From Stenotrophomonas rhizophila (GTDB lineage: Bacteria > Pseudomonadota > Gammaproteobacteria > Xanthomonadales > Xanthomonadaceae): 64,000 nt of DNA. The stretch lies in assembly GCF_003751305.1 (NCBI RefSeq), contig NZ_RJKV01000001.1, positions 1,097,586 through 1,161,585 of the forward strand, written 5' to 3'. The notes under the pieces were generated by a model. It was not told where the DNA came from and made no database searches. It saw only the letters and a list, made by a program, of their open reading frames with translations. The position numbers and the translations under genes were made by a program. Shown here one piece after another: positions 1 through 64,000 of this stretch. The first letter of the stretch is position 1, and each line of letters starts with the position of its first letter.

Positions 1-1
1 G

Positions 2-406
2 AAGGAGCTGGAAAGCGGCAAGGCCAATATCTATGCCGATCTGGCTGCGCTGCAGCTGGCCAAGGCCCAGGTCGATGCCGGCAAGAATGACGACGCGCTG
101 GCGACCCTGCGTGCGATCAAGGCCGACCCCGAATTCAAGCCGGTCATCGAGCAGCGTGTTGCACGCCTGCTGGTGGCTACCGGCAAGACCGAGGATGCGA
201 TCAAGCAGCTCGGCACCGCGACCGACAGCACCAGCCTGGAAATCCATGGCGATGCGCTGATGGCGCAGGGCAAGCGTGATGCGGCCCGCGAACAGTATGA
301 GAAGGCGCTCAAGACGCTGGACGTGGCAGCGCCCCAGCGGCGGCTGCTGGAAACCAAGTTGACGGATGCCGGTGGCACCGTCACCGATCCTGCGGAGTCG
401 GTGTAA
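2..406 (+). CDS. YfgM-like tetratricopeptide-repeat protein, 3' part
   Basis: This is the C-terminal 134 residues of a protein whose start lies left of the window. It reads in frame from base 2 with Ala-rich helical repeats (KANIYADLAALQLAKAQ, then ALATLRAIKADPEF and REQYEKALKTL) typical of TPR hairpins. Position directly before bamB and der is the usual place of the YfgM/UPF0070 family, an inner-membrane periplasmic chaperone that works with the Sec translocon and BAM pathway. Its stop TAA overlaps the bamB ATG (TAATG), so translation is probably coupled. The membrane anchor is not in the window. Family assignment rests on repeats plus context. Confidence 0.82.
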   Translation, partial: KELESGKANIYADLAALQLAKAQVDAGKNDDALATLRAIKADPEFKPVIEQRVARLLVATGKTEDAIKQLGTATDSTSLEIHGDALMAQGKRDAAREQYEKALKTLDVAAPQRRLLETKLTDAGGTVTDPAESV

Positions 407-1614
407 TGAATCAGATGGTCATGATCAAGCGCGTTGCCACGGTTGCCCTGTTGGGCATGGCCCTGACCGGCTGCAGCACGATGAAGGGCTGGTTCGCCGG
501 CAAAGATGCGGCGGCCAAGAAGGCGCTGGAACCGGCCGAACTGGTCAAGTTCGATGCCACCACCAAGGTGGACCGGATCTGGTCGGCCAATGTGGGCAAG
601 GGTGAAAAGCGCATCGGCGTCCGTCAGGGCCCGGTGGTTGCCGATGGCCGCGTCTATGCCGCCGCCATCTACGGTGGCGTGCACGCCATCGACCTGCAGA
701 CCGGCAAAAAGGTCTGGACCTACGAGCCGGCCAAGGAAAAGAAGAAGCCGAAGCTGCGCTTGTCCGGTGGCCCGGGCGTGGGTGAAGGCCTGGTCGTCAT
801 CGGCACGCTGGACGGTCAGGTCATCGCCCTGAACGCGGCGGACGGCACTGAAAAGTGGCGCGCCAAGGTGCCGGGTGAAGTGATTTCCGCCCCGGCCGTC
901 GGCCAGGGCATGGTGTTCGTGCGCAGCAACGACGGTCGCGTGACCGGCCTGGATGTCGAGAACGGCACCCAGCGCTGGTTCAACCCGCGTGAGTTGCCGG
1001 CGCTGACCGTGCGTGGCAATGCCCCGGTCGTGACCGGCCCGGGCGTGCTGTTCATCGGCAACGATGACGGCTCGATCGCCGCGCTGGCCATGCAGGACGG
1101 CCGCACGCTGTGGGACCAGATGGTCGGCACCGGCGAAGGCCGCACCGAGCTGGAGCGCATGGCCGACATCGACGGCGCCCCGGTGCTGGAAGGCAACACG
1201 CTGTACGTCAGCAGTTTCAAGAACCAGACCATGGCGATCGAAGGCCCGACCGGCCGTCCGCTGTGGGCGCGTGATCATGGTGGCGCCGGTGGCGTGGCCC
1301 TGACCTCGAGCAATGTGTTCGTCACCGACAACAAGGGCGGCGTGTTCGGCCTGGACAAGACCAGCGGTTCGGCCATGTGGTCGCAGACGGGCCTGGCCCG
1401 TCGTTCGCTGACCGGTCCGGTCATCCACGGCGATTACGTTGTGGTCGGTGATTACAAGGGGTATCTGCACTGGTTGCGGACCGATAACGGTGAGTTCGCG
1501 GCGCGCGCCAAGAGTGGCGGCGACGCCCTCCTGGCACAGCCGGTGGTCGCTGATGGGATTCTGCTGGTGCAGAACGTTGATGGAAAGCTGACCGCATTCC
1601 GGTTGGCACAATAA
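406..1614 (+). CDS. bamB: Outer membrane assembly lipoprotein BamB
   Basis: The product has 402 residues and is the beta-propeller subunit of the BAM complex, which inserts beta-barrel proteins into the outer membrane. The N-terminus carries a lipoprotein signal peptide with lipobox LTGC (Cys24). The rest shows repeated PQQ-like blades (GKKVWTYEP, GTEKWRAKVPG, GTQRWFNPRE, GRTLWDQMVG, GSAMWSQTG), matching the eight-bladed fold and the usual ~390-residue length. The start overlaps the preceding stop; nearby in-frame ATGs at 415 and 421 are possible alternatives. It lies 12 bases upstream of der in a common operon. Confidence 0.97.
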   Translation: MNQMVMIKRVATVALLGMALTGCSTMKGWFAGKDAAAKKALEPAELVKFDATTKVDRIWSANVGKGEKRIGVRQGPVVADGRVYAAAIYGGVHAIDLQTGKKVWTYEPAKEKKKPKLRLSGGPGVGEGLVVIGTLDGQVIALNAADGTEKWRAKVPGEVISAPAVGQGMVFVRSNDGRVTGLDVENGTQRWFNPRELPALTVRGNAPVVTGPGVLFIGNDDGSIAALAMQDGRTLWDQMVGTGEGRTELERMADIDGAPVLEGNTLYVSSFKNQTMAIEGPTGRPLWARDHGGAGGVALTSSNVFVTDNKGGVFGLDKTSGSAMWSQTGLARRSLTGPVIHGDYVVVGDYKGYLHWLRTDNGEFAARAKSGGDALLAQPVVADGILLVQNVDGKLTAFRLAQ

Positions 1615-1626
1615 GGAGTTACCGCG

Positions 1627-3018
1627 ATGCTGCCCTTGGTCGCCCTGGTTGGACGGCCGAATGTCGGCAAGTCCACGCTGTTCAATGCGTTTACCCGTAC
1701 GCGCGACGCGCTGGTCCATGACCAGCCCGGCGTGACCCGGGACCGTAATTACGGTGTTTGTCGTCTTGATGAAGATCACCCGTTCCTGGTGGTCGATACC
1801 GGTGGTATCGCCGGTGAAGAAGAAGGTCTGGCCGGCGCTACCGCTCGCCAGGCCCGCGCCGCCGCTGCAGAAGCGGATCTGATCCTGTTCGTGGTCGATG
1901 CCCGTGAGGGCCCGATGGACGACGAGATCCTGTCCTGGCTGCGCAGGCTGGCCCGTCCGACCCTGCTGCTGATCAACAAGATCGACGGCATGAACGAAGA
2001 CACCGTGCGTTCGGAATTTGCCCGTTACGGCTTCAGCGAAATGCTGACCGTCTCGGCCGCGCACCGTCAGGGCCTGGATGATCTGCTGGACGAGGTCGTG
2101 GAACGGTTGCCGGAAGAGGGCACCACCGAGACCCTGGACACCGATCCGAACCGCATTCGCATCGCCTTCGTCGGCCGCCCCAACGTGGGCAAGTCGACGC
2201 TGGTCAATCGTCTGCTCGGCGAAGAGCGCATGATCGCCTCCGAAGTGCCCGGTACCACCCGTGATTCGATCGCGGTGGACATGGAGCGCGACGGGCGTGA
2301 GTACCGCCTGATCGACACCGCCGGCCTGCGTCGCAAGGCGCGTGTCGAGGAAGTGGTCGAGAAATTCAGCGTCATCAAGACCCTGCAGGCCATCGAGCAG
2401 TGCCAGGTTGCGGTGCTGATGCTCGATGCCTCTGAAGGCGTCACCGATCAGGACGCCAGCGTGCTGGGTGCGGTGCTCGATGCCGGCCGTGCATTGGTGG
2501 TGGCGATCAACAAGTGGGATGGCCTGACCGATTACCAGCGCGAGCAGGCTGAAGCGCTGGTGTCGCGCAAGCTCGGCTTCGTGCCGTGGGCGGAAGTGGT
2601 GCGCATCTCGGCCAAGCATGGCTCGGGCCTGCGTGAGCTGTTCCGCTGCATCCACGCCGCGCACGCCTCGGCAACGCATGAGTTCAGCACCAGCGAAGTC
2701 AACAAGGCGCTGGAAACGGCCTACGAGACCAACCCGCCGCCGGCGATCCGTGGTCACGTGTCCAAGCTGCGCTATGTGCATCCGGGCGGCTCCAACCCGC
2801 CGACCTTCATCGTCCACGGCACCCGTCTGAAAGACCTGCCGGAGTCGTACAAGCGCTATCTGGAGAACTTCTTCCGCAAGCGCTTCAAGCTGGTCGGCAC
2901 GCCCGTGCAGTTCATCTTCCGCGAGGGTGTGAACCCGTACGAGGGCAAGAAGAACGTGCTCACCGAACGTCAGCTCAAGCGCAAGCGCCGCTTGATCAAG
3001 CACGTCAAGGGCAAGTGA
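1627..3018 (+). CDS. der: Ribosome biogenesis GTPase Der (EngA)
   Basis: The product is 463 residues long, the normal size for this essential double-GTPase that acts in 50S subunit maturation. Two G domains are plain: GRPNVGKST near residue 9 and again near residue 184, each followed by a DTGG/DTAG G3 motif and NKID/NKWD G4 motifs. A C-terminal KH-like domain follows, ending in the basic tail [16 protein letters not shown] Shine-Dalgarno AAGGAG (1612-1617) stands before the ATG. It is the last gene of the yfgM-bamB-der operon and is followed by a good intrinsic terminator. Confidence 0.98.
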
Positions 3019-3025
3019 TCCAAGG

Positions 3026-3051
3026 AAGAGCCGGCGAAAGCCGGCTCTTTT
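3026..3051 (+). terminator. Rho-independent terminator after der
   Basis: Inverted repeat AAGAGCCGGC / GCCGGCTCTT with a GAAA-type loop followed by T residues, eight bases after the der stop codon. Confidence 0.9.
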
Positions 3052-3085
3052 CATTGGCGCTGCCGGCCAGTGGCCGCACGCAGCG

Positions 3086-3110
3086 GTAGTGCCGGCCGCT
3101 GGCCGGCAAC
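3086..3110. repeat. REP element, GTAGTGCCGGCC type
   Basis: Single palindromic unit (GTAG head, then GCCGGCC-GCT-GGCCGGC). The same unit recurs between kefC and folD and between folD and guaB. Such GTAG-headed REPs are abundant in Stenotrophomonas genomes. A degenerate partner (GCCGGCCAGTGGCC) lies just left of it. Confidence 0.85.
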
Positions 3111-3155
3111 CCGGACAAACCGACCGCCGCCACGCCCGTGCGCGATAATCCCCGC

Positions 3156-4292
3156 ATGAGCACGATCCCCGAACTCACTCCGGCGCAGGCCCGCGAGCGC
3201 CTCGCCCATGGCGCGCTGCTGATCGACGTCCGTGAGGCACACGAACGTGCCACCGGCATGGCTGAAGGCGCCCTCGGCATTGCCAGGGGCGATCTCCAGG
3301 CCGGACCCGGCACGCACCTGCCGGTAGCCGACCGCGAGGTCGTCCTGATCTGCCAGAGCGGCAGGCGTTCGATGGAGGCCGCGGTGTTCCTGTCTGACCT
3401 GGGCTACACGAATATTGCCTCCGTGAGCGGCGGCACCACCGCTTGGCGCGCTGACGGCCTGGCGCTGGTGCAGCCGATGCAGAGCGACGCCGAGCGTGAC
3501 TTCAACGAGCGTTACTCGCGCCACCTGCTTTTGCCGCAGGTCGGTGTCGAAGGCCAGAAGACGCTGCTCGCCTCACGCGTGCTGGTGCTCGGCGCTGGTG
3601 GTCTGGGCGCACCTGCCAGCTTCTACCTGGCCGCGGCCGGGGTAGGGCACCTGCGCATCGCCGATGATGACGTCGTCGACCGCAGCAATCTGCATCGGCA
3701 GATCATCCACACCGACGCCAGCGTCGGCGAGCCCAAGGTGCTCTCCGCCCGCGCGCGCCTGCTCGCGCTCAATCCTTCGCTGGACGTGGAGGCCGTGCAG
3801 GCACGGGTCACCTCGGACAACATCGATGCGCTGCTCGACGGTGTCGACGTGGTTCTGGATGGCTCGGACAACTTCCCGCTGCGTTACCTGCTCAACGATG
3901 CCTGCCTCCAGCACGGCATCCCGCTGGTGTATGGCGCGGTGGAGCGCTTTACCGGCCAGGTCAGCGTATTCGATGCCGGTCGCCAGCGTGGCACTGCGCC
4001 GTGCTACCGCTGCCTGTTCCCCGAGCCGCCGCCGCCCGAGTTCGCGCCCAACTGCTCGGAGGCGGGTGTCCTCGGCGTGTTGCCGGGCATGGTCGGCCTG
4101 CTGCAGGCCACCGAAGTGCTCAAGCTGCTGCTCGGCATCGGCGAGCCACTGATCGGCCGCCTGCTGACCTTCGATGCGCTGGGCATGCGCTTCCGCGAGA
4201 CGCGGCTGCGTCCGGATCCTGCCTGCCCGCTCTGTGCCCCCGGGCGCGAGTTCCCGGGGTACATCGATTACGCCGCCTTCTGCAGCGCCTGA
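3156..4292 (+). CDS. moeB: Rhodanese-MoeB/ThiF fusion, sulfur-carrier adenylyltransferase
   Basis: The product (378 residues) adenylates the C-terminal Gly-Gly of a sulfur carrier such as MoaD or ThiS and probably helps in sulfur transfer for molybdopterin or thiamine synthesis. An N-terminal rhodanese domain (residues ~5-105) carries the active-site loop CQSGRR (Cys66). The E1-like ThiF/MoeB domain follows with GAGGLG (146-151), the NLHRQ motif, and two zinc-type pairs CYRC and CPLC. The rhodanese is N-terminal here, whereas eukaryotic MOCS3 has it at the C-terminus. The ATG at 3156 was preferred over a GTG at 3138 because the protein starts cleanly there. It is monocistronic. Confidence 0.93.
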   Translation: MSTIPELTPAQARERLAHGALLIDVREAHERATGMAEGALGIARGDLQAGPGTHLPVADREVVLICQSGRRSMEAAVFLSDLGYTNIASVSGGTTAWRADGLALVQPMQSDAERDFNERYSRHLLLPQVGVEGQKTLLASRVLVLGAGGLGAPASFYLAAAGVGHLRIADDDVVDRSNLHRQIIHTDASVGEPKVLSARARLLALNPSLDVEAVQARVTSDNIDALLDGVDVVLDGSDNFPLRYLLNDACLQHGIPLVYGAVERFTGQVSVFDAGRQRGTAPCYRCLFPEPPPPEFAPNCSEAGVLGVLPGMVGLLQATEVLKLLLGIGEPLIGRLLTFDALGMRFRETRLRPDPACPLCAPGREFPGYIDYAAFCSA

Positions 4293-4302
4293 GAGGTGGG
4301 GC

Positions 4303-4381
4303 GTAGATCCACGCCATGCGTGGATGCCGTTCGCGAGGGGGGGGGGGCGGGTGAGGGCAGCCACGCATGGCGTGGCTCTAC
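4303..4381. repeat. Inverted pair of REP elements (GTAGATCCACGCC type) with an 11-G run
   Basis: GTAGATCCACGCCATGCGTG (from 4303) and its inverted counterpart CACGCATGGCGTGGCTCTAC (ending 4381) form a head-to-head REP pair, a second REP class beside the GCCGGCC class. Between them is a homopolymer of eleven G residues (4337-4347). Confidence 0.85.
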
Positions 4382-4532
4382 CGCCGGGATCGGCTGGGAT
4401 TTCAGGACGATCTGGCACCCAGGTTCAATATCGTTCTGAATTCAGCACGATAAAACGCATCATCCGCGCTACTGCCCTTCAACGCTTTGCCCTATCGTTG
4501 ACGCATCTTTTGTAGTCCGGGGAAACAACCGC

Positions 4533-6359
4533 ATGGCGGTGGAAGCAGGTGCCAGTGAACTGGTGAAAGTGGTCGCCCTGCTGGGTGCGGCAGTGGTCAT
4601 GGTGCCGCTGTTCCGCCGGCTCGGGTTGGGCTCGGTGCTGGGCTATTTCGCCGCGGGCCTGGCCATCGGCCCGTTCGGGTTCGGCTGGTTCTCCGATCCA
4701 CAGGCCATCCTGCATACCGCCGAGCTTGGCGTGGTGATGTTCCTGTTCGTGATCGGCCTGGAGATGCGGCCCTCGCATCTGTGGAGCCTGCGCAACGAGA
4801 TCTTCGGTCTGGGCACGCTGCAGATCGTGGTCTGCGGCACGGTGCTGACCGGCGTGTGCATGCTGCTCGGCTTCCCGCTGCCGGTAGCCTTCATCGGCGC
4901 CGCCGGGTTCGTGCTGACCTCCACCGCTGTGGTGATGCAGTTGCTGGCCGAGCGCGGCGACATCGCGCTGCCGACCGGCCAGAAGATCGTCTCGATCCTG
5001 CTGTTCGAAGATCTGCTGATCGTGCCGCTGCTGGCGGTGGTGGCGTTCATGGCGCCGGTGCACAGCGATGCCGGCGAGACGTCGCGCTGGGTCACCGTCG
5101 GCGTCGCCGCCGGTGCCATCGTCGGGCTGGTGCTGGTCGGCCGCTTCCTGCTCAATCCGCTGTTCCGCATCCTCGCCGCCGCCAAGGCGCGCGAGGTGAT
5201 GACGGCCGCTGCCCTGCTGGTCGTGCTCGGCGCCGCGCTGCTGATGCAGCTGGGCGGACTGTCGATGGCGATGGGCGCGTTCCTGGCGGGCGTGCTGCTC
5301 AGCGAATCCACCTTCCGCCACCAGATCGAAGCGGACATCGAGCCGTTCCGCGGCATCCTGCTCGGCCTGTTCTTCCTCAGTGTCGGCATGGCGCTGGACC
5401 TCACCGTCGTCGCCAACAACTGGCCGCTGATCGTCTCCGGCGTGTTCGCGCTGATGCTGGCCAAGGCGGTCTGCATCTACGTGGTCGCGCGCATCCTCGG
5501 CAGTGATCATCGCCAGGCGCTGGATCGCGGCGTGGTGATGGCGCAGGGCGGCGAGTTCGCCTTCGTGCTGTTCTCCGCTGCGGCGGTGGCCGGCGTGATC
5601 GATGTGCAGGTCAACGCCAACCTCACCGCGATCGTGGTGCTTTCGATGGCGCTGACCCCGCTGTTCGTACTGCTGCACGACAAGCTGATGCCGGATCGTG
5701 AAGTCTCGCTCGATGGCGTCGAAGAAGCCGACGGTCTGTCCGGCAGCGTGCTGCTGATCGGCTTCGGCCGCTTCGGCCAAGTGGCCAGCCAGTCGCTGCT
5801 GGCGCGCGATGTGGATGTGACCATCATCGACAACGACGTGGACATGATCCACAACGCCGAGCGCTTCGGGTTCAAGATCTACTACGGCGACGGTACCCGC
5901 CTGGATGTGCTGCATGCCTCCGGCGCAGCGACCGCCCGTGCGATCGCGGTGTGCGTCAACAGCGACCAGGATGCCGATCGCATCGTGGAGCTGGTCACCC
6001 ACCAGTTCCCGCAGGCCAAGCTGCTGGTGCGGTCGTTCGACCGCGAGCATTCGTTGCGCCTGATCCATGCCGGCGTCGATTTCCAGATTCGAGAAACCTT
6101 CGAATCCGCACTGCAGTTCGGCCAGGCGGCGCTGATGGAGCTGGGTGCCGATCCGGATGATGCGCGGGAGATCGCCGAGCAGATCCGCGAACGCGACGCC
6201 GAACGCTTCGAGCTGGAGATGGCAGGCGGAGACCTGCGCGCCGGTGCGCACATGGTGTTCGGCAGCGCGCTGCCGGGCGTGCCCACGCCGACCCCGTTCA
6301 CCGCGCCGAAGCGGAAGGCGCGCACGCTCAACGCCGACCAGGTGCCCGAAGAAGAATGA
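4533..6359 (+). CDS. KefB/KefC-type monovalent cation:proton antiporter (CPA2)
   Basis: The product has 608 residues, like Kef systems. About twelve hydrophobic segments fill residues 1-380, including the conserved SVLGYFAAGLAIGP stretch near the N-terminus and an LFFLSVGMALDL segment. A cytosolic RCK/KTN nucleotide-binding domain begins at ~residue 405 with VLLIGFGRFGQVASQSL and an acidic end of strand two (TIIDND). It probably exports K+ in exchange for H+ under electrophile or redox stress, gated by ligand binding to the RCK domain. No KefF/KefG ancillary gene lies nearby, so it may act alone. The ATG has only a weak ribosome site (CGGGGAAA). Confidence 0.92.
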   Translation: MAVEAGASELVKVVALLGAAVVMVPLFRRLGLGSVLGYFAAGLAIGPFGFGWFSDPQAILHTAELGVVMFLFVIGLEMRPSHLWSLRNEIFGLGTLQIVVCGTVLTGVCMLLGFPLPVAFIGAAGFVLTSTAVVMQLLAERGDIALPTGQKIVSILLFEDLLIVPLLAVVAFMAPVHSDAGETSRWVTVGVAAGAIVGLVLVGRFLLNPLFRILAAAKAREVMTAAALLVVLGAALLMQLGGLSMAMGAFLAGVLLSESTFRHQIEADIEPFRGILLGLFFLSVGMALDLTVVANNWPLIVSGVFALMLAKAVCIYVVARILGSDHRQALDRGVVMAQGGEFAFVLFSAAAVAGVIDVQVNANLTAIVVLSMALTPLFVLLHDKLMPDREVSLDGVEEADGLSGSVLLIGFGRFGQVASQSLLARDVDVTIIDNDVDMIHNAERFGFKIYYGDGTRLDVLHASGAATARAIAVCVNSDQDADRIVELVTHQFPQAKLLVRSFDREHSLRLIHAGVDFQIRETFESALQFGQAALMELGADPDDAREIAEQIRERDAERFELEMAGGDLRAGAHMVFGSALPGVPTPTPFTAPKRKARTLNADQVPEEE

Positions 6360-6364
6360 GGCTG

Positions 6365-6432
6365 GTAGTGCCGGCCGCTGGCCGGCACCCAGGTGGGCCC
6401 ATCCCACGTGCCGGCCAGCGGCCGGCACTACC
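6365..6432. repeat. Inverted REP pair, GCCGGCC type
   Basis: GTAGTGCCGGCCGCTGGCC (from 6365) and an inverted copy ending in GCCGGCACTACC (to 6432) face each other about 20 bases apart, six bases after the antiporter stop. The pair could form a large cruciform and may serve as terminator. Confidence 0.9.
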
Positions 6433-6496
6433 GGTGTCCGCCGCCGGCTGAATCGGGGACAATAGACAACCGTCGCCCCCACGCCTGCTGCCCTCG

Positions 6497-7378
6497 ATGA
6501 GCTCACCGACTTCCGACACCGCTTCTTCCGCCCGCATTCTCGACGGCCGCCGCATCGCCGAAGACCTGCTGGACAGCCTCAAGGTCCGGGTCGATGCCCG
6601 CCTGGCTGCCGGCGGCAGCCGTCCGGGCCTGGCCGTGGTGCTGGTCGGTGGCGACCCGGCCTCGACCGTGTACGTGCGCAACAAGCGCCGCGCGGCCGAG
6701 AAAGTGGGTATCGAAGCCTTTGATTACGATCTCCCGGCCGGCACCACCGAGGCCGAGCTGCTGATCCTGATCGACCAGCTCAACGCCGATCCCAAGATCC
6801 ACGGTATCCTGGTCCAGCTGCCGCTGCCGGGTATCCCGGACGCCAACCGCCTGATCCACCGCATCGACCCGCGCAAGGACGTGGACGGCTTCCACCCGGA
6901 AAACGTCGGCCATCTGGCCCTGCGTGAGTTCGGTCTGCGCCCGTGCACCCCGCGCGGCATCGTGACCCTGCTGGGCCACACCGACCAGCCGGTCCGTGGC
7001 CGCAACGCCACCATCGTCGGCGTCAGCAACCACGTCGGCCGCCCGATGGGGCTGGAGCTGCTGATCGCCGGCTGCACCGTCACCAGCTGCCACAAGTTCA
7101 CCCCCAAGGACGTGCTGGAGCAGTCGGTGCGCAACGCCGACATCCTGGTGGTCGCCGTCGGGCGCCCGGGCATCGTCCCCGGTGAATGGGTCAAGCCGGG
7201 CGCCGTGGTGATCGACGTGGGCATCAACCGCCTGGATGACGGCCGCCTGGTCGGCGATGTCGGCTTCGAGGCCGCCGCCCAGCGCGCCAGCTGGATCACC
7301 CCGGTCCCGGGCGGGGTAGGGCCGATGACCGTGGCCACCCTGATGCAGAACACCATCGAGGCGGCGGAAGCGTTCTGA
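6497..7378 (+). CDS. folD: Bifunctional methylene-THF dehydrogenase/methenyl-THF cyclohydrolase
   Basis: The product (293 residues) interconverts 5,10-methylene-THF, methenyl-THF and 10-formyl-THF with NADP, feeding purine and formyl-Met synthesis. Seen are the [13 protein letters not shown] motif with the catalytic Tyr and Lys, the [12 protein letters not shown] signature, the [11 protein letters not shown] dinucleotide loop and the C-terminal PGGVGPMT motif. The ~12-residue N-terminal extension before ILDGRRIA is typical of xanthomonads. It sits between REP clusters upstream of the purine genes guaB and guaA. Confidence 0.97.
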
Positions 7379-7383
7379 CCCGG

Positions 7384-7499
7384 GTAGTGCCGATCGCTGG
7401 TCGGCAGCCCGTAAAGCTGCCCTGTAGTGCCGGCCGCTGGCCGGCAACCCCGTAGCGCCGCCGAAGGGTCATGAGGAGCCGGCCAGCGGCCGGCACTAC
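7384..7499. repeat. Cluster of three REP elements between folD and guaB
   Basis: Two direct GTAGTGCCG units (7384 and 7424; the first a diverged form with GATCGCTGGTC) are followed by one inverted unit ending GCCGGCACTAC at 7499. Nothing else is seen in this 260-base gap except the guaB promoter region near 7600. Confidence 0.88.
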
Positions 7500-7613
7500 C
7501 GCGGGTGGGCTTTGGCGGCATTCTCGGCTGCCTGCCACCGTCCTGAACCGGTCTTTGCCCACGCGACACAGCGTCGCATCCGACCCCTGCCAAAGACGCC
7601 CGAATCAGGGTAA

Positions 7614-9104
<1,491 letters not shown>

Positions 9105-9116
9105 TGCGGCATGAGC

Positions 9117-9152
9117 AAAGAGGAACGAGGAAGCTGATTCCCGTTCCTCTTT
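9117..9152 (+). terminator. Rho-independent terminator after guaB
   Basis: Eleven-base-pair stem AAAGAGGAACG / CGTTCCTCTTT, starting twelve bases after the guaB stop. Confidence 0.8.
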
Positions 9153-9215
9153 CTCTATCCGCCGCCGGTAACGACGCTGTGTTTCCCGTATTTACTCCTG
9201 CATTGCCCGGGCACC

Positions 9216-10781
<1,566 letters not shown>

Positions 10782-10828
10782 TTCCAAGTCCCGCACTGTC
10801 TGGCAAAATCTAGCAAAAAATGCCTCGG

Positions 10829-10851
10829 AGCCCGCGTAAATGCGGGCTTTT
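10829..10851 (+). terminator. Rho-independent terminator after guaA
   Basis: Stem AGCCCGC / GCGGGCT with loop GTAAAT and a T run, 48 bases past the guaA stop. Its loop and right arm coincide with the left copy of the 14-bp direct repeat that flanks the island. Confidence 0.85.
10838..10851. repeat. Left copy of 14-bp direct repeat, candidate attL of the guaA island
   Basis: AAATGCGGGCTTTT occurs here and at 18072-18085, bracketing the whole foreign block. Here it is the right half of a complete terminator hairpin; at the other end the left arm is missing, which fits a duplicated attachment core rather than two independent terminators. This is inference, because terminator-like sequences recur by chance. 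Confidence 0.45.
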
Positions 10852-10984
10852 GCTTTCTAGGTGTGGCAAATCCAGATATCGTTGTGCATTGTCAGGCACG
10901 GCATTTCGGTGGCACTGGCGTCCGCGAGCTGGTGACGCACGCTCGCTAAAATACAATGACGCCGCTAACTCCAAGAGGCTCCAA

Positions 10985-11682
10985 ATGCTGATGGATTTGT
11001 GGAAGTTCATGAACGACCGGCGGTTTGCCGGCAGTGTCATGCCAATTGCCCGCAATCCACAACAGGGCTTCGGTTCATGGTCGGATGGGGAGACTCTGAT
11101 CGACTTGTTTTGTAGTCTAAGAGACAGGGACTACTGCCAACCGTTCATTTACGAATCCGAATTACTAGGGCTCCTTGAAAAGGCGCTCATGGACTCGATA
11201 CGTTGGGGTTCATGTGACATGCTCTCCACGTTTGTCGATTCGGTGGACGCAGCGAATGGGCTGCCCCCTAGCATCATTAGTGCATTGCACGCTGCTGTGC
11301 TGGAAGATTTCGAGCAGAATACCAGCCGCATTCGCGAGGATGATATCGAATCCTCCTTGTCGGACCGGATCGATGCTCTGGAGAAGCTCGGGTCGCGTTT
11401 CGTTGTGTCGGATTCTGTGTTGGATAGTGCCGTTTCAGCAATCGAGAATTGCATAGGGGAGTTGAAGAGCGAAGTAGTCGCGCCTCCTCTCCGAGTTTTC
11501 CATCTCCGAATAAGTGTGATCGAGAGACGTTTGATGACAGAGCTCTTCGAGACCTTTTCATCCCTCTCCTTGATCGCTGGGAAGACTTGGAGAACGGTGC
11601 GCAGCCCTTCGTTCAGATGTGCTGGGCAGTTATGAAAATTCCTCGGATTGTGAGGTATATCGCTGCTTTCGGATCACCGTAA
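10985..11682 (+). pseudogene. Frameshifted gene of unknown function
   Basis: The frame starting MLMDLWKFMNDRRF at 10985 looks coding for about 160 residues (helical and acidic, e.g. SLSDRIDALEKLG, VSAIENCIGELKSE). From about 11455 to 11490 the coding character moves to the +2 frame, which gives a Ser/Pro linker and then DRETFDDRALRDLFIPLLDR, ending at 11682. The first frame runs on to a stop at 11635 with poor sequence. I read this as one gene broken by a frameshift; a genuine stop in the first frame is the alternative. Codon use is AT-richer than the core genes. I do not recognise the family. A possible -10 (TAAAAT) lies near 10947. Confidence 0.5.
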
Positions 11683-11814
11683 TCAGCCGCGGAACGCGTG
11701 GATAATGTGGTTGATCACGGCGCTGCGCTGGTCAATACTGTGAGCCTGGGAACTGGTGCTCTATTTGGGTATAAAAGATCTAGCTAATTTGTGGAATTCA
11801 TAGGGAACAGGCTC

Positions 11815-13029
11815 TTGTCATCTTTTGGCTTTACGTTTCTTTCGAGAAAGGCACTTGGGCAGGCAGAGCAGGTGATGTTTGGCGCCAGCTCCGGCGTCCG
11901 CGATGAGGTTGGCTTCCTAATTGTTCACCAACGTTACGCAGACCATTTCTTCCCGGGTACCTCAGTCTTGCACACCCGACTCCGATACGCGCTTCTCATC
12001 CCTTGGATATATCAGAGCCTTAGGGCGAAGCGCTCGGCCCCCAGAGATTTTGCAAATGCATTTATTGATCTAGAGCATAGGCTGACTGGCCGCCTTCAGT
12101 TCAAAGACAATGAAGGCGAGCCCGATGGAGTTATTGGTGGTGAGGTCTATCCGCGCGCCATAAGTCAGCCGCCTGCCTATGTCTACTGGACGGCGCTCAC
12201 GAAATGGGGGCTGATCGGCGCCAGCCCCGACGGACGTCCTTGGAGCCGCCCGGACATGGCGCGACTGCTCGCAGCCGGGAGCAGGCGGTCGATGCACGAT
12301 GACGACGGCAAGCCCATCGAAACGGTCGCATGGCCGATCACGGGATTAATTGAAGCACCGACGGGATGGGATGGAGACAGCAAGTTGACGCTCGAACTCT
12401 CTGCACGTGAACAGGAATTTTTGGCACGCAAGCTCCGCGCTGTCCGTTCACCGAGCAACCCGAGTGAGCCATCCCTTCTTGCCAAACTCGTGGGGCGCTC
12501 TCTGGACCATATTGTGCATTGCTGGGGCGACGAGATCCTTAGCTTTGCGGGTAAGGACGCCGCCCCCATAAAGCGAGCCGGACAAGCCGCCGCACTCTCG
12601 GCGATTGGTAGGGCTGTCTACGCTGCACTCGTCGAATCGTTGAAGGAAACTCGTGACAAGCGTCCCCAGGAGAAGTTGCACCGCGCGGGGCTCGGTGACG
12701 TCGTTGATGAATGGGGCGCGCAGGCGGTGGGGCTCGATTTCGCTAAGTTCCTCCAAGATGTCGGCCACCTCCCCGCGGCCGTCGAAGCCGTGCTTCGCGA
12801 GACGCTCGCCTGGATCCGTTCGAGGACGAAGAATCCGGCTTCCCTGCTCGATGTCTATAGTAGGGCCGAGTACAGCCGAAAAGGTGATCGGTCGCGCCTC
12901 GCTAACAACCAGTTCGGTGTGGATCGGCGCATGGAGTGGCAGGCCGAGAATCATGGCTTTGCGCATCCGCTTCACTACCGCTGGGGCAATGTAAAACGAC
13001 TTCTACGGGACTTGGAGGGCGTCGTGTAA
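11815..13029 (+). CDS. DUF6361-like protein, first gene of island operon
   Basis: The product is about 404 residues. Its N-terminus (SSFGFTFLSRKALGQAEQVM, then FFPGTSVLHTRLRYALLIPWIYQ) resembles the DUF6361 family of unknown function, found near nucleases and helicases in accessory DNA. I chose the TTG at 11815 because it puts the conserved SSFGF at the very start and has AGGGAACAGG upstream; a GTG at 11791 would add eight residues. The middle holds RPDMARLLAAGSRRSMHD and the end is basic (YRWGNVKRLLRDLEG). No enzymatic motif is visible. The stop TAA overlaps the next ATG (TAATG), coupling it to the PLD gene. A role in target recognition or as a scaffold is inference. Confidence 0.8.
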   Translation: MSSFGFTFLSRKALGQAEQVMFGASSGVRDEVGFLIVHQRYADHFFPGTSVLHTRLRYALLIPWIYQSLRAKRSAPRDFANAFIDLEHRLTGRLQFKDNEGEPDGVIGGEVYPRAISQPPAYVYWTALTKWGLIGASPDGRPWSRPDMARLLAAGSRRSMHDDDGKPIETVAWPITGLIEAPTGWDGDSKLTLELSAREQEFLARKLRAVRSPSNPSEPSLLAKLVGRSLDHIVHCWGDEILSFAGKDAAPIKRAGQAAALSAIGRAVYAALVESLKETRDKRPQEKLHRAGLGDVVDEWGAQAVGLDFAKFLQDVGHLPAAVEAVLRETLAWIRSRTKNPASLLDVYSRAEYSRKGDRSRLANNQFGVDRRMEWQAENHGFAHPLHYRWGNVKRLLRDLEGVV

Positions 13030-14831
13030 TGGAGCGCCCGCCAGCATGGGACGGACAGCCCTATCTTGACGAGCTTCGCCCAGAGCGCGGCGAGACCGTC
13101 CGTCTGGCGCTGTTCGCGACCTATTCGGTGGACCTTTCGGCCATCGCAGCGATGCTGCTGGCGCTGATCGGTCGTAATAACGAGAAGGGCTCGGGCGCGG
13201 CGATCGATTTCGCAGAAGCGGTTGATCAGTTGCGGCACCGTGTGCGGATCATAGTTCAGCGCGGGAGAATCGTGCGGCCGGTTGCGCTACCGAGGGTCGC
13301 GGGTATTCTCGACCAATTCGTGATTGAGCAGGCGCATGACGAGCGTGTCCGCAGTTGGCATCCAAAGATCGCACTCGTGGAATACGAAGGCGAGAAGGGG
13401 CCGACCCACTGGAAGCTATGGATTGGGAGCCGGAACCTCACCCGGTCACAGGACCTTGAGGTGGGCGTGCTTCTCGACGGGTATGGAAAGCGTGGAAAAG
13501 GTCGAATGCGCCTCGACGGCATTGGTGATCTTGGCGCTAACCTTGCCAGAGCGGCCGGTCGGGCGGATGCCTCGGCCATAAGTGAGCAACTCGACTCTGT
13601 CTGGTGGGAGGCACCGGAGGGCTTTCGACTGCGGGGTCTTCTCGACGGTCTCGAAGACGGTGTCGCTCTTGCCGTCGAGCCTCCCGCGGGCACTATCGAT
13701 GGCATCACGATCGTTAGCCCGTTCCTCTCCCCGAATTTTCTGAAAGCAGCGGGGCGCTGGGGCCCGACCGGCGCGCGAACCTTGGTCTCCTCGATGCCGG
13801 CGCTAGTCGACATTGCGAACCGGTCGAGGTCGTCGCTCGCGGCCTTCTCACGTGTCCTCGCCTATGCGGCACCAGATGAGACCATTGAGGAGAAGGCTCC
13901 GGAGGTACCCAAGACCTCGATGTCGGACGACGAAGCCGAGCCGCAGCCTCTTGCGCTTCATGCCAAGCTCGTCGCTTTTCATCAGGGTGACACCACAATC
14001 GTCCGCGTTGGCAGCGCCAACGCCACTGACCGCGCTTGGGCTGGCAGGAATTCCGAAGTAATGGTCGAGCTCGAAGCGGGCGACGCGTTCAATGCCGGCC
14101 TCGATTTCTTGATCGGCAAGGCCACCCCCGTCACGATCGAGGCACTTGCGCAGACCAATCCCGCCGACACCAGCCAGGCGGATGCGCTAGAAGAATCACG
14201 CAAGGCGCTCATGGCATCGTGGGATCCGATCCTCCGCCGCGATGACGATCGCTTCGTCCTCGATGCGAGGGCAGAGCCGCAACTCACGGATGCGAGCCAC
14301 CGCCTGTCCGCCGGGCATGCCAATGGCGATCTTCTCGAGTGGCCCCAGGACGGTGTCCGGCTCGATCTCGGGGCTATTCCGCTGTCGATCCAATCAGCGT
14401 TCATCCAAGTCCGGATATCCTCAGCCGGGGAATCAGCGCGGTGGATGCAGCGCGTGACGATCGATCCTCCGCTCGATGAAAAGCGCGACCTCGCCGCTCT
14501 CGCCAGTCATATGGGGCTGCGGGCTTTCCACGATTGGATGCGGGCGATGCTAGGCGGAGAAACCATTCCGATCCGCGACGTTGCCTGGGACGAAGAAATG
14601 GAAGCGCCGGCCAGTGGGCGCAAGGCGCTAAGCTACAGCCGTTTGACGCTCGAAGACATTCTCACCGCTTGGGCTCGCGATGAGAGGGCGTTCACAAGGG
14701 TTGATAAACACTTCGGGCCCTATGTCGAAGCGCTACTTGCCCATGACGAGAACCTTACCACTGCGGAGAAGAAAGATTTGCACGAGCTCGCGCAAATTTG
14801 GGCGATCGCCCGCATGCAACTCGCCTCATGA
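13029..14831 (+). CDS. Phospholipase-D-like (HKD) nuclease
   Basis: The product has 600 residues. Two PLD half-sites are visible: H111-x-K113 with GSRN at 134-137, and H311-A-K313 with GSAN at 328-331 followed by NSE at 341-343. Two HxK...GSxN motifs in one chain form the complete PLD active site seen in nucleases such as Nuc, BfiI or DISARM DrmC. A long C-terminal domain (~residues 360-600) has no motif I recognise. There is no signal peptide, so it acts in the cytoplasm and DNA or RNA rather than lipid is the likely substrate. It starts at an ATG overlapping the previous stop and overlaps the helicase start by four bases. Confidence 0.88.
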   Translation: MERPPAWDGQPYLDELRPERGETVRLALFATYSVDLSAIAAMLLALIGRNNEKGSGAAIDFAEAVDQLRHRVRIIVQRGRIVRPVALPRVAGILDQFVIEQAHDERVRSWHPKIALVEYEGEKGPTHWKLWIGSRNLTRSQDLEVGVLLDGYGKRGKGRMRLDGIGDLGANLARAAGRADASAISEQLDSVWWEAPEGFRLRGLLDGLEDGVALAVEPPAGTIDGITIVSPFLSPNFLKAAGRWGPTGARTLVSSMPALVDIANRSRSSLAAFSRVLAYAAPDETIEEKAPEVPKTSMSDDEAEPQPLALHAKLVAFHQGDTTIVRVGSANATDRAWAGRNSEVMVELEAGDAFNAGLDFLIGKATPVTIEALAQTNPADTSQADALEESRKALMASWDPILRRDDDRFVLDARAEPQLTDASHRLSAGHANGDLLEWPQDGVRLDLGAIPLSIQSAFIQVRISSAGESARWMQRVTIDPPLDEKRDLAALASHMGLRAFHDWMRAMLGGETIPIRDVAWDEEMEAPASGRKALSYSRLTLEDILTAWARDERAFTRVDKHFGPYVEALLAHDENLTTAEKKDLHELAQIWAIARMQLAS

Positions 14832-17800
14832 GTGCCAGGTCCAAGCCGTTCCAGCAAGCGACGGTCGCAGCGGCTACAAAAGCTCTTGTCGGTGGAAATC
14901 CGCTTCGCCGGTACCTCGTTGCTGACGAGGTTGGCCTCGGCAAGACCGTCGTCGCTCGCGACACGCTCGCGGCGCTCGCGTACAAGGCCCGCAAGTTCAC
15001 GGTCTATTACATCTCGAGCGGTCACAAGGTCGCTGATCAGAACAAGGTCGAACTGCTGCGCTTCCTAGACGAGGATGCCGCCGACGCGGCGCTCTCGAAG
15101 ATTGATCGCGTCGGCCTCATCCCTATCGAGGAGAAACGTACCGGCAGCCTGCGGCTCTACGCGTTCACGCCCCACACTTCCTTCTCCAGCAAGAAGCGCC
15201 TCTACGGCGGCAAAGCGGTCGAACGTGCCTTTATCAAACTGTTGCTCGATGAGATCTATCCTGGGCTGACAAGCACGTTCCCGGAAAAATTCATTGAGCA
15301 CGGCGCGACGACAGGCTGGGACTGGGCTCTCGCCGAAGCCCAACGAAAGTTCGAATACGCCTCAGTTGCCTTCAAGACCGCCTATGGCCGGGCGCTCAGA
15401 GGAGAATTTGGCAGGGCTGCGCGCAAGACCATCTCGCAGGCGGCCAATGACGAGATGATCTCGGACGGCCACACGATCGGTCTAATGCGCAAGGCTCTGG
15501 CGCAAGCGGCGCTCGACTCCGCGAGGCCGGATCTTTTGATCCTCGACGAGTTCCAGTGCTACCGCGAGCTGCTCGATGCGCGCGCGGACAATCCACTCGC
15601 GCGCCAGATGCTCCAAGGCAAGGACGGCGCCTCGCCACCGCCAATCCTGTTGATCTCGGCCACGCCATACCGCTTTTATGCGGAGCGTTGGGAGACCGGC
15701 GCGGGCGGGTCGCCGCACGTCGAACTGTTCGATCTCATCGCGTTTCTGGGCGGTGCTGATGTTCGCTCCAAGGCTGAGACCCAATTCCGCCGATTCGGAG
15801 ATCTGCTGCACGCGATCGGCCGCCTGCCGGTCGAGAGCCGTGGGGCGGCGATCGGCGAGGCTGAGACGATCAAGCATCGGTTAGAGAGACTGCTGACGCC
15901 GCTCATGTCTCGGACGGAACGTCCCGCCGTTCGAGAAAGCAGCGAACCACCGCCCAAGCCCGTGCGGATCGAACCGCATGACCTAGACGTGTATCGCCAC
16001 TTCACCGCTGGAGTGCCCAAGAACATGAAGACAGCCACGATTGCCTATTGGCTGTCGGTCCCTTTGCCTGCACAGACTCTCGGCGACCGCTATCAAATTA
16101 CACGGGGTGTGGAATTCCCCGCGAAGCGCAGCGTCCCGCGTCTTGGCGTCACGACTTGGTCCAAGCCACCGAAAGATGCCTGGGGGAGTGCCAAGCTTCG
16201 GGCGCTCGGCGAGATCTTGCCAACCGATGCGCTCGCTCTACCTTGGATGCTGCCGTCACTGAGTTGGTGGGATCCTGCAGGCCCTTGGGCTAAGGTGGGA
16301 CGGCCCCAGAAGATGATGATCTTCAGCCGATTTAGGGCAACGCCGCAAAGCGTAGCGGCGCTGGTCAGCCTGGAGGTAGAGCGCAAGTTCGTAGGGAGAA
16401 ACTCTCTGGCCTATGCGAACGCTTGGAAGAAGCGCCACCTCAATCCTAAGCCTAATCAGGGGCCGACCTTCGCGCTCTTTCACCCGAGCCCGTTCCTGAT
16501 TCGCGCTGTCGATCCGCTCGACGTCCGCGACGGCGCTTCTATCAAGCAGGTTCGTGCTCGGGTAAAGCAGCAGATAATTCGGGCGCTTCCGGTATCCGTT
16601 GCGCCCGGGGCGCCGAACAAGCGTGATGGTCGTCGTCGCAAGCCAGCTTGGGCGGTGCTCGCATCAATCGAAGCTGCGAAGTTGCAGCCACACTTTCGCG
16701 ATTTTGCAGCGGTCCAAAAGGAGTGGGGACGTGTGGCGCCAAAGGACGCGGTTCTCCAATCCCTCCTCGAACAGCGTCAGCAGGCGGAGTCGATTAGCTG
16801 GATTAGCAAGTGGGAGCTCGACGCGCTGGTCGACATGGCGCTCGGCGCACCGGGTATTGTCGCTGGCCGCGCGCTCTATCGCCACCTCCCGGAGCTCTTC
16901 GACTATAAGGGTCAGCATTATCGTAAGTTGGCGCGGTTCTGCTGGACCAAGCTACGCACCTACCTTGATCGTCCGGTCTTTTGGTCGGTATTGCCGGGAG
17001 ACGACGCGACGGCCAAATATCAGCGCGCCTGCGTCGAGGGTTGTCTCGAAGCGGTGCTCGACGAGCATTTCTGGCTGCGCAAATCTAAGGTAGGAGGTAT
17101 CGGCCTCATCGACGACCTGTCTGGAGCGCTTTCCGCAAGTGTTGGGACGTTTGGCTTCAAAGGGCGGACGAAGAAAGAGAAGATCCGCATCCGTTGCCAT
17201 GCAGCTGTGCCGTTCGGCGGCACTGAGAGCGAGACGCAGCGTCAGGATCTGGGCGACGACAACCAGACGCCCGCGCGCTCGGAGGAGATTCGTCGCGCGT
17301 TCAATACTCCGTTCTGGCCCTATGTTCTCGCGACCACCTCAGTTGGCCAGGAAGGTCTCGATTTCCATAGCTGGTGCGACCGTCTCGGGCATTGGGACCT
17401 TTGCTCAAGCCCGGTTGATCTCGAACAGCGCGAGGGTCGCGTTCAGCGTTTTGGTGGCCTCACCGTCCGCCGTCCGCTCGCAGACAAGCTCGGAAAGGAC
17501 GCCTTGACCACGGCCCGGCGCGACCTGACCTCTCCTTGGGACGCGATAGCAAAAGGTGCCGACGAGGCTTTCAAAGATGACGAAACCGGCCTCACACCTT
17601 GGTGGACGCTTCCCGGTGCCGACCTCAAACGCCACCTGTTCGCCCTGCCGCAGAGCCGCGACATCGATCGATTCGCCAGGCTTAAGACGCAACGCCTCCT
17701 ATATCGCGTGGCGCTTGGGCAGCCTGACCAAGAGGATCTTGTCGAGCTTCTCACGGACAACGATCCAGAGGTCCTGCGGGTACTGCAGGGCTTGGCGTTG

Positions 17801-17836
17801 AATCTGTCAGCCTTCGCACATCGACGGCTTGGTTAG
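14828..17836 (+). CDS. Large SF2/SNF2-like helicase, third gene of island operon
   Basis: The product has 1002 residues. Motif I is ADEVGLGKT (32-40), motif II is DEFQ (240-243), motif III is SATP (277-280), and the second RecA domain has GQEGLDFHSWCDRL and motif VI EQREGRVQR. ADEVGLGKT plus a divergent Walker B is the pattern of SNF2/HepA-like translocases used in DISARM-type systems. A ~500-residue insert separates the two lobes (rich in Trp and basic residues, e.g. KRDGRRRKPAW) and may bind nucleic acid or the partners. The ATG at 14828 overlaps the PLD stop (ATGA). The context suggests that the helicase drives the PLD nuclease along DNA. Confidence 0.88.
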   Translation: MSARSKPFQQATVAAATKALVGGNPLRRYLVADEVGLGKTVVARDTLAALAYKARKFTVYYISSGHKVADQNKVELLRFLDEDAADAALSKIDRVGLIPIEEKRTGSLRLYAFTPHTSFSSKKRLYGGKAVERAFIKLLLDEIYPGLTSTFPEKFIEHGATTGWDWALAEAQRKFEYASVAFKTAYGRALRGEFGRAARKTISQAANDEMISDGHTIGLMRKALAQAALDSARPDLLILDEFQCYRELLDARADNPLARQMLQGKDGASPPPILLISATPYRFYAERWETGAGGSPHVELFDLIAFLGGADVRSKAETQFRRFGDLLHAIGRLPVESRGAAIGEAETIKHRLERLLTPLMSRTERPAVRESSEPPPKPVRIEPHDLDVYRHFTAGVPKNMKTATIAYWLSVPLPAQTLGDRYQITRGVEFPAKRSVPRLGVTTWSKPPKDAWGSAKLRALGEILPTDALALPWMLPSLSWWDPAGPWAKVGRPQKMMIFSRFRATPQSVAALVSLEVERKFVGRNSLAYANAWKKRHLNPKPNQGPTFALFHPSPFLIRAVDPLDVRDGASIKQVRARVKQQIIRALPVSVAPGAPNKRDGRRRKPAWAVLASIEAAKLQPHFRDFAAVQKEWGRVAPKDAVLQSLLEQRQQAESISWISKWELDALVDMALGAPGIVAGRALYRHLPELFDYKGQHYRKLARFCWTKLRTYLDRPVFWSVLPGDDATAKYQRACVEGCLEAVLDEHFWLRKSKVGGIGLIDDLSGALSASVGTFGFKGRTKKEKIRIRCHAAVPFGGTESETQRQDLGDDNQTPARSEEIRRAFNTPFWPYVLATTSVGQEGLDFHSWCDRLGHWDLCSSPVDLEQREGRVQRFGGLTVRRPLADKLGKDALTTARRDLTSPWDAIAKGADEAFKDDETGLTPWWTLPGADLKRHLFALPQSRDIDRFARLKTQRLLYRVALGQPDQEDLVELLTDNDPEVLRVLQGLALNLSAFAHRRLG

Positions 17837-18104
17837 GTCTTGCATGCGATCAGCAAGGGAATTGCTCCTGCGTGCGACGGCATAGTCTGCGACAGATAAA
17901 GAACAATGCGCTGATGTGTAAAGTGTTGTTTTTCTTGGTCTCGTGCGATTTACTTCTGCAGAAGCGCCGTTTTCACTGAAATCTAGCTGCTTGTTTATAA
18001 CTAAGTGGGAATTAGTCTGTGGCCAGCCCTGGGTGGTATCTGGCCGTACGGATGTACAAGTAAGTCCACGAAAATGCGGGCTTTTTTGTTTCTTCGGGTA
18101 TTGG
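17837..18104. other. Gene-free right border of the guaA island
   Basis: 268 bases, AT-richer than the surroundings, with no plausible coding frame. It holds the right 14-bp repeat and runs to the convergent end of the LysR gene. No integrase fragment, tRNA or hairpin terminator was seen. Confidence 0.6.
18072..18085. repeat. Right copy of 14-bp direct repeat, candidate attR of the guaA island
   Basis: AAATGCGGGCTTTT, same orientation as at 10838-10851 and followed by a longer T run. It lacks the left arm (GCCCGC) needed for a hairpin. The distance between copies is about 7.2 kb. Confidence 0.45.
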
Positions 18105-18992
18105 TCAGCGGTGGTCCTGACGCATCAGCGCAATGATGTCCCCAGCGGCCAGTCGCACCGGCTTTCTGCGCAGCCACACCAGATGCACTGGCATCGTGAC
18201 GCCGTTGGTCAGGTTGTCGAACGCGAGCACTCTCACGCGGCCAGCAGCGGTGGCTACCTCAACAACATCCACAGGCAGGTTGGCCCAGCCGGCGCCGCGC
18301 TCTACCAGGCCCAACGCCGCTTCCACCGAGTCCACGTGCCATCGGGCATCGGAGACCAGAAGCCGCCGGTCTGCGACGGCGTCATCGGGTCCAGCAATGA
18401 CGATCTGGCGGCTGCCGCTGAGATCTTCCAGACGCCGAAGGTCCGCCGGGAGACCGGGCGTGTCCGCCGTGGCCGAAGCGACGGCGACGAAAAGCACGTT
18501 GGTGACATAGGTGAAGGCCTCTTCTCGATCCACCTCCGTGGAGACAGGCAGCAGGACCAGATCGGCCCGCTCCTGGTGCAGCATCTCGCGAACCTGGTCC
18601 TGGGGCAGTCGAAGCAGGTTCACCCGCAGCAGAGGGTACCGACAGCCCACCCGGGCCAGCGCCTCCAGCAACGTCTGGTCCGGAACGCCGGCGGCGACAG
18701 CGACGGTCAGAGTGCTCTCCAGATTCTGCGAAAGCTCCACGGCATGGTTCTGCAACAGCCGCAGCCTGCTGGCGACGGATCGCGCGTGCGGCAGCAGGGC
18801 CAGTGCTTGTGCTGTCGGTAACGCCTCGCGGCGCGAGCGGTCAAACAGTGGATAGCCCAATCCGGCCTCGATGTTGGCGATACCCATGCTTACTGCGGAG
18901 GGCACCCGACGCAGCGCGCGGGCCGCGCCGGAGAAGGAGCCGTGGTCGACCACAGCGAGGAAGAGATCGATGTCATCGCTGGAGAGGGACAT
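18105..18992 (-). CDS. LysR-family regulator, divergent to PACE efflux gene
   Basis: The product has 295 residues. A winged helix-turn-helix occupies residues ~5-65 (DIDLFLAVVDHGSFSGAARAL, then RVPSAVSMGIANIEAGLG) and a periplasmic-binding-type effector domain follows. It is transcribed divergently from the PACE-family transporter, the same arrangement as AceR/AceI in Acinetobacter, so it probably activates that pump in response to a cationic biocide or polyamine-like ligand. The ligand assignment is inference. No good Shine-Dalgarno precedes the ATG. Confidence 0.92.
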   Translation of the reverse strand: MSLSSDDIDLFLAVVDHGSFSGAARALRRVPSAVSMGIANIEAGLGYPLFDRSRREALPTAQALALLPHARSVASRLRLLQNHAVELSQNLESTLTVAVAAGVPDQTLLEALARVGCRYPLLRVNLLRLPQDQVREMLHQERADLVLLPVSTEVDREEAFTYVTNVLFVAVASATADTPGLPADLRRLEDLSGSRQIVIAGPDDAVADRRLLVSDARWHVDSVEAALGLVERGAGWANLPVDVVEVATAAGRVRVLAFDNLTNGVTMPVHLVWLRRKPVRLAAGDIIALMRQDHR

Positions 18993-18996
18993 ATAT

Positions 18997-19015
18997 CTTT
19001 CAATATTTCTGAAAG
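18997..19015. promoter_or_regulatory. Candidate LysR binding dyad 1
   Basis: CTTTCA-N7-TGAAAG, containing T-N11-A, in the intergenic region next to the regulator start. It shares TTCTGAA with the second dyad 32 bases away, about three helical turns, which suits a LysR tetramer. Confidence 0.6.
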
Positions 19016-19026
19016 GAGGTGACTTT

Positions 19027-19045
19027 TTCAGTCAGTGATTCTGAA
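19027..19045. promoter_or_regulatory. Candidate LysR binding dyad 2
   Basis: TTCAG-N9-CTGAA dyad 45 bases before the PACE transporter start, in phase with dyad 1 at 18997-19015. Confidence 0.55.
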
Positions 19046-19089
19046 TATAGCATCCATACCCTTCGCCAGTGACCAAGCAGGAGGATGTG

Positions 19090-19512
19090 ATGCAGGGCGT
19101 AAAACGCAAGGTGATCTACGTCGGGGGCTATGAGCTTCTGGGACTCGCGGTGGGAACGATGGTCATGACGGTGCTGACCGGCAAGTCACCGGCCACCACC
19201 GGACTGCTGGCGCTGATGATCACGGGGATAGCCACGGTATGGAACGTGAGCTTCAACTACCTGTTCGAGGCATGGGAGCGGCGCCAGCGCGACCGCACCC
19301 GCACGGTACGCCGACGCGTGCTGCATGCCGTGGCGTTCCAGCTGACCCTAGTGTGCTTTCTGGTCCCGCTCATCGCATGGTGGCTGGGCATCACGTTGAC
19401 GCAGGCGTTCGTACTGGACCTGGTGTTCATCGTCTACATCCCTTTCTATACGTTCGCCTACAACTGGGCGTTCGACAGATTCTTCGGCGTTCCCAGTTCG
19501 GCGGTGAACTAA
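19090..19512 (+). CDS. PACE-family multidrug/biguanide efflux transporter
   Basis: The product has 140 residues and four hydrophobic helices arranged as two transmembrane-pair (BTP) domains: GGYELLGLAVGTMVMTVLTG with GLLALMITGIATVWN, and RRVLHAVAFQLTLVCFLVPL with FVLDLVFIVYIPFYTFAYNW. The repeated E-x8-N and RxxHA-type elements and the length fit the PACE (AceI) family of proton-coupled exporters for chlorhexidine and short diamines. The ATG at 19090 has an ideal AGGAGG five bases upstream; an in-frame GTG at 19069 is less likely. Regulation is probably by the divergent LysR protein. Confidence 0.9.
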   Translation: MQGVKRKVIYVGGYELLGLAVGTMVMTVLTGKSPATTGLLALMITGIATVWNVSFNYLFEAWERRQRDRTRTVRRRVLHAVAFQLTLVCFLVPLIAWWLGITLTQAFVLDLVFIVYIPFYTFAYNWAFDRFFGVPSSAVN

Positions 19513-19686
19513 CGCGGCTTCAGGTATCGCGTCAGCCGGGACAATCTCTTCGCTGATCCGAAAATTGTTTGACAGAACGGAAATGCCCTTGTAATCCTGC
19601 GAAGGTCATCCTTTCTGGATTCCCGCCGTGCTCGTCATCCCGGTCCTCTGCAGCTTGGCGAACCACGTCTGCCGCAAGCTGCAGGC

Positions 19687-22152
19687 ATGAGCGCGCGGCG
19701 TTCATCCAGTGGCGTCGCACGCTACACGCTGCCACTGCTGCTCCTCAGCATCGTCATCGCCGCTTGGTCCGCCTGGAGCGCGCAGAAAACCCCGCCGCCA
19801 CAGCCCGCCAGCATCGCCACCGCTGAGTTCTCGGCCGTACGCGCGATGCAGCACCTGAGCTGGATCGCAACCGAGCCACATCCCACCGGCTCAGCGGCTG
19901 CGGCAAGGGTTCGCGACCAACTGGTAAACCACCTGCAGCAGGCCGGGCTCCAGGTATCCGTGCAGCGTGGCCAGGCGGCTGCCGAGTACGGCAAGGGCGA
20001 CGGTCGCGGTGTGCGGGCGGCCAATGTCGGGAACGTGGTCGCGGTACTGCCGGGCCGCGATCGCAGCCTGCCGGCGGTGCTGTTGATGGCGCACTACGAT
20101 ACCGTTCCCCATTCACCCGGCGCAGCCGACGATGGCCTCGGCGTGGCGGTGATGCTGGAGATCTCGCGTGCGCTGCAGAACGATCTGCGGCAGCGTGACG
20201 TGGTCTTCCTGTTCACCGATGCGGAGGAGGCCGGCCTGCTCGGCGCGCGTGCGTTCTTCGCCTCGCATCCGCTGTCGTCGCGTATCGGCACAGTCATCAA
20301 TCTGGAAGCCCGCGGCAGCAGCGGCCGTGCGGTGCTGTTTGAAACCGGGCCGGGCAACGCGGCGCTGCTCAGCACGTTCGCCAAACTCGCGCAGCAGCCG
20401 CTGGGCAACTCGCTGACCGGTTTCGTCTACCGCTACATGCCCAACGGCACCGACTTCACGGTGCCGGCGCAGAAAGGTATTCCCGGCCTCAATTTCGCGA
20501 TCATCGGCAGCCAGATCGACTATCACGCCGCGACCGCGAGCGTGGCGAATCTCGACCCGGGCAGCGTGCAGCACATGGGCGCGCAGGTGCTGCCGCTGGT
20601 GCGCCAGTTGGCCAGCTCGGCCACCCTGCCGACTGCTACCCACGATGCAATCTACAGCGATCTTCCCGGCGGCTGGATGATCAGTGTGCCGACGTGGTCA
20701 GGCTGGTGCGTGCTGGCGTTCGGGTTGCTGGTCATTGTCGTGGTCGCACGCCGTGCCACGTTCAACCATGGCGGATGGCGCGGCGTGGTCAGTGGCGTGG
20801 CGGGGTGGCCGCTGGCGCTGTTGTCCGTTGCGCTGGCCGTACGTGTGTCGTACCGGTTGCTGGGCGGCGGCGATGCCACGCTGGTGAACAACCGGGATCT
20901 GCTGGCGGCATTCTCCATGCTGGCGTCAGGCGAGGGGCTGTTGGCAATCGGCGTGGTGCTGGCGTTGGGCGCACTGCTGGCCTGCAAGGCGGCACGCAAA
21001 CCGGCTGCCGCGCTGGCGCTGGTGGCCGGTGCGTGCGCTTCGCTGCGGGGTGGGTTCGATGTGATCGGGCTGGTGCTGGGCGTGCTGGTGGCGCTGCTGG
21101 CCTGGACCAGCGCGGGGACCGCTGCGCGCGGTGAAAGCGTGCGATTGGGGGCCTTGCTGGTGGCCTGGATCATCGGCGCGGTCGTGCAGGTGCTCGCGCC
21201 GGAGCTGGCGCCGTTGCTGCTGTGGCCGCTGTTGGCGGTGGCCGCGGTGGTCTGGCTGCTGCCGGCGCACGCGCCCCCGACCGCGGTGCGTGTCATCGCC
21301 GCGGCGGTGATCACCGCATTCGCGTTGGCCCATGTCTTCCACTTCGCGCTGCAGCTGTTCGAGGCCATCGGCTTCGGAACGCCGGAAGTGTTGGCATTGC
21401 CGTTCGCGTCGCTGGCCGCACTGCTGCTGCCGTGGGTACGTGTGGCCGAGGGTGGGCGCTGGCTTGCGATTGCTGCGTTGGTCACGGTGCTGCCGGCTGC
21501 AGGGGTATTGGCTGCCGCGTCGTTCACCCAGGCGGACCGCACGCGCTACCCCGAGCTGTCCCAGGTGCTGTTCGTTGCGGATCCAGACAACCAGCACTAC
21601 TACCGCGTCAGTTCACTGCCGCAGCTGTCTGACTGGAGCCGGCAGGCCTTGGGCGGCGTGCAGGCTGAGCCCACTCGCATTCCAATACCCGCGATGGATT
21701 TGACAGCGGTCTGGGCAACGAAGGCCGACGCCATTGCGGTGCCAGAGCCGGTGCGTTTCGAGCGTTCCTACGATGCCGATACCGGCCAGTCGATACTGCG
21801 CGTGCTGGCACCGGCAGGCACACGCGAACTCCGCGTACGGCTCAAGAGCGAGGCCGTCGTACGCAATGTGCAGCTGCAGGGCGAGGACGCGCCCCTGCTG
21901 GACGAGGCGGACCGCTGGTCGCGGTTGCGTTGGCAGGCGCCGGGCCCGGACGGGATCGAGCTGCGCTGGCCGTCAGACAGTGGCCCGGTCGAGGTGCAGG
22001 CCGCAGCCGGGATCGATGGCTGGCCCAAGGATGCGGCACCATTGCCTGCGCGGTCTGCGCACATCGTGCCGTGGTCGACCTCGGACATGACTTGGATTCT
22101 TGGCGCGACGCGCGTAAGCCAGGAGGGCGGAGCGCCCCAGGACGGGCGGTAA
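19687..22152 (+). CDS. M28-family zinc aminopeptidase with C-terminal membrane domain
   Basis: The product has 821 residues. One N-terminal membrane anchor (~14-32) is followed by an M28 peptidase domain (50-310) with co-catalytic metal ligands visible as H136 and D138 (AHYDTV), D149 (ADDG), E180/E181 (DAEEAG), E207 (NLEARG) and H280 (DYHAA). From residue ~340 to 620 there are about eight to nine membrane helices, then a soluble C-terminal domain. The layout is like ERMP1/Fxna-type peptidases, with the catalytic domain in the periplasm. It is monocistronic; a possible TTGACA -35 lies near 19570. Confidence 0.9.
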   Translation: MSARRSSSGVARYTLPLLLLSIVIAAWSAWSAQKTPPPQPASIATAEFSAVRAMQHLSWIATEPHPTGSAAAARVRDQLVNHLQQAGLQVSVQRGQAAAEYGKGDGRGVRAANVGNVVAVLPGRDRSLPAVLLMAHYDTVPHSPGAADDGLGVAVMLEISRALQNDLRQRDVVFLFTDAEEAGLLGARAFFASHPLSSRIGTVINLEARGSSGRAVLFETGPGNAALLSTFAKLAQQPLGNSLTGFVYRYMPNGTDFTVPAQKGIPGLNFAIIGSQIDYHAATASVANLDPGSVQHMGAQVLPLVRQLASSATLPTATHDAIYSDLPGGWMISVPTWSGWCVLAFGLLVIVVVARRATFNHGGWRGVVSGVAGWPLALLSVALAVRVSYRLLGGGDATLVNNRDLLAAFSMLASGEGLLAIGVVLALGALLACKAARKPAAALALVAGACASLRGGFDVIGLVLGVLVALLAWTSAGTAARGESVRLGALLVAWIIGAVVQVLAPELAPLLLWPLLAVAAVVWLLPAHAPPTAVRVIAAAVITAFALAHVFHFALQLFEAIGFGTPEVLALPFASLAALLLPWVRVAEGGRWLAIAALVTVLPAAGVLAAASFTQADRTRYPELSQVLFVADPDNQHYYRVSSLPQLSDWSRQALGGVQAEPTRIPIPAMDLTAVWATKADAIAVPEPVRFERSYDADTGQSILRVLAPAGTRELRVRLKSEAVVRNVQLQGEDAPLLDEADRWSRLRWQAPGPDGIELRWPSDSGPVEVQAAAGIDGWPKDAAPLPARSAHIVPWSTSDMTWILGATRVSQEGGAPQDGR

Positions 22153-22261
22153 CAGCGACGGCAGCCTGGCCAGCAACACGCCCGACGGGAAGGAGGGCCG
22201 GTGGCCGATCCGCCACAGCCAACGGCCACGGCCGCTCATTGCGGCGTACCGCAAGCAACAC

Positions 22262-22295
22262 AAAGAAACGGCCCGCAGTGCGGGCCGTTTCTTTT
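22262..22295. terminator. Bidirectional terminator between M28 peptidase and lpd
   Basis: Long stem AAAGAAACGGCCCGC / GCGGGCCGTTTCTTT with T runs on both strands, serving the peptidase gene (+) and the bkd operon (-). Confidence 0.92.
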
Positions 22296-22347
22296 ACTGA
22301 CTGGACATCCAGCGCTGCCGATTCCTCAGCAGCGCCGTGCAGATGCC

Positions 22348-23754
22348 TTAGATATGCAACGCATGCCCCAGCGCACGCAGCGCCGCTTCCTGCACCGCCT
22401 CGCCCAACGTCGGGTGCGGGTGGATCGTCCCGGCGATATCTTCCAGCGTGGCGCCCATCTCGATGGACTGCACGAAGGCGATCGACAGCTCCGACACCTG
22501 CACGCCCACGGCCTGCCAGCCGAGGATGCGGTGGTCGCTGCTGCGCGCGACAACGCGCACGAAGCCATCGGTGGATTCCAGCGACATCGCACGGCCGTTG
22601 GCCGCGAACGGGAACAGCGCGGCCTTGGTCTCGATGCCCTGTGCCTTGGCTTCGTCCGGCGACAGCCCGACCACCACGATTTCCGGATCGGTGAAGCACA
22701 CCGCCGGAATCGCGGCCGGCACGAAGTGGCGCTTCTTGCCGCTGACGATCTCGGCCACCAGTTCGCCCTGTGCCATCGCGCGGTGCGCGAGCATCGGCTC
22801 ACCGGCGACATCACCGATCGCCCACACGTTGCGCATCGAGGTCTTGCACTGGTCGTCGATCTTGATCGCCTTGCCGGTCAGATCCAGCTGCAGCGATTCG
22901 AGATTGAAGCCGTCGGTCTTCGGGCGACGACCCACCGCGACCAGGATCTGGTCGGCGTCCAGTGCGATTTCGTTACCGTCCTTGTCACGCACGCGCAGCT
23001 GGCCGTTGTCGGCCAGGCCGAGCACGCTGTGGCCGGTCAGCAGCTTCACGCCGGACTTCTCCAGGTGCGTGGCGACCGGCTTGGTCAGCTCGGCGTCGTA
23101 GGCCGGCAGGATGCGTTCCTGGGCCTCGACTACCGTGACTTCGCAGCCGAGCTTGCGATAGACCGTGCCCAGTTCCAGGCCGATGTAGCCGCCACCGACG
23201 ACGATCAGCTGCTTGGGCAGCGAGGTCGGCGAGAGGGCTTCGGTCGAGGAAATGACCTTGCCGCCGAACGGCAGGAACGGCAGTTCCACCGGCACCGAGC
23301 CGGTGGCCAGCAGCAGGTGCTCGCAGGTGATGCGCAGCGTGCCGCCGTCTTCCGCCGCGCCGGCGATCTCGACGGTCTTGCCGTCGACGATCGTGGCCCA
23401 GCCCTTGATCAGCTGCGCGCCGTTCTTCTTCAGCAGTGCGCTGACGCCACCGGTGAGCTTCTTGACGATGCCGGCCTTCCACGCGACGGTCTTGGCCAGG
23501 TCCAGCGAGGGGGCCTGCACGCTGATGCCCAGCGGCGAGGTGCCTGCCGCATAGGCGGTGACCTTGGCGAATTCCTCGGCGGCATGGATCAGCGCCTTGG
23601 ACGGAATGCAGCCGATGTTGAGGCAGGTGCCACCCGGATTGACGCCCTCGACCACGATGGTCTTGACGCCGAGCTGGCCGGCGCGGATGCCGGCGATGTA
23701 ACCGCCCGGACCGCCGCCGATGATCAGCAACTGGGTTTGAAGGGTATTGGACAT
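22348..23754 (-). CDS. lpdV: Dihydrolipoyl dehydrogenase (E3) of the branched-chain complex
   Basis: The product has 468 residues and reoxidises dihydrolipoamide with NAD. Visible are the FAD GGGPGG motif near the N-terminus, the redox disulfide [13 protein letters not shown], the [11 protein letters not shown] motif, and the C-terminal HPHPTLGE stretch with the catalytic His-Glu pair. It is the last gene of the bkd operon, three bases after E2. The symbol follows from the operon context; a separate lpd for pyruvate dehydrogenase would be expected elsewhere. Confidence 0.95.
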
Positions 23755-23757
23755 CGC

Positions 23758-25116
23758 TTACTCCACGAACAGCAGGGCCGGGGTTTCCAGGCGCGTACGG
23801 ATCGCCTGCACGAACTCGGCCGCATCCATGCCATCGACGATGCGATGGTCGAACGAGGACGACAGATTCATCAGCTTGCGGGCAACGACCTGGCCCTCGC
23901 GGAACATCGGGCGTTCGATGATGCGGTTCACACCGACGATCGCGACTTCCGGATGGTTGATGATCGGGGTCGACACCACACCGCCAACGGCACCGAGGCT
24001 GCTGATGGTGATGGTCGAGCCGGACAGCTCCTCACGGGTCGCCTTGCCCACGCGCACGGCGTTGGCCAGGCGCGCGATCTCGGTGGCGGTCTGCCACAGG
24101 TCCAGCGACTCGGCATGCGCGACCACCGGGACCGACAGGCCGACCTCGCTCTGGGTTGCGATGCCCAGCTGCACACCCTCGTAGCGGGTCACGATGTTGG
24201 CCTGGTCGTCGAAGCGGGCGTTCATCTGCGGGAAGTCGCGTGCGGCCAGCACCACCGCGCGTGCCAGCAGCGGCAGCAGGGTCAGCTTGCCGCGCTCCTT
24301 GGCCCAGCGCTCGTTGAGCTTGGCGCGCAGGGCCTCCACTTCCGTGACGTCGATTTCTTCCACATAGGTGATGTGCGGAATGGTCGTCCAGGACTGCTGC
24401 ATCTTCTGCGCGATCTTGCGGCGCAGGCCGATGATCGGCACCTGCTGCTCGCCGGTACGGCGCGCGTAGCTGCTGCCGCCGGCACTGCCACCGACCGGCT
24501 GCGCCTTGCCACCGGCGGCGGCGTAGGCATCCAGATCGGCCTGCAGGATGCGACCGCCCGGGCCGGTGGCCGGCACGTAGCGCAGCTCGACACCCAGATC
24601 CCAGGCGCGGCGGCGCACGGCAGGTGAGGCCAGCGGGGCTTCACCGGCGGTGAGCACGCCGTTGGTGACCGCGCCACGCGCGTCCTGCTTGGCGGCACAG
24701 GCGGGTGCGGATGCAGCGGCGGCCTTGGCCGGCGTCGCAGCCGGTGCAGCCTCGGCGGCTGCCGCAGGTGCAGCTGCCGCAGGCGCAGCAGCAGGCGCAG
24801 CAGCCTTGGGCGCAGCCACCGGTTCGGCCGGCGCGGCAGCGGCCGGTGCACTGGCGGCGCTGGCATTGCCGGCGCCGTCCACTTCCAGGCGGATCAGCTC
24901 GCTGCCGACGGCCATCATCTGGCCGGGCGTGCCGCCCAGCGAGACCACGGTGCCTGACACAGGGGAGGGGATCTCGACCATGGCCTTGTCGGTCATGACC
25001 TCGGCCACGACCTGGTCTTCGGCGACCGGGCCACCGACCTCGACCTTCCAGGTGATCAGTTCGACTTCGGCGATACCTTCACCGATGTCCGGCATCTTGA
25101 TGACGTGATGTCCCAT
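23758..25116 (-). CDS. bkdB: Branched-chain 2-oxo acid dehydrogenase E2 (lipoamide acyltransferase)
   Basis: The product has 452 residues. An N-terminal lipoyl domain shows the lipoylation motif MTDKAMVEIPSP (Lys44). A long Ala/Pro-rich flexible linker (about 83-145) follows, then a peripheral-subunit-binding domain (ASPAVRRRAWDLGVEL) and a catalytic domain ending in the active-site SFDHRIVDGMD. Four downstream residues (TRLETPALLFVE) close the chain. The core of the complex transfers branched acyl groups from E1 to CoA. It lies three bases after E1 beta and three before E3. Confidence 0.95.
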   Translation of the reverse strand: MGHHVIKMPDIGEGIAEVELITWKVEVGGPVAEDQVVAEVMTDKAMVEIPSPVSGTVVSLGGTPGQMMAVGSELIRLEVDGAGNASAASAPAAAAPAEPVAAPKAAAPAAAPAAAAPAAAAEAAPAATPAKAAAASAPACAAKQDARGAVTNGVLTAGEAPLASPAVRRRAWDLGVELRYVPATGPGGRILQADLDAYAAAGGKAQPVGGSAGGSSYARRTGEQQVPIIGLRRKIAQKMQQSWTTIPHITYVEEIDVTEVEALRAKLNERWAKERGKLTLLPLLARAVVLAARDFPQMNARFDDQANIVTRYEGVQLGIATQSEVGLSVPVVAHAESLDLWQTATEIARLANAVRVGKATREELSGSTITISSLGAVGGVVSTPIINHPEVAIVGVNRIIERPMFREGQVVARKLMNLSSSFDHRIVDGMDAAEFVQAIRTRLETPALLFVE

Positions 25117-25119
25117 GGT

Positions 25120-26163
25120 TCAGTCCTCCAGCACGCGCTGCATTGCATCGATGACCCGGGACGGACCCGGGAAGTAGTCCCATTCCTGCGCGTGCGGATA
25201 CGGGGTGTCCCAGCCGGTAACGCGTTCCACCGGTGCCTGCAGGTGGTAGAAGCAATGCTCCTGCACCAGCGCGACCAGTTCGGCGCCGAAGCCGCAGGTG
25301 CGGGTGGCTTCGTGCAGCACGATGCAGCGGCCGGTCTTCTTGACCGAATTGACGATGGCCTCCAGGTCCAGCGGCCACAGGCTGCGCAGGTCGATCACTT
25401 CGGCATCGATCCCGGCATCTTCAGCGGCGGCCTTGGCCACCCACACGGTGGTGCCGTAGGTGATGATCGTCAGTGCCTTGCCTTCGCGGGCGATGGCGGC
25501 CTTGTCCAGGGGCACGTTGTAGTAGCCCTCCGGCACCAGGTTGTCCGGGTATTTGGACCACGCGGTGACCGGGCGGTCGTGGTGACCGTCGAACGGGCCG
25601 TTGTACAGGCGCTTGGGCTCCAGGAAGATCACCGGATCGTCGTTCTCGATCGAGGCGATGAGCAGGCCCTTGGCGTCGTACGGGTTGGACGGCATGACCG
25701 TGCGCAGGCCGGTGGCGTGGGCGAAGATCGCTTCCGGGCTCTGGCTGTGGGTCTGGCCGCCGTAGATGCCACCACCGCACGGGGTGCGGAACACCAGCGA
25801 AGAGGTGAAGCTGCCGCCGGAGCGATAGCGCATGCGCGCCGCTTCGGACACGATCTGGTCGTAGGCCGGGTAGATGTAATCGGCGAACTGGATCTCGGCG
25901 ACCGGGCGCAGGCCGTAAGCGGCCATGCCGATCGCCGCACCGGCGATGCCGTTCTCGGAAATCGGCGCATCGAACACGCGCTGCTTGCCGTACTTGGTCT
26001 GCAGGCCGTCGGTGCAGCGGAACACGCCGCCGAAGTAGCCCACGTCCTGGCCGAAGACCACCACGTTGTCGTCGCGTTCCAGCATCACGTCCATCGCCGA
26101 GCGCAGCGCCTGGATCATGGTCATCGGCGTACCGCCGGTGTTGTTCTGTTCAATCCCGCTCAT
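25120..26163 (-). CDS. bkdA2: Branched-chain 2-oxo acid dehydrogenase E1 beta
   Basis: The product has 347 residues. The transketolase-type pyrimidine-binding domain (MTMIQALRSAMDVMLERDDN, VFGQDVGYFGGVF) and C-terminal domain (ITYGTTVWVAKAA) are complete. With E1 alpha it decarboxylates the 2-oxo acids of valine, leucine and isoleucine. The ATG at 26163 lies four bases after the E1 alpha stop; MTMIQA at 26124 is the second candidate start. The C-terminal VTGWDTPYPHAQEWDYFPG fits branched-chain rather than pyruvate enzymes. Confidence 0.95.
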   Translation of the reverse strand: MSGIEQNNTGGTPMTMIQALRSAMDVMLERDDNVVVFGQDVGYFGGVFRCTDGLQTKYGKQRVFDAPISENGIAGAAIGMAAYGLRPVAEIQFADYIYPAYDQIVSEAARMRYRSGGSFTSSLVFRTPCGGGIYGGQTHSQSPEAIFAHATGLRTVMPSNPYDAKGLLIASIENDDPVIFLEPKRLYNGPFDGHHDRPVTAWSKYPDNLVPEGYYNVPLDKAAIAREGKALTIITYGTTVWVAKAAAEDAGIDAEVIDLRSLWPLDLEAIVNSVKKTGRCIVLHEATRTCGFGAELVALVQEHCFYHLQAPVERVTGWDTPYPHAQEWDYFPGPSRVIDAMQRVLED

Positions 26164-26167
26164 GTGT

Positions 26168-27442
<1,275 letters not shown>

Positions 27443-27680
27443 TCATGAAGCTACAGGCATACCGCCGGCGGGGGGCAACGGTAATGGCGATGTTGACGCG
27501 CCGATATCCGGGCTGGATCTCGTCGCGAAGCGGGTAAGGACCAGCGCTTGCAAGGCGGCTGGGGCCATGGCGCATTGCACCCGATGTGAAGTCTAGAGGC
27601 ACAGCGGCTTATCGTAAATTTGTTTAATTGCGTATGAGGTATTGTTTATTCAGATATCTTCGTTCCGTGGGAGCCCGTGC

Positions 27681-28592
27681 ATGCAAATCCCCGCCAACAT
27701 GACCCTGCGCCAGCTCCGTTACTTTGCCGAAGCGGCCGAATTGGGGCAGTTCTCGCAGGCCGCGCGCAAGCTGCACGTCTCCCAATCGGTCATCACCACC
27801 GCTGTCGCCCAGCTGGAAACCTCGCTGGGCCTGAAGCTGTTCGACCGCATGCCTCACGGGGTGGGGCTGACCGCCGAGGGGCACCGTTTCCACCAGCATG
27901 TGCGGCACATCCTGGACACGCTGCAGGACGCGCTCAGTGAGCCCATGTTCCTGGCCAACACCTTGCCGGGCCGGGTGCGGATCGGCGCGTCCTATACGGT
28001 GCTGGGCTACTTCCTGCCGAGCCTGCTGGCCCGCTTCAAGCGCTCCTACCCGCAGGTGGAAGTGGATCTGGTCGACATGGACCGCGCCGCGATCGAGCAG
28101 GGCGTCAGCAGCGGCGACCTCGACTTCGGCTTGTGCATCATTTCCAACATGGCCGAGCCCTACGTGCTGCGGCGCCAGGTGCTGATCCGCTCGCGCCGCC
28201 AGCTGTGGCTGGCCGAGTCGCATCCGCTGCTGCAGCTGCCGGTGATCAGCCCGGCCGACGTCGAGCCGTATCCGTACATCATGCTGATGGTCGACGAAGG
28301 GCAGGAGTCGGCGATGCGCTACTGGCGCTCGGTCGGGCGCGAACCGAACGTCGTGTTCAGGACCTCGTCGCTGGAGGCGCTGCGGGGCATGGTCGCCTAC
28401 GGGTTCGGGGTCAGCATCCTGTCGGACATGGTCTACCGCCCCTGGTCGCTGGAGGGGCGCCGGATCGACGTGCGCACCCTCACCGATGCGGTGCCGCCGA
28501 TGGAGGTCGGCCTGGTCTGGCGCCCGGACGAAGACCTGTCCGCGCCGGCACGCGCCCTGCATCAGTTCCTGGTCTTCGCCTGTGGCGGCTGA
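27681..28592 (+). CDS. LysR-family transcriptional regulator
   Basis: The product has 303 residues: HTH at ~7-65 (LRQLRYFAEAAELGQFSQAARKLHVSQSVITTAVAQLE) and a LysR substrate domain. ATG at 27681 has GGGAG eight bases upstream; an upstream TTG at 27642 is unlikely. It is divergent from bkdA1 and its 3' end overlaps the convergent YkvI-like gene by 31 bases. Which neighbour it controls is open; bkd operons are usually under an Lrp-type BkdR, so a role in bkd control would be unusual. Confidence 0.9.
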   Translation: MQIPANMTLRQLRYFAEAAELGQFSQAARKLHVSQSVITTAVAQLETSLGLKLFDRMPHGVGLTAEGHRFHQHVRHILDTLQDALSEPMFLANTLPGRVRIGASYTVLGYFLPSLLARFKRSYPQVEVDLVDMDRAAIEQGVSSGDLDFGLCIISNMAEPYVLRRQVLIRSRRQLWLAESHPLLQLPVISPADVEPYPYIMLMVDEGQESAMRYWRSVGREPNVVFRTSSLEALRGMVAYGFGVSILSDMVYRPWSLEGRRIDVRTLTDAVPPMEVGLVWRPDEDLSAPARALHQFLVFACGG

Positions 28593-29713
28593 GTGGCGAT
28601 GACCTCGAACGCCTGCCCGCGGCGTGACCAGATCTGCCACGCCGAGTACGCCAGCAGCGGCACCACGTAGGTGGCCAGGATGGCGTAGGCCAGCAGCCGG
28701 TAGCCCTTGGCGATAAGCGCCACCAGGCCGATGCCATCGGCCATGAACACGGCCATCAGCAGGATCGCCACGATGATCGCCACGCGGACCCCGCGCTTCG
28801 GTGCGGCACCGGTGCGTTCTGTCCAGTTGACGCTGATGCGGCCATCCACCGAGGCCATCAGCGTCACCCCGGTTTCCACCAGCGCCACCATGATCATCAA
28901 GCGGAACAGCCACTGGAACCACGGCAGGCCGAGCTGGCCGAGCATGAGGTCGGACGGGAGCGGGGCATCGGCGATGTCCGGCAGGAACGCGATCATGCAG
29001 ACGTAGAACACGATCGCCGGCAGGATCGCCAACGGGCCGGCCAGGGCGCCGGCGATGACCGCATCGCGACGGCACAGCAGGTGCCGCACGACCAGCAGGA
29101 TCGAGACCGCCGCGAACATGTTGTAGCCGGCGTAGGTCACGCCGTTGAGGACCCAGTCCGGGCCGAGTTCATGGGTGTTGGACAACTGCGCCATCGCGCC
29201 GCCGCCGAAGCGGTACAGGATCAGGCAGGCGGCAATCGCGTAGACCAGGTACATGAAGGCCGACATCAGCTTGAACATGCGCTCGACGGCATTGGTGCCG
29301 GCCTGCACCACGCCGGTGATGATCGCCACCAGCAGCAGGGTGCCGACGATCCGCGGCCAGCCGAACATGGTCGCGGCCAGTTCGCCGGCGGCCGCGCCGA
29401 ACACGGCCAGCACCACCACGATCAGCGCCAGGTAGGCCACTTCGAACGTCCACCAGCCACGGCCGAGCAGATGCCGGAAGAAGGTGCGGTAGTCGTTGGC
29501 ACGGATCGCCCGTGCCAACAGGAACGTCAGGATGCAGATCACGCTCCAGATCAGCATCGACAACACCATCGCCGCCAGGCCGCCCCAGGGGCCCGAGGGC
29601 AGGAAAAACTCCGCCAGCTCACGGCCGGTGGCGTATCCGCCGCCGATCACGGCGGACTTGAACGCCAGACCGGGCAACAGATACCGCTGGAACCGGCTGG
29701 CGGCGGCGGTCAC
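28562..29713 (-). CDS. YkvI-like membrane permease (APC superfamily)
   Basis: The product has 383 residues and ten or more hydrophobic helices. The N-terminal FKSAVIGGGYATGRELAEFF resembles the broken first helix of APC-type amino acid permeases. It is 26 bases after the beta-lactamase-like gene, so it is probably the third gene of the dgcN-like operon under the CCTGATCAGG operator. In that context it may import or export the free amino acid released from peptides, perhaps D-glutamate; that is inference. The family itself is poorly characterised. Confidence 0.82.
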   Translation of the reverse strand: MTAAASRFQRYLLPGLAFKSAVIGGGYATGRELAEFFLPSGPWGGLAAMVLSMLIWSVICILTFLLARAIRANDYRTFFRHLLGRGWWTFEVAYLALIVVVLAVFGAAAGELAATMFGWPRIVGTLLLVAIITGVVQAGTNAVERMFKLMSAFMYLVYAIAACLILYRFGGGAMAQLSNTHELGPDWVLNGVTYAGYNMFAAVSILLVVRHLLCRRDAVIAGALAGPLAILPAIVFYVCMIAFLPDIADAPLPSDLMLGQLGLPWFQWLFRLMIMVALVETGVTLMASVDGRISVNWTERTGAAPKRGVRVAIIVAILLMAVFMADGIGLVALIAKGYRLLAYAILATYVVPLLAYSAWQIWSRRGQAFEVIATQPPQAKTRN

Positions 29714-29739
29714 TTGCGGGCGGCCGTGGGCTGCAGCAG

Positions 29740-30714
29740 TTAGAAGTCGCGCACGGTGCGCGCGATCTCGGCGATCACCCGCTCACGTTCGCTGCGCGGG
29801 GCATTGCTGGCTTTGACGAACACGGAGATCGCGAACTGGCTGCCATCGGGCAGGGTGACCACGCCCACATCGTTGACGGTGCCGGCCACGGTGCCGCTCT
29901 TGTCGGCCACCTTGGTGCCCGGCGGCAGGCTGCCACGCAGGCGTGCACTGCAGGTGCGGCAGCGTTCCATGATCTGCACCAGCACCTCGGTGCTGGCCGG
30001 GCTCAGCGCCTTGCCGGTGAACAGTCGGGTCAGCAGGGTCGACATTGCGCGCGGCGTGGAGGTGTCGCGCGGATCCTTGTCGAAGGCTTCGTTGCCGGAT
30101 TTCGTGCGCTTGACCACCTCGGGGTCGAGGGTCAGTTCGGCGACGCGCTCCTTGGTCAGCGGTTCATCGCCGAGGCCGAAGATATCGCTCAGCAGTTGCC
30201 GAGTGTTGCGATCCAGGCGCTGGCCCTCGATGCCCTGCGCACGCAGCCAGGCGGTGACCGCGGCTGGTCCGCCGGCCTGCGCCACCAGCACGTCGGTGGC
30301 GGTGTTGTCGCTCTGGGTCAGCATGACCTCCAGCAGGTTGTGCACCGACAGGCTCACACCGTCGTGGATGAAGCGGTCCGCAATCACTTCCGAATCGACA
30401 TAGAACGCTTTCGGCACCGGCACCATCGTGGTCAGTGCCAGCTCGCCGGCATCCACCTTGCTCAGGATCACTGCCGCGACGGCGACCTTGAACGTGCTGG
30501 CCATCGGGAAGCCTTCGTCCGGATTCAGATGGACCTGCGCACCCTTGCCATCCAGGCGCCACGCCGAGACACCGACCTTGCCGTCGACCAGCGTGGCCAG
30601 CCGTGCGACTTCGGTTTCAACCGGACTGGCCTTGCTGGCGCTGAAGGCGGCCAGCGGGCTCAGGCCCAGCAGTGCCACGATGCACAGGCTCAAGGTACGG
30701 GATGTCATCTTCAT
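29740..30714 (-). CDS. Class-A beta-lactamase-like serine hydrolase with altered omega loop
   Basis: The product has 324 residues with a Sec signal peptide (cleavage near AAFSA). Motifs are S73-T-F-K76, S135-D-N137 and K272-S-G274. The region that should read LDR-x-E-x-E-L-N reads LDRNTRQLL, so the deacylating Glu166 and Asn170 are absent from their standard places, and about 33 extra residues precede DPRDTSTP. It may be a slow or non-beta-lactam-hydrolysing enzyme, for example a D-amino peptidase or sensor; a real beta-lactamase using another Glu of the insert cannot be excluded. It is not the L2 enzyme of Stenotrophomonas. The start overlaps the DUF1611 stop (ATGA). Confidence 0.85.
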   Translation of the reverse strand: MKMTSRTLSLCIVALLGLSPLAAFSASKASPVETEVARLATLVDGKVGVSAWRLDGKGAQVHLNPDEGFPMASTFKVAVAAVILSKVDAGELALTTMVPVPKAFYVDSEVIADRFIHDGVSLSVHNLLEVMLTQSDNTATDVLVAQAGGPAAVTAWLRAQGIEGQRLDRNTRQLLSDIFGLGDEPLTKERVAELTLDPEVVKRTKSGNEAFDKDPRDTSTPRAMSTLLTRLFTGKALSPASTEVLVQIMERCRTCSARLRGSLPPGTKVADKSGTVAGTVNDVGVVTLPDGSQFAISVFVKASNAPRSERERVIAEIARTVRDF

Positions 30715-31754
30715 GCGATGCAGGCCTCCAGCAGACGATTGAATTCCCCATCTTGCCGCATCGGGTCGGCCGCAGGCAGACCAAGACGCGCGCTGACCTC
30801 GGCACAGGCGGCCGATGCCGCTTCGGCGGTCATGCCGTGGGTGTTGAGGCTGACGCCGACACAGCGGATATCCGGATTGGTGCGGCGGCCCAGCTGCACG
30901 GTCAACGCGATCACGTCTTCGATGGAGGGCAGCGGGTAGTCGGGGTAACCGAGCACATGCTGGCGCCCCGGCTGGTGGCAGACCACGAACACGTCCGGCT
31001 GGCTGCCATGCAGCAGGCCGAGGCTGACGCCCGCGTAGGCAGGGTGGAACAGTGAGCCCTGGCCTTCGATGACATCCCAGTGATCGGCGGCCGCATCCGG
31101 GCTGAGCAGTTCAGCGGCGCCGGCCGAGAAGTCGGCCACCACCGCGTCCATCGGAATACCGCTGCCGGCGATCAGGATGCCGGTCTGGCCGCTGGCGCGG
31201 AAGTCGGCATCCACACCACGTTCGCGAAGGCCGCGGACCAGGGCCAGCGCGGTGTACTTCTTGCCCAGCGCACAGTCGGTGCCGACGGTCAGCACACGCT
31301 TGCCGGTACGCTTGCGGCCATTGCCGACCGGAATGCCGCGTGGCGGCACGCGCACGTTGATCAGCTGGCGACCGGTGCGTTCGGCGGCGGCGGCCAGTTC
31401 CGGGATATCACCGAGCTTGTGGTGCATGCCGCTGATCAGATCCAGGCCTTCCTCCAGCGCCTCGACCAGCGCCGGCAGCCACTGCGCAGGAATCACGCCG
31501 CCCCCGTTGGCCACGCCGATCACCATCGCACGCGCACCCGCGGCACGCGCCTGTGCCGGCGTCATCGTCGGCAGGCCCGTGGTGATCGGGCAGCCGGGCA
31601 GGCTCCACTCGGCCACGCAGACCTCCGGCGCCCAGTCTTTCAGGCCGATCGCGGTCTTGGCGAAGCCCGCTTCGGTGGTGTCGCCCAGGAACAGCAGGTA
31701 GGGCTGGGGGAGAGCGGCAAGTGCGAGCACTTCAGCGGTCGGGGTCGACGTCAT
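30711..31754 (-). CDS. dgcN: DUF1611 protein, DgcN-like (probable D-glutamate N-acetyltransferase)
   Basis: The product has 347 residues. A P-loop-like GTDCALGKKYTAL (from residue 158) and the HHKLGDIPEL, GVSLGLLHGSQPD and VCHQPGR stretches fit the DUF1611 family. In Pseudoalteromonas the family member DgcN acetylates D-Glu and its partner DgcA, an enolase-type racemase, converts it to N-acetyl-L-Glu; a DgcA-like gene lies at 37973-38971 in the same regulon. ATG at 31754 was chosen; a TTG at 31766 is the upstream alternative. A strong promoter/operator sits 78 bases or more upstream. The function is taken from family and context. Confidence 0.82.
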   Translation of the reverse strand: MTSTPTAEVLALAALPQPYLLFLGDTTEAGFAKTAIGLKDWAPEVCVAEWSLPGCPITTGLPTMTPAQARAAGARAMVIGVANGGGVIPAQWLPALVEALEEGLDLISGMHHKLGDIPELAAAAERTGRQLINVRVPPRGIPVGNGRKRTGKRVLTVGTDCALGKKYTALALVRGLRERGVDADFRASGQTGILIAGSGIPMDAVVADFSAGAAELLSPDAAADHWDVIEGQGSLFHPAYAGVSLGLLHGSQPDVFVVCHQPGRQHVLGYPDYPLPSIEDVIALTVQLGRRTNPDIRCVGVSLNTHGMTAEAASAACAEVSARLGLPAADPMRQDGEFNRLLEACIA

Positions 31755-31831
31755 GACGGAATCCAATAGGCGAGCGGCAGAGGGTGAGCACCCACGACGG
31801 CGACGGTGGCAGTCGTTGGCCTCGTTGGACC

Positions 31832-31876
31832 TGTATAAGTCCTAATCAGAGAATATGCAACCCAATCAGGATAATT
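31832..31876 (-). promoter_or_regulatory. Promoter and operator of the dgcN-like operon
   Basis: On the minus strand TTGCAT (-35; 31855-31860) and TATACA (-10; 31832-31837) stand 17 bases apart. The plus strand reads CCTAATCAGAGAATATGCAA (31841-31860), the operator also found before the hydrolase operon and the TonB gene; a second half-site CAATCAGGA lies at 31863-31871. Confidence 0.75.
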
Positions 31877-31897
31877 GCGGTTCTCTTGGCGCTGGCC

Positions 31898-34105
31898 TCA
31901 GTACCGGTAGTCGATCGACATGCCGATGGTGCGCGGCTGCAGCGGCACGCCGGTCACGGCCACGTAGCGGTTGAGCGCGTCGCGGACGGAGCCGGTGGAG
32001 ACATAAGCACGCTCATCGGTGGCATTGCGGGCATACAGGCGGACCGTCCACGTCATGTTGGTCAGCTCGGCATGCAGGTCCAACGCGTTGTAGCTGTCGA
32101 TCTCGTACGCGCCGGCCACGCGTTCGCCGGTGACGCGGTAACCCGCACCGACCCGGCCCTGCCACTGGTCGCTCACATCGAAGTCGTAATCGATGGTGCT
32201 CGACCAGCTCAGGCGTGGGGTCATGGGCATGCGGCCACCTGCGACCAGGCCGCTCGACGTCGGCACGTCGCCGATCTTCGAATCGATGTAGGCCGCGTTG
32301 AGGCCCACGGTCAGGCGCTCGGCCGGGCGCACCATCATGCTCAGCTCCGCCCCTTGGCTGCGCGCGCTGCCGGCGTTGCCCATCCAGCTCAGGCCGTTCT
32401 CGGACACACGCACCTGGATGTCGTCCCAGTTGATCCGGAACAAGGCCAGATCAATCATCGCGCGGCGATCCCAGAAGTGCGATTTGAAGCCGAACTCGAG
32501 GTTGTCCAGCGTGTCGGCCTTGGTCATCGGCACCACGCCGGAGGTCGATACGTTTGGTCCACCCGGGCGATAGCCGGTGGCGTAGCGGGCGTAGATCATC
32601 GAGGTGTCGTTGAGGTGCCAGCGCGAGGCCAGCTTCCAGGTGGTGACGCTGTCATCGGACGAGTCGCTCAGATCGATCGGCCGTGGGCCGTACAGCAGGC
32701 CGATGCTGTGCTGCTCGAAGTCCTGCTGGTTGCGCGCATGCCGCACACCGGCGGAGACATCGAAGCGGGGGCTGAACTTGTACGTGACGTCGGCGAAGAT
32801 CGCCTGCTCGTCATAGGTGCCCGGCAGGCTCGCGGTGCCGGGATTGAACGGCAGCGGGATGCCGTTGGCATCGTAGGCGCTGACCTGCTGGCGGTTGGCG
32901 TTCTTCTCGCCGGTGAAGAAAGTACCGAGCAGCCACTCGACGCGCTCGCTTTCCTTGGAGCTGAGGCGGAACTCCTGCGTCCATTTTCGCGTACCGAGGA
33001 AGACGTCGAACTGCGCCTGGCCGGCGGGGTAGGTGGTCAGATACGGCCATGCCACGCCATAGACAAGCGAGGAGTCCTGCACTTCGTCCATGCGGGTTTC
33101 GGAGAAGCTGGTGGCGGAGACGAAATCCACATTGCCCAGGTCCCAGTCCAGGATTGCCGAGTAGTAGTCCGTTTCCATCCGGTACGGCGTCGCGCGCTGC
33201 AGGATGCCTTCGAGCGGACCGCGGATCGGCTCCAGCGTGGGGTAGGTCAGCCCCACCGCGCTCGAGTTGTCGGCATCCACGATCTGCGAGAGCGCCTGCA
33301 CGCGCAGGTTCGCGGTGTCGCTGATGCGCCAGGTCAGGGCCAGGCGTGAGGCCAGTTGGTAGTAGCCGTTGCTGTCCTTGGCATCCTCGCCGGTGAGGTC
33401 GGGCTGGTCGACGTACCCGGGCGTGCTCTGACGCGAGAGGCTGGCGCGCATGGCCAGCTTGCCTTCAATGAGCGGCACGTTGAACGCAGTGCGCACGCCG
33501 ATGCCGGTATCGCCAGCTTCTTTTGTCGCGTTCACGTCCGTACCGGCGCGAAACTCGAACGCATCCGGATCGGCCGCCTTGGTGATGTACTTGAACAGCC
33601 CGCCCATCGAACTGGCGCCGTACAGCGTGCCCTGCGGGCCACGAAGCACTTCCACGCTCTGGATGTCGTACGGCAACAGATCCAGCGCGTAGGTGGTCGC
33701 GCGCTGTTTGTTGCTGCTCGGGCCGATCGGCGTGTCATCGATGTAGGTACCGATGATCGAGCCGCCCCCGAGAGGCGCTACGCCGCGCAATGCCATCGTG
33801 GTCTGCCCGGGGGCGCCGCCGCTGTCCACCTGGAAGCCCGGCACGTAGGCGGCGAAGTCGTTCAGGCGGGTGGCGCCGAAGGCCTCGAGACGCTCTTCGC
33901 TGATCACGCTGACGCCGGCGGCCACCTCCATCACGTTCTCGGCGCGCTTCTGTGCGGTAGCCACCACGCGATCAAGCTCCACCACATCGGGTGTGCTGCG
34001 GCTGCCATCGGCGTCGGCATCCTGGGCCATCGCTGCGGTGGCAAGGCTCATGCAGCACAGGCTGACGGTGGCGGCGAGGATCGAGCGTTTCATCGTCTTG
34101 CGCAT
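31898..34105 (-). CDS. TonB-dependent outer membrane receptor
   Basis: The product has 735 residues: signal peptide (cleavage near AMA/QD), TonB-box region VVELDRVVATAQKR, a plug domain with LRGPQGTLYGASSMGG, and a 22-strand barrel ending in the aromatic SIDYRY. It takes up a ligand using the TonB-ExbBD proton motive force. The shared operator with peptide hydrolases, POT transporter and DgcN/DgcA genes suggests a peptide or D-amino-acid-containing ligand rather than iron. It has its own promoter about 315 bases upstream, giving a long leader. Confidence 0.93.
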   Translation of the reverse strand: MRKTMKRSILAATVSLCCMSLATAAMAQDADADGSRSTPDVVELDRVVATAQKRAENVMEVAAGVSVISEERLEAFGATRLNDFAAYVPGFQVDSGGAPGQTTMALRGVAPLGGGSIIGTYIDDTPIGPSSNKQRATTYALDLLPYDIQSVEVLRGPQGTLYGASSMGGLFKYITKAADPDAFEFRAGTDVNATKEAGDTGIGVRTAFNVPLIEGKLAMRASLSRQSTPGYVDQPDLTGEDAKDSNGYYQLASRLALTWRISDTANLRVQALSQIVDADNSSAVGLTYPTLEPIRGPLEGILQRATPYRMETDYYSAILDWDLGNVDFVSATSFSETRMDEVQDSSLVYGVAWPYLTTYPAGQAQFDVFLGTRKWTQEFRLSSKESERVEWLLGTFFTGEKNANRQQVSAYDANGIPLPFNPGTASLPGTYDEQAIFADVTYKFSPRFDVSAGVRHARNQQDFEQHSIGLLYGPRPIDLSDSSDDSVTTWKLASRWHLNDTSMIYARYATGYRPGGPNVSTSGVVPMTKADTLDNLEFGFKSHFWDRRAMIDLALFRINWDDIQVRVSENGLSWMGNAGSARSQGAELSMMVRPAERLTVGLNAAYIDSKIGDVPTSSGLVAGGRMPMTPRLSWSSTIDYDFDVSDQWQGRVGAGYRVTGERVAGAYEIDSYNALDLHAELTNMTWTVRLYARNATDERAYVSTGSVRDALNRYVAVTGVPLQPRTIGMSIDYRY

Positions 34106-34618
34106 GCGGCGGACTCTCCGGAATCAGGAACGGGGTCAGGCAGGAAAAACGACGGCCGTGCACGGCGGTAACAGCCGTGCAGGGGTGTGGAGGCGCGCGC
34201 TGTCGAAGCCGCGCCGGGTAGGCACGTCGCTAGGGGGAGGGGGCGTGGGGGAAGGAAGCGGCAGACGACGGGCATTGCCAGGTGCAAGGCCGTGTTGCTG
34301 ACCAGCGGCGCGTGGGAGCGGAGGCTGGCGGTCAGTGCGGGCGCGCGGGCATACCGGCGGCTGGGGTCGTACGGAAACTGATCGGGCATTTCGACATCCC
34401 TACAAATCCTATGTAAGGAATATTTAGTCTGATCAGGAATATGTCAAGCGCAATCAGAAAACATAATCCCAAGTAGGACTATTGCGCTGCAGCAATTCAG
34501 CGGAGGCCGAACGGCGTTGTCGGGTGTTGTGATCTGTCCCGGGGGCGTACGCCGGGAAACCGGATGCTATCGACCGCGATCTCCGCCGCGGCCAATGGCC
34601 ATGCTCAACGCTGCGGGC
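34106..34618. other. Long leader and promoter region of the TonB receptor gene
   Basis: 513 bases without a gene. The right part holds the promoter and operator near 34406-34460. The ~300 bases between it and the receptor ATG would be transcribed as a long 5' leader; it contains a purine-rich plus-strand tract (34210-34265) but I found no clear riboswitch fold or open frame. Confidence 0.55.
34406..34460 (-). promoter_or_regulatory. Promoter and operators of the TonB receptor gene
   Basis: On the minus strand TTGACA (-35; 34442-34447) is followed 15-17 bases later by an AT-rich -10 (TAAATATT, about 34419-34426). The spacer holds the operator core TCTGATCAGGA (34428-34438). A half-site CAATCAGAAA (34451-34460) lies just outside. 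Confidence 0.75.
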
Positions 34619-35950
34619 TCAACCCGATGTCACCGCACCGTCGGCCGGGGCGGCATTCTGTGGTGCAGGTGCAGCATTGCCGGCGAGCAGCGGTCGGGCG
34701 CGTCGCTCCAGGCGCAGCAGCAGCACCGCCACGAGCATGCAGGTGCCCCCCATCAGCGAGAAGAACACGGTGCTGGACAGTGTCGACCACAGCATGCCGA
34801 CCGCGCCGGCCAGCAGGTTGCCGCCGAAGGAGGCGAGGAACCAGAACGCGATGATCGTCGCGCCGAAGCCCACGGGGGCGAGACGTGCGAAAAGACCCAG
34901 CCCCACCGGCAGGATGAACAGCTCGCCGAAGGTGAAGATCGCAAAGAACAGCGCGGCCCACAGCCAGCCGACCTTGGCCGACGGTTCGCCGCCGAGGATC
35001 GCCACCAGCACGAACGACAGGCCGACCACGGCGGCGCCGATCGCCATCTTGGTCAGCGCCGCAGGTTCACGACCGCCGCGCGCCTGCCGCGTCCAGCGGC
35101 GCACCAGCAGCGGGGTGATCAGGAACACCAGCAGCGGATTGAGTGAGAAGAACCAGGTCATCGGAATCGTGAAGTCCGCAGTGAGCACGCGGTCCACACC
35201 GGTGTCGAGCCAGATCGCGATGGTGTTGCCGATCTGCTCGTAAGCCAGCCGGAACACCACGATGAGCCCGGCAATCATCGCCATCAGCTGCAGCAGGGGC
35301 CGGTAGGCCGGTTGCCAGAGCGCCGAGAAGGGCAGCGTCGCCCGCTCGCTGCGCGGCGGGTCCGGCGGCAGGTGGCGGCGGCCGGTGATGTAGATCACCA
35401 GCCCCAGCAGCATGCCGATGCCGGCGGCGGAGAAACCGACATGCCAGCCGTAGACCTCACCCAGCGTGCCGCAGATCAGCGGGGCGAGAAACGCGCCGAG
35501 GTTGATGCCCACGTAGTACACGTTGAACGCCGAGCCACGACGCGGATCATCGCGCTGGTACAGATCGCCGACCTGGCCGGGCAGGGTCGGCAGGAACAGG
35601 CCGTTGCCGAGCACGATCGCCAGCAGGGCCGGATACAGCAGCGCATCGAAGGCCATCAGGAAATGGCCGAACGCCATGATCGCCCCGCCCAGGATCACCG
35701 CACGCCGCTTGCCCAGCCAGCGGTCGGCGAGCATGCCGCCGAACACCGGGCTGAGGTAGGCCAGCGCCGTGTACAGGCCATAGACCATCGAGGCCTGTTC
35801 CTGCGAGAACAGCAGCTGCTTGGTCATGTAATAGACCAGCAGCGCGCGCATGCCGTAGTAGGAGAACTTCTCCCACATCTCGGTGAGGAACAGGATGGTC
35901 AGGCCTGGCGGTTGCCCGAACCAGGCCTTGCGCGGTGCATCGATCATCAT
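34619..35950 (-). CDS. POT/PTR-family peptide MFS transporter
   Basis: The product has 443 residues and about twelve membrane helices. The helix-1 motif EMWEKFSYYG corresponds to ExxERFxYY of proton-coupled oligopeptide transporters, with Lys in place of Arg. FNVYYVGINLGAFLAPLICG matches the PTR2 signature region (FYxxINxG). It imports di- or tripeptides with H+ from the periplasm. It is the last gene of the operon with the two serine hydrolases and the DgcA-like epimerase, 19 bases after the first hydrolase, so it probably carries the peptides these enzymes release. Confidence 0.93.
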   Translation of the reverse strand: MMIDAPRKAWFGQPPGLTILFLTEMWEKFSYYGMRALLVYYMTKQLLFSQEQASMVYGLYTALAYLSPVFGGMLADRWLGKRRAVILGGAIMAFGHFLMAFDALLYPALLAIVLGNGLFLPTLPGQVGDLYQRDDPRRGSAFNVYYVGINLGAFLAPLICGTLGEVYGWHVGFSAAGIGMLLGLVIYITGRRHLPPDPPRSERATLPFSALWQPAYRPLLQLMAMIAGLIVVFRLAYEQIGNTIAIWLDTGVDRVLTADFTIPMTWFFSLNPLLVFLITPLLVRRWTRQARGGREPAALTKMAIGAAVVGLSFVLVAILGGEPSAKVGWLWAALFFAIFTFGELFILPVGLGLFARLAPVGFGATIIAFWFLASFGGNLLAGAVGMLWSTLSSTVFFSLMGGTCMLVAVLLLRLERRARPLLAGNAAPAPQNAAPADGAVTSG

Positions 35951-35969
35951 CGGGCGGGGCGTCCGTCGG

Positions 35970-37976
35970 TCAGAGCTGCAGGCCGGTACTGATCAGGCGC
36001 TGGGTGATGGCGACGAACGCCACCACCACGCCGGCCAGTGCGACCACCCAAGCACCGTAGCGGCGCACACGGGGCCAGCTGGCCGGCGCACGGAGCGCCA
36101 CCCACACCAGGGCCACGGCTGCCAACACGCTCAGCCACGACAGCGCCTGCACCAGGATCAAGGGGCCGTTGGTGTAGGACGAGATCGCGCCCGGGCCCGC
36201 GATCGATTTCACGTACAGCGCCCAGGCAACGACGGTGCCCAGCTGCGTGGTGATCGACAACGTCTGCAGCCAGCGCAGGCCGTGGCCTTCTGCCGGTGCG
36301 CTGACCCGGTAGTAACGACGTACGAACACGCCACCGATGCGCAGCACGGCCGACAGCGTCAGCAACCCCAGTGCGACAAACAGCGCAGGGCGCAGCCACG
36401 CCGGTGAACGCCACGCGGGAATCGGCTCGAAACCGAACACCGAGGCGAACGGGCCGCCGGAGAAGTACACCGGCCGGCCATCCTCGACCTTCACTTCCAA
36501 CAGGCCGCGGCCGTTTTCCTGCTGCCACAACCAGGGCGACACCTCGCGCCAGCGCAGCAGTTGACCGTTCAGGCCCTTCTGGCCATCGACGGTGATCGTG
36601 CCGTCGTCCTGCGGGTGCACGCGCGTCGGCGCAAACAGCGAGAGCATGCGCAGATACGAACTGTCCGAGCGACGCGTGCTCTGCCAGGTGATGCCTGCCA
36701 GCGCTGCCGCATGTTCGCGCGCGATCGCGGCATCCACGCCCGGACCCGCCGCTTCGATCGGCAACGTTGGCAGGAAGTTCTCCACGAAGCGTTCCCAGAC
36801 CTGGGCACGCAGGGCCGAGCCGGCCGCGTCACGGCCGACGCTGTTGGTCGACACGAACACGCCGATGTTCCGCTCCGGGATCATCCACAGCCACGAGTAG
36901 AAGAACAGCATTGTGCCGCCGTGTGAGCGCGTGTCGTAGCCGCCGGTGTCCGAGGCCATCCAGCCCAGTGTCATGCGCGGCAGATGCGGCAGGATCGCTG
37001 CCTGGGGGGTCAGCATCTGCGCGTTGGTCTCGGCACGCATGATGCGCTGCCCATCAAGCTCACCATGATTGAGCGCGGCCATCATGAAACGTGACATCGC
37101 CGCGCCGGAGGCATACAGCCCACCCACGCCTGGCGCGGTGTTCTTCTCGGCCGGGTAGCTCTTGCCCGAGCCCAGCAGGTAGCCCTTGGCGGCGTGCGGC
37201 AGCAGTTCGGCCGGCAGCTTCTGTTCGAAGCTGGCGTACTGCATGTCCAGCGGCTGCAGGATGTGCTGCTGGGCGTACTCCTCGAAGCGCTGCCCGCTGA
37301 CGCGCTCGACGATGTACGAGGCGATGCCGGTGGCGTAGTTGGAGTATGCCGGCTTGGTGCCCGGCGCCGAGATCTGGTTCGGCACCCAGTCCTTGAGGTA
37401 GTTGTCGCGGTTGGCCGGATGGTCCGGACCCAGCACGATCAGGTAGCGCATGCGCTCTTCCAGACCGCTGGTGTGGGTCATGATCTGGCGCAGCGTGATC
37501 GGCTCACCCTTGGCCGGGACCTTGATGTCCAGGTAGGTGTTGATGTCGGTGTCCAGGTCCAGCTTGCCCTGTTCGACCAGCTGCATCACCGCGGTCCAGA
37601 CGAACAGCTTGGAGATCGAGCCCGGACGGAACAGGGTGGTCTTGGGATCCACCGGCGTGCGCTTTTCCACATCGGAGAAGCCAAAGCCGCGCTCGGTGAC
37701 GACCTTGCCGTTCTCGACCACCGTCACCACGGCGCCAGCAAGATCGCCCTGCGCCATCAGGTAGGGCACCAGGCCATCGAGGAAGGTGTCCACGCGCGCC
37801 GCATCCAGCGTGCCGGTGGGGGACTGCGCAGGTGTGATGCTGTCAGGCGACTCGACCGTCGCGGTCGCCGGCACCGCCGGAGCGGCGACGGGGACGGGTG
37901 CCTGCGCATGCAGCGGTGAGAACGCCGCGGTTGATGCCAGCAGCAGGCCCGAAGCCAGTGTGCGCAACGTGCTCAT
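35970..37976 (-). CDS. SxxK serine hydrolase (class C beta-lactamase/DD-peptidase fold) with membrane tail, copy 1
   Basis: The product has 668 residues. A signal peptide (MSTLRTLASGLLLASTAAFS) leads to a beta-lactamase-family domain with S120-I-S-K123, Y211-S-N213 and an HGG third motif. The C-terminal ~170 residues carry several membrane helices. Family members include D-aminopeptidases and DD-carboxypeptidases that cut peptides with D-residues. It is paralogous to the 660-residue enzyme at 39005-40987 and is separated from it only by the DgcA-like gene, whose stop it overlaps (ATGA). A periplasmic role in processing D-amino-acid peptides is inference. Confidence 0.88.
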   Translation of the reverse strand: MSTLRTLASGLLLASTAAFSPLHAQAPVPVAAPAVPATATVESPDSITPAQSPTGTLDAARVDTFLDGLVPYLMAQGDLAGAVVTVVENGKVVTERGFGFSDVEKRTPVDPKTTLFRPGSISKLFVWTAVMQLVEQGKLDLDTDINTYLDIKVPAKGEPITLRQIMTHTSGLEERMRYLIVLGPDHPANRDNYLKDWVPNQISAPGTKPAYSNYATGIASYIVERVSGQRFEEYAQQHILQPLDMQYASFEQKLPAELLPHAAKGYLLGSGKSYPAEKNTAPGVGGLYASGAAMSRFMMAALNHGELDGQRIMRAETNAQMLTPQAAILPHLPRMTLGWMASDTGGYDTRSHGGTMLFFYSWLWMIPERNIGVFVSTNSVGRDAAGSALRAQVWERFVENFLPTLPIEAAGPGVDAAIAREHAAALAGITWQSTRRSDSSYLRMLSLFAPTRVHPQDDGTITVDGQKGLNGQLLRWREVSPWLWQQENGRGLLEVKVEDGRPVYFSGGPFASVFGFEPIPAWRSPAWLRPALFVALGLLTLSAVLRIGGVFVRRYYRVSAPAEGHGLRWLQTLSITTQLGTVVAWALYVKSIAGPGAISSYTNGPLILVQALSWLSVLAAVALVWVALRAPASWPRVRRYGAWVVALAGVVVAFVAITQRLISTGLQL

Positions 37977-38971
37977 GCGTGCACTCCCTTGCCCCATACG
38001 GCATCGTCGCAATGCACCAGTCCGTCGTCATAGCGCAGGCCTGGGACGCGGTCGTCGCTCAGGAACAGCGGGCCATCCAGATCCACCACGTCGCAATGCT
38101 GGCCCACGATGAACGCCGGGCCCATCGCCCAGCTGCTGCCGATCATGTTGCCGACCATCACCTGCATGCCCAGCGAGCGGGCCTTGCCGACCATCGCCAG
38201 GCTTTCGGTGAGCCCGCCGGCCTTGTCGAGCTTGATGTTGATGACGTCGAACAGGCCTGCCAGCGCTTCGATCTCTGAGACGTCCTGCACACTCTCGTCG
38301 GCGGCGAACGGCAGCGGTCGCGCGAAGCCCTTGAGCTCGGCTTCGCGACCGCGCGGCAAGGGTTGTTCCAGCAGCTTGATGTCGTTCTCCAGCAGCACCG
38401 GAATCAGCGCATCGAGCACATCCACGCTGTAGCCCTGGTTGGCGTCCACGCCCATCCACACATCCGGGCGCACCTTGCGCACGGCGCGCACACGTTCGAT
38501 GTCGATATCCAGGTCACCGCTGAGCTTGAGCTTGAGTGCCTTGGCCGGCGCATAGCGTCCGGTGGCGATCGACTGCATCGTCGCCGGGTCATCGGCGCCC
38601 AGCGTCCAGGTGGTCAGCAGCGGCCGGGTCTGCGACAGGCCAGCCAGCGCCCAGGCGTGCTTGCCGGTGCGGCTGGCTTCCAGATCCCACAGGGCGCAGT
38701 CCAGTGCGTTGCGCGCACCGCCGCGGGGCAGCAGCTGCTGCAGCTCGGCGCGGGTGATGCCGGCTTCGATCCGCGCACGCAGCAGTTCCAGCGTGGCCAG
38801 CATCTGCTCGGGCGTGTCATCGAAGTAGTACACGCCGCTGGCTTCGCCACGGCCGCGATGGCCGCCGTCTTCCAGTTCCACGCGCAGTACCGGGGCGTGT
38901 TCGAACACGTAGCCGCTGATCCGGAACGGGGCCAGCAACGCAAGCGAGTCGATCTGCAGGGTCAGTTTCAC
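37973..38971 (-). CDS. dgcA: Dipeptide epimerase / N-acetyl-D-glutamate racemase-like (DgcA), enolase superfamily
   Basis: The product has 332 residues. It shows the muconate-lactonising subgroup residues: KLK with acid/base Lys (K147-x-K149), metal ligands D176 (VDANQG), E202 (LEQPL) and D225 (ADESV), and the second Lys in NIKLDK (K247). This is the family of L-Ala-D/L-Glu epimerase (murein peptide recycling) and of DgcA, the partner of DgcN. Both roles handle D-glutamate, and a dgcN-like gene under the same operator lies at 30711-31754. It sits between two serine-hydrolase genes in one operon. Which exact substrate it uses cannot be read from sequence. Confidence 0.85.
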   Translation of the reverse strand: MKLTLQIDSLALLAPFRISGYVFEHAPVLRVELEDGGHRGRGEASGVYYFDDTPEQMLATLELLRARIEAGITRAELQQLLPRGGARNALDCALWDLEASRTGKHAWALAGLSQTRPLLTTWTLGADDPATMQSIATGRYAPAKALKLKLSGDLDIDIERVRAVRKVRPDVWMGVDANQGYSVDVLDALIPVLLENDIKLLEQPLPRGREAELKGFARPLPFAADESVQDVSEIEALAGLFDVINIKLDKAGGLTESLAMVGKARSLGMQVMVGNMIGSSWAMGPAFIVGQHCDVVDLDGPLFLSDDRVPGLRYDDGLVHCDDAVWGKGVHA

Positions 38972-39004
38972 AGGATGTCTCCAGCCCCGTGGTGGGGCTA
39001 CGGG

Positions 39005-40987
39005 TCAGTAGTTGAGTGCGAAGTCGGCCAGGCCCATCAGGACCAGGGCGTAAGCGAGCACGCAGGCGGCGATCAGCAGCAGCACCGCCCATACGCGCGC
39101 CAACCAGCCGCGCCCGGCGCGGAAGGTCTGCACCAGATTCCAGGCCGTCGCGCCGATGCCGCCGACGATGGCGATCACCGAGCCGATGCCCAACCCGATC
39201 ACCGCCGGATCCAGACGATCGTCGAGGCGGGCGAAATCCGCCGACGCCCAGGCCATCACGGCGATGGCCACGGCCGGCACCAGCAGCATGAACCAGCAGG
39301 CGGCGCGGCTCAGGCGATAGGCCAGCAGGGTGCTGCGCGGCCAGCCGAGCACACGGCCATGACGACGCCGCGCGAACGCCGCGATCGGCCAGGCCAGTGC
39401 GGACAGCGCCAGCACGGTCACGGCAGCTGTCAGCAACGGCTTGAGCCACAGCGCCGAGCGGTAGCCTTCCGCGGCCAGGAACACGTTGAACGGGGAGGAC
39501 GAATCCACTGCGAAGCCGACCGGCTTGCCGTCCTTGAGGATGGCGGCCAGGCGCAGCTCGCTGTTGCTCGCCTGCCACAGCCACGGTCCAATCGGCTTGA
39601 AGGTGGTCGGCTGCCCGTTGGGCTGCTTCAGGCGCGGCAGACGCAGGCTGCCATCGTCGAGGGCTTCCAGGCGCGTCTGGGTGAGGATGCCGGTGCGGCC
39701 GATGCCGGTTTCGGCACGGCGCGAATCGAGATAGCTCGGCGCGGCCAGCAGGCGTGCCTGCTGCTTGGCCAGTGCGCCGTCGGCAGCCACGGCCGGGGCC
39801 GGAGCGGCGGCCGGGAAATAGCGATCGGCGAAGTTCTCCAGCAGCTCACGCCGGATCGGGCCGGTGATCCCATTGGCGCCGGCGCTGTTGAGCGAGACGA
39901 ACAGGCCGACATCGTGGTCGCGGAACAGGAACAGCTGCGAGTGGAAGGAGTACGTGTCACCGGCGTGGGACACCACGCGCTGGCCGTTGACGTCGATCTC
40001 ATAGAACCCGAGCGCCATGGTGTTGAGCGGCGGCGCGAAGCGCGTCTGCGGCGTCAGCATGAGCTGGCTGGTCGCCGCCTTCAGGATGGCCGTGTCATGA
40101 CCGCCCGCCGCGCTCAGGTGCGCGATCATGAAGCGCGCCATGTCGCTGCCGGTGGCCGACAGCGCACCCGCCGGGGCGGACGGGGTGACTTCGAACGCAC
40201 GCGGCTTGCCCGAGCCCAGTGCATAGCCCTGGGTGACCAGGGCACGCAACGCCGGCGGCAGCGGCTGGCGGAAGCTGGCGTGCTGCATCTGCAGCGGCAC
40301 GAAGATGTGCTGCTCGACATACTCGGCGAAGGGCTGGCCCGACACGCGCTCGACGATGTAGCCGGCCAGGCTGGTGCCGTAGTTCGAATACGCCGGCACG
40401 GTGCCCGGCGGGAAGATCTGCGCCGGCACGCGGCGCTTGAGGTACGGCCCCAGTGCAATGCCACCGGCTTCGGCAACCGCCTCGCTGGTCCACATGTACT
40501 TGATGTTGGCCTCGAAGCCACCGGTATGCGTCATCAGCTGGCGCAGCGTGATCGGCAGGCCGCGTTCGGGCACCTTGAAATCCAGGTACTGGTTGATGTC
40601 CGCGTCCAGATCCAGCTTGCCCGCTTCCACCAGCTGCATCACCGCGGTCCAGGTCATCAGCTTGGAAACCGAGGCCATCCGGAACAGGGTGCGGTCCGGG
40701 TCCACCGGCGTCTGCTTGGCCACATCGGAGACGCCGTAGCCGCGACGGACCAGGATCTGGCCGTCCTTGACCACGGTGACCACCGCACCGGCGATATCGC
40801 CACGTGCGATCGCATACGGCATGAAGCCATCCAGCCAGGTGGTCGCATCGTCGGCGGTCAGCCGGGCAGCGGAATCGGCCTGCGGTACCGGCGCGGCCGG
40901 GGGAGAGGGCGGCGGCTGCTGGGCATCCGCCTGGACGGTCAACAACAGCCCACAACACAACGCGACAAAGCCTGACAACGCACGCAT
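39005..40987 (-). CDS. SxxK serine hydrolase with membrane tail, copy 2; first gene of the operon
   Basis: The product has 660 residues: signal peptide (ends near QADAQ), Pro-rich spacer, hydrolase domain with S106-V-S-K109, Y200-S-N202 and an HAGD third motif, then a C-terminal segment with about five membrane helices. Layout and motifs parallel the 668-residue neighbour (shared LFR-x-x-S-x-SKL, YSNYxT and IVERVSGQ), so the two arose by duplication. It is 33 bases ahead of the epimerase gene. Transcription starts from the CCTGATCAGAG promoter region around 41057-41095. Confidence 0.88.
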   Translation of the reverse strand: MRALSGFVALCCGLLLTVQADAQQPPPSPPAAPVPQADSAARLTADDATTWLDGFMPYAIARGDIAGAVVTVVKDGQILVRRGYGVSDVAKQTPVDPDRTLFRMASVSKLMTWTAVMQLVEAGKLDLDADINQYLDFKVPERGLPITLRQLMTHTGGFEANIKYMWTSEAVAEAGGIALGPYLKRRVPAQIFPPGTVPAYSNYGTSLAGYIVERVSGQPFAEYVEQHIFVPLQMQHASFRQPLPPALRALVTQGYALGSGKPRAFEVTPSAPAGALSATGSDMARFMIAHLSAAGGHDTAILKAATSQLMLTPQTRFAPPLNTMALGFYEIDVNGQRVVSHAGDTYSFHSQLFLFRDHDVGLFVSLNSAGANGITGPIRRELLENFADRYFPAAAPAPAVAADGALAKQQARLLAAPSYLDSRRAETGIGRTGILTQTRLEALDDGSLRLPRLKQPNGQPTTFKPIGPWLWQASNSELRLAAILKDGKPVGFAVDSSSPFNVFLAAEGYRSALWLKPLLTAAVTVLALSALAWPIAAFARRRHGRVLGWPRSTLLAYRLSRAACWFMLLVPAVAIAVMAWASADFARLDDRLDPAVIGLGIGSVIAIVGGIGATAWNLVQTFRAGRGWLARVWAVLLLIAACVLAYALVLMGLADFALNY

Positions 40988-41056
40988 GTGACGATCCCCT
41001 TGCGAACTGGAAGACGGGTCACCCGAGGCAATCGCGTCAGATGGCCCAAAACAATC

Positions 41057-41095
41057 TCAATCAGACAACAATATTCCTGATCAGAGAAATGTCAA
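41057..41095 (-). promoter_or_regulatory. Promoter and operators of the hydrolase-epimerase-transporter operon
   Basis: On the minus strand TTGACA (41090-41095) and TATTGT (41068-41073) are 16 bases apart. The spacer contains CCTGATCAGAG (plus strand 41076-41086); a second site CTCAATCAGA begins at 41057. Operator placement inside the promoter indicates repression. Confidence 0.8.
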
Positions 41096-41230
41096 ATGCG
41101 CGTGATCCTTCCGGGGCCACCGCCTTGTGCGCACATTGGGGGATTGCGGGGCCTACAGGCGGCGTTCCTCCGCCATTGAGAACGTTTTCAGTGCCTGAAA
41201 CAGCGAAATGAGAGACGAACGCGACAAGAA

Positions 41231-41248
41231 ACCATCCTGATCAGGATG
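41231..41248. promoter_or_regulatory. Perfect 18-bp palindromic operator before the XRE-cupin regulator
   Basis: CCATCCTGATCAGGATGG is fully self-complementary and overlaps the expected -35 of a promoter with -10 TAGTAT (41263-41268). It is the most symmetrical copy of the operator found at the three neighbouring promoters and points to autoregulation. Confidence 0.8.
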
Positions 41249-41311
41249 GCATTCATCTCTACGTAGTATCGTATCCACTACTTCACCAGCAATAGCCCAA
41301 AGGTCCTGTCG

Positions 41312-41947
41312 ATGAGCCCCAAAAGCCCGACGCTCGGAACCCTGCTGCGCGGTCTGCGCACGCGCCAGGGTTGGACGCTCAAGGAAATGAGCGAGCACAC
41401 CGAAATCCCCCTGTCCACGCTGTCCAAGATCGAGCACGATCGCTTGACCTTGACCTACGACAAGCTCCAGCACCTGGCGCAGCGCTTGAACCTGCGCATG
41501 TCCGAGCTGTTTTCCGAGCCGGACAGCGACAGCGCGCCCAAGCCGGTCACCGCCCGGCGCAGCCTCGGCTCGCTGGACAAGGCGCTGCGGGTCCAGACTG
41601 ACAACTACGACTACTACTATCTGTGCACCGAATTGCGGCGCAAGCGGATGATTCCGATCCTGACCAAGGTGCGCGCCAAGACCACCGCCGAATTCGGTGA
41701 ACTGGTCCGTCACCCGGGCGAGGAATACGTGCACGTGCTGGAAGGCCGCATCCAGGTCCACACCGAGTTCTACGATCCGGTGGTGCTGGAGACCGGGCAG
41801 GGCATCTATATCGACAGCCAGATGGGCCATGGCTACATCGTCGACACCGGCTGCGAGGAAGCGGTGCTGCTGGCCGTGTGCGCGAGTGCGGACGAGGACC
41901 TGATGGAGTCGTTGATCACCCTGCATGAGCACGAGGGGAGTGTCTGA
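41312..41947 (+). CDS. XRE-cupin transcriptional regulator of the peptide regulon
   Basis: The product has 211 residues. An N-terminal XRE helix-turn-helix (LGTLLRGLRTRQGWTLKEMS, then IPLSTLSKIE) is joined to a C-terminal cupin sensor domain (~130-205; HPGEEYVHVLEGRIQV, GQGIYID, GHGYIVDTG). Regulators of this build often control amino-acid or amine catabolism and bind a small ligand in the cupin barrel. It is divergent from the hydrolase operon and has a palindrome in its own promoter, so it probably represses itself and the regulon until a peptide or amino acid binds. Confidence 0.92.
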   Translation: MSPKSPTLGTLLRGLRTRQGWTLKEMSEHTEIPLSTLSKIEHDRLTLTYDKLQHLAQRLNLRMSELFSEPDSDSAPKPVTARRSLGSLDKALRVQTDNYDYYYLCTELRRKRMIPILTKVRAKTTAEFGELVRHPGEEYVHVLEGRIQVHTEFYDPVVLETGQGIYIDSQMGHGYIVDTGCEEAVLLAVCASADEDLMESLITLHEHEGSV

Positions 41948-41950
41948 CAC

Positions 41951-44900
41951 TCACCACGTCGCCTCCAACCTGCGGAACGGCTTCTTGAGCAGCACACCGC
42001 GTGCGTCGTAGTCACTCACGCTGCGCCCATCCACCGTGACGGCGGTCGGGCGCGTGCGGCTTGGCCACCACACGCGTACCGCAGTGTCCTTGCGCAGCCC
42101 CTTGCCCAGCGTGACCTGCAGCGTGCCATCGCGCTGCATCGCCTGCATCGCCAGGGTGCCGTAGGCGGTCGGCAGCCGATCCACCGCCAACCCGTCGCCG
42201 GCCACCCATGACGGTGGGGCACCCGGCAGCAGCGACAGCGCGTCATCGTCTTCGCGCATCAGCATTCCGAACAGCGTGCGCCCGTACTCCGCACCGATCC
42301 AGGTATGCGGCATGTCGCCGAGATAGCGAGGGAAGCGCAAGCGCGAATGCACGACCTCGGCCAGCACCTGCCACTCCAGCGGGCGGCGGTCATGCAGCAG
42401 TCCCTGCAGCAGTTCATCGGCCGCCTCGGGCTGGTCCAGATGCACGTAGCTCAGCACATTGCGGATTTCGTACGGCGTATAGGCGTACAGGGCGTCCGGC
42501 GCGTTGCGCTTGCGGACATCGTCCAGATAGCGGGCGAACGTGGTGCGCAGTGCCTCGGCCGGCAGCACATCCTGTGCGCCGGTCGGGTCGAGCGCGATCG
42601 AAACACCGGTCGGGTCGCCATCGCCAAGGTCGGCCGAAGAGGGAATGAAGTCGATGCCCTTCCACGCCATCGTGGCGCGGATCGAGGCAGCCAGCGCATC
42701 GTGCAGGGCGGTGTACTGTCCGCGCGCCCATGCAGCGGTTTCGTGATCGCCCAGTGACTCGGCCAACCATGCACCGTCATGCCAGCCCTTCAGGCCCCAG
42801 TAGTCGTCCCAGTAGCTGTGCGTGGGCGAGGGATAGCCTTCATGGCTGATCGACGGTGCCAGGATGCCGGCGAAGCGCTCGGGGGCGGGCTGGGTGGCCA
42901 TGTAGCCGGGCACCAGCGTGCGCTCGCGCAGTTCCTGCAGGAAGCGCATCGCCGCCTTCACCTTGGGCAGATACGCGCGCACCGACTCGGGCCCGCCATC
43001 CAGCCGCGCGACGTCGGCGACCAGACTGATGTACTGGCCTTGGCTGTCGTATTCGATATCCGAGCCGAAGCCGGTGTTGACGCTGCCGTCGTCGTTGAGG
43101 ATCGGCGAGACCAGGCCGTTGGCGTGCACGCCGTGCTCGCTGTACCAGGCCAGGTAGTCGCGCGCGACCTTGGATTCGCCCATGCGCAGCAGCACCGCCG
43201 AGGTAGCCATGCCGTCGCGGATGAAGGAGCGGTTGTAGTTGCGCGGGCCGGGCTGCATCGCAGGGCCGGTCTGGTTGATCAGCATGTAGGCGGCCTGCGC
43301 GCGCAGCATGTCCACGAGGGACGGATCGGACAGACGCAGCCCGACCTGGCCCAGGCGTGCCTGCCAATCGTCCGATGCACGTTTGGCCAGGGCGTCGTAG
43401 GCCGCATCGGCTGCACGGGGTGTGCCGGACAGATCCAGCGCGGGCGCATCCGGCAGGGAGCCGTCTTTGGCTGTTGCCGCGGTGCCGAGCGGGAAGGCGA
43501 CCACCACCGAGCAGCTGGCACCGGGTGCGAGCTGCACGCGGTAGGCCAGCGCCGCCGAAGCCAGGCCGTCACCATCGCTTGCCTGTGTGGCGGCGGGCAA
43601 GGTGCCGCTGGCGATCGCCGCGGTGATCTCGCTGCTGCCGTCCGGGCCGAACGGTGCTGCACCGGCAGCATCCACTGGCGTCAGCGACTGCAGCAGGGCG
43701 CGACCATTGATGCGTACGCGTTGACCCTCGATGGCGACCTCGCGGATCGGTGACAGGCCACCGTTCTGCCACGGCGGATTCATCTGCATCGGCCGCACCG
43801 CCAGGGTCAAGGTGCCGTCGACGGGCGCGCTCCCGGTGTTGCGCAGGCGGTGACGCACGAAGGTCACCGGCTGACCACCGAGCTCGACGGCGAACGCTTC
43901 GCTCTGCAGTTCAAGCCCGGGTTGTGGCGACCACGTCGCCGAGGGCATCGGCTTCCAGCCGTCGCGCAGTGCGTGCTGCACCGTCTGGTCGGCGGCGCCT
44001 GCGGCAACACCGTTGGCAGTGCGCCAGATCGGCTGCACCAGCGGCGCGCCCTTGAAGGCCTCGAGGTTGCCGTACTCGTCGAAGATCGATTTCTGCCGGC
44101 CAGCGTGGATGCCGACCGCAGTCCAGTAGGTCTGCTGCAGGTGCAGCGAGGCCGGGAACAACGCGCGCTGCGCGCCACTGGCGGTGATCTGATAGCGCTT
44201 CATCGGCGTCATCACGGCCTTTGGCCCCAGCAGGCGCAGGCGGTCGACCTGCGGTGCATCTCCCTCCACCGTCAGCCGCAGCGCCGTGGCGGTCACGGCC
44301 GCAGTGCCGGCCAGCCAACTCTGCTGGCGTGCACCGGCCTGCGGATCGCGCGCAAGCTCCATCCAATGGCCCTGCGCATCGCGCGCCTGCAGCCGTGCAG
44401 CGCCATGCGCGCCTGTCCAGTCTACGGCCAGCCCGGTGGTGGCGACCGCGCGTGGCAGCGTGATCTCAAGCATGTGCGTACCGTCCTTGCCACGCGGAAT
44501 CGTGACCGCGCTGCCGCCTTGCCACAGCGCCGCCGCGTGGGCTGCATCCACACCGGCTACGCGCGCACTGGTGGTGCTGTCCAATGGCTCCAGTTCGAAG
44601 ATCGACACGCCCCAGTCCGACGTGCGCTCCGGGCTGGCCAGGCGAAGGTAGCGGGCGTTGCGCGGCGCAAAGAACAGCGTCTCGATACCGCCGAGCGAAT
44701 CGCGCATGGTGTAGGCCGGCTGCCATTGCTGCCCGTCCAGCGAGGTCTGCAGGGTGTAGCCCTCGGGATTGGAGACATCCCAGGTGATCTGCGCGCCGCT
44801 GAGCGTGCTCGGCTTGCCCAGGTCCACCTGGAACCAGTGGCCGGGGCTGAAGGCTCCGCCGGTGACCGTCTTCGGGTCGCCGTCGATCAGGTGGCTGACC

Positions 44901-45070
44901 GCCATCGCCGGGACCTGCTGCGAGGAGCTGCTGGCCTGCCATTGGTTGCGCGGCGGCAGGGTCTGGGCAGCCGCGGACAGGCCCAGCGCGAGGGTGGTGA
45001 CAAGCAGGGTGGCGGCCAGGACGCGGCGGGGCCGGTGCACAACAGTCGAACGGTCAGCATGCAGCCCCAT
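41951..45070 (-). CDS. Secreted discoidin-domain alpha/alpha-barrel glycoside hydrolase
   Basis: The product has 1039 residues: N-terminal export signal (VLAATLLVTTLALGLSAAAQ), an F5/8-type C (discoidin) carbohydrate-binding domain (~30-150; DPKTVTGGAFSPGHWFQVDLG), beta-rich middle, and a C-terminal helical domain with YNRSFIRDGMATSAVLLRMG, typical of (alpha/alpha)6 glycosidases. The exact GH family is not clear to me. ATG at 45070 was chosen because AGGAG lies seven bases upstream; a longer frame to 45118 exists. A LacI-type operator stands 61 bases upstream. It ends four bases from the XRE-cupin stop (convergent). Confidence 0.85.
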   Translation of the reverse strand: MGLHADRSTVVHRPRRVLAATLLVTTLALGLSAAAQTLPPRNQWQASSSSQQVPAMAVSHLIDGDPKTVTGGAFSPGHWFQVDLGKPSTLSGAQITWDVSNPEGYTLQTSLDGQQWQPAYTMRDSLGGIETLFFAPRNARYLRLASPERTSDWGVSIFELEPLDSTTSARVAGVDAAHAAALWQGGSAVTIPRGKDGTHMLEITLPRAVATTGLAVDWTGAHGAARLQARDAQGHWMELARDPQAGARQQSWLAGTAAVTATALRLTVEGDAPQVDRLRLLGPKAVMTPMKRYQITASGAQRALFPASLHLQQTYWTAVGIHAGRQKSIFDEYGNLEAFKGAPLVQPIWRTANGVAAGAADQTVQHALRDGWKPMPSATWSPQPGLELQSEAFAVELGGQPVTFVRHRLRNTGSAPVDGTLTLAVRPMQMNPPWQNGGLSPIREVAIEGQRVRINGRALLQSLTPVDAAGAAPFGPDGSSEITAAIASGTLPAATQASDGDGLASAALAYRVQLAPGASCSVVVAFPLGTAATAKDGSLPDAPALDLSGTPRAADAAYDALAKRASDDWQARLGQVGLRLSDPSLVDMLRAQAAYMLINQTGPAMQPGPRNYNRSFIRDGMATSAVLLRMGESKVARDYLAWYSEHGVHANGLVSPILNDDGSVNTGFGSDIEYDSQGQYISLVADVARLDGGPESVRAYLPKVKAAMRFLQELRERTLVPGYMATQPAPERFAGILAPSISHEGYPSPTHSYWDDYWGLKGWHDGAWLAESLGDHETAAWARGQYTALHDALAASIRATMAWKGIDFIPSSADLGDGDPTGVSIALDPTGAQDVLPAEALRTTFARYLDDVRKRNAPDALYAYTPYEIRNVLSYVHLDQPEAADELLQGLLHDRRPLEWQVLAEVVHSRLRFPRYLGDMPHTWIGAEYGRTLFGMLMREDDDALSLLPGAPPSWVAGDGLAVDRLPTAYGTLAMQAMQRDGTLQVTLGKGLRKDTAVRVWWPSRTRPTAVTVDGRSVSDYDARGVLLKKPFRRLEATW

Positions 45071-45130
45071 CAACGTGCTCCTGATCTGGAACCACCCCGA
45101 CATCGGGATGGAGCCCACGCTAGCAGGGGC

Positions 45131-45144
45131 TGTAATCGTTTACA
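45131..45144. promoter_or_regulatory. Candidate LacI-family operator before the glycosidase gene
   Basis: TGTAATCGTTTACA, near-palindromic around a central CG like LacI/GalR and xanthomonad sugar-uptake operators (TGTAAACGTTTACA). No LacI gene is in the window, so the regulator would act in trans. Confidence 0.6.
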
Positions 45145-45205
45145 TGACGCGTCGCAATATCAAGCGCACCCTCAGGTGGCCGCGTTGGCCATCTAAATGC
45201 GCAGC

Positions 45206-46513
45206 TCAGCGAATGTCCGTGCGCAGGCTGCCGCGGATCTGGTCGCGCCATACCTCGGCGACGCCGGCCTGATCGGCAAACTGCGGCCAGCGCTGCACGC
45301 TTTGCCGGACCTGCTCAATGATGTCGCGGGCGCGGCGGGCATTGATCGAGGCCGTCGCAGCACAGGCGGCCAGGTCGGCCAAATCGAACCCCTCGCGTTT
45401 TCCGTTGATCGACATCTGGTGCCGGGCCGTCCAGTCGCCGTCCGGGTTGTACGCCCAGGTGATGTCGAACGCAGGCGACAGCGACCACTGACCCTGCCGA
45501 TCCATCAGGTAGGCGATGTTCTTGACGTGGTCGTCCTGGTTGCGTGCGATCACGTTGAACACCATCCGCCGGAACTGTTCCTCCAGCTGCGCCATGGGCA
45601 GGCGCAACTGGCGCATGACCAGGAGGGCCTGCTCGTAGGAGTAGGCCGTAGGATCATTGAAGTCGACGTGGGCCATCGCCGCCAACGATTGCATATGCCG
45701 CTTGCCCCCTGCATCGGTGCGGTCGAAGCGTTGGGTCATGAAGTGGCGGCGGCCGCCTTCCTCGAGCAGCCGGCACTCGCTGATCTGGATGCCCGCATCA
45801 CGCGCCATCAGCGCGTACGCGTACTCGACCACGCCGTAGCCCTTGGGGTCAGCCAGTTCCTTGTCGCGGTTGTTCTGGACGCCATCGAACTTGAGCAGCC
45901 AGTAGCTGAAGTCTGGCGCTGCCGCGGCCTGGCCCGATCGGACCTCGCCGGTGCCCTCGTTCCAGGCGATCACGGCTTTGGCCCGTGCGCCACCGGCCGA
46001 GGTACCCACGCGCAGAATGTCGCGCAGCGCATCGGCGCGTTCTTCATCGCCGAATGAGGCACGCAGGTTGTCGCGGTTGCTCAGGACCTCCGTGGCCAGC
46101 GCGACCAGGGTATCGATCTGAATTTTGTGTGCCGTGCGGACGCGCGGACCATGCACAGGCGAGAACTCCAGCGCGCCCATGCCGCGTGTGCCGGTGTAGC
46201 AGAGCCGCTCCACCGCATTGAAGCTGTCCGGCGTGCGGCCCTGGGTGGCCAGCCACGCGTTGATCAGGGTATTGCCGTACTTGTCCGGCAGGGCGTCGGC
46301 GAGCAGGCCGGGCAGGCCATGGAAGCTTGCCGGGTTGAGGGAGGGGAAGCTGTAGATCCGATCCGCCGCGAGCGGCAGGGTCAGCGGCGCGACCTCGATG
46401 CTGGACCGTGCGAAGGCCGGGTCGTAGGCAAATTGTGCGATCCGCTCGCCGTCGGCCAGCGTCACCGCACCTATCCGGCTGCCCCACAGGCGCACTTCGG
46501 CCGTCGTGCTCAT
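45206..46513 (-). CDS. HipA-family serine/threonine kinase toxin
   Basis: The product has 435 residues, close to E. coli HipA (440). Seen are the N-terminal HipA domain (IEVAPLTLPLAAD, FHGLPGLLADALPDKYGN), a P-loop-like GTSAGGARAK (170-179), the catalytic motif NQDDHVKN (325-332) and the metal Asp in LSPAFDITW (D350). HipA phosphorylates tRNA synthetase GltX or other targets and causes growth arrest; the partner XRE protein neutralises it. The start overlaps the antitoxin stop (ATGA). The kinase motifs look intact; the target is unknown. Confidence 0.92.
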   Translation of the reverse strand: MSTTAEVRLWGSRIGAVTLADGERIAQFAYDPAFARSSIEVAPLTLPLAADRIYSFPSLNPASFHGLPGLLADALPDKYGNTLINAWLATQGRTPDSFNAVERLCYTGTRGMGALEFSPVHGPRVRTAHKIQIDTLVALATEVLSNRDNLRASFGDEERADALRDILRVGTSAGGARAKAVIAWNEGTGEVRSGQAAAAPDFSYWLLKFDGVQNNRDKELADPKGYGVVEYAYALMARDAGIQISECRLLEEGGRRHFMTQRFDRTDAGGKRHMQSLAAMAHVDFNDPTAYSYEQALLVMRQLRLPMAQLEEQFRRMVFNVIARNQDDHVKNIAYLMDRQGQWSLSPAFDITWAYNPDGDWTARHQMSINGKREGFDLADLAACAATASINARRARDIIEQVRQSVQRWPQFADQAGVAEVWRDQIRGSLRTDIR

Positions 46514-46860
46514 TGCTCATCGCCCCAGGTCCAGGGCTTGGCCGGTGCGGGCTCTGCCACCCCCGGTCGCGCGCGCTGGCGCGGGTGGCCGCGGCGCTCC
46601 AGCAGATCGATCGGATTGGGGCCGTCGCTGGGCAGCATCACGTCCAGCGCATCCAGCCTGCCGAGGGCGCGCAGGCAACGGATCAGATTCGCCAGCTGGG
46701 CGGGTGTGCCGTCTTCCAGCCGCTGCACGGTGCGCTTGGAGACGCCCGCAGCTTCGGCCAGCTGCTCCTGAGTCATGCCCTGTGAAAGCCGCACGCGGGC
46801 GAGACGTTGCCCCAGCTCAGCCAGGACAGCATCGTCCGTCATCAGATGTGTGATCGTCAT
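46510..46860 (-). CDS. HipB-like XRE antitoxin
   Basis: The product has 116 residues. The HTH (LSQGMTQEQLAEAAGVSKRTVQRLE) occupies ~27-52, followed by a short helical part and a Pro/Arg-rich C-terminal tail (~85-116) that may reach the toxin. ATG has AGGAGGG seven bases upstream. It probably binds the three 24-bp operators upstream and represses its own operon together with HipA. Confidence 0.9.
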   Translation of the reverse strand: MTITHLMTDDAVLAELGQRLARVRLSQGMTQEQLAEAAGVSKRTVQRLEDGTPAQLANLIRCLRALGRLDALDVMLPSDGPNPIDLLERRGHPRQRARPGVAEPAPAKPWTWGDEQ

Positions 46861-46899
46861 AAGGTGACCCTCCTGACGCCTTGTATCGCATTATTGCCA

Positions 46900-46923
46900 T
46901 AAAGCGTCAAGTTTGGCGGTTTA
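46900..46923. promoter_or_regulatory. HipB operator 1
   Basis: TAAAGCGTCA-N4-TGGCGGTTTA, overlapping the likely -35 (minus strand TTGACG) of the antitoxin promoter. Same 10-4-10 build as operators 2 and 3; an extra half-site TGACGCCTT lies at 46874. Confidence 0.75.
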
Positions 46924-46945
46924 CGACATTTATGTTGTATTTTAT

Positions 46946-46969
46946 TAAAGCGCCACATATGGCGCTTTA
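46946..46969. promoter_or_regulatory. HipB operator 2
   Basis: TAAAGCGCCA-N4-TGGCGCTTTA, with perfectly complementary 10-base arms. Its centre is 46 bases from operator 1. Confidence 0.8.
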
Positions 46970-46985
46970 TATCGATTTATAGGAG

Positions 46986-47009
46986 TAAAGTGCCAAAAAT
47001 GACGCTTAA
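46986..47009. promoter_or_regulatory. HipB operator 3
   Basis: TAAAGTGCCA-N4-TGACGCTTAA, centre 40 bases from operator 2 and 84 bases before ugd, so HipB could also touch ugd transcription. Confidence 0.75.
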
Positions 47010-47092
47010 TGAAATGCGTTTGTGGCACTAACTCCGCAGCGTTTGCTAACATTCGCCCTTCGACTCTGGACGATGTACGCAGAGGATCCTGA

Positions 47093-48259
47093 ATGAAGAT
47101 TGCCATCGCCGGTACCGGCTACGTGGGCCTCTCCAACGCGGTGCTGCTCGCGCAGCATCACGAGGTGGTCGCGCTGGACATCGACCCGGCCAAGGTGGCG
47201 ATGATCAATGCCCGGCAGTCGCCCATCGAGGATGCCGAGATCGAGGACTTCCTCGCCCATCGCGCGCTGAACCTCACCGCCACGCTGGATCCTGCGCAGG
47301 CCTATGAAGGTGCGGACTTCGTCATCGTCGCCACGCCGACGGATTACGACCCTACGTCGAATTACTTCAACACCGGCTCCGTTGAGGCAGTGATCGCCGA
47401 TGTGGTGCGGATCCATCCATCGTCCGTCATCGTGATCAAGTCGACCGTGCCGGTCGGCTGCACGGCCGCGTTGCGGGCCAAGTTCAACACCGACGCCATT
47501 CTGTTCTCGCCGGAGTTCCTCCGCGAAGGCCGCGCGCTGCATGACAACCTGCACCCGAGCCGGATCATCGTGGGCGAGCGTTCGGAACGCGCGGCGGTGT
47601 TTGCCGAGCTGCTGAAGGAAGGCGCGATCAAAAAGGACGTGCCGGTGCTGTTCACCGACGCGACCGAGGCGGAGGCGATCAAGCTGTTCTCCAACACCTA
47701 TCTGGCAATGCGGGTGGCGTACTTCAACGAACTGGATACCTACGCCAGTTCGCACGGGCTGGATACGCGCCAGATGATCGAAGGCGTCAGCCTGGATCCG
47801 CGCATCGGCGGCCATTACAACAACCCTTCCTTCGGTTACGGCGGTTACTGCCTGCCGAAGGATACGAAGCAGTTGTTGGCCAATTACAGCAAGGTACCGC
47901 AGAACCTGATCCACGCCATCGTCGAGTCCAACCGCACGCGCAAGGATTTCATCGCCGATGACATCGTGGCCCGCAACCCGAAGGTGGTGGGCATCTACCG
48001 GCTGGTGATGAAGGCCGGCTCGGACAACTTCCGCGCCTCGGCGGTGCAGGGCGTGATGAAGCGGATCAAGGCCAAGGGCATCGAGGTCATCGTGTACGAG
48101 CCGGTGCTGACCGAGCCGACCTTCTACCGCTCCCGCGTGGTCAATGATTTCGTGGCGTTCCTGGACGAGGCGGACATCATCGTCGCCAACCGGCTGACGC
48201 CGGAGCTGGAGGGCGTGGCAAACAAGGTCTACACGCGGGATCTGTTCGGGTCGGATTGA
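47093..48259 (+). CDS. ugd: UDP-glucose 6-dehydrogenase
   Basis: The product has 388 residues, the short bacterial form. The NAD motif GTGYVGL opens the chain; IKSTVPVG, the FSPEFLREG segment, and the active-site [11 protein letters not shown] with the catalytic Cys follow. It oxidises UDP-glucose to UDP-glucuronate for exopolysaccharide, LPS or lipid A modification. It is monocistronic, with a possible -10 (GCTAACAT) near 47045. The hipB operators lie upstream. Confidence 0.95.
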
Positions 48260-48270
48260 TTCCCGCGGGT

Positions 48271-49197
48271 CTATTCCCCCGGCTTGGCGGCCGCGGTGAC
48301 GGCCTGCGACTTCGCCCGGCGTGCCAGTACCGCTTCGCGGTGGGCGATGTAGGCATTGGCGCCGAGGATGATGCCGGCGCCGATCACGGTCCAGCGGTCC
48401 AGCGCCTCATTGAACAGCAGCCAGCCGAGCACGCTCACCAGCGGCAGCTGCATGAAGCTGATCGGGGTCAACGCGGAGACCTCGCCCAGGCGCAGGGCGC
48501 GTGTCCACAGCAGCTGGCCCAACGTGCCGAGCACGCCGGTCGCGATCAGCCAGACCCACGCCACGCCGGTGGGCCAGACCCACACGAACAGCGCTGGCAC
48601 CAGCGACAGCGGCACCCAGAACACATAGGTGTAGAACACCACGGTATCGGCGCTGTCCACGCGGGTGAGCTGCTTGATCTGGATCGCCACCAGCGAACTC
48701 AGTACCGCGGCGCCCACGGCGACCAGGGTGCCGGGGGTGAAGCTGGTCGAGCCAGGGCGCACGATGATCAGCACGCCGATGAAGCCGATGATCACCGCCG
48801 CCCAGCGCCGCATGCGCACCGTTTCGCCCAGCCACAGCACGGCAGCGATGGTGACGAACAGCGGCGTGGAGTAGGAGAGCGAGATCGCCTGGGAGATCGG
48901 CAGATGCCCGATCGCCCAGAACGCGCACAGCATCGAGGCCAGCCCGATCGCACTGCGCAGGAAGTAGCGCGGCAGTTGCTGTGTCCTCAGCGGTGCGCTG
49001 CCCGGGCGGATCAGCATCGGCAGCAGCGCCAGCAGGCCGAAGGCGTTGCGGAAGAACGCCACTTCCTGGGTGGGCACGTAACGGGTGGCGTAGCGGATCG
49101 CGATCGCCATCAGGCCAAAGGCCAAGGTACTGCCGAGCATGAGCAGGGCGGCCCGCAACGGCGTGGCCACCGGTAACGCGGGGGCGGGGGTCACCAC
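48271..49197 (-). CDS. EamA/DMT-family transporter
   Basis: The product has 308 residues and ten hydrophobic helices in two EamA repeats (e.g. [43 protein letters not shown]). It is a probable metabolite exporter of the inner membrane. The start is GTG (49197 or 49194), overlapping the murB stop, so it is translated with murB. Its substrate is unknown. Confidence 0.88.
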
Positions 49198-50228
49198 TGT
49201 GCGCCGATCAGCCTGGGCTCCGGTTCGATCGGCACGCCGAACTTCTCCAGGACCGAGGCGGAGATCCGCCGCGCCAACGCGAGCAGTTCTTCACCGGTGG
49301 CCTGACCGTGGTTGACCAGCACCAGCGCATGGCTCGGCGCCACCCCCGCATCGCCATCGCGATAGCCCTTCCAGCCGCAGCTCTCGATCATCCAGGCGGC
49401 GGAAATCTTGCGGCGGCTGTCGTCGTCGGCCGGGAACACCGGCAGCTCGGGGAAGTGCTGCAGCAGCACCTCTACCTGTTCCAACGGCAGGATCGGGTTC
49501 TTGAAGAAGCTGCCCGCATTGCCGAGCACCTCCGGATCCGGCAGCTTGCGACGGCGGATGTTGATCACCGCATTGGCCACATCGGCGGCCACCGGCAGCT
49601 CCACACCCATCGCCTCCATCTCCTCGGCGATCCCGGCATAGCCCAGGCGCAGGCCATGCAGCAACGGCAGACGCAGTTCGATCGCGGTGATCAGGTAACG
49701 GTCCGGGTCGTGCTTGAAGATGCTGTCGCGGTAGGCGAACTGGCAGCCTTCCGCATCGAAGCGCACCCAGTCGTTTTCGTGTCGGTCCCAGGCATCCACA
49801 GCCTGGATGAACTCGCCGACCTGCGCGCCATAGGCGCCGATGTTCTGGATCGGCGAGGCCCCGGCGGTGCCTGGGATCAAGGCCAGGTTTTCCAGCCCGG
49901 ACAGCCCGTTCTGCAGCGACCACATCACCAGCCCATGCCAGTTCACGCCGGCACCGGCACGTACGATGGTGTGGTCGGCGCGGTGCTCGAGGATCTCGAT
50001 GCCGCGGTTGGCGAACACCAGTACGGTGCCGTCCACGTTGTCGGCGATCAGCACATTGCTGCCGCTGCCCAGCACCAGCAGCGGCTGGTCGGCGACGCGC
50101 GGGAGGGCAAGTACTTCGGGCAGTACGGAAGGATCGAACACCTCCAGAAGCTGCGCGGCGGTGGCGTCGACGTGGAAGGTGTTGAGCGCCTTCAGCGAGG
50201 CGTTTTCAGTGATGGCCCAGGCAGTCAT
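49191..50228 (-). CDS. murB: UDP-N-acetylenolpyruvoylglucosamine reductase
   Basis: The product has about 345 residues (type I MurB). FAD-binding [10 protein letters not shown], the [21 protein letters not shown] motif with catalytic residues, and [10 protein letters not shown] with the proton-donor Ser are present. It makes UDP-MurNAc for peptidoglycan. ATG at 50228 was chosen; a GTG at 50240 that overlaps the pyrD stop would add four residues. Confidence 0.95.
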
Positions 50229-50236
50229 GGCGTCGT

Positions 50237-51292
50237 TCACAGCGGTGCCACCGCGCCGCGGCTGGGCGCCTCTCTGCGGCGGCGGATCGCCTCCACGCAG
50301 TCATGCACCAGCTCGGGGCCACGGAAGATCAGGCCGCTGTAGCACTGCACCAGTGCTGCACCGGCCGCCATCTTGGCTACCGCGTCCGCACCGGATTGAA
50401 TACCGCCCACGCCGATCAACGGCATCGATTCGGGCAAGCGCGCACGCAGGCGGCGCAGCACCAGGGTCGACTGGCCCAGCAGCGGCGCACCGGACAGGCC
50501 GCCAGCCTCGTTCGCACGCGGGTCACCGGCCACGGCACTGCGGTCGATGGTGGTGTTGGTGGCGATCACGCCGTCCACCTTGAGCTCACCGAGCACGCGG
50601 GCAGCGGCGTCGATATCGCGGTCGCTCAGGTCCGGAGCGACCTTGACCAGCATCGGCACGCGCTTGCCGTGCTTGGCCGCCAGGCTTTCCTGGCTCTCGC
50701 GCAGCTGCGAAATCAGCTGGCGCAGCGCGGTCTCTTCCTGCAGCTCGCGCAGGCCGGCGGTGTTCGGCGAGGAGATGTTGACGGTGATGTAGTCGGCCAG
50801 CGGATACACCTTCTGCAGGCAGTGCTGGTAATCGTCGAACGCCTGCTCGTTGGGGGTGTCCTTGTTCTTGCCGATGTTGATGCCGAGCAGGCCAGTGCGG
50901 CGCTTGGCGCGCTCGACATTGCGGACCAGCGCATCCACGCCCAGATTGTTGAAGCCCATGCGGTTGATGATGGCCTGGTGGTCCGGCAGCCGGAACAGGC
51001 GCGGCTTCGGGTTGCCCGCCTGCGGGCGCGGGGTGATCGTGCCGATCTCCACGAAGCCGAAGCCCAGGGCCAGCAGCGCATCGATGTGCTCGCCGTTCTT
51101 GTCCAGGCCGGCGGCCAGGCCCACCGGATTCGGGAAAGTCACTCCGAACGCGTTGGTCGGCAGCGGGTCGATGCGGCGGCCCATCAGCGGCGTGGTGCCG
51201 GTGCGATAGGCCAGGTCCAGCGCGCTCAGGCCAAGGCCGTGGGCGCGTTCTGCATCGAGGGCGAACAGGAAGGGGCGGGCAAACGAGTACAT
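50237..51292 (-). CDS. pyrD: Dihydroorotate dehydrogenase (quinone), class 2
   Basis: The product has 351 residues. The membrane-associating N-terminal helix ([18 protein letters not shown]), the FMN site ([10 protein letters not shown]), the catalytic Ser region VNISSPNT and the C-terminal GVGGIQSG motif are complete. It oxidises dihydroorotate with ubiquinone in pyrimidine synthesis. ATG at 51292 fits the family start; a TTG at 51301 is unlikely. It lies between a methyltransferase gene and murB in one run. Confidence 0.96.
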
Positions 51293-51301
51293 GGCGTTCA
51301 A

Positions 51302-52072
51302 TCAGTCCAGCGTGCCGACAAAGGCACGGGTTTGGTATTCAAAAGCGATCTGGCCGTCCACCGCATGGGCGTCGAACAGCTGTTGCAGCGCGGCCAGCAT
51401 CGGCGCGTGGCGCGGGTGACCGGCCTGCGGTGCATACGAAGAGGAGAGCAGGCGGCCACGCAGGCCATCCAGGTCCATGCGCTGCACGTTCGGCAGCCGG
51501 GCCATGCCACGCAGGCCCTCGCCGAACCATGCGCGCATGGTGTCATCGTCCTGGTAGCGCTCGGCCACCTCGGTGTAGTCGGTACCGAACTCGAGCAGCA
51601 ACTGCTCATAGCCGATCAGGAACGGCGAGGCATCGAGCAGGCGCGAGTTCCAGAAGACCAGCGCCATCCCTTCGGGTTGCAGGATGCGCGCCCATTCGTG
51701 GCGCACCGCAGCGGTGTCAAACCAGTGGAAGGCCTGCGCCGCAGCGACCAGACCCACGCTGTTGTCGGCCAGGCCGGTTGCTTCGGCGGTGCCATCGGCG
51801 ACTTTCAGGCGCAGGTAGTCCGGTGCGAGCAGCTGCTCGGCCGCCTCACGCATGGCCGCATTCGGCTCCACCGCGATGACCGGGTGGCCGGCGGCCAGGA
51901 ACAGCCGGGTGGAAATGCCGGTGCCGGCGCCGATATCGGCGACCAGGGTTTCGGTGGGTACACCGATGTCCTGGTGCAGCCAATCCAGCAATGCCGGGGG
52001 ATAGTCGGGACGGTAGCGGACGTAGTCGGCAACCCGACTGCTGAAGCGTTCGGTCGAATCCGAGCGGCTCAT
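51302..52072 (-). CDS. Class I SAM-dependent methyltransferase
   Basis: The product has 256 residues. SAM motif I is VADIGAGTGISTRLF (near residue 44), followed by AVEPN and a QAFHWFD stretch seen in yeast-Tmt1-like and ubiquinone/trans-aconitate-type methyltransferases. ATG at 52072 has GAGG five bases upstream. The substrate is unknown. It heads the run to pyrD. Confidence 0.85.
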   Translation of the reverse strand: MSRSDSTERFSSRVADYVRYRPDYPPALLDWLHQDIGVPTETLVADIGAGTGISTRLFLAAGHPVIAVEPNAAMREAAEQLLAPDYLRLKVADGTAEATGLADNSVGLVAAAQAFHWFDTAAVRHEWARILQPEGMALVFWNSRLLDASPFLIGYEQLLLEFGTDYTEVAERYQDDDTMRAWFGEGLRGMARLPNVQRMDLDGLRGRLLSSSYAPQAGHPRHAPMLAALQQLFDAHAVDGQIAFEYQTRAFVGTLD

Positions 52073-52079
52073 GTGCACC

Positions 52080-52364
52080 TCACGATTGGGTAGCGGCAAA
52101 CCAGGCCAGTCCGCCGAAGAACAACAGCACCACCACCAGCGCGAGCAGGCTGCCGATCACGATGATCCAGCCCAGGATCAGGCCGGCCAAGGCCATGCCG
52201 TCGCCTTCCAGCTCCAGCGGGCGGCGCCGGATCTCGGCGCGGGCCAGGTGGCCGGTGACGATCGCGGCGATGCTGCCGATGAAGGGCAGGGCGGTCCAGC
52301 CGAGGATGCCCATGATCAGGCTGACCACGGCCATGGCACTGGTTTGTCGGGGCGGAAGGCTCAT
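52080..52364 (-). CDS. DUF4190-like small membrane protein
   Basis: The product has 94 residues and two hydrophobic segments (AVVSLIMGILGWTALPFIGSI and LAGLILGWIIVIGSLLALVV), with GHLARAEI between them as in DUF4190 proteins. ATG at 52364 has AGGA nine bases upstream; the frame extends further without being plausible. Function unknown, probably inner membrane. Confidence 0.82.
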   Translation of the reverse strand: MSLPPRQTSAMAVVSLIMGILGWTALPFIGSIAAIVTGHLARAEIRRRPLELEGDGMALAGLILGWIIVIGSLLALVVVLLFFGGLAWFAATQS

Positions 52365-52414
52365 GCAGGTCCTGGTCGCGGTGGGGTGGTTCGATGATAG
52401 GGCCAGCGGCGGGT

Positions 52415-53200
52415 TTATCCCATCAGGACCTGGCCACCATCCACATTCAAGGTATGCCCGGTGATCCAGCCCGCCAGCGGCGAGCACAGGAACAGCGCGG
52501 CGTTGGCGACGGCCGCGGGCTCGCCGAAGCGGCCGAACGGGATCTTCGCCAGGGTGTTTCGATACAGCTCCGGGTCCTGCTCGCGCCGGCGTGCCCACAA
52601 ACCATCCTCGAACTCGATCGAGCCCGGGGCGATGGCATTGACGCGGATCCGCTGCGGCGCCAGGGCCAGGGCCTGCGAGGTGGTGTAGTGCATCAGCGCC
52701 GCTTTGGCCGCCGCGTATGGCGCGCCACCCGGGCGCGGCTGCTGGGCAGCGATCGAGGCCAGGTTGAGAATGCAGGCATCACTGGACTGTGTCAGCCAGG
52801 GCAGGGCCAGTCGCGAGGCGCGCACGGCCGACATCAGGTCGACGTTCAAGCTGGCTTCCCAGCCCGCCTCATCGTCGGCCATGCCGTAGCCGGTCGCATT
52901 GTTGACCAGCACATCGATACCGCCCAAGGCCTGAGCGGCATCGGCCAGCCAGCGGCCGATGTCGTCCAGCCGGGAGAGGTCGGCGCTGGCGGTATGCACG
53001 GCCAGGCCGAGCGCTCCGGCATCCGCACGCAGTGCGGCCAGACCGGCCTCACCGCGTGCGCAGACAGAGACGCGGGCGCCTGCCGAAGCAAACGCCAGCG
53101 CCATCGCGCGCCCGATGCCCTTGCTGCCGCCGGCAATCAGCACCCGGCGCCCGGTGAACTCCAGGCGCGGGCCGGCCGACAGGTGGGACGCGGGGTCCAT
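52415..53200 (-). CDS. SDR-family NAD(P)-dependent oxidoreductase
   Basis: The product has 261 residues. The Rossmann motif is GGSKGIGRA, followed by NNAT and the catalytic YAAAK (Tyr and Lys), and the family's C-terminal GHTLNVDGG. The ATG overlaps the last base of the aldehyde dehydrogenase stop (TGATG), so the two are co-translated. Substrate not deducible; the partner suggests amino-acid or aldehyde catabolism. Confidence 0.9.
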   Translation of the reverse strand: MDPASHLSAGPRLEFTGRRVLIAGGSKGIGRAMALAFASAGARVSVCARGEAGLAALRADAGALGLAVHTASADLSRLDDIGRWLADAAQALGGIDVLVNNATGYGMADDEAGWEASLNVDLMSAVRASRLALPWLTQSSDACILNLASIAAQQPRPGGAPYAAAKAALMHYTTSQALALAPQRIRVNAIAPGSIEFEDGLWARRREQDPELYRNTLAKIPFGRFGEPAAVANAALFLCSPLAGWITGHTLNVDGGQVLMG

Positions 53201-54732
53201 CACAGGTCGAACTTGATGCCCTGGGCCAGCGGCAGCGAATCGGAGTAGTTGATGGTGTTGGTCTGGCGGCGCATGTAGACCTTCCAGGCATCCGAGCCGG
53301 ACTCACGGCCACCGCCGGTGTCCTTCTCGCCACCGAACGCACCACCGATCTCCGCACCCGAGGTGCCGATGTTGATGTTGGCGATGCCACAGTCCGAACC
53401 GGCTGCCGAGAGGAAGCGCTCGGCGGTCTTCAGGTTGGTGGTGAAGATCGAGGAGGACAGGCCCTGCGGCACGCCGTTCTGCATGTCGATCGCCTCGTCC
53501 AGCGTGCTGTACTTCATCACGTACAGGATCGGGGCGAAGGTTTCGTGCTGGACGACCTCGTCGCTGTTCTTCAGGCCGGTCACGATGGCCGGCAGCACGA
53601 AGTTGCCGGCGCGGTCGATGCGGGTGCCACCGGTCTGCACGGTGCCGCCGCTGGCCTTGGCCTTCTCGATCGAGGCCAGGAACTGCTGCACGGCGCCGTC
53701 GCTGTTGAGCGGGCCCATCAGGTTGGCCGGGTCGGTCGGATCGCCGATCTTGCCTTCCACCTGCTTGTACGCCTTGATCAGCGTGGCCAGCACGTCGTCA
53801 TGGATGGATTCGTGCACGATCAGGCGGCGCGTGGTGGTGCAGCGCTGGCCGGCAGTACCGACGGCGCCGAACACGATGCCCGGGATCGCCAGCTTCAGAT
53901 CAGCGGTTTCATCCAGGATGATGGCGTTGTTGCCGCCCAGTTCCAGCAGGCAGCGGCCCAGGCGGTGCGCGACCTTCTCGGCGACCTGGCGGCCGACCTG
54001 GGTCGAACCGGTGAAGCTGATCAGCGGCACGCGCTTGTCGGCCACCATCTTCTGCGACAGCTCGGTGCCGGCATCGTTGATCAGGAAGAACAGGTCCGGG
54101 AACCCGCCGTCGCGCAGCGCTTCATTGCAGATGCGCATGGAGGCGATCGCGGTCAGCGGGGTCTTGTTGGACGGCTTCCACAGGCAGATATCGCCGCAGA
54201 TCGTGGCCAGGAACGAGTTCCAAGCCCACACCGCGACCGGGAAGTTGAACGCACTGATGATGCCGACCAGGCCCAGCGGCTGGTACTGCTCATACATGCG
54301 GTGGCCCGGGCGCTCGGAATGCATCGTGTAGCCGTAGAGCATGCGGCTCTGGCCCACGGCGAAATCGGCGATGTCGATCATCTCCTGCACTTCGCCATCG
54401 CCCTCGGGCTTGCTCTTGCCCATTTCCAGGGCGACCAGGGAGCCCAGGGCGTCCTTGTTGGCGCGCAGGGCTTCGCCACACAGGCGCACGGCTTCGCCAC
54501 GGCGCGGGGCCGGGGTGGTGCGCCAGACCTTGAAGGCCTCCTGGGCGCGGGCCACGATGGTTTCGTAGTCGGCGTCGGTGGTCGCGTAGACCTGGGCGAT
54601 GGCTTCGCCGGTGGTCGGGTTCACCGGGGTGATCACACCGGCATCGGTGGCCGAAGACCACTCGCCGTTGCCAAGGTAGGTGCCAGCGTTGGTCGCGTCG
54701 AGGCCGAGGGCCTTCAGCAGGTCAGAGGACAT
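53200..54732 (-). CDS. amaB: ALDH7-type aldehyde dehydrogenase (aminoadipate-semialdehyde/P6C dehydrogenase-like)
   Basis: The product has 510 residues. [35 protein letters not shown] (Glu) and [13 protein letters not shown] (nucleophile Cys) mark an aldehyde dehydrogenase; GGNNAI, the [10 protein letters not shown] loop and [12 protein letters not shown] are typical of ALDH7/antiquitin, which oxidises alpha-aminoadipate semialdehyde in lysine degradation. The symbol is by similarity only. A Shine-Dalgarno AGGAG stands before the ATG. It is the first gene of a pair with the SDR. Confidence 0.88.
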
Positions 54733-54915
54733 GCAAACTCCTGTTGCGTTGCGTTTGTAAGGCGCTGGCCGCTGGCAGGGTGGGGGGCGGCAAGCTCAGC
54801 CCCGAATGGTAACAGAGGGGCGCAATGCCTCATCTGGCGATGCAGCGCACAACTCGGCACATCCCGCGGCGGCAGTAATCCACCCGGCAGGCAATGGCGC
54901 GAAAGCATCCGATGT

Positions 54916-54992
54916 TGGTGACCCCGGCCCGATTCGAACGGGCGACCTTCCCCTTAGGAGGGGGACGCTCTATCCAGCTGAGCTACGGGGCC
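54916..54992 (-). tRNA. tRNA-Arg (anticodon CCT)
   Basis: 77 bases with complete cloverleaf: acceptor GGCCCCG / CGGGGTC, D-loop AGCTGGATAGAGC, anticodon stem-loop with CTCCTAA giving anticodon CCT (reads AGG), T-arm GTTCGAATC and encoded CCA. No integrated element adjoins it. Confidence 0.96.
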
Positions 54993-55089
54993 AAAACGGC
55001 CTGCAAGGATACAGGCAAACAGGCTGGTTCTGCAGCCGGACATCCTTCCAGAGCATATCGGCAGCCCAGCTGGGGAGGCGCCGCGCAAA

Positions 55090-55763
<674 letters not shown>

Positions 55764-55799
55764 CTATCGTCCAGGCCTCGCCACACGGAGGCTGCCGCG

Positions 55800-56288
55800 A
55801 TGCATGAGATGTTCGAGTTGGGGATGGAATGGTGGGAGTTCGTGTTCCGCGCGGTCGCGGTCTACGTCGTGGTCCTGTTGCTGAGCCGGTTGAGTGGCAA
55901 GCGGTCCATGGGCCAGTCCACGCCGTTCGACATCCTGGTGATCGTGCTGCTGGGCACGGCCGTGCAGAACTCGCTGATCGGTGAAGACACGTCACTGCCG
56001 GGCGGCCTGATCCTGGCGGCCACATTGATCGGCCTGAACTGGTTCGTCGGCTTCCTGGGTGCGCGCAGCAAACGCCTGAATGAGATCGTGGAGGGCGTTC
56101 CCGTGGTGCTGGCACGGCACGGCACCATCTACTGGGAGCAGGTAAAACGCTGCAATGTCAGTCCGGCGGATCTGGAGGTGGCGATGCGCGCGAACGGCTG
56201 TGAGGGCTTCGGACAGGTCGAGCTGGCCGTGCTGGAAACCTCGGGCGAGATCACGGTGCATAAACGCCGTTCCGAAGGCCACGGCTGA
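55800..56288 (+). CDS. DUF421 membrane protein (YcaP/YetF-like)
   Basis: The product has 162 residues. Three N-terminal helices (RAVAVYVVVLLLSRLSG, FDILVIVLLGTAVQNSL, GGLILAATLIGLNWFVG) are followed by the soluble DUF421 domain (VEGVPVVLARHGTIYWEQVKR...). GKRSMGQSTPFDILV is the family signature. GGAGG precedes the first ATG by about nine bases; an ATG at 55809 is possible. Function unknown, common in stress-gene neighbourhoods. Confidence 0.9.
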   Translation: MHEMFELGMEWWEFVFRAVAVYVVVLLLSRLSGKRSMGQSTPFDILVIVLLGTAVQNSLIGEDTSLPGGLILAATLIGLNWFVGFLGARSKRLNEIVEGVPVVLARHGTIYWEQVKRCNVSPADLEVAMRANGCEGFGQVELAVLETSGEITVHKRRSEGHG

Positions 56289-56380
56289 TCCGCGGCTCGC
56301 GCCCGGCGGCGCCGCCCATCGCTGGATGTTGACGGGAGGCCGCGTAGCGTCGAAGCCGCCCCACAACAGGAAAACGTGCG

Positions 56381-56620
56381 ATGTACATGCCACTGGACAG
56401 TGAAGCGATGACCCCACGCGATGATGCGATCGCCCAGGTGCCGGACCCGACCCCGGACCCCATGCCGCCCCCGCCGCCGGTGGAAGAGCCCGGCCGAGGC
56501 GATCCACCGGCGCAGGAGCCGCCGCAGGAGGTACCGCCGGAGGGTGATCCCGCGCCTGCATCGCCGCCGCAGGAGCTGCCGCCGGATCCGGAGACGCCTT
56601 CGGCGCCTTCAGTGGAGTAA
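56381..56620 (+). CDS. Proline-rich acidic small protein
   Basis: The product has 79 residues with runs of Pro and Glu (PDPTPDPMPPPPPVEEPG, then EPPQEVPPEG). AGGA stands eight bases before the ATG. No known domain and no signal peptide. The low-complexity composition makes homology difficult; it may be expressed with the stress genes around it. Confidence 0.55.
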   Translation: MYMPLDSEAMTPRDDAIAQVPDPTPDPMPPPPPVEEPGRGDPPAQEPPQEVPPEGDPAPASPPQELPPDPETPSAPSVE

Positions 56621-56803
56621 CACGCTGCCGGCCGACAGCGCACCGGCAGAATGAATGCTTCATGCCTCACGCGAGGGCAAGCGCTCCGCGTGGCGGGAGT
56701 ATCAGCCTGCAAAGTGGCGGGGTGAACGCCCCGCACACGGTGCGGTCACGACGCTGCCACGCCGTACCACGTACCACGGAGGTACTTGGACACGGAGTTT
56801 GCT

Positions 56804-57967
56804 ATGCGCGCACTGACTTACCACGGCAGCAAGGACGTACGGGTCGATACCGTGCCGGATCCCGCACTGGCCGCCCCGGACGACATCATTCTGCGGGTCA
56901 CCGCCACGGCGATCTGTGGCTCGGATCTGCATCTGTACCGCGGCAAGATCCCCGACCTGCACACCGGCGACGTGCTCGGCCATGAGTTCATGGGCGTGGT
57001 GGAGGAGGTGGGTGCAGGCGTGATGGATCTGCGCCCGGGCGATCGCGTGGTGATTCCGTTCGTGATCGCGTGCGGTGAGTGCTTCCATTGCCGGCTCACC
57101 GAGTTCGCGGCCTGCGAGACCACCAATACCGGCAAGGGCGCGGCAGTGAATCAGAAAGGCATCCGCCCGCCGGCGGCACTGTTCGGTTACAGCCATCTCT
57201 ATGGTGGCGTATCCGGCGGGCAGGCGGAGTTCGTGCGCGTGCCCAAGGCCAATGTCGGGCCGCTGCGTATTCCGGATGCGCTCTCCGATGAGCAGGTGCT
57301 GTTCCTCTCCGACATCCTGCCGACCGGCTACCAGGCCGCGCTCAATGCAGGCGTCAAACCGGGCTCCACGGTGGCGATCTTCGGTGCTGGCCCGGTCGGG
57401 TTGATGAGTGCCGCGTGCTGTCGCCTGCTCGGTGCGGAGACGATTTTCATGGTCGATCACCTGCCGTATCGCCTGGCGTTCGCGCAGCAGACCTACGGCG
57501 TGACGCCGATCGACTTCACCAAGGTGGAGGATCCGGCGGAGTACATCATCACCCAGACCAATGGCCGCGGTGTGGATGCCACGATCGAGGCCGTCGGGTT
57601 CGAAGCGGAGGGCAGTGCGCTGGAGTCGGCGCTGACCACGCTCAAGGTGGAAGGCAGCAGCGGCGTGGCGATCCGCCAGTGCATCGCCGCGACGCGTCGC
57701 GGCGGCACGGTGAGCATCCCGGGTGTGTATGCGGGCTTCATCCACGGCTTCCTGCTCGGCGATGCGTTCGACAAGGGCCTGACCTTCAAGATGGGCCAGA
57801 CCCACGTGCAGAAGCTGATGCCCGAGCTGCTCGACCATATCGGCGAAGGCCGGCTGGTTCCGGGTGTGATCGTGACTCACCGGCTGTCGCTGGAAGACGC
57901 GGTGCGTGGCTATGAGATCTTCGACCGCAAAGAGGAGGATTGCCGCAAGGTGATCCTGACGCCCTGA
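56804..57967 (+). CDS. Zinc-dependent alcohol/formaldehyde dehydrogenase (MDR family)
   Basis: The product has 387 residues. Catalytic zinc motif ICGSDLH and [12 protein letters not shown], then the NAD site GAGPVGLM. The usual four-Cys structural zinc lobe is reduced to ACGECFHC and a later Cys, as in glutathione-independent formaldehyde dehydrogenase-like enzymes. ATG at 56804 (MRALTYHG) is preferred over a TTG at 56786. It is the first gene of a five-gene operon; the next ATG is one base after its stop. Confidence 0.9.
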
Positions 57968-57968
57968 C

Positions 57969-58961
57969 ATGAATGCCGTGGCTTCTCTGGTACCGTCGAC
58001 GGCACCGCAGCCGGTGACCGATGGCGACGACCTGCAGGCGCAGGCCCGCGCGTGGATCGAACATCACCCCACGTTGCCGCGTCCCGGCAGCGGGGATACG
58101 TTGCTGCGCTGGCAGGCGCTGGCACACATGGCGGCGCGCGATCTCTGCCTGGCCAAGGTGCTTGAAGCGCATTACGACGCGCAGGCGATCCTGGAGGAAC
58201 TGGGCGCCGCCAGGCCGGATCGCGATCGGCTGGGTGCGGTATGGGCAGCCGAAGGGCCGGCAGCAACCCTGCGCTTCGATCGGGCCAGCGGCACGCTCTC
58301 CGGTGACAAGCCGTGGTGCTCCGGCGCCAGCTGGGTTGACCATGCGCTGGTGACGGTGCGCGACGACGACCGCTCGCGGCTGTTCCTGGTGCCGGTGCGC
58401 CGCGCCAGCGTGAGTTTCCTGCCGCAGACGTGGCAGGCGACGGGCATGGGGCGGGTCCCGAGTGGCACGGCACGCTTCGACCAGGTGCCGGCCGTCGAAA
58501 TCGGTGCGGCCGACGCCTATCTGCAGCGCCCCGGTTTCTGGCATGGCGGCGCGGGCATTGCGGCCTGTTGGTTTGGCGGGGCCAGTGCCTTGGCCGAGCC
58601 GCTGCTGCGCAGCGCGCGTGCCGATGAACCGGGCACGGCATCCGGCCTGCTCGGTGAGATTGATCTGGCGCTGTCGCCGTGCGCCTCCCTGCTGCGCGAG
58701 TTGGCCGCGCTGATCGATGCGCAGCCCGACGAACCCCATCAGCGCGAGATCGTGCGGGCGCGCAGCGCCGTGGAGCGCGCCGCCACCCTGACGCTGGACC
58801 GGGTGGGCAGGGCGCTTGGGCCAGGGCCGATGTGCATGGACCCGGCACACGCCCTGCGCTGGGCAGACCTGACCGTCTTCATCCGCCAGAGCCACGCCGA
58901 CCGCGATTGGCAGCACCTCGGCAATCTGATGCACCGCGAGGGACGCACGTGGACACTGTGA
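57969..58961 (+). CDS. Acyl-CoA-dehydrogenase-like protein, short form
   Basis: The product has 330 residues, shorter than usual acyl-CoA dehydrogenases (~380-400). The middle beta domain shows GDKPWCSGASWVDHALV and a C-terminal helical part follows, but I cannot place the catalytic Glu. It may have lost dehydrogenase activity or use a carrier-bound substrate. In many proteobacteria it is linked to a PIG-L deacetylase, a NodS-like methyltransferase and a GT2, as here. The stop overlaps the next GTG (GTGA). Confidence 0.82.
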   Translation: MNAVASLVPSTAPQPVTDGDDLQAQARAWIEHHPTLPRPGSGDTLLRWQALAHMAARDLCLAKVLEAHYDAQAILEELGAARPDRDRLGAVWAAEGPAATLRFDRASGTLSGDKPWCSGASWVDHALVTVRDDDRSRLFLVPVRRASVSFLPQTWQATGMGRVPSGTARFDQVPAVEIGAADAYLQRPGFWHGGAGIAACWFGGASALAEPLLRSARADEPGTASGLLGEIDLALSPCASLLRELAALIDAQPDEPHQREIVRARSAVERAATLTLDRVGRALGPGPMCMDPAHALRWADLTVFIRQSHADRDWQHLGNLMHREGRTWTL

Positions 58962-59707
58962 ATCGTCAGATTGAAGGCGGCGGCGTGACCGAGGCGCAGT
59001 GGGCGGCATCGCCGTGGTTGCAGACACTGCCGCTCGTGTCCCCTGCAACGCTGTTCGGCGATGCGCGACGGCTGGTGGTGGTGTCGCCGCATCCCGACGA
59101 TGAAGTGCTGGCCTGCGGTGGCCTGATGGCGCTTGCGCACCAGGCGGGGCTGCCCGTCACGGTGATCTCGGTGACGGACGGCGAGGCCTGCTATCCCGAT
59201 CACCCTGCGTGGTCGCCCGAGCGGCTGCGCGTGGCCCGTGCCGCTGAGCTGGACGAGGCGCTGCGTTGCCTGGGCTTGGCGAGTGCAGCGCGGATCGCCT
59301 GGCACATCGGCGATGGCGCGGTGACAGCCAGTGAGGCATGGATTGGCGAGCAGTTGGTGAGCCTGCTGCAGCCGGATGATCTGGTGTTGGCACCGTGGCG
59401 CTTGGACGGGCATCCGGACCATGAAGCGGTCGCGCGTGCCTGCGTGCAGGCCTGCACCGCACGCGGCGCCGCAGTGAAGGAATACCCCGTGTGGGGCTGG
59501 CATTGGCTGGATCCGGCGGCGGCAGCGACGGTCTGGGCGTCGGCCACACGCTATGCGCTGGATGACGAGCTGGTGGGCAGCAAGCGCGATGCGATCCAGC
59601 AATTCGTGACCCAGACCGGTGCGGTGGAGGGCTTGGAGTGCGAGCCCATCCTGCCTGCCGATGTGCTGCAGCGGTTCGAACGCAACTACGAGGTAGTGAT
59701 CGGATGA
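58958..59707 (+). CDS. PIG-L/LmbE-family deacetylase
   Basis: The product has 249 residues. The zinc motif SPHPDDE (H45, D48) and the second ligand region GHPDH (152-155) are intact. Family members remove N-acetyl groups from GlcNAc-type sugars or related metabolites. GTG at 58958 was chosen for its four-base overlap with the previous stop; a GTG at 58949 is the alternative. It overlaps the methyltransferase start (ATGA). Confidence 0.88.
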   Translation: MNRQIEGGGVTEAQWAASPWLQTLPLVSPATLFGDARRLVVVSPHPDDEVLACGGLMALAHQAGLPVTVISVTDGEACYPDHPAWSPERLRVARAAELDEALRCLGLASAARIAWHIGDGAVTASEAWIGEQLVSLLQPDDLVLAPWRLDGHPDHEAVARACVQACTARGAAVKEYPVWGWHWLDPAAAATVWASATRYALDDELVGSKRDAIQQFVTQTGAVEGLECEPILPADVLQRFERNYEVVIG

Positions 59708-60291
59708 GTGATGTCGCCTACTTCAACGCGTTGTACGAGGAGGAGGACCCCTTCCAGTACCGCACGCGCTGGTACGAACAGCGCAAGCGTGCGCTCACCC
59801 TGGCCAGCCTGCCGCGCGAGCGCTTTGCCCGTGGCTGGGAGCTGGGGTGTGCCAATGGCGTACTGACCGCAGCCTTGGCCGAGCGCTGCGATCAACTGCT
59901 TGCCACCGACCTGAGCAAGGGGGCGGTGCTGGCCGCCCGGGCGATGACGCGGGGGCAGACCCACGTCAGCATCGAACAGGCCCGTCATCCGCAGGCATGG
60001 CCAGCGGGACGGTTCGATCTGATCGTTCTCGGCGAGATGGGCTATTACCTGGCACCTGAAGACATGCATCAGACGGCCGCGCAGGTCGTGACCTCGCTTG
60101 CACCGCAGGGCGTGGTGATTGCCTGCCACTGGCGCGTGCCGTTCGAGCAGGCGCGCTGCAGCGCTGCATTCGTTCACGGGCAACTGGATGCCTGCCTGCC
60201 CCGTGTTTTTTCCTATCGTGACGAGGACATGCTGCTGGAGGGGTGGTCCACCGATACCACCTCGGTGGCCGCACGTGAGGGGCTGCGATGA
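59704..60291 (+). CDS. NodS-like SAM-dependent methyltransferase
   Basis: The product has 195 residues. YFNALYEEEDPFQYRTRWYEQRK is the N-terminal signature of NodS-type N-methyltransferases, followed by motif I ELGCANGVLT and LGEMGYYL. NodS methylates the free amino group of deacetylated chitooligosaccharide, which fits the PIG-L deacetylase directly upstream. Overlaps of four bases on both sides. Confidence 0.88.
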   Translation: MSDVAYFNALYEEEDPFQYRTRWYEQRKRALTLASLPRERFARGWELGCANGVLTAALAERCDQLLATDLSKGAVLAARAMTRGQTHVSIEQARHPQAWPAGRFDLIVLGEMGYYLAPEDMHQTAAQVVTSLAPQGVVIACHWRVPFEQARCSAAFVHGQLDACLPRVFSYRDEDMLLEGWSTDTTSVAAREGLR

Positions 60292-61001
60292 TCGCTGTGA
60301 CCCTTCCCGCGCACAACGAAGAACAGCTTATTGCCGTGTGTCTGCAATCACTGCAGGTGGCGGCCCTGCATCCCGCGCTGCGCGACGAACCGGTGGTGAT
60401 CGTGGTGGCACTCGATCGCTGCAGTGACGCCACCGAGTGGATCTGCCAGCGCATGGGGGTGGAGGTGGTCAACGTGGACGCCGGCTGCGTCGGCATTGCC
60501 CGGGCAGCCGCCAGTGAACGTGCGTTGGCGCTCGGTGCCCGCTGGATCGGCTGCACCGACGCCGACAGCGTGGTGCCGCCGGACTGGCTGGCGCGCCAGC
60601 TGCAGTGTGGTGCGCATGCGTTCTGCGGCGTGGTAGCCGTCGGCGACTGGCTGGACTATCCGCAGGCGGTGCGCGAGCAGTTCCTGCAGGGCGAGCAGGC
60701 GGTGGATGGCCACCCGCATGTACACGGTGCCAACATGGGCTTCAGCGCTGCGGCGTATCGTCAGTCCGGTGGCTTCGCGCCACTGACGACCGGAGAGGAC
60801 GTCGCCCTGATCCAGACGATGCACGGCGCAGGCATGCGCGTCGCGCGGCTGGCCAGCCCCCGGGTGATGACCAGCGCCCGCCGTCATGCACGTGCGCCGC
60901 ACGGTTTCAGTGACTTCCTGCGCCGCCTTGAGCAGCGTGTGGGCTTCGTGACGGACGATGTTGTGAGCGAGGTCGTCCCCATTTCGTTGCAGGCGCGCTG
61001 A
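60288..61001 (+). CDS. GT2-family glycosyltransferase
   Basis: The product has 237 residues. It starts with the GT-A fold element VTLPAHNEEQLI, has a DxD-type TDADS, HGANMGFSAAAYRQSGGF and the catalytic GEDVAL. It is the last gene of the operon. With deacetylase, N-methyltransferase and ACAD-like protein it probably builds a small modified glycoside or glycolipid; product unknown. Confidence 0.88.
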   Translation: MIAVTLPAHNEEQLIAVCLQSLQVAALHPALRDEPVVIVVALDRCSDATEWICQRMGVEVVNVDAGCVGIARAAASERALALGARWIGCTDADSVVPPDWLARQLQCGAHAFCGVVAVGDWLDYPQAVREQFLQGEQAVDGHPHVHGANMGFSAAAYRQSGGFAPLTTGEDVALIQTMHGAGMRVARLASPRVMTSARRHARAPHGFSDFLRRLEQRVGFVTDDVVSEVVPISLQAR

Positions 61002-61179
61002 AGGAAGTAACACGCATTTCGCGCTTCGACGACGCGCCGTGCACATCTGTCGCGCAGCACGTTGAGGTCGCTGAACACTCGCATTTCAGTGTCACGCCGA
61101 CTTCATGGCCGATGCGGAAAAGTCGACTCACCCCGACAACAACACACGGGTCAAACCGGACCAACAGGAGTACATCGCA

Positions 61180-61629
61180 GTGAATACCGAATCGAAGACC
61201 GCGCATAACTTGAACGACCTGATCGAAATCGCCCGCGATGGCCAGGAGTTCTACACCGAGGCCGCAGGCAAGGTCGAAGATGCCGAGTTGGCGGCGCTCT
61301 TCACCCGTATCGCCGGCGTCAAGAATGAGATCGTCCGCTCGCTGAGCGCCACCGTTGTCGCCGCCGGCGGCAAGCCGGCCGACCATGGCACCTTCGTCGG
61401 TTCCATGCAGCAGTTCTACGGCAAGGTGCGCGCCACCCTGGGCGACAAGCAGTATGGCTACGTGGCCGAGCTGGAAGAATCCGAAGATCGCCTGCTCAAG
61501 GCGTTCAAGGACACCCTGACCGACGCCGACACCTCGCCGGCCGCGCGCCAGGAAGTCCAGCGTCTGCTGCCGCAGGTGCAGGAATGCCATGCCGTGATGC
61601 GCGACCGCAAGCACGCCATGAAGCACTGA
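61180..61629 (+). CDS. PA2169-family four-helix-bundle protein (DUF2383)
   Basis: The product has 149 residues: DLIEIARDGQEFYTEAA, then a ferritin-like helical pattern with ELEESEDRLLKAFKDTL. This family (PA2169 in P. aeruginosa) is strongly induced in stationary phase or stress. GTG at 61180 has AGGAG ten bases upstream and gives the family start (MNTESK); the frame is open to an ATG at 61105. A terminator follows. Confidence 0.88.
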   Translation: MNTESKTAHNLNDLIEIARDGQEFYTEAAGKVEDAELAALFTRIAGVKNEIVRSLSATVVAAGGKPADHGTFVGSMQQFYGKVRATLGDKQYGYVAELEESEDRLLKAFKDTLTDADTSPAARQEVQRLLPQVQECHAVMRDRKHAMKH

Positions 61630-61657
61630 GTTTCAGTCGCTTCCTGAAGCAGTATCC

Positions 61658-61690
61658 AGACAGCCCCGGCACTGCCGGGGTTGTCTGTTT
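61658..61690 (+). terminator. Rho-independent terminator after the PA2169-type gene
   Basis: Stem AGACAGCCCCGGCA / GCCGGGGTTGTCT followed by T-rich sequence, 28 bases past the stop. Confidence 0.85.
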
Positions 61691-61788
61691 GTGTCCGGCA
61701 GGACGGGTGAGGACCACGCCCCGCACGGGGCCGAACGGTAGTGGGGGATTTGGTGCATACTCGGGACAAAGAGCCGCTTGGATTTGAC

Positions 61789-62076
61789 ATGGAACACATG
61801 CGTTGGCTGACGCTTCGTCTCAGCAACAATCAATCCATCGGCCCGAAGGTGCTGATGGACCTGTGGGCCAACGCGTGCGAGACCAATCAGTCCTCGGTGA
61901 CGCGCGAAACGCTGCCCGGCAAGTCCACCTCCTACGCACTGCATGCACCGACCTCGCTGGCCTATCCCAAGCGTGCGGAACTGCGCATGCGCAAGCTGCT
62001 GGAAGAGGCTGGCTACACCTTCACCCTGGGATCGCTGGCCGACCGCCCGGCGCCGCAGCCGGTGCGCTTCCGCTGA
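61789..62076 (+). CDS. Small protein of unknown function
   Basis: The product has 95 residues from the ATG at 61789 (MEHMRWLTLRL). It is basic with an amphipathic pattern (PKRAELRMRKLLEEAGYTF). ATG at 61798 or GTG at 61741 are other possible starts. I recognise no family. Convergent with the GNAT gene. Confidence 0.6.
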   Translation: MEHMRWLTLRLSNNQSIGPKVLMDLWANACETNQSSVTRETLPGKSTSYALHAPTSLAYPKRAELRMRKLLEEAGYTFTLGSLADRPAPQPVRFR

Positions 62077-62130
62077 CGCCGGTCAACGGCGTCGCATTCA
62101 TTCTCGATCCAACATCCCGCGACCGCGTGT

Positions 62131-62619
62131 TCAGTCGACGCGGTCGGCGGCCACGCTGCGGACCATGATCCGGACCGGCATGCCCGCGGCATGCCGCAGC
62201 GATTCCAGCGGTGCCCAACCCAGCCGGCGGTACAGGCCGCCATCATCGGCTTCGGTCTGCAGGTAGATGTCCCGCACGCCAAGGGTCCTGCCACGCGCCA
62301 GCAGTTCCGCAATGACCGCCTCGGCCAGGCCGCGGCCGCGATGGTCCGGGTGGACATAGACGCCCCCCAGCCAGTGCAGCCGTTCGGGGCGCTCCGTGCG
62401 TTCATGGAATTTGAGCTGCGCGGCAGCGACCGGGACCTCGCCCTCCAGTACCACCAGCAGCAGGGGCAGCTCGTCGTCCTGCAGGAAGACTTCCAATCGC
62501 TGCTGCTCGTCCAGCACGGTGACTCCGGCAACGTGGCTGCCCCATTCCTGGAAATACCATGCGGCGATGACCGGCAACAGCTCGGGGCGATCACTCAAGG
62601 GGACGATGCTGCAGGCCAC
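62131..62619 (-). CDS. GNAT-family N-acetyltransferase
   Basis: The product has 162 residues. The acetyl-CoA pyrophosphate loop is VHPDHRGRGLAEAVI (Q/RxxGxG/A type). It contains a conserved N-terminal IVPLSDRPELLPVIAAW typical of GNATs. Substrate unknown. It is divergent from the AraC gene. Confidence 0.9.
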   Translation of the reverse strand: MACSIVPLSDRPELLPVIAAWYFQEWGSHVAGVTVLDEQQRLEVFLQDDELPLLLVVLEGEVPVAAAQLKFHERTERPERLHWLGGVYVHPDHRGRGLAEAVIAELLARGRTLGVRDIYLQTEADDGGLYRRLGWAPLESLRHAAGMPVRIMVRSVAADRVD

Positions 62620-62708
62620 GGCGAACGCTCCATGTTGTACGGGTCGGCTGCCATGGTACTCGTAGCCGCGGCTTGCGGTGCTCTTCGCTCTGCGCGCAGA
62701 CTATCGCC

Positions 62709-63398
62709 ATGCACGCCAGCGCCTGCCACCTGCGGTGTTACGGAAGGTCCAGTGATGTGGACCGGCATGACTTTGCGCAGTGGGTGCTGCCGCTGCGAGG
62801 GGATCTGGATTTCGACGTGGATGCGTTTGGCGGTCGGCTGGATGTCATGCAGGGGGCGTTTGTTGCACCCGGGGAAGGACACGCGCAGACCGGCGATGGC
62901 GATCATCTGATGCTGATCGTCGATTGCCCGGCCGGGCTGATCGATGACCACACCCTTGAGCATCTGCGCCGCCAGCGGTGGCTGGCACTGCCGAAGAAAC
63001 TGCGGCAACGCTTGGCCGGCGCGTCCGCGCACGCCAGCGACGATCTGCTCGCAACCTTGCTTCAGCAGTACGCACCTGCCGGCAGCGCGGCACGCCTGCA
63101 TGCGCTGTGCACGCAGCTTTCGGCCAACCCCGGCGCGGACTGGAACGTGGCCCGCATGGCGGCACGGGTCGGTATCAGCGGCAGCCGCCTGCACGCGGCG
63201 TTCGTCCAGGAATTCGGGGTGCCGCCGCAGGCCTGGTTGAGTGCCTGCCGGCTGCGCTGGGCCAAGCATCGGCTGCTCACCAGCACCGACAGCATCGCTG
63301 CCATCGCGCTGGATGCCGGGTACTCCGAGCACAGTGCGTTGACCCGTGCCCTGCGCCGGGAAACCGGGCTGACCCCGCAGGCCTTCCGCAGGCAGTAG
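62709..63398 (+). CDS. AraC-family transcriptional regulator
   Basis: The product has 229 residues. A short cupin-like N-terminal half (~1-110) is followed by the double helix-turn-helix: WNVARMAARVGISGSRLHAAF and SIAAIALDAGYSEHSALTRAL. ATG at 62709 was chosen; the frame continues to 62673. It may control the DMT transporter that starts 67 bases downstream. Confidence 0.88.
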   Translation: MHASACHLRCYGRSSDVDRHDFAQWVLPLRGDLDFDVDAFGGRLDVMQGAFVAPGEGHAQTGDGDHLMLIVDCPAGLIDDHTLEHLRRQRWLALPKKLRQRLAGASAHASDDLLATLLQQYAPAGSAARLHALCTQLSANPGADWNVARMAARVGISGSRLHAAFVQEFGVPPQAWLSACRLRWAKHRLLTSTDSIAAIALDAGYSEHSALTRALRRETGLTPQAFRRQ

Positions 63399-63464
63399 TC
63401 TGGGTCAAGACGCCGTGGCACGCTGCTCCTACACTGCGCGGCCAATGCACACGCACGAGCCGCA

Positions 63465-64000
63465 ATGAAACGATCAATGGGAGTGGGCATCGCCAACGGC
63501 ATTGCCGCCGGCGCGCTGTGGGGCGTGGTGTTCCTGGCCCCGGCGATGCTGCACACCTTCACTGCGGTGCAACTCTCAGCGGGCCGTTATCTGATCTACG
63601 GCCTGATTGCCGTGATTCTGCTCGCGCCGCGCTGGCGCCAGCTCAAGGACCGGCTCAGCTGGCCCGAGTGGCGAGGCCTGTTATGGCTGAGCCTGGCCGG
63701 CAACCTGGTCTACTTCCTGCTGCTGGCCAATGCCGTGCAGTGGGCCGGTGGTGCGGCCGCCTCGCTGATCGTGGGATTGATTCCGGTCGTGGTGACACTG
63801 GCGGGTGTACGCGAGGAGGGTGCCGTGCCGCTTCGGCGCCTGGCCCCGGCGCTGCTGTTGTGCCTGCTGGGTGTGGCGCTGGTGGGCTATGAGGCCCTGA
63901 TGGCGGAACACGCGCAGGGCTCGGCGGGGCGTAGACTGCTCGGGCTGCTGTGCGCGGTCGGGGCGCTGTTGTCGTGGGCGGTGTATTCCATCGGCAACAG
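63465..64000 (+). CDS. EamA/DMT-family transporter, 5' part
   Basis: The first 178 residues are in the window; the gene runs off the right edge. Hydrophobic helices (GIANGIAAGALWGVVFLAPA, LLWLSLAGNLVYFLLLANAV, SLIVGLIPVVVTLAG) match the first EamA repeat and the start of the second. Possibly regulated by the AraC protein just upstream. Confidence 0.85.
   Translation, partial: MKRSMGVGIANGIAAGALWGVVFLAPAMLHTFTAVQLSAGRYLIYGLIAVILLAPRWRQLKDRLSWPEWRGLLWLSLAGNLVYFLLLANAVQWAGGAAASLIVGLIPVVVTLAGVREEGAVPLRRLAPALLLCLLGVALVGYEALMAEHAQGSAGRRLLGLLCAVGALLSWAVYSIGN

What the first reader, a model, noticed from the sequence alone, without database searches (positions are those of the whole stretch)
11815..17836. 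Three-gene DUF6361 - PLD nuclease - SF2 helicase system in a guaA island
Three overlapping genes (TAATG, ATGA) form an obligate-looking unit: a motif-free DUF6361-like protein, a 600-residue protein with two intact PLD HxK...GSxN sites, and a 1002-residue helicase with ADEVGLGKT, DEFQ, SATP and QREGRVQR. The pairing of helicase and PLD nuclease recalls DISARM (DrmC plus helicase), but there is no DrmA, DrmB or methyltransferase. I can assign it to no named defence system. The lack of a protecting methylase implies another way of telling self from non-self, perhaps via the DUF6361 protein.
Basis: partly seen in the sequence, partly recalled or inferred. Interest (0 to 1): 0.9.

Follow-up and report, generated by a model that had tools for sequence, protein, structure and literature searches.

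The report
Azaca phage-defence genes beside guaA
The three overlapping genes are a copy of an already named bacterial anti-virus system called Azaca, inserted at a well-known landing site at the end of the guaA gene, so the finding is real but not a new system.

Summary
The sequence observation is correct: three overlapping genes at 11815-17836 encode a DUF6361 protein, a PLD-type nuclease with two HxK half-sites, and a 1002-aa SF2 helicase. The claim that they fit no named system is wrong. They match, nearly end to end, the PADLOC models ZacA (5.7e-91), ZacB (1.1e-113) and ZacC (7.9e-263); a paper lists ZacC as the Azaca helicase. The trio is a fixed unit: the same 5 of 398 phylum genomes and the same 4 of 91 genus genomes hold full-length A, B and C, and 44 of 44 ZacC-type loci of a wider scan have zacB beside zacC. 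The window copy groups with mostly alphaproteobacterial copies (Bradyrhizobium, 67%). It lies in a 7.2-kb insert at the guaA 3' end, a known island site, empty in two relatives; no integrase was seen. ZacA gives a confident helical model without a match among solved structures. Most likely ZacC moves on invading DNA, ZacB cuts it, and ZacA couples or aims them; this is inferred. Interest is low; ZacA's role is the open point.

The parts
9216..10781 (+). guaA (GMP synthase); its 3' end is the insertion site
   Evidence: NF000848 808.6 bits against cut-off 400; present in 91 of 91 genus genomes
10770..10777 (+). left attachment core GAGTGGGA inside the guaA 3' end
   Evidence: the same 8 bases are the published guaA integration core (passages)
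10778..18010 (.). insert of about 7.2 kb, absent from G026 and G067
   Evidence: empty sites: L048 and L049 align to 10270/10315-10851 and then on from 18004; alignment of junctions
10829..10851 (+). left copy of a terminator-like 23-nt imperfect repeat of the guaA downstream region (87% to the copy at 18063-18085)
   Evidence: family D2
10820..11635 (+). insert ORF, 271 aa, unknown; not shown to belong to the system
   Evidence: no family above a cut-off; no relative in the other 90 genus genomes at E up to 1e-5
11815..13029 (+). zacA (DUF6361), 404 aa from the TTG start
   Evidence: PADLOC ZacA 5.7e-91 over residues 10-409 of the longer 412-aa frame; Pfam DUF6361 1.6e-13; confident helical model
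13029..14831 (+). zacB, PLD-superfamily nuclease, 600 aa, two HxK-N half-sites
   Evidence: PADLOC ZacB 1.1e-113; PLDc_2; motif conservation
14828..17836 (+). zacC, SF2 helicase, 1002 aa
   Evidence: PADLOC ZacC 7.9e-263; motif conservation
18003..18010 (+). right attachment core AAGTGGGA (7 of 8 bases of the left core)
18063..18085 (+). right copy of the terminator-like repeat (the resident guaA downstream region)
18105..18992 (-). LysR-family regulator gene that flanks the insert (chromosomal, not part of the system)
   Evidence: Pfam HTH_1 and LysR_substrate; next to guaA in the empty-site relatives

Best explanation
The trio is zacABC, an Azaca anti-phage system carried as cargo on a small insert without a recognisable integrase at the guaA 3' end (identity: about 0.97). 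Proposed working, inferred: ZacC, an SF2 translocase whose next-best named relatives are the helicases of Dpd (DpdE) and DISARM (DrmD), engages invading or replicating phage DNA; ZacB, whose two HxK-N half-sites should build one metal-independent PLD nuclease site, cuts that DNA; ZacA, a helical protein with no solved relative found, holds the two together or aims and restrains them. Protection would then be by ATP-driven degradation of foreign DNA without a protecting methylase, so discrimination would rest on a feature of the DNA (ends, replication structure, absence of host proteins) rather than on a modified sequence (mechanism: about 0.45). Shown: gene content, motifs, conservation, co-occurrence, insertion site. 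Inferred: complex formation, cutting, sensing.
For: Near full-length PADLOC matches for all three proteins. A paper's methods name 'Azaca (ZacC)' among defence helicases (passage), and a review table lists a PLD-like domain for Azaca (passage). Same genomes, same place, same order A-B-C: 5 of 398 phylum genomes (read) and 4 of 91 genus genomes (read). Of 64 loci in the genome-contig scan, 44 are ZacC proper: 44 of 44 have zacB next to zacC, 43 have zacA sequence and 38 have all three as open frames. Catalytic motifs kept. ZacA relatives on 41 of 72,556 plasmid records, three regions read with DUF6361, PLD and a third large gene in a row. Two branch members lie near type I and type IIG restriction genes (L059, L071). 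One paper's table files Azaca under nucleic acid degradation, 'validated or predicted' (passage).
Against: No phage phenotype was or could be tested here. Copies outside the window's branch are only about 18-28% (ZacA), 22-24% (ZacB, 6 copies) and 28-31% (ZacC, 6 copies) identical, so function might have drifted. The original Azaca paper is not held, so the link of ZacA and ZacB to Azaca rests on model names, one paper naming ZacC, and recall; no experimentally validated copy is in my tree. Two other papers list the mechanism as unknown (passages). No contact between the proteins was modelled. ZacA's fold gives no hint of its role.
Confidence: 0.7

Rival explanations
1. Same system, other mode: Azaca works by abortive infection. 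ZacC or ZacA senses infection and frees ZacB to degrade host and phage DNA alike, killing the infected cell, on the pattern of the helicase-nuclease pair Hachiman.
For: In Hachiman a helicase restrains a nuclease until the complex meets damaged DNA (start of the abstract). Azaca too lacks a methylase in its unit, and a third protein (ZacA) accompanies the pair in 43 of 44 scan loci.
Against: No Hachiman model is listed for these proteins at E up to 1 (that the library holds such models was not checked). No phenotype data here.
Confidence: 0.35
2. A reduced or derived DISARM: a DrmC-like PLD nuclease with a DrmD-like helicase that lost DrmA, DrmB and the methylase.
For: Weak DrmC (9.2e-5) and DrmD (1.8e-9) matches; NCBIfam DrmD 42.7 bits and DrmC 18.9 bits.
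Against: These lie far under NCBIfam cut-offs (610 and 133 bits) and over 200 orders of magnitude behind ZacC for the helicase; no DISARM model matches ZacA; none of the four insert proteins is DrmA, DrmB or a methylase by the libraries used.
Confidence: 0.03
3. A decayed passenger: the genes are intact by chance shortly after arrival but give no protection in this host.
For: No integrase among the four insert proteins; the three other Azaca carriers of the 91 genus genomes hold other branches of the system, not this one.
Against: All three frames are open and the overlaps and catalytic residues are kept.
Confidence: 0.15

Closest known systems
Azaca (zacABC)
   Same: Three genes, near full-length HMM matches, PLD nuclease and SF2 helicase; same order in the related loci.
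   Different: The window belongs to a distinct, mostly alphaproteobacterial ZacC branch; ZacC 28-31% identical to the six copies outside it, best segments 24-39%.
DISARM (DrmC, DrmD)
   Same: PLD nuclease plus SNF2-like helicase; weak distant similarity.
   Different: No DrmA, DrmB or methyltransferase among the insert proteins; far below family cut-offs.
Hachiman (HamAB)
   Same: Helicase plus nuclease (start of abstract).
   Different: No Hachiman model listed for the window proteins at E up to 1.
Mokosh
   Same: A PLD-like domain, shared with Azaca in a review table (passage); helicase partner recalled.
   Different: No Mokosh model listed for the window proteins at E up to 1.
guaA-inserted genomic islands (GIsul2, ICERspD18B)
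   Same: Insertion at GAGTGGGA in the guaA 3' end (passages).
   Different: The window insert is only 7.2 kb and no integrase was found in it.

Membership tests
Azaca | ZacA, ZacB and ZacC all present and full length | tested here: met
   profile spans 3-391/396, 5-579/586, 9-1018/1019
Azaca | Gene order A-B-C, same strand, adjoining | tested here: met
   same order in 51 of 51 other loci read that carry zacB and zacC, zacA sequence in 50 (L047/L058 and L065/L067 are near duplicates)
Azaca | Intact PLD and helicase motifs | tested here: met
Azaca | Window falls within the Azaca clade of ZacC, apart from other SF2 helicases | tested here: met
   49 Azaca rows on one side of a branch with support 99, six outgroup helicases on the other (quick tree; long outgroup branches flagged; no experimentally validated copy included)
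Azaca | Protects against phage | not testable with these tools
   needs plaque assays
DISARM | Core genes DrmA and DrmB in the locus | tested here: not met
   four candidate genes of the insert scanned; none is DrmB, and the helicase fits ZacC with 873.5 bits against DrmA 25.7; the rest of the genome was not scanned
DISARM | DNA methyltransferase in the locus | tested here: not met
   no methyltransferase family among the four insert proteins
DISARM | DrmC and DrmD above curated cut-offs | tested here: not met
   18.9 against 133 bits, 42.7 against 610 bits
Mokosh | MkoA/MkoB models match | tested here: inconclusive
   no Mokosh model listed at E up to 1, but that the library holds such models was not checked
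guaA-inserted genomic island | Attachment core GAGTGGGA at both ends and empty site in relatives | tested here: met
   left core exact, right core 7 of 8; empty sites in G026 and G067
guaA-inserted genomic island | Own integrase | tested here: not met
   no integrase family among the four insert proteins; smaller or overlapping frames were not scanned

The most novel reading that the evidence does not exclude
The eight-member, mostly alphaproteobacterial branch to which the window belongs is a separate Azaca subtype, and its ZacA has a fold without solved relatives that acts as the sensor or specificity subunit of a methylase-free DNA-degrading complex; in part of this branch it works next to an AddAB-like UvrD/PD-(D/E)XK pair.
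Probability: 0.25. Interest if true: 0.45.

Novelty: new member of a known kind. Interest (0 to 1): 0.15.

Why it matters
It corrects a claim of a new defence system: an existing defence-gene library names it. The locus is a compact copy (three intact genes, 6 kb, defined empty site), a usable test piece for a system that papers of 2023 and 2026 list as of unknown mechanism (passages), although a 2024 table files it under nucleic acid degradation (passage). The 46-sequence ZacA model (mean pLDDT 88.6) and the conserved residues listed make the role of DUF6361 directly testable.

Tried and rejected
DISARM and BREX membership: only weak, local helicase or PLD similarity. A phage origin for the proteins: no PHROG match for ZacA, only weak ones for ZacB and ZacC, and no ZacA relative in 50,697 phage records at E up to 1e-5. 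Solved relatives by sequence: none for ZacC at 0.001 or ZacA at 0.1, one marginal for ZacB (7clg 'putative helicase', E 0.009). Fold of ZacA: a first model from 8 sequences (pLDDT 71.0) and a second from 46 (88.6). Neither gave a Foldseek match with E under 0.001. Paper searches: 'DUF6361' gave none; ZacA, ZacB, ZacC as words gave 504 papers, the 20 listed all unrelated; 'Zac system' and ZacABC gave nothing relevant. The name Azaca was recalled and then found in 13 papers, of which I saw passages of nine. The original Azaca report (Millman et al. 2022, recalled) is not held. A fourth conserved gene: all-against-all blastp of flanking frames of 100 aa or more in 14 loci found none shared by all; the recurrent ones are a UvrD/PD-(D/E)XK pair in 4 of the 8 branch loci and a 1113-aa helicase in two of these. 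Not tried: transcription, promoters, naming of the host genus (a Stenotrophomonas-like genome is my guess from the guaA island), PADLOC on the flanks of loci other than L047, L056, L058, L059 and L071.
Full report
Observation. The three frames are real and as described: zacA 11815-13029 (TTG start behind an AGGGA that by eye could be a ribosome site; the frame opens at 11791), zacB 13029-14831 (TAATG overlap) and zacC 14828-17836 (ATGA overlap). Composition sets the stretch apart only in part: the eight 1-kb steps from 10001 to 18000 hold 52-62% GC, the rest of the window mostly 64-72%, with four other steps at 60-62% (19001, 41001, 47001, 61001).

Identity. Pfam labels the first protein DUF6361 (50.9 bits against 25), the second PLDc_2, and the third only marginally as Helicase_C. 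The PADLOC library settles it: ZacA 5.7e-91, ZacB 1.1e-113, ZacC 7.9e-263, each over nearly the whole protein and profile. The next-best helicase models are a candidate family (PDC-M27C, 8.6e-18), DpdE (2.2e-10) and DrmD (1.8e-9). A paper on Hachiman lists 'Azaca (ZacC)' among defence helicases (passages of PMC12278908). A review table gives Azaca a PLD-like domain, citing Millman et al. 2022 (passages of PMC10952713). That ZacA and ZacB are the other two Azaca proteins follows from the model names and my recollection of that paper, which is not held.

A fixed unit. In 398 genomes of the phylum, ZacA is found in 5 (E up to 1e-10), ZacC in the same 5 (E up to 1e-60), and ZacB full length in the same 5 plus weak partial matches in 5 others (E up to 1e-10). 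At these limits none of the 14 control genomes rang. In 91 genomes of the genus, ZacA is in 4, ZacB full length in the same 4 plus one weak partial match, and ZacC full length in the same 4 plus 13 genomes with short helicase matches only. At the looser limits of these calls the ZacC model also rang in 6 and the ZacB model in 3 of 14 controls, as generic helicase and PLD models would. A scan of one genome per species (genome contigs) returned 64 loci. Of these, 44 (L056-L097, L099, L100) are ZacC proper: 44 of 44 have zacB directly upstream, 43 have zacA sequence, and 38 carry all three as single open frames (in L064 zacC runs off the contig end); L078, L081, L088, L090, L096 and L097 are cut by contig ends or broken. 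The other 20 are more distant SF2 helicases without zacA; one of them (L098) has a weak ZacB-like neighbour. Carriers range over Pseudomonadota, Actinomycetota, Bacteroidota, Bacillota, Chloroflexota and others, and one archaeon titled Methanotrichaceae; many are metagenome-assembled.

Conservation. In rows covering over 80% of the profile (49 ZacB, 49 ZacC and 47 ZacA of 52 loci), the ZacB residues H111, K113, N136 and E343 are kept in 49 of 49 and H311, K313, N331 in 48 of 49. In ZacC the Walker A lysine, DE of motif II, SAT of motif III, and Q867, R868, R871 and R874 of motif VI are kept in 49 of 49; for Walker A and DEFQ this is partly built in, since 41 of the 49 rows came from a scan that used those motifs as patterns. 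In ZacA only isolated residues are kept in all 47 (D30, G33, P47, Y58, G108, Y124, Y269, K356), with no catalytic signature that I recognise.

Place in the family. The other three carriers in the window's own genus lie elsewhere in the tree. The tool flagged long outgroup branches and uneven letter make-up. ZacA relatives are on 41 of 72,556 plasmid records, the nearest on Bradyrhizobium elkanii plasmids at 61%; one of those, typed as conjugative, carries DUF6361, phospholipase D and helicase genes in a row by its annotation. Acquisition from such a pool by horizontal transfer is the simplest reading (inference).

Insertion site. Two close relatives, G026 and G067, have guaA followed after about 100 bases by the same LysR gene, without the insert. 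Their DNA aligns to the window up to guaA's end and a terminator copy and then on from 18004. The left junction carries GAGTGGGA (10770-10777) and the right AAGTGGGA (18003-18010) (alone, this 8-mer is not rare: 4 matches in the window against 2.85 expected). GAGTGGGA at the guaA 3' end is the published core for GIsul2 and ICERspD18B (passages of PMC9376610 and PMC7775301). In S. maltophilia the interval between guaA and pgrR is a numbered defence island (#13), described as the most diverse in its systems, and Azaca is reported there from another island, #4 (passages of PMC11680222). Whether the LysR gene here is pgrR was not tested. Relatives hold other DNA at the site: a short-chain dehydrogenase-like and a second LysR-like gene in G008, and an ATPase-like gene set in G031, both judged by eye. 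No integrase was found among the four insert proteins scanned.

ZacA. With 46 sequences AlphaFold2 gives a confident, almost all-helical model (mean pLDDT 88.6, pTM 0.86), yet Foldseek finds nothing below E 0.001 in solved structures and the second look has no row above Z 4.0. This neither proves a new fold nor points to a function.

Mechanism. What is shown is a conserved nuclease-helicase-accessory unit. What follows from general family knowledge (recalled): a two-motif PLD chain builds one metal-independent nuclease site, and SNF2-like SF2 proteins move on double-stranded DNA. The rest is inference: ZacC recognises or translocates on incoming DNA and delivers ZacB, with ZacA as coupler or sensor. 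No methylase is part of the unit: none is among the four insert proteins, and in flanks of 14 loci no extra gene is shared by all. Restriction genes do sit near two branch members (type I in L059, type IIG-like in L071), but only as neighbours. Direct degradation and abortive infection cannot be told apart by sequence. Two papers list Azaca's mechanism as unknown (passages); one table files it under nucleic acid degradation, 'validated or predicted' (passage).

Verdict. The sequence reading was accurate and the insight of a helicase-PLD defence unit distinct from DISARM was right, but the system is already named. It is a new member of a known kind, in a divergent branch, at a known hotspot.

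Noticed in passing
L056 22-5828 (+), L057 1-5081 (-), L058 15585-20965 (-), L047 16962-17978 (-), L122 1491-6499 (-): An AddAB-like pair (my label: UvrD helicase with PD-(D/E)XK, plus a PD-(D/E)XK protein; domains tested in L056 only, the others by blastp; PADLOC's best model for the first is RTasHel, 2.8e-41) sits beside zacABC in 4 of 8 loci of the window's branch, and by annotation on a Sphingomonas plasmid, in varying orientation. In L047 only a piece lies within the stretch held. It was not seen in the window region compared.
   Followed up: partly
L058 12229-15570 (-), L047 13606-16947 (-): A 1113-aa SF2 helicase (ResIII, Helicase_C in L058), 95% identical between the two loci, lies between zacC and the AddAB-like pair.
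   Followed up: no
window 18105-19512: Divergently placed LysR regulator (best NCBIfam model AceR, 164.6 bits, below its cut-off of 500) and PACE-type efflux transporter gene (160.7 bits against 80) next to the insert. The LysR was found in 5 of 91 genus genomes at E up to 1e-60, with at most 26 candidates scored per genome.
   Followed up: partly
window 10820-11635: A 271-aa insert frame with no family above a cut-off and no relative in the other 90 genus genomes; it overlaps the window's lowest-GC kilobase (52% at 11001-12000).
   Followed up: partly
G275:C6:288124-288735: A second, truncated ZacC (about the last 200 profile positions only) about 44 kb from the complete Azaca of the same genome, a likely relic.
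   Followed up: no
L055 695-4213 (-): In relative G031 the guaA site holds a different three-gene set, with an ATPase-like protein (GDSGKGKS motif), that may be another defence module; judged by eye only.
   Followed up: no
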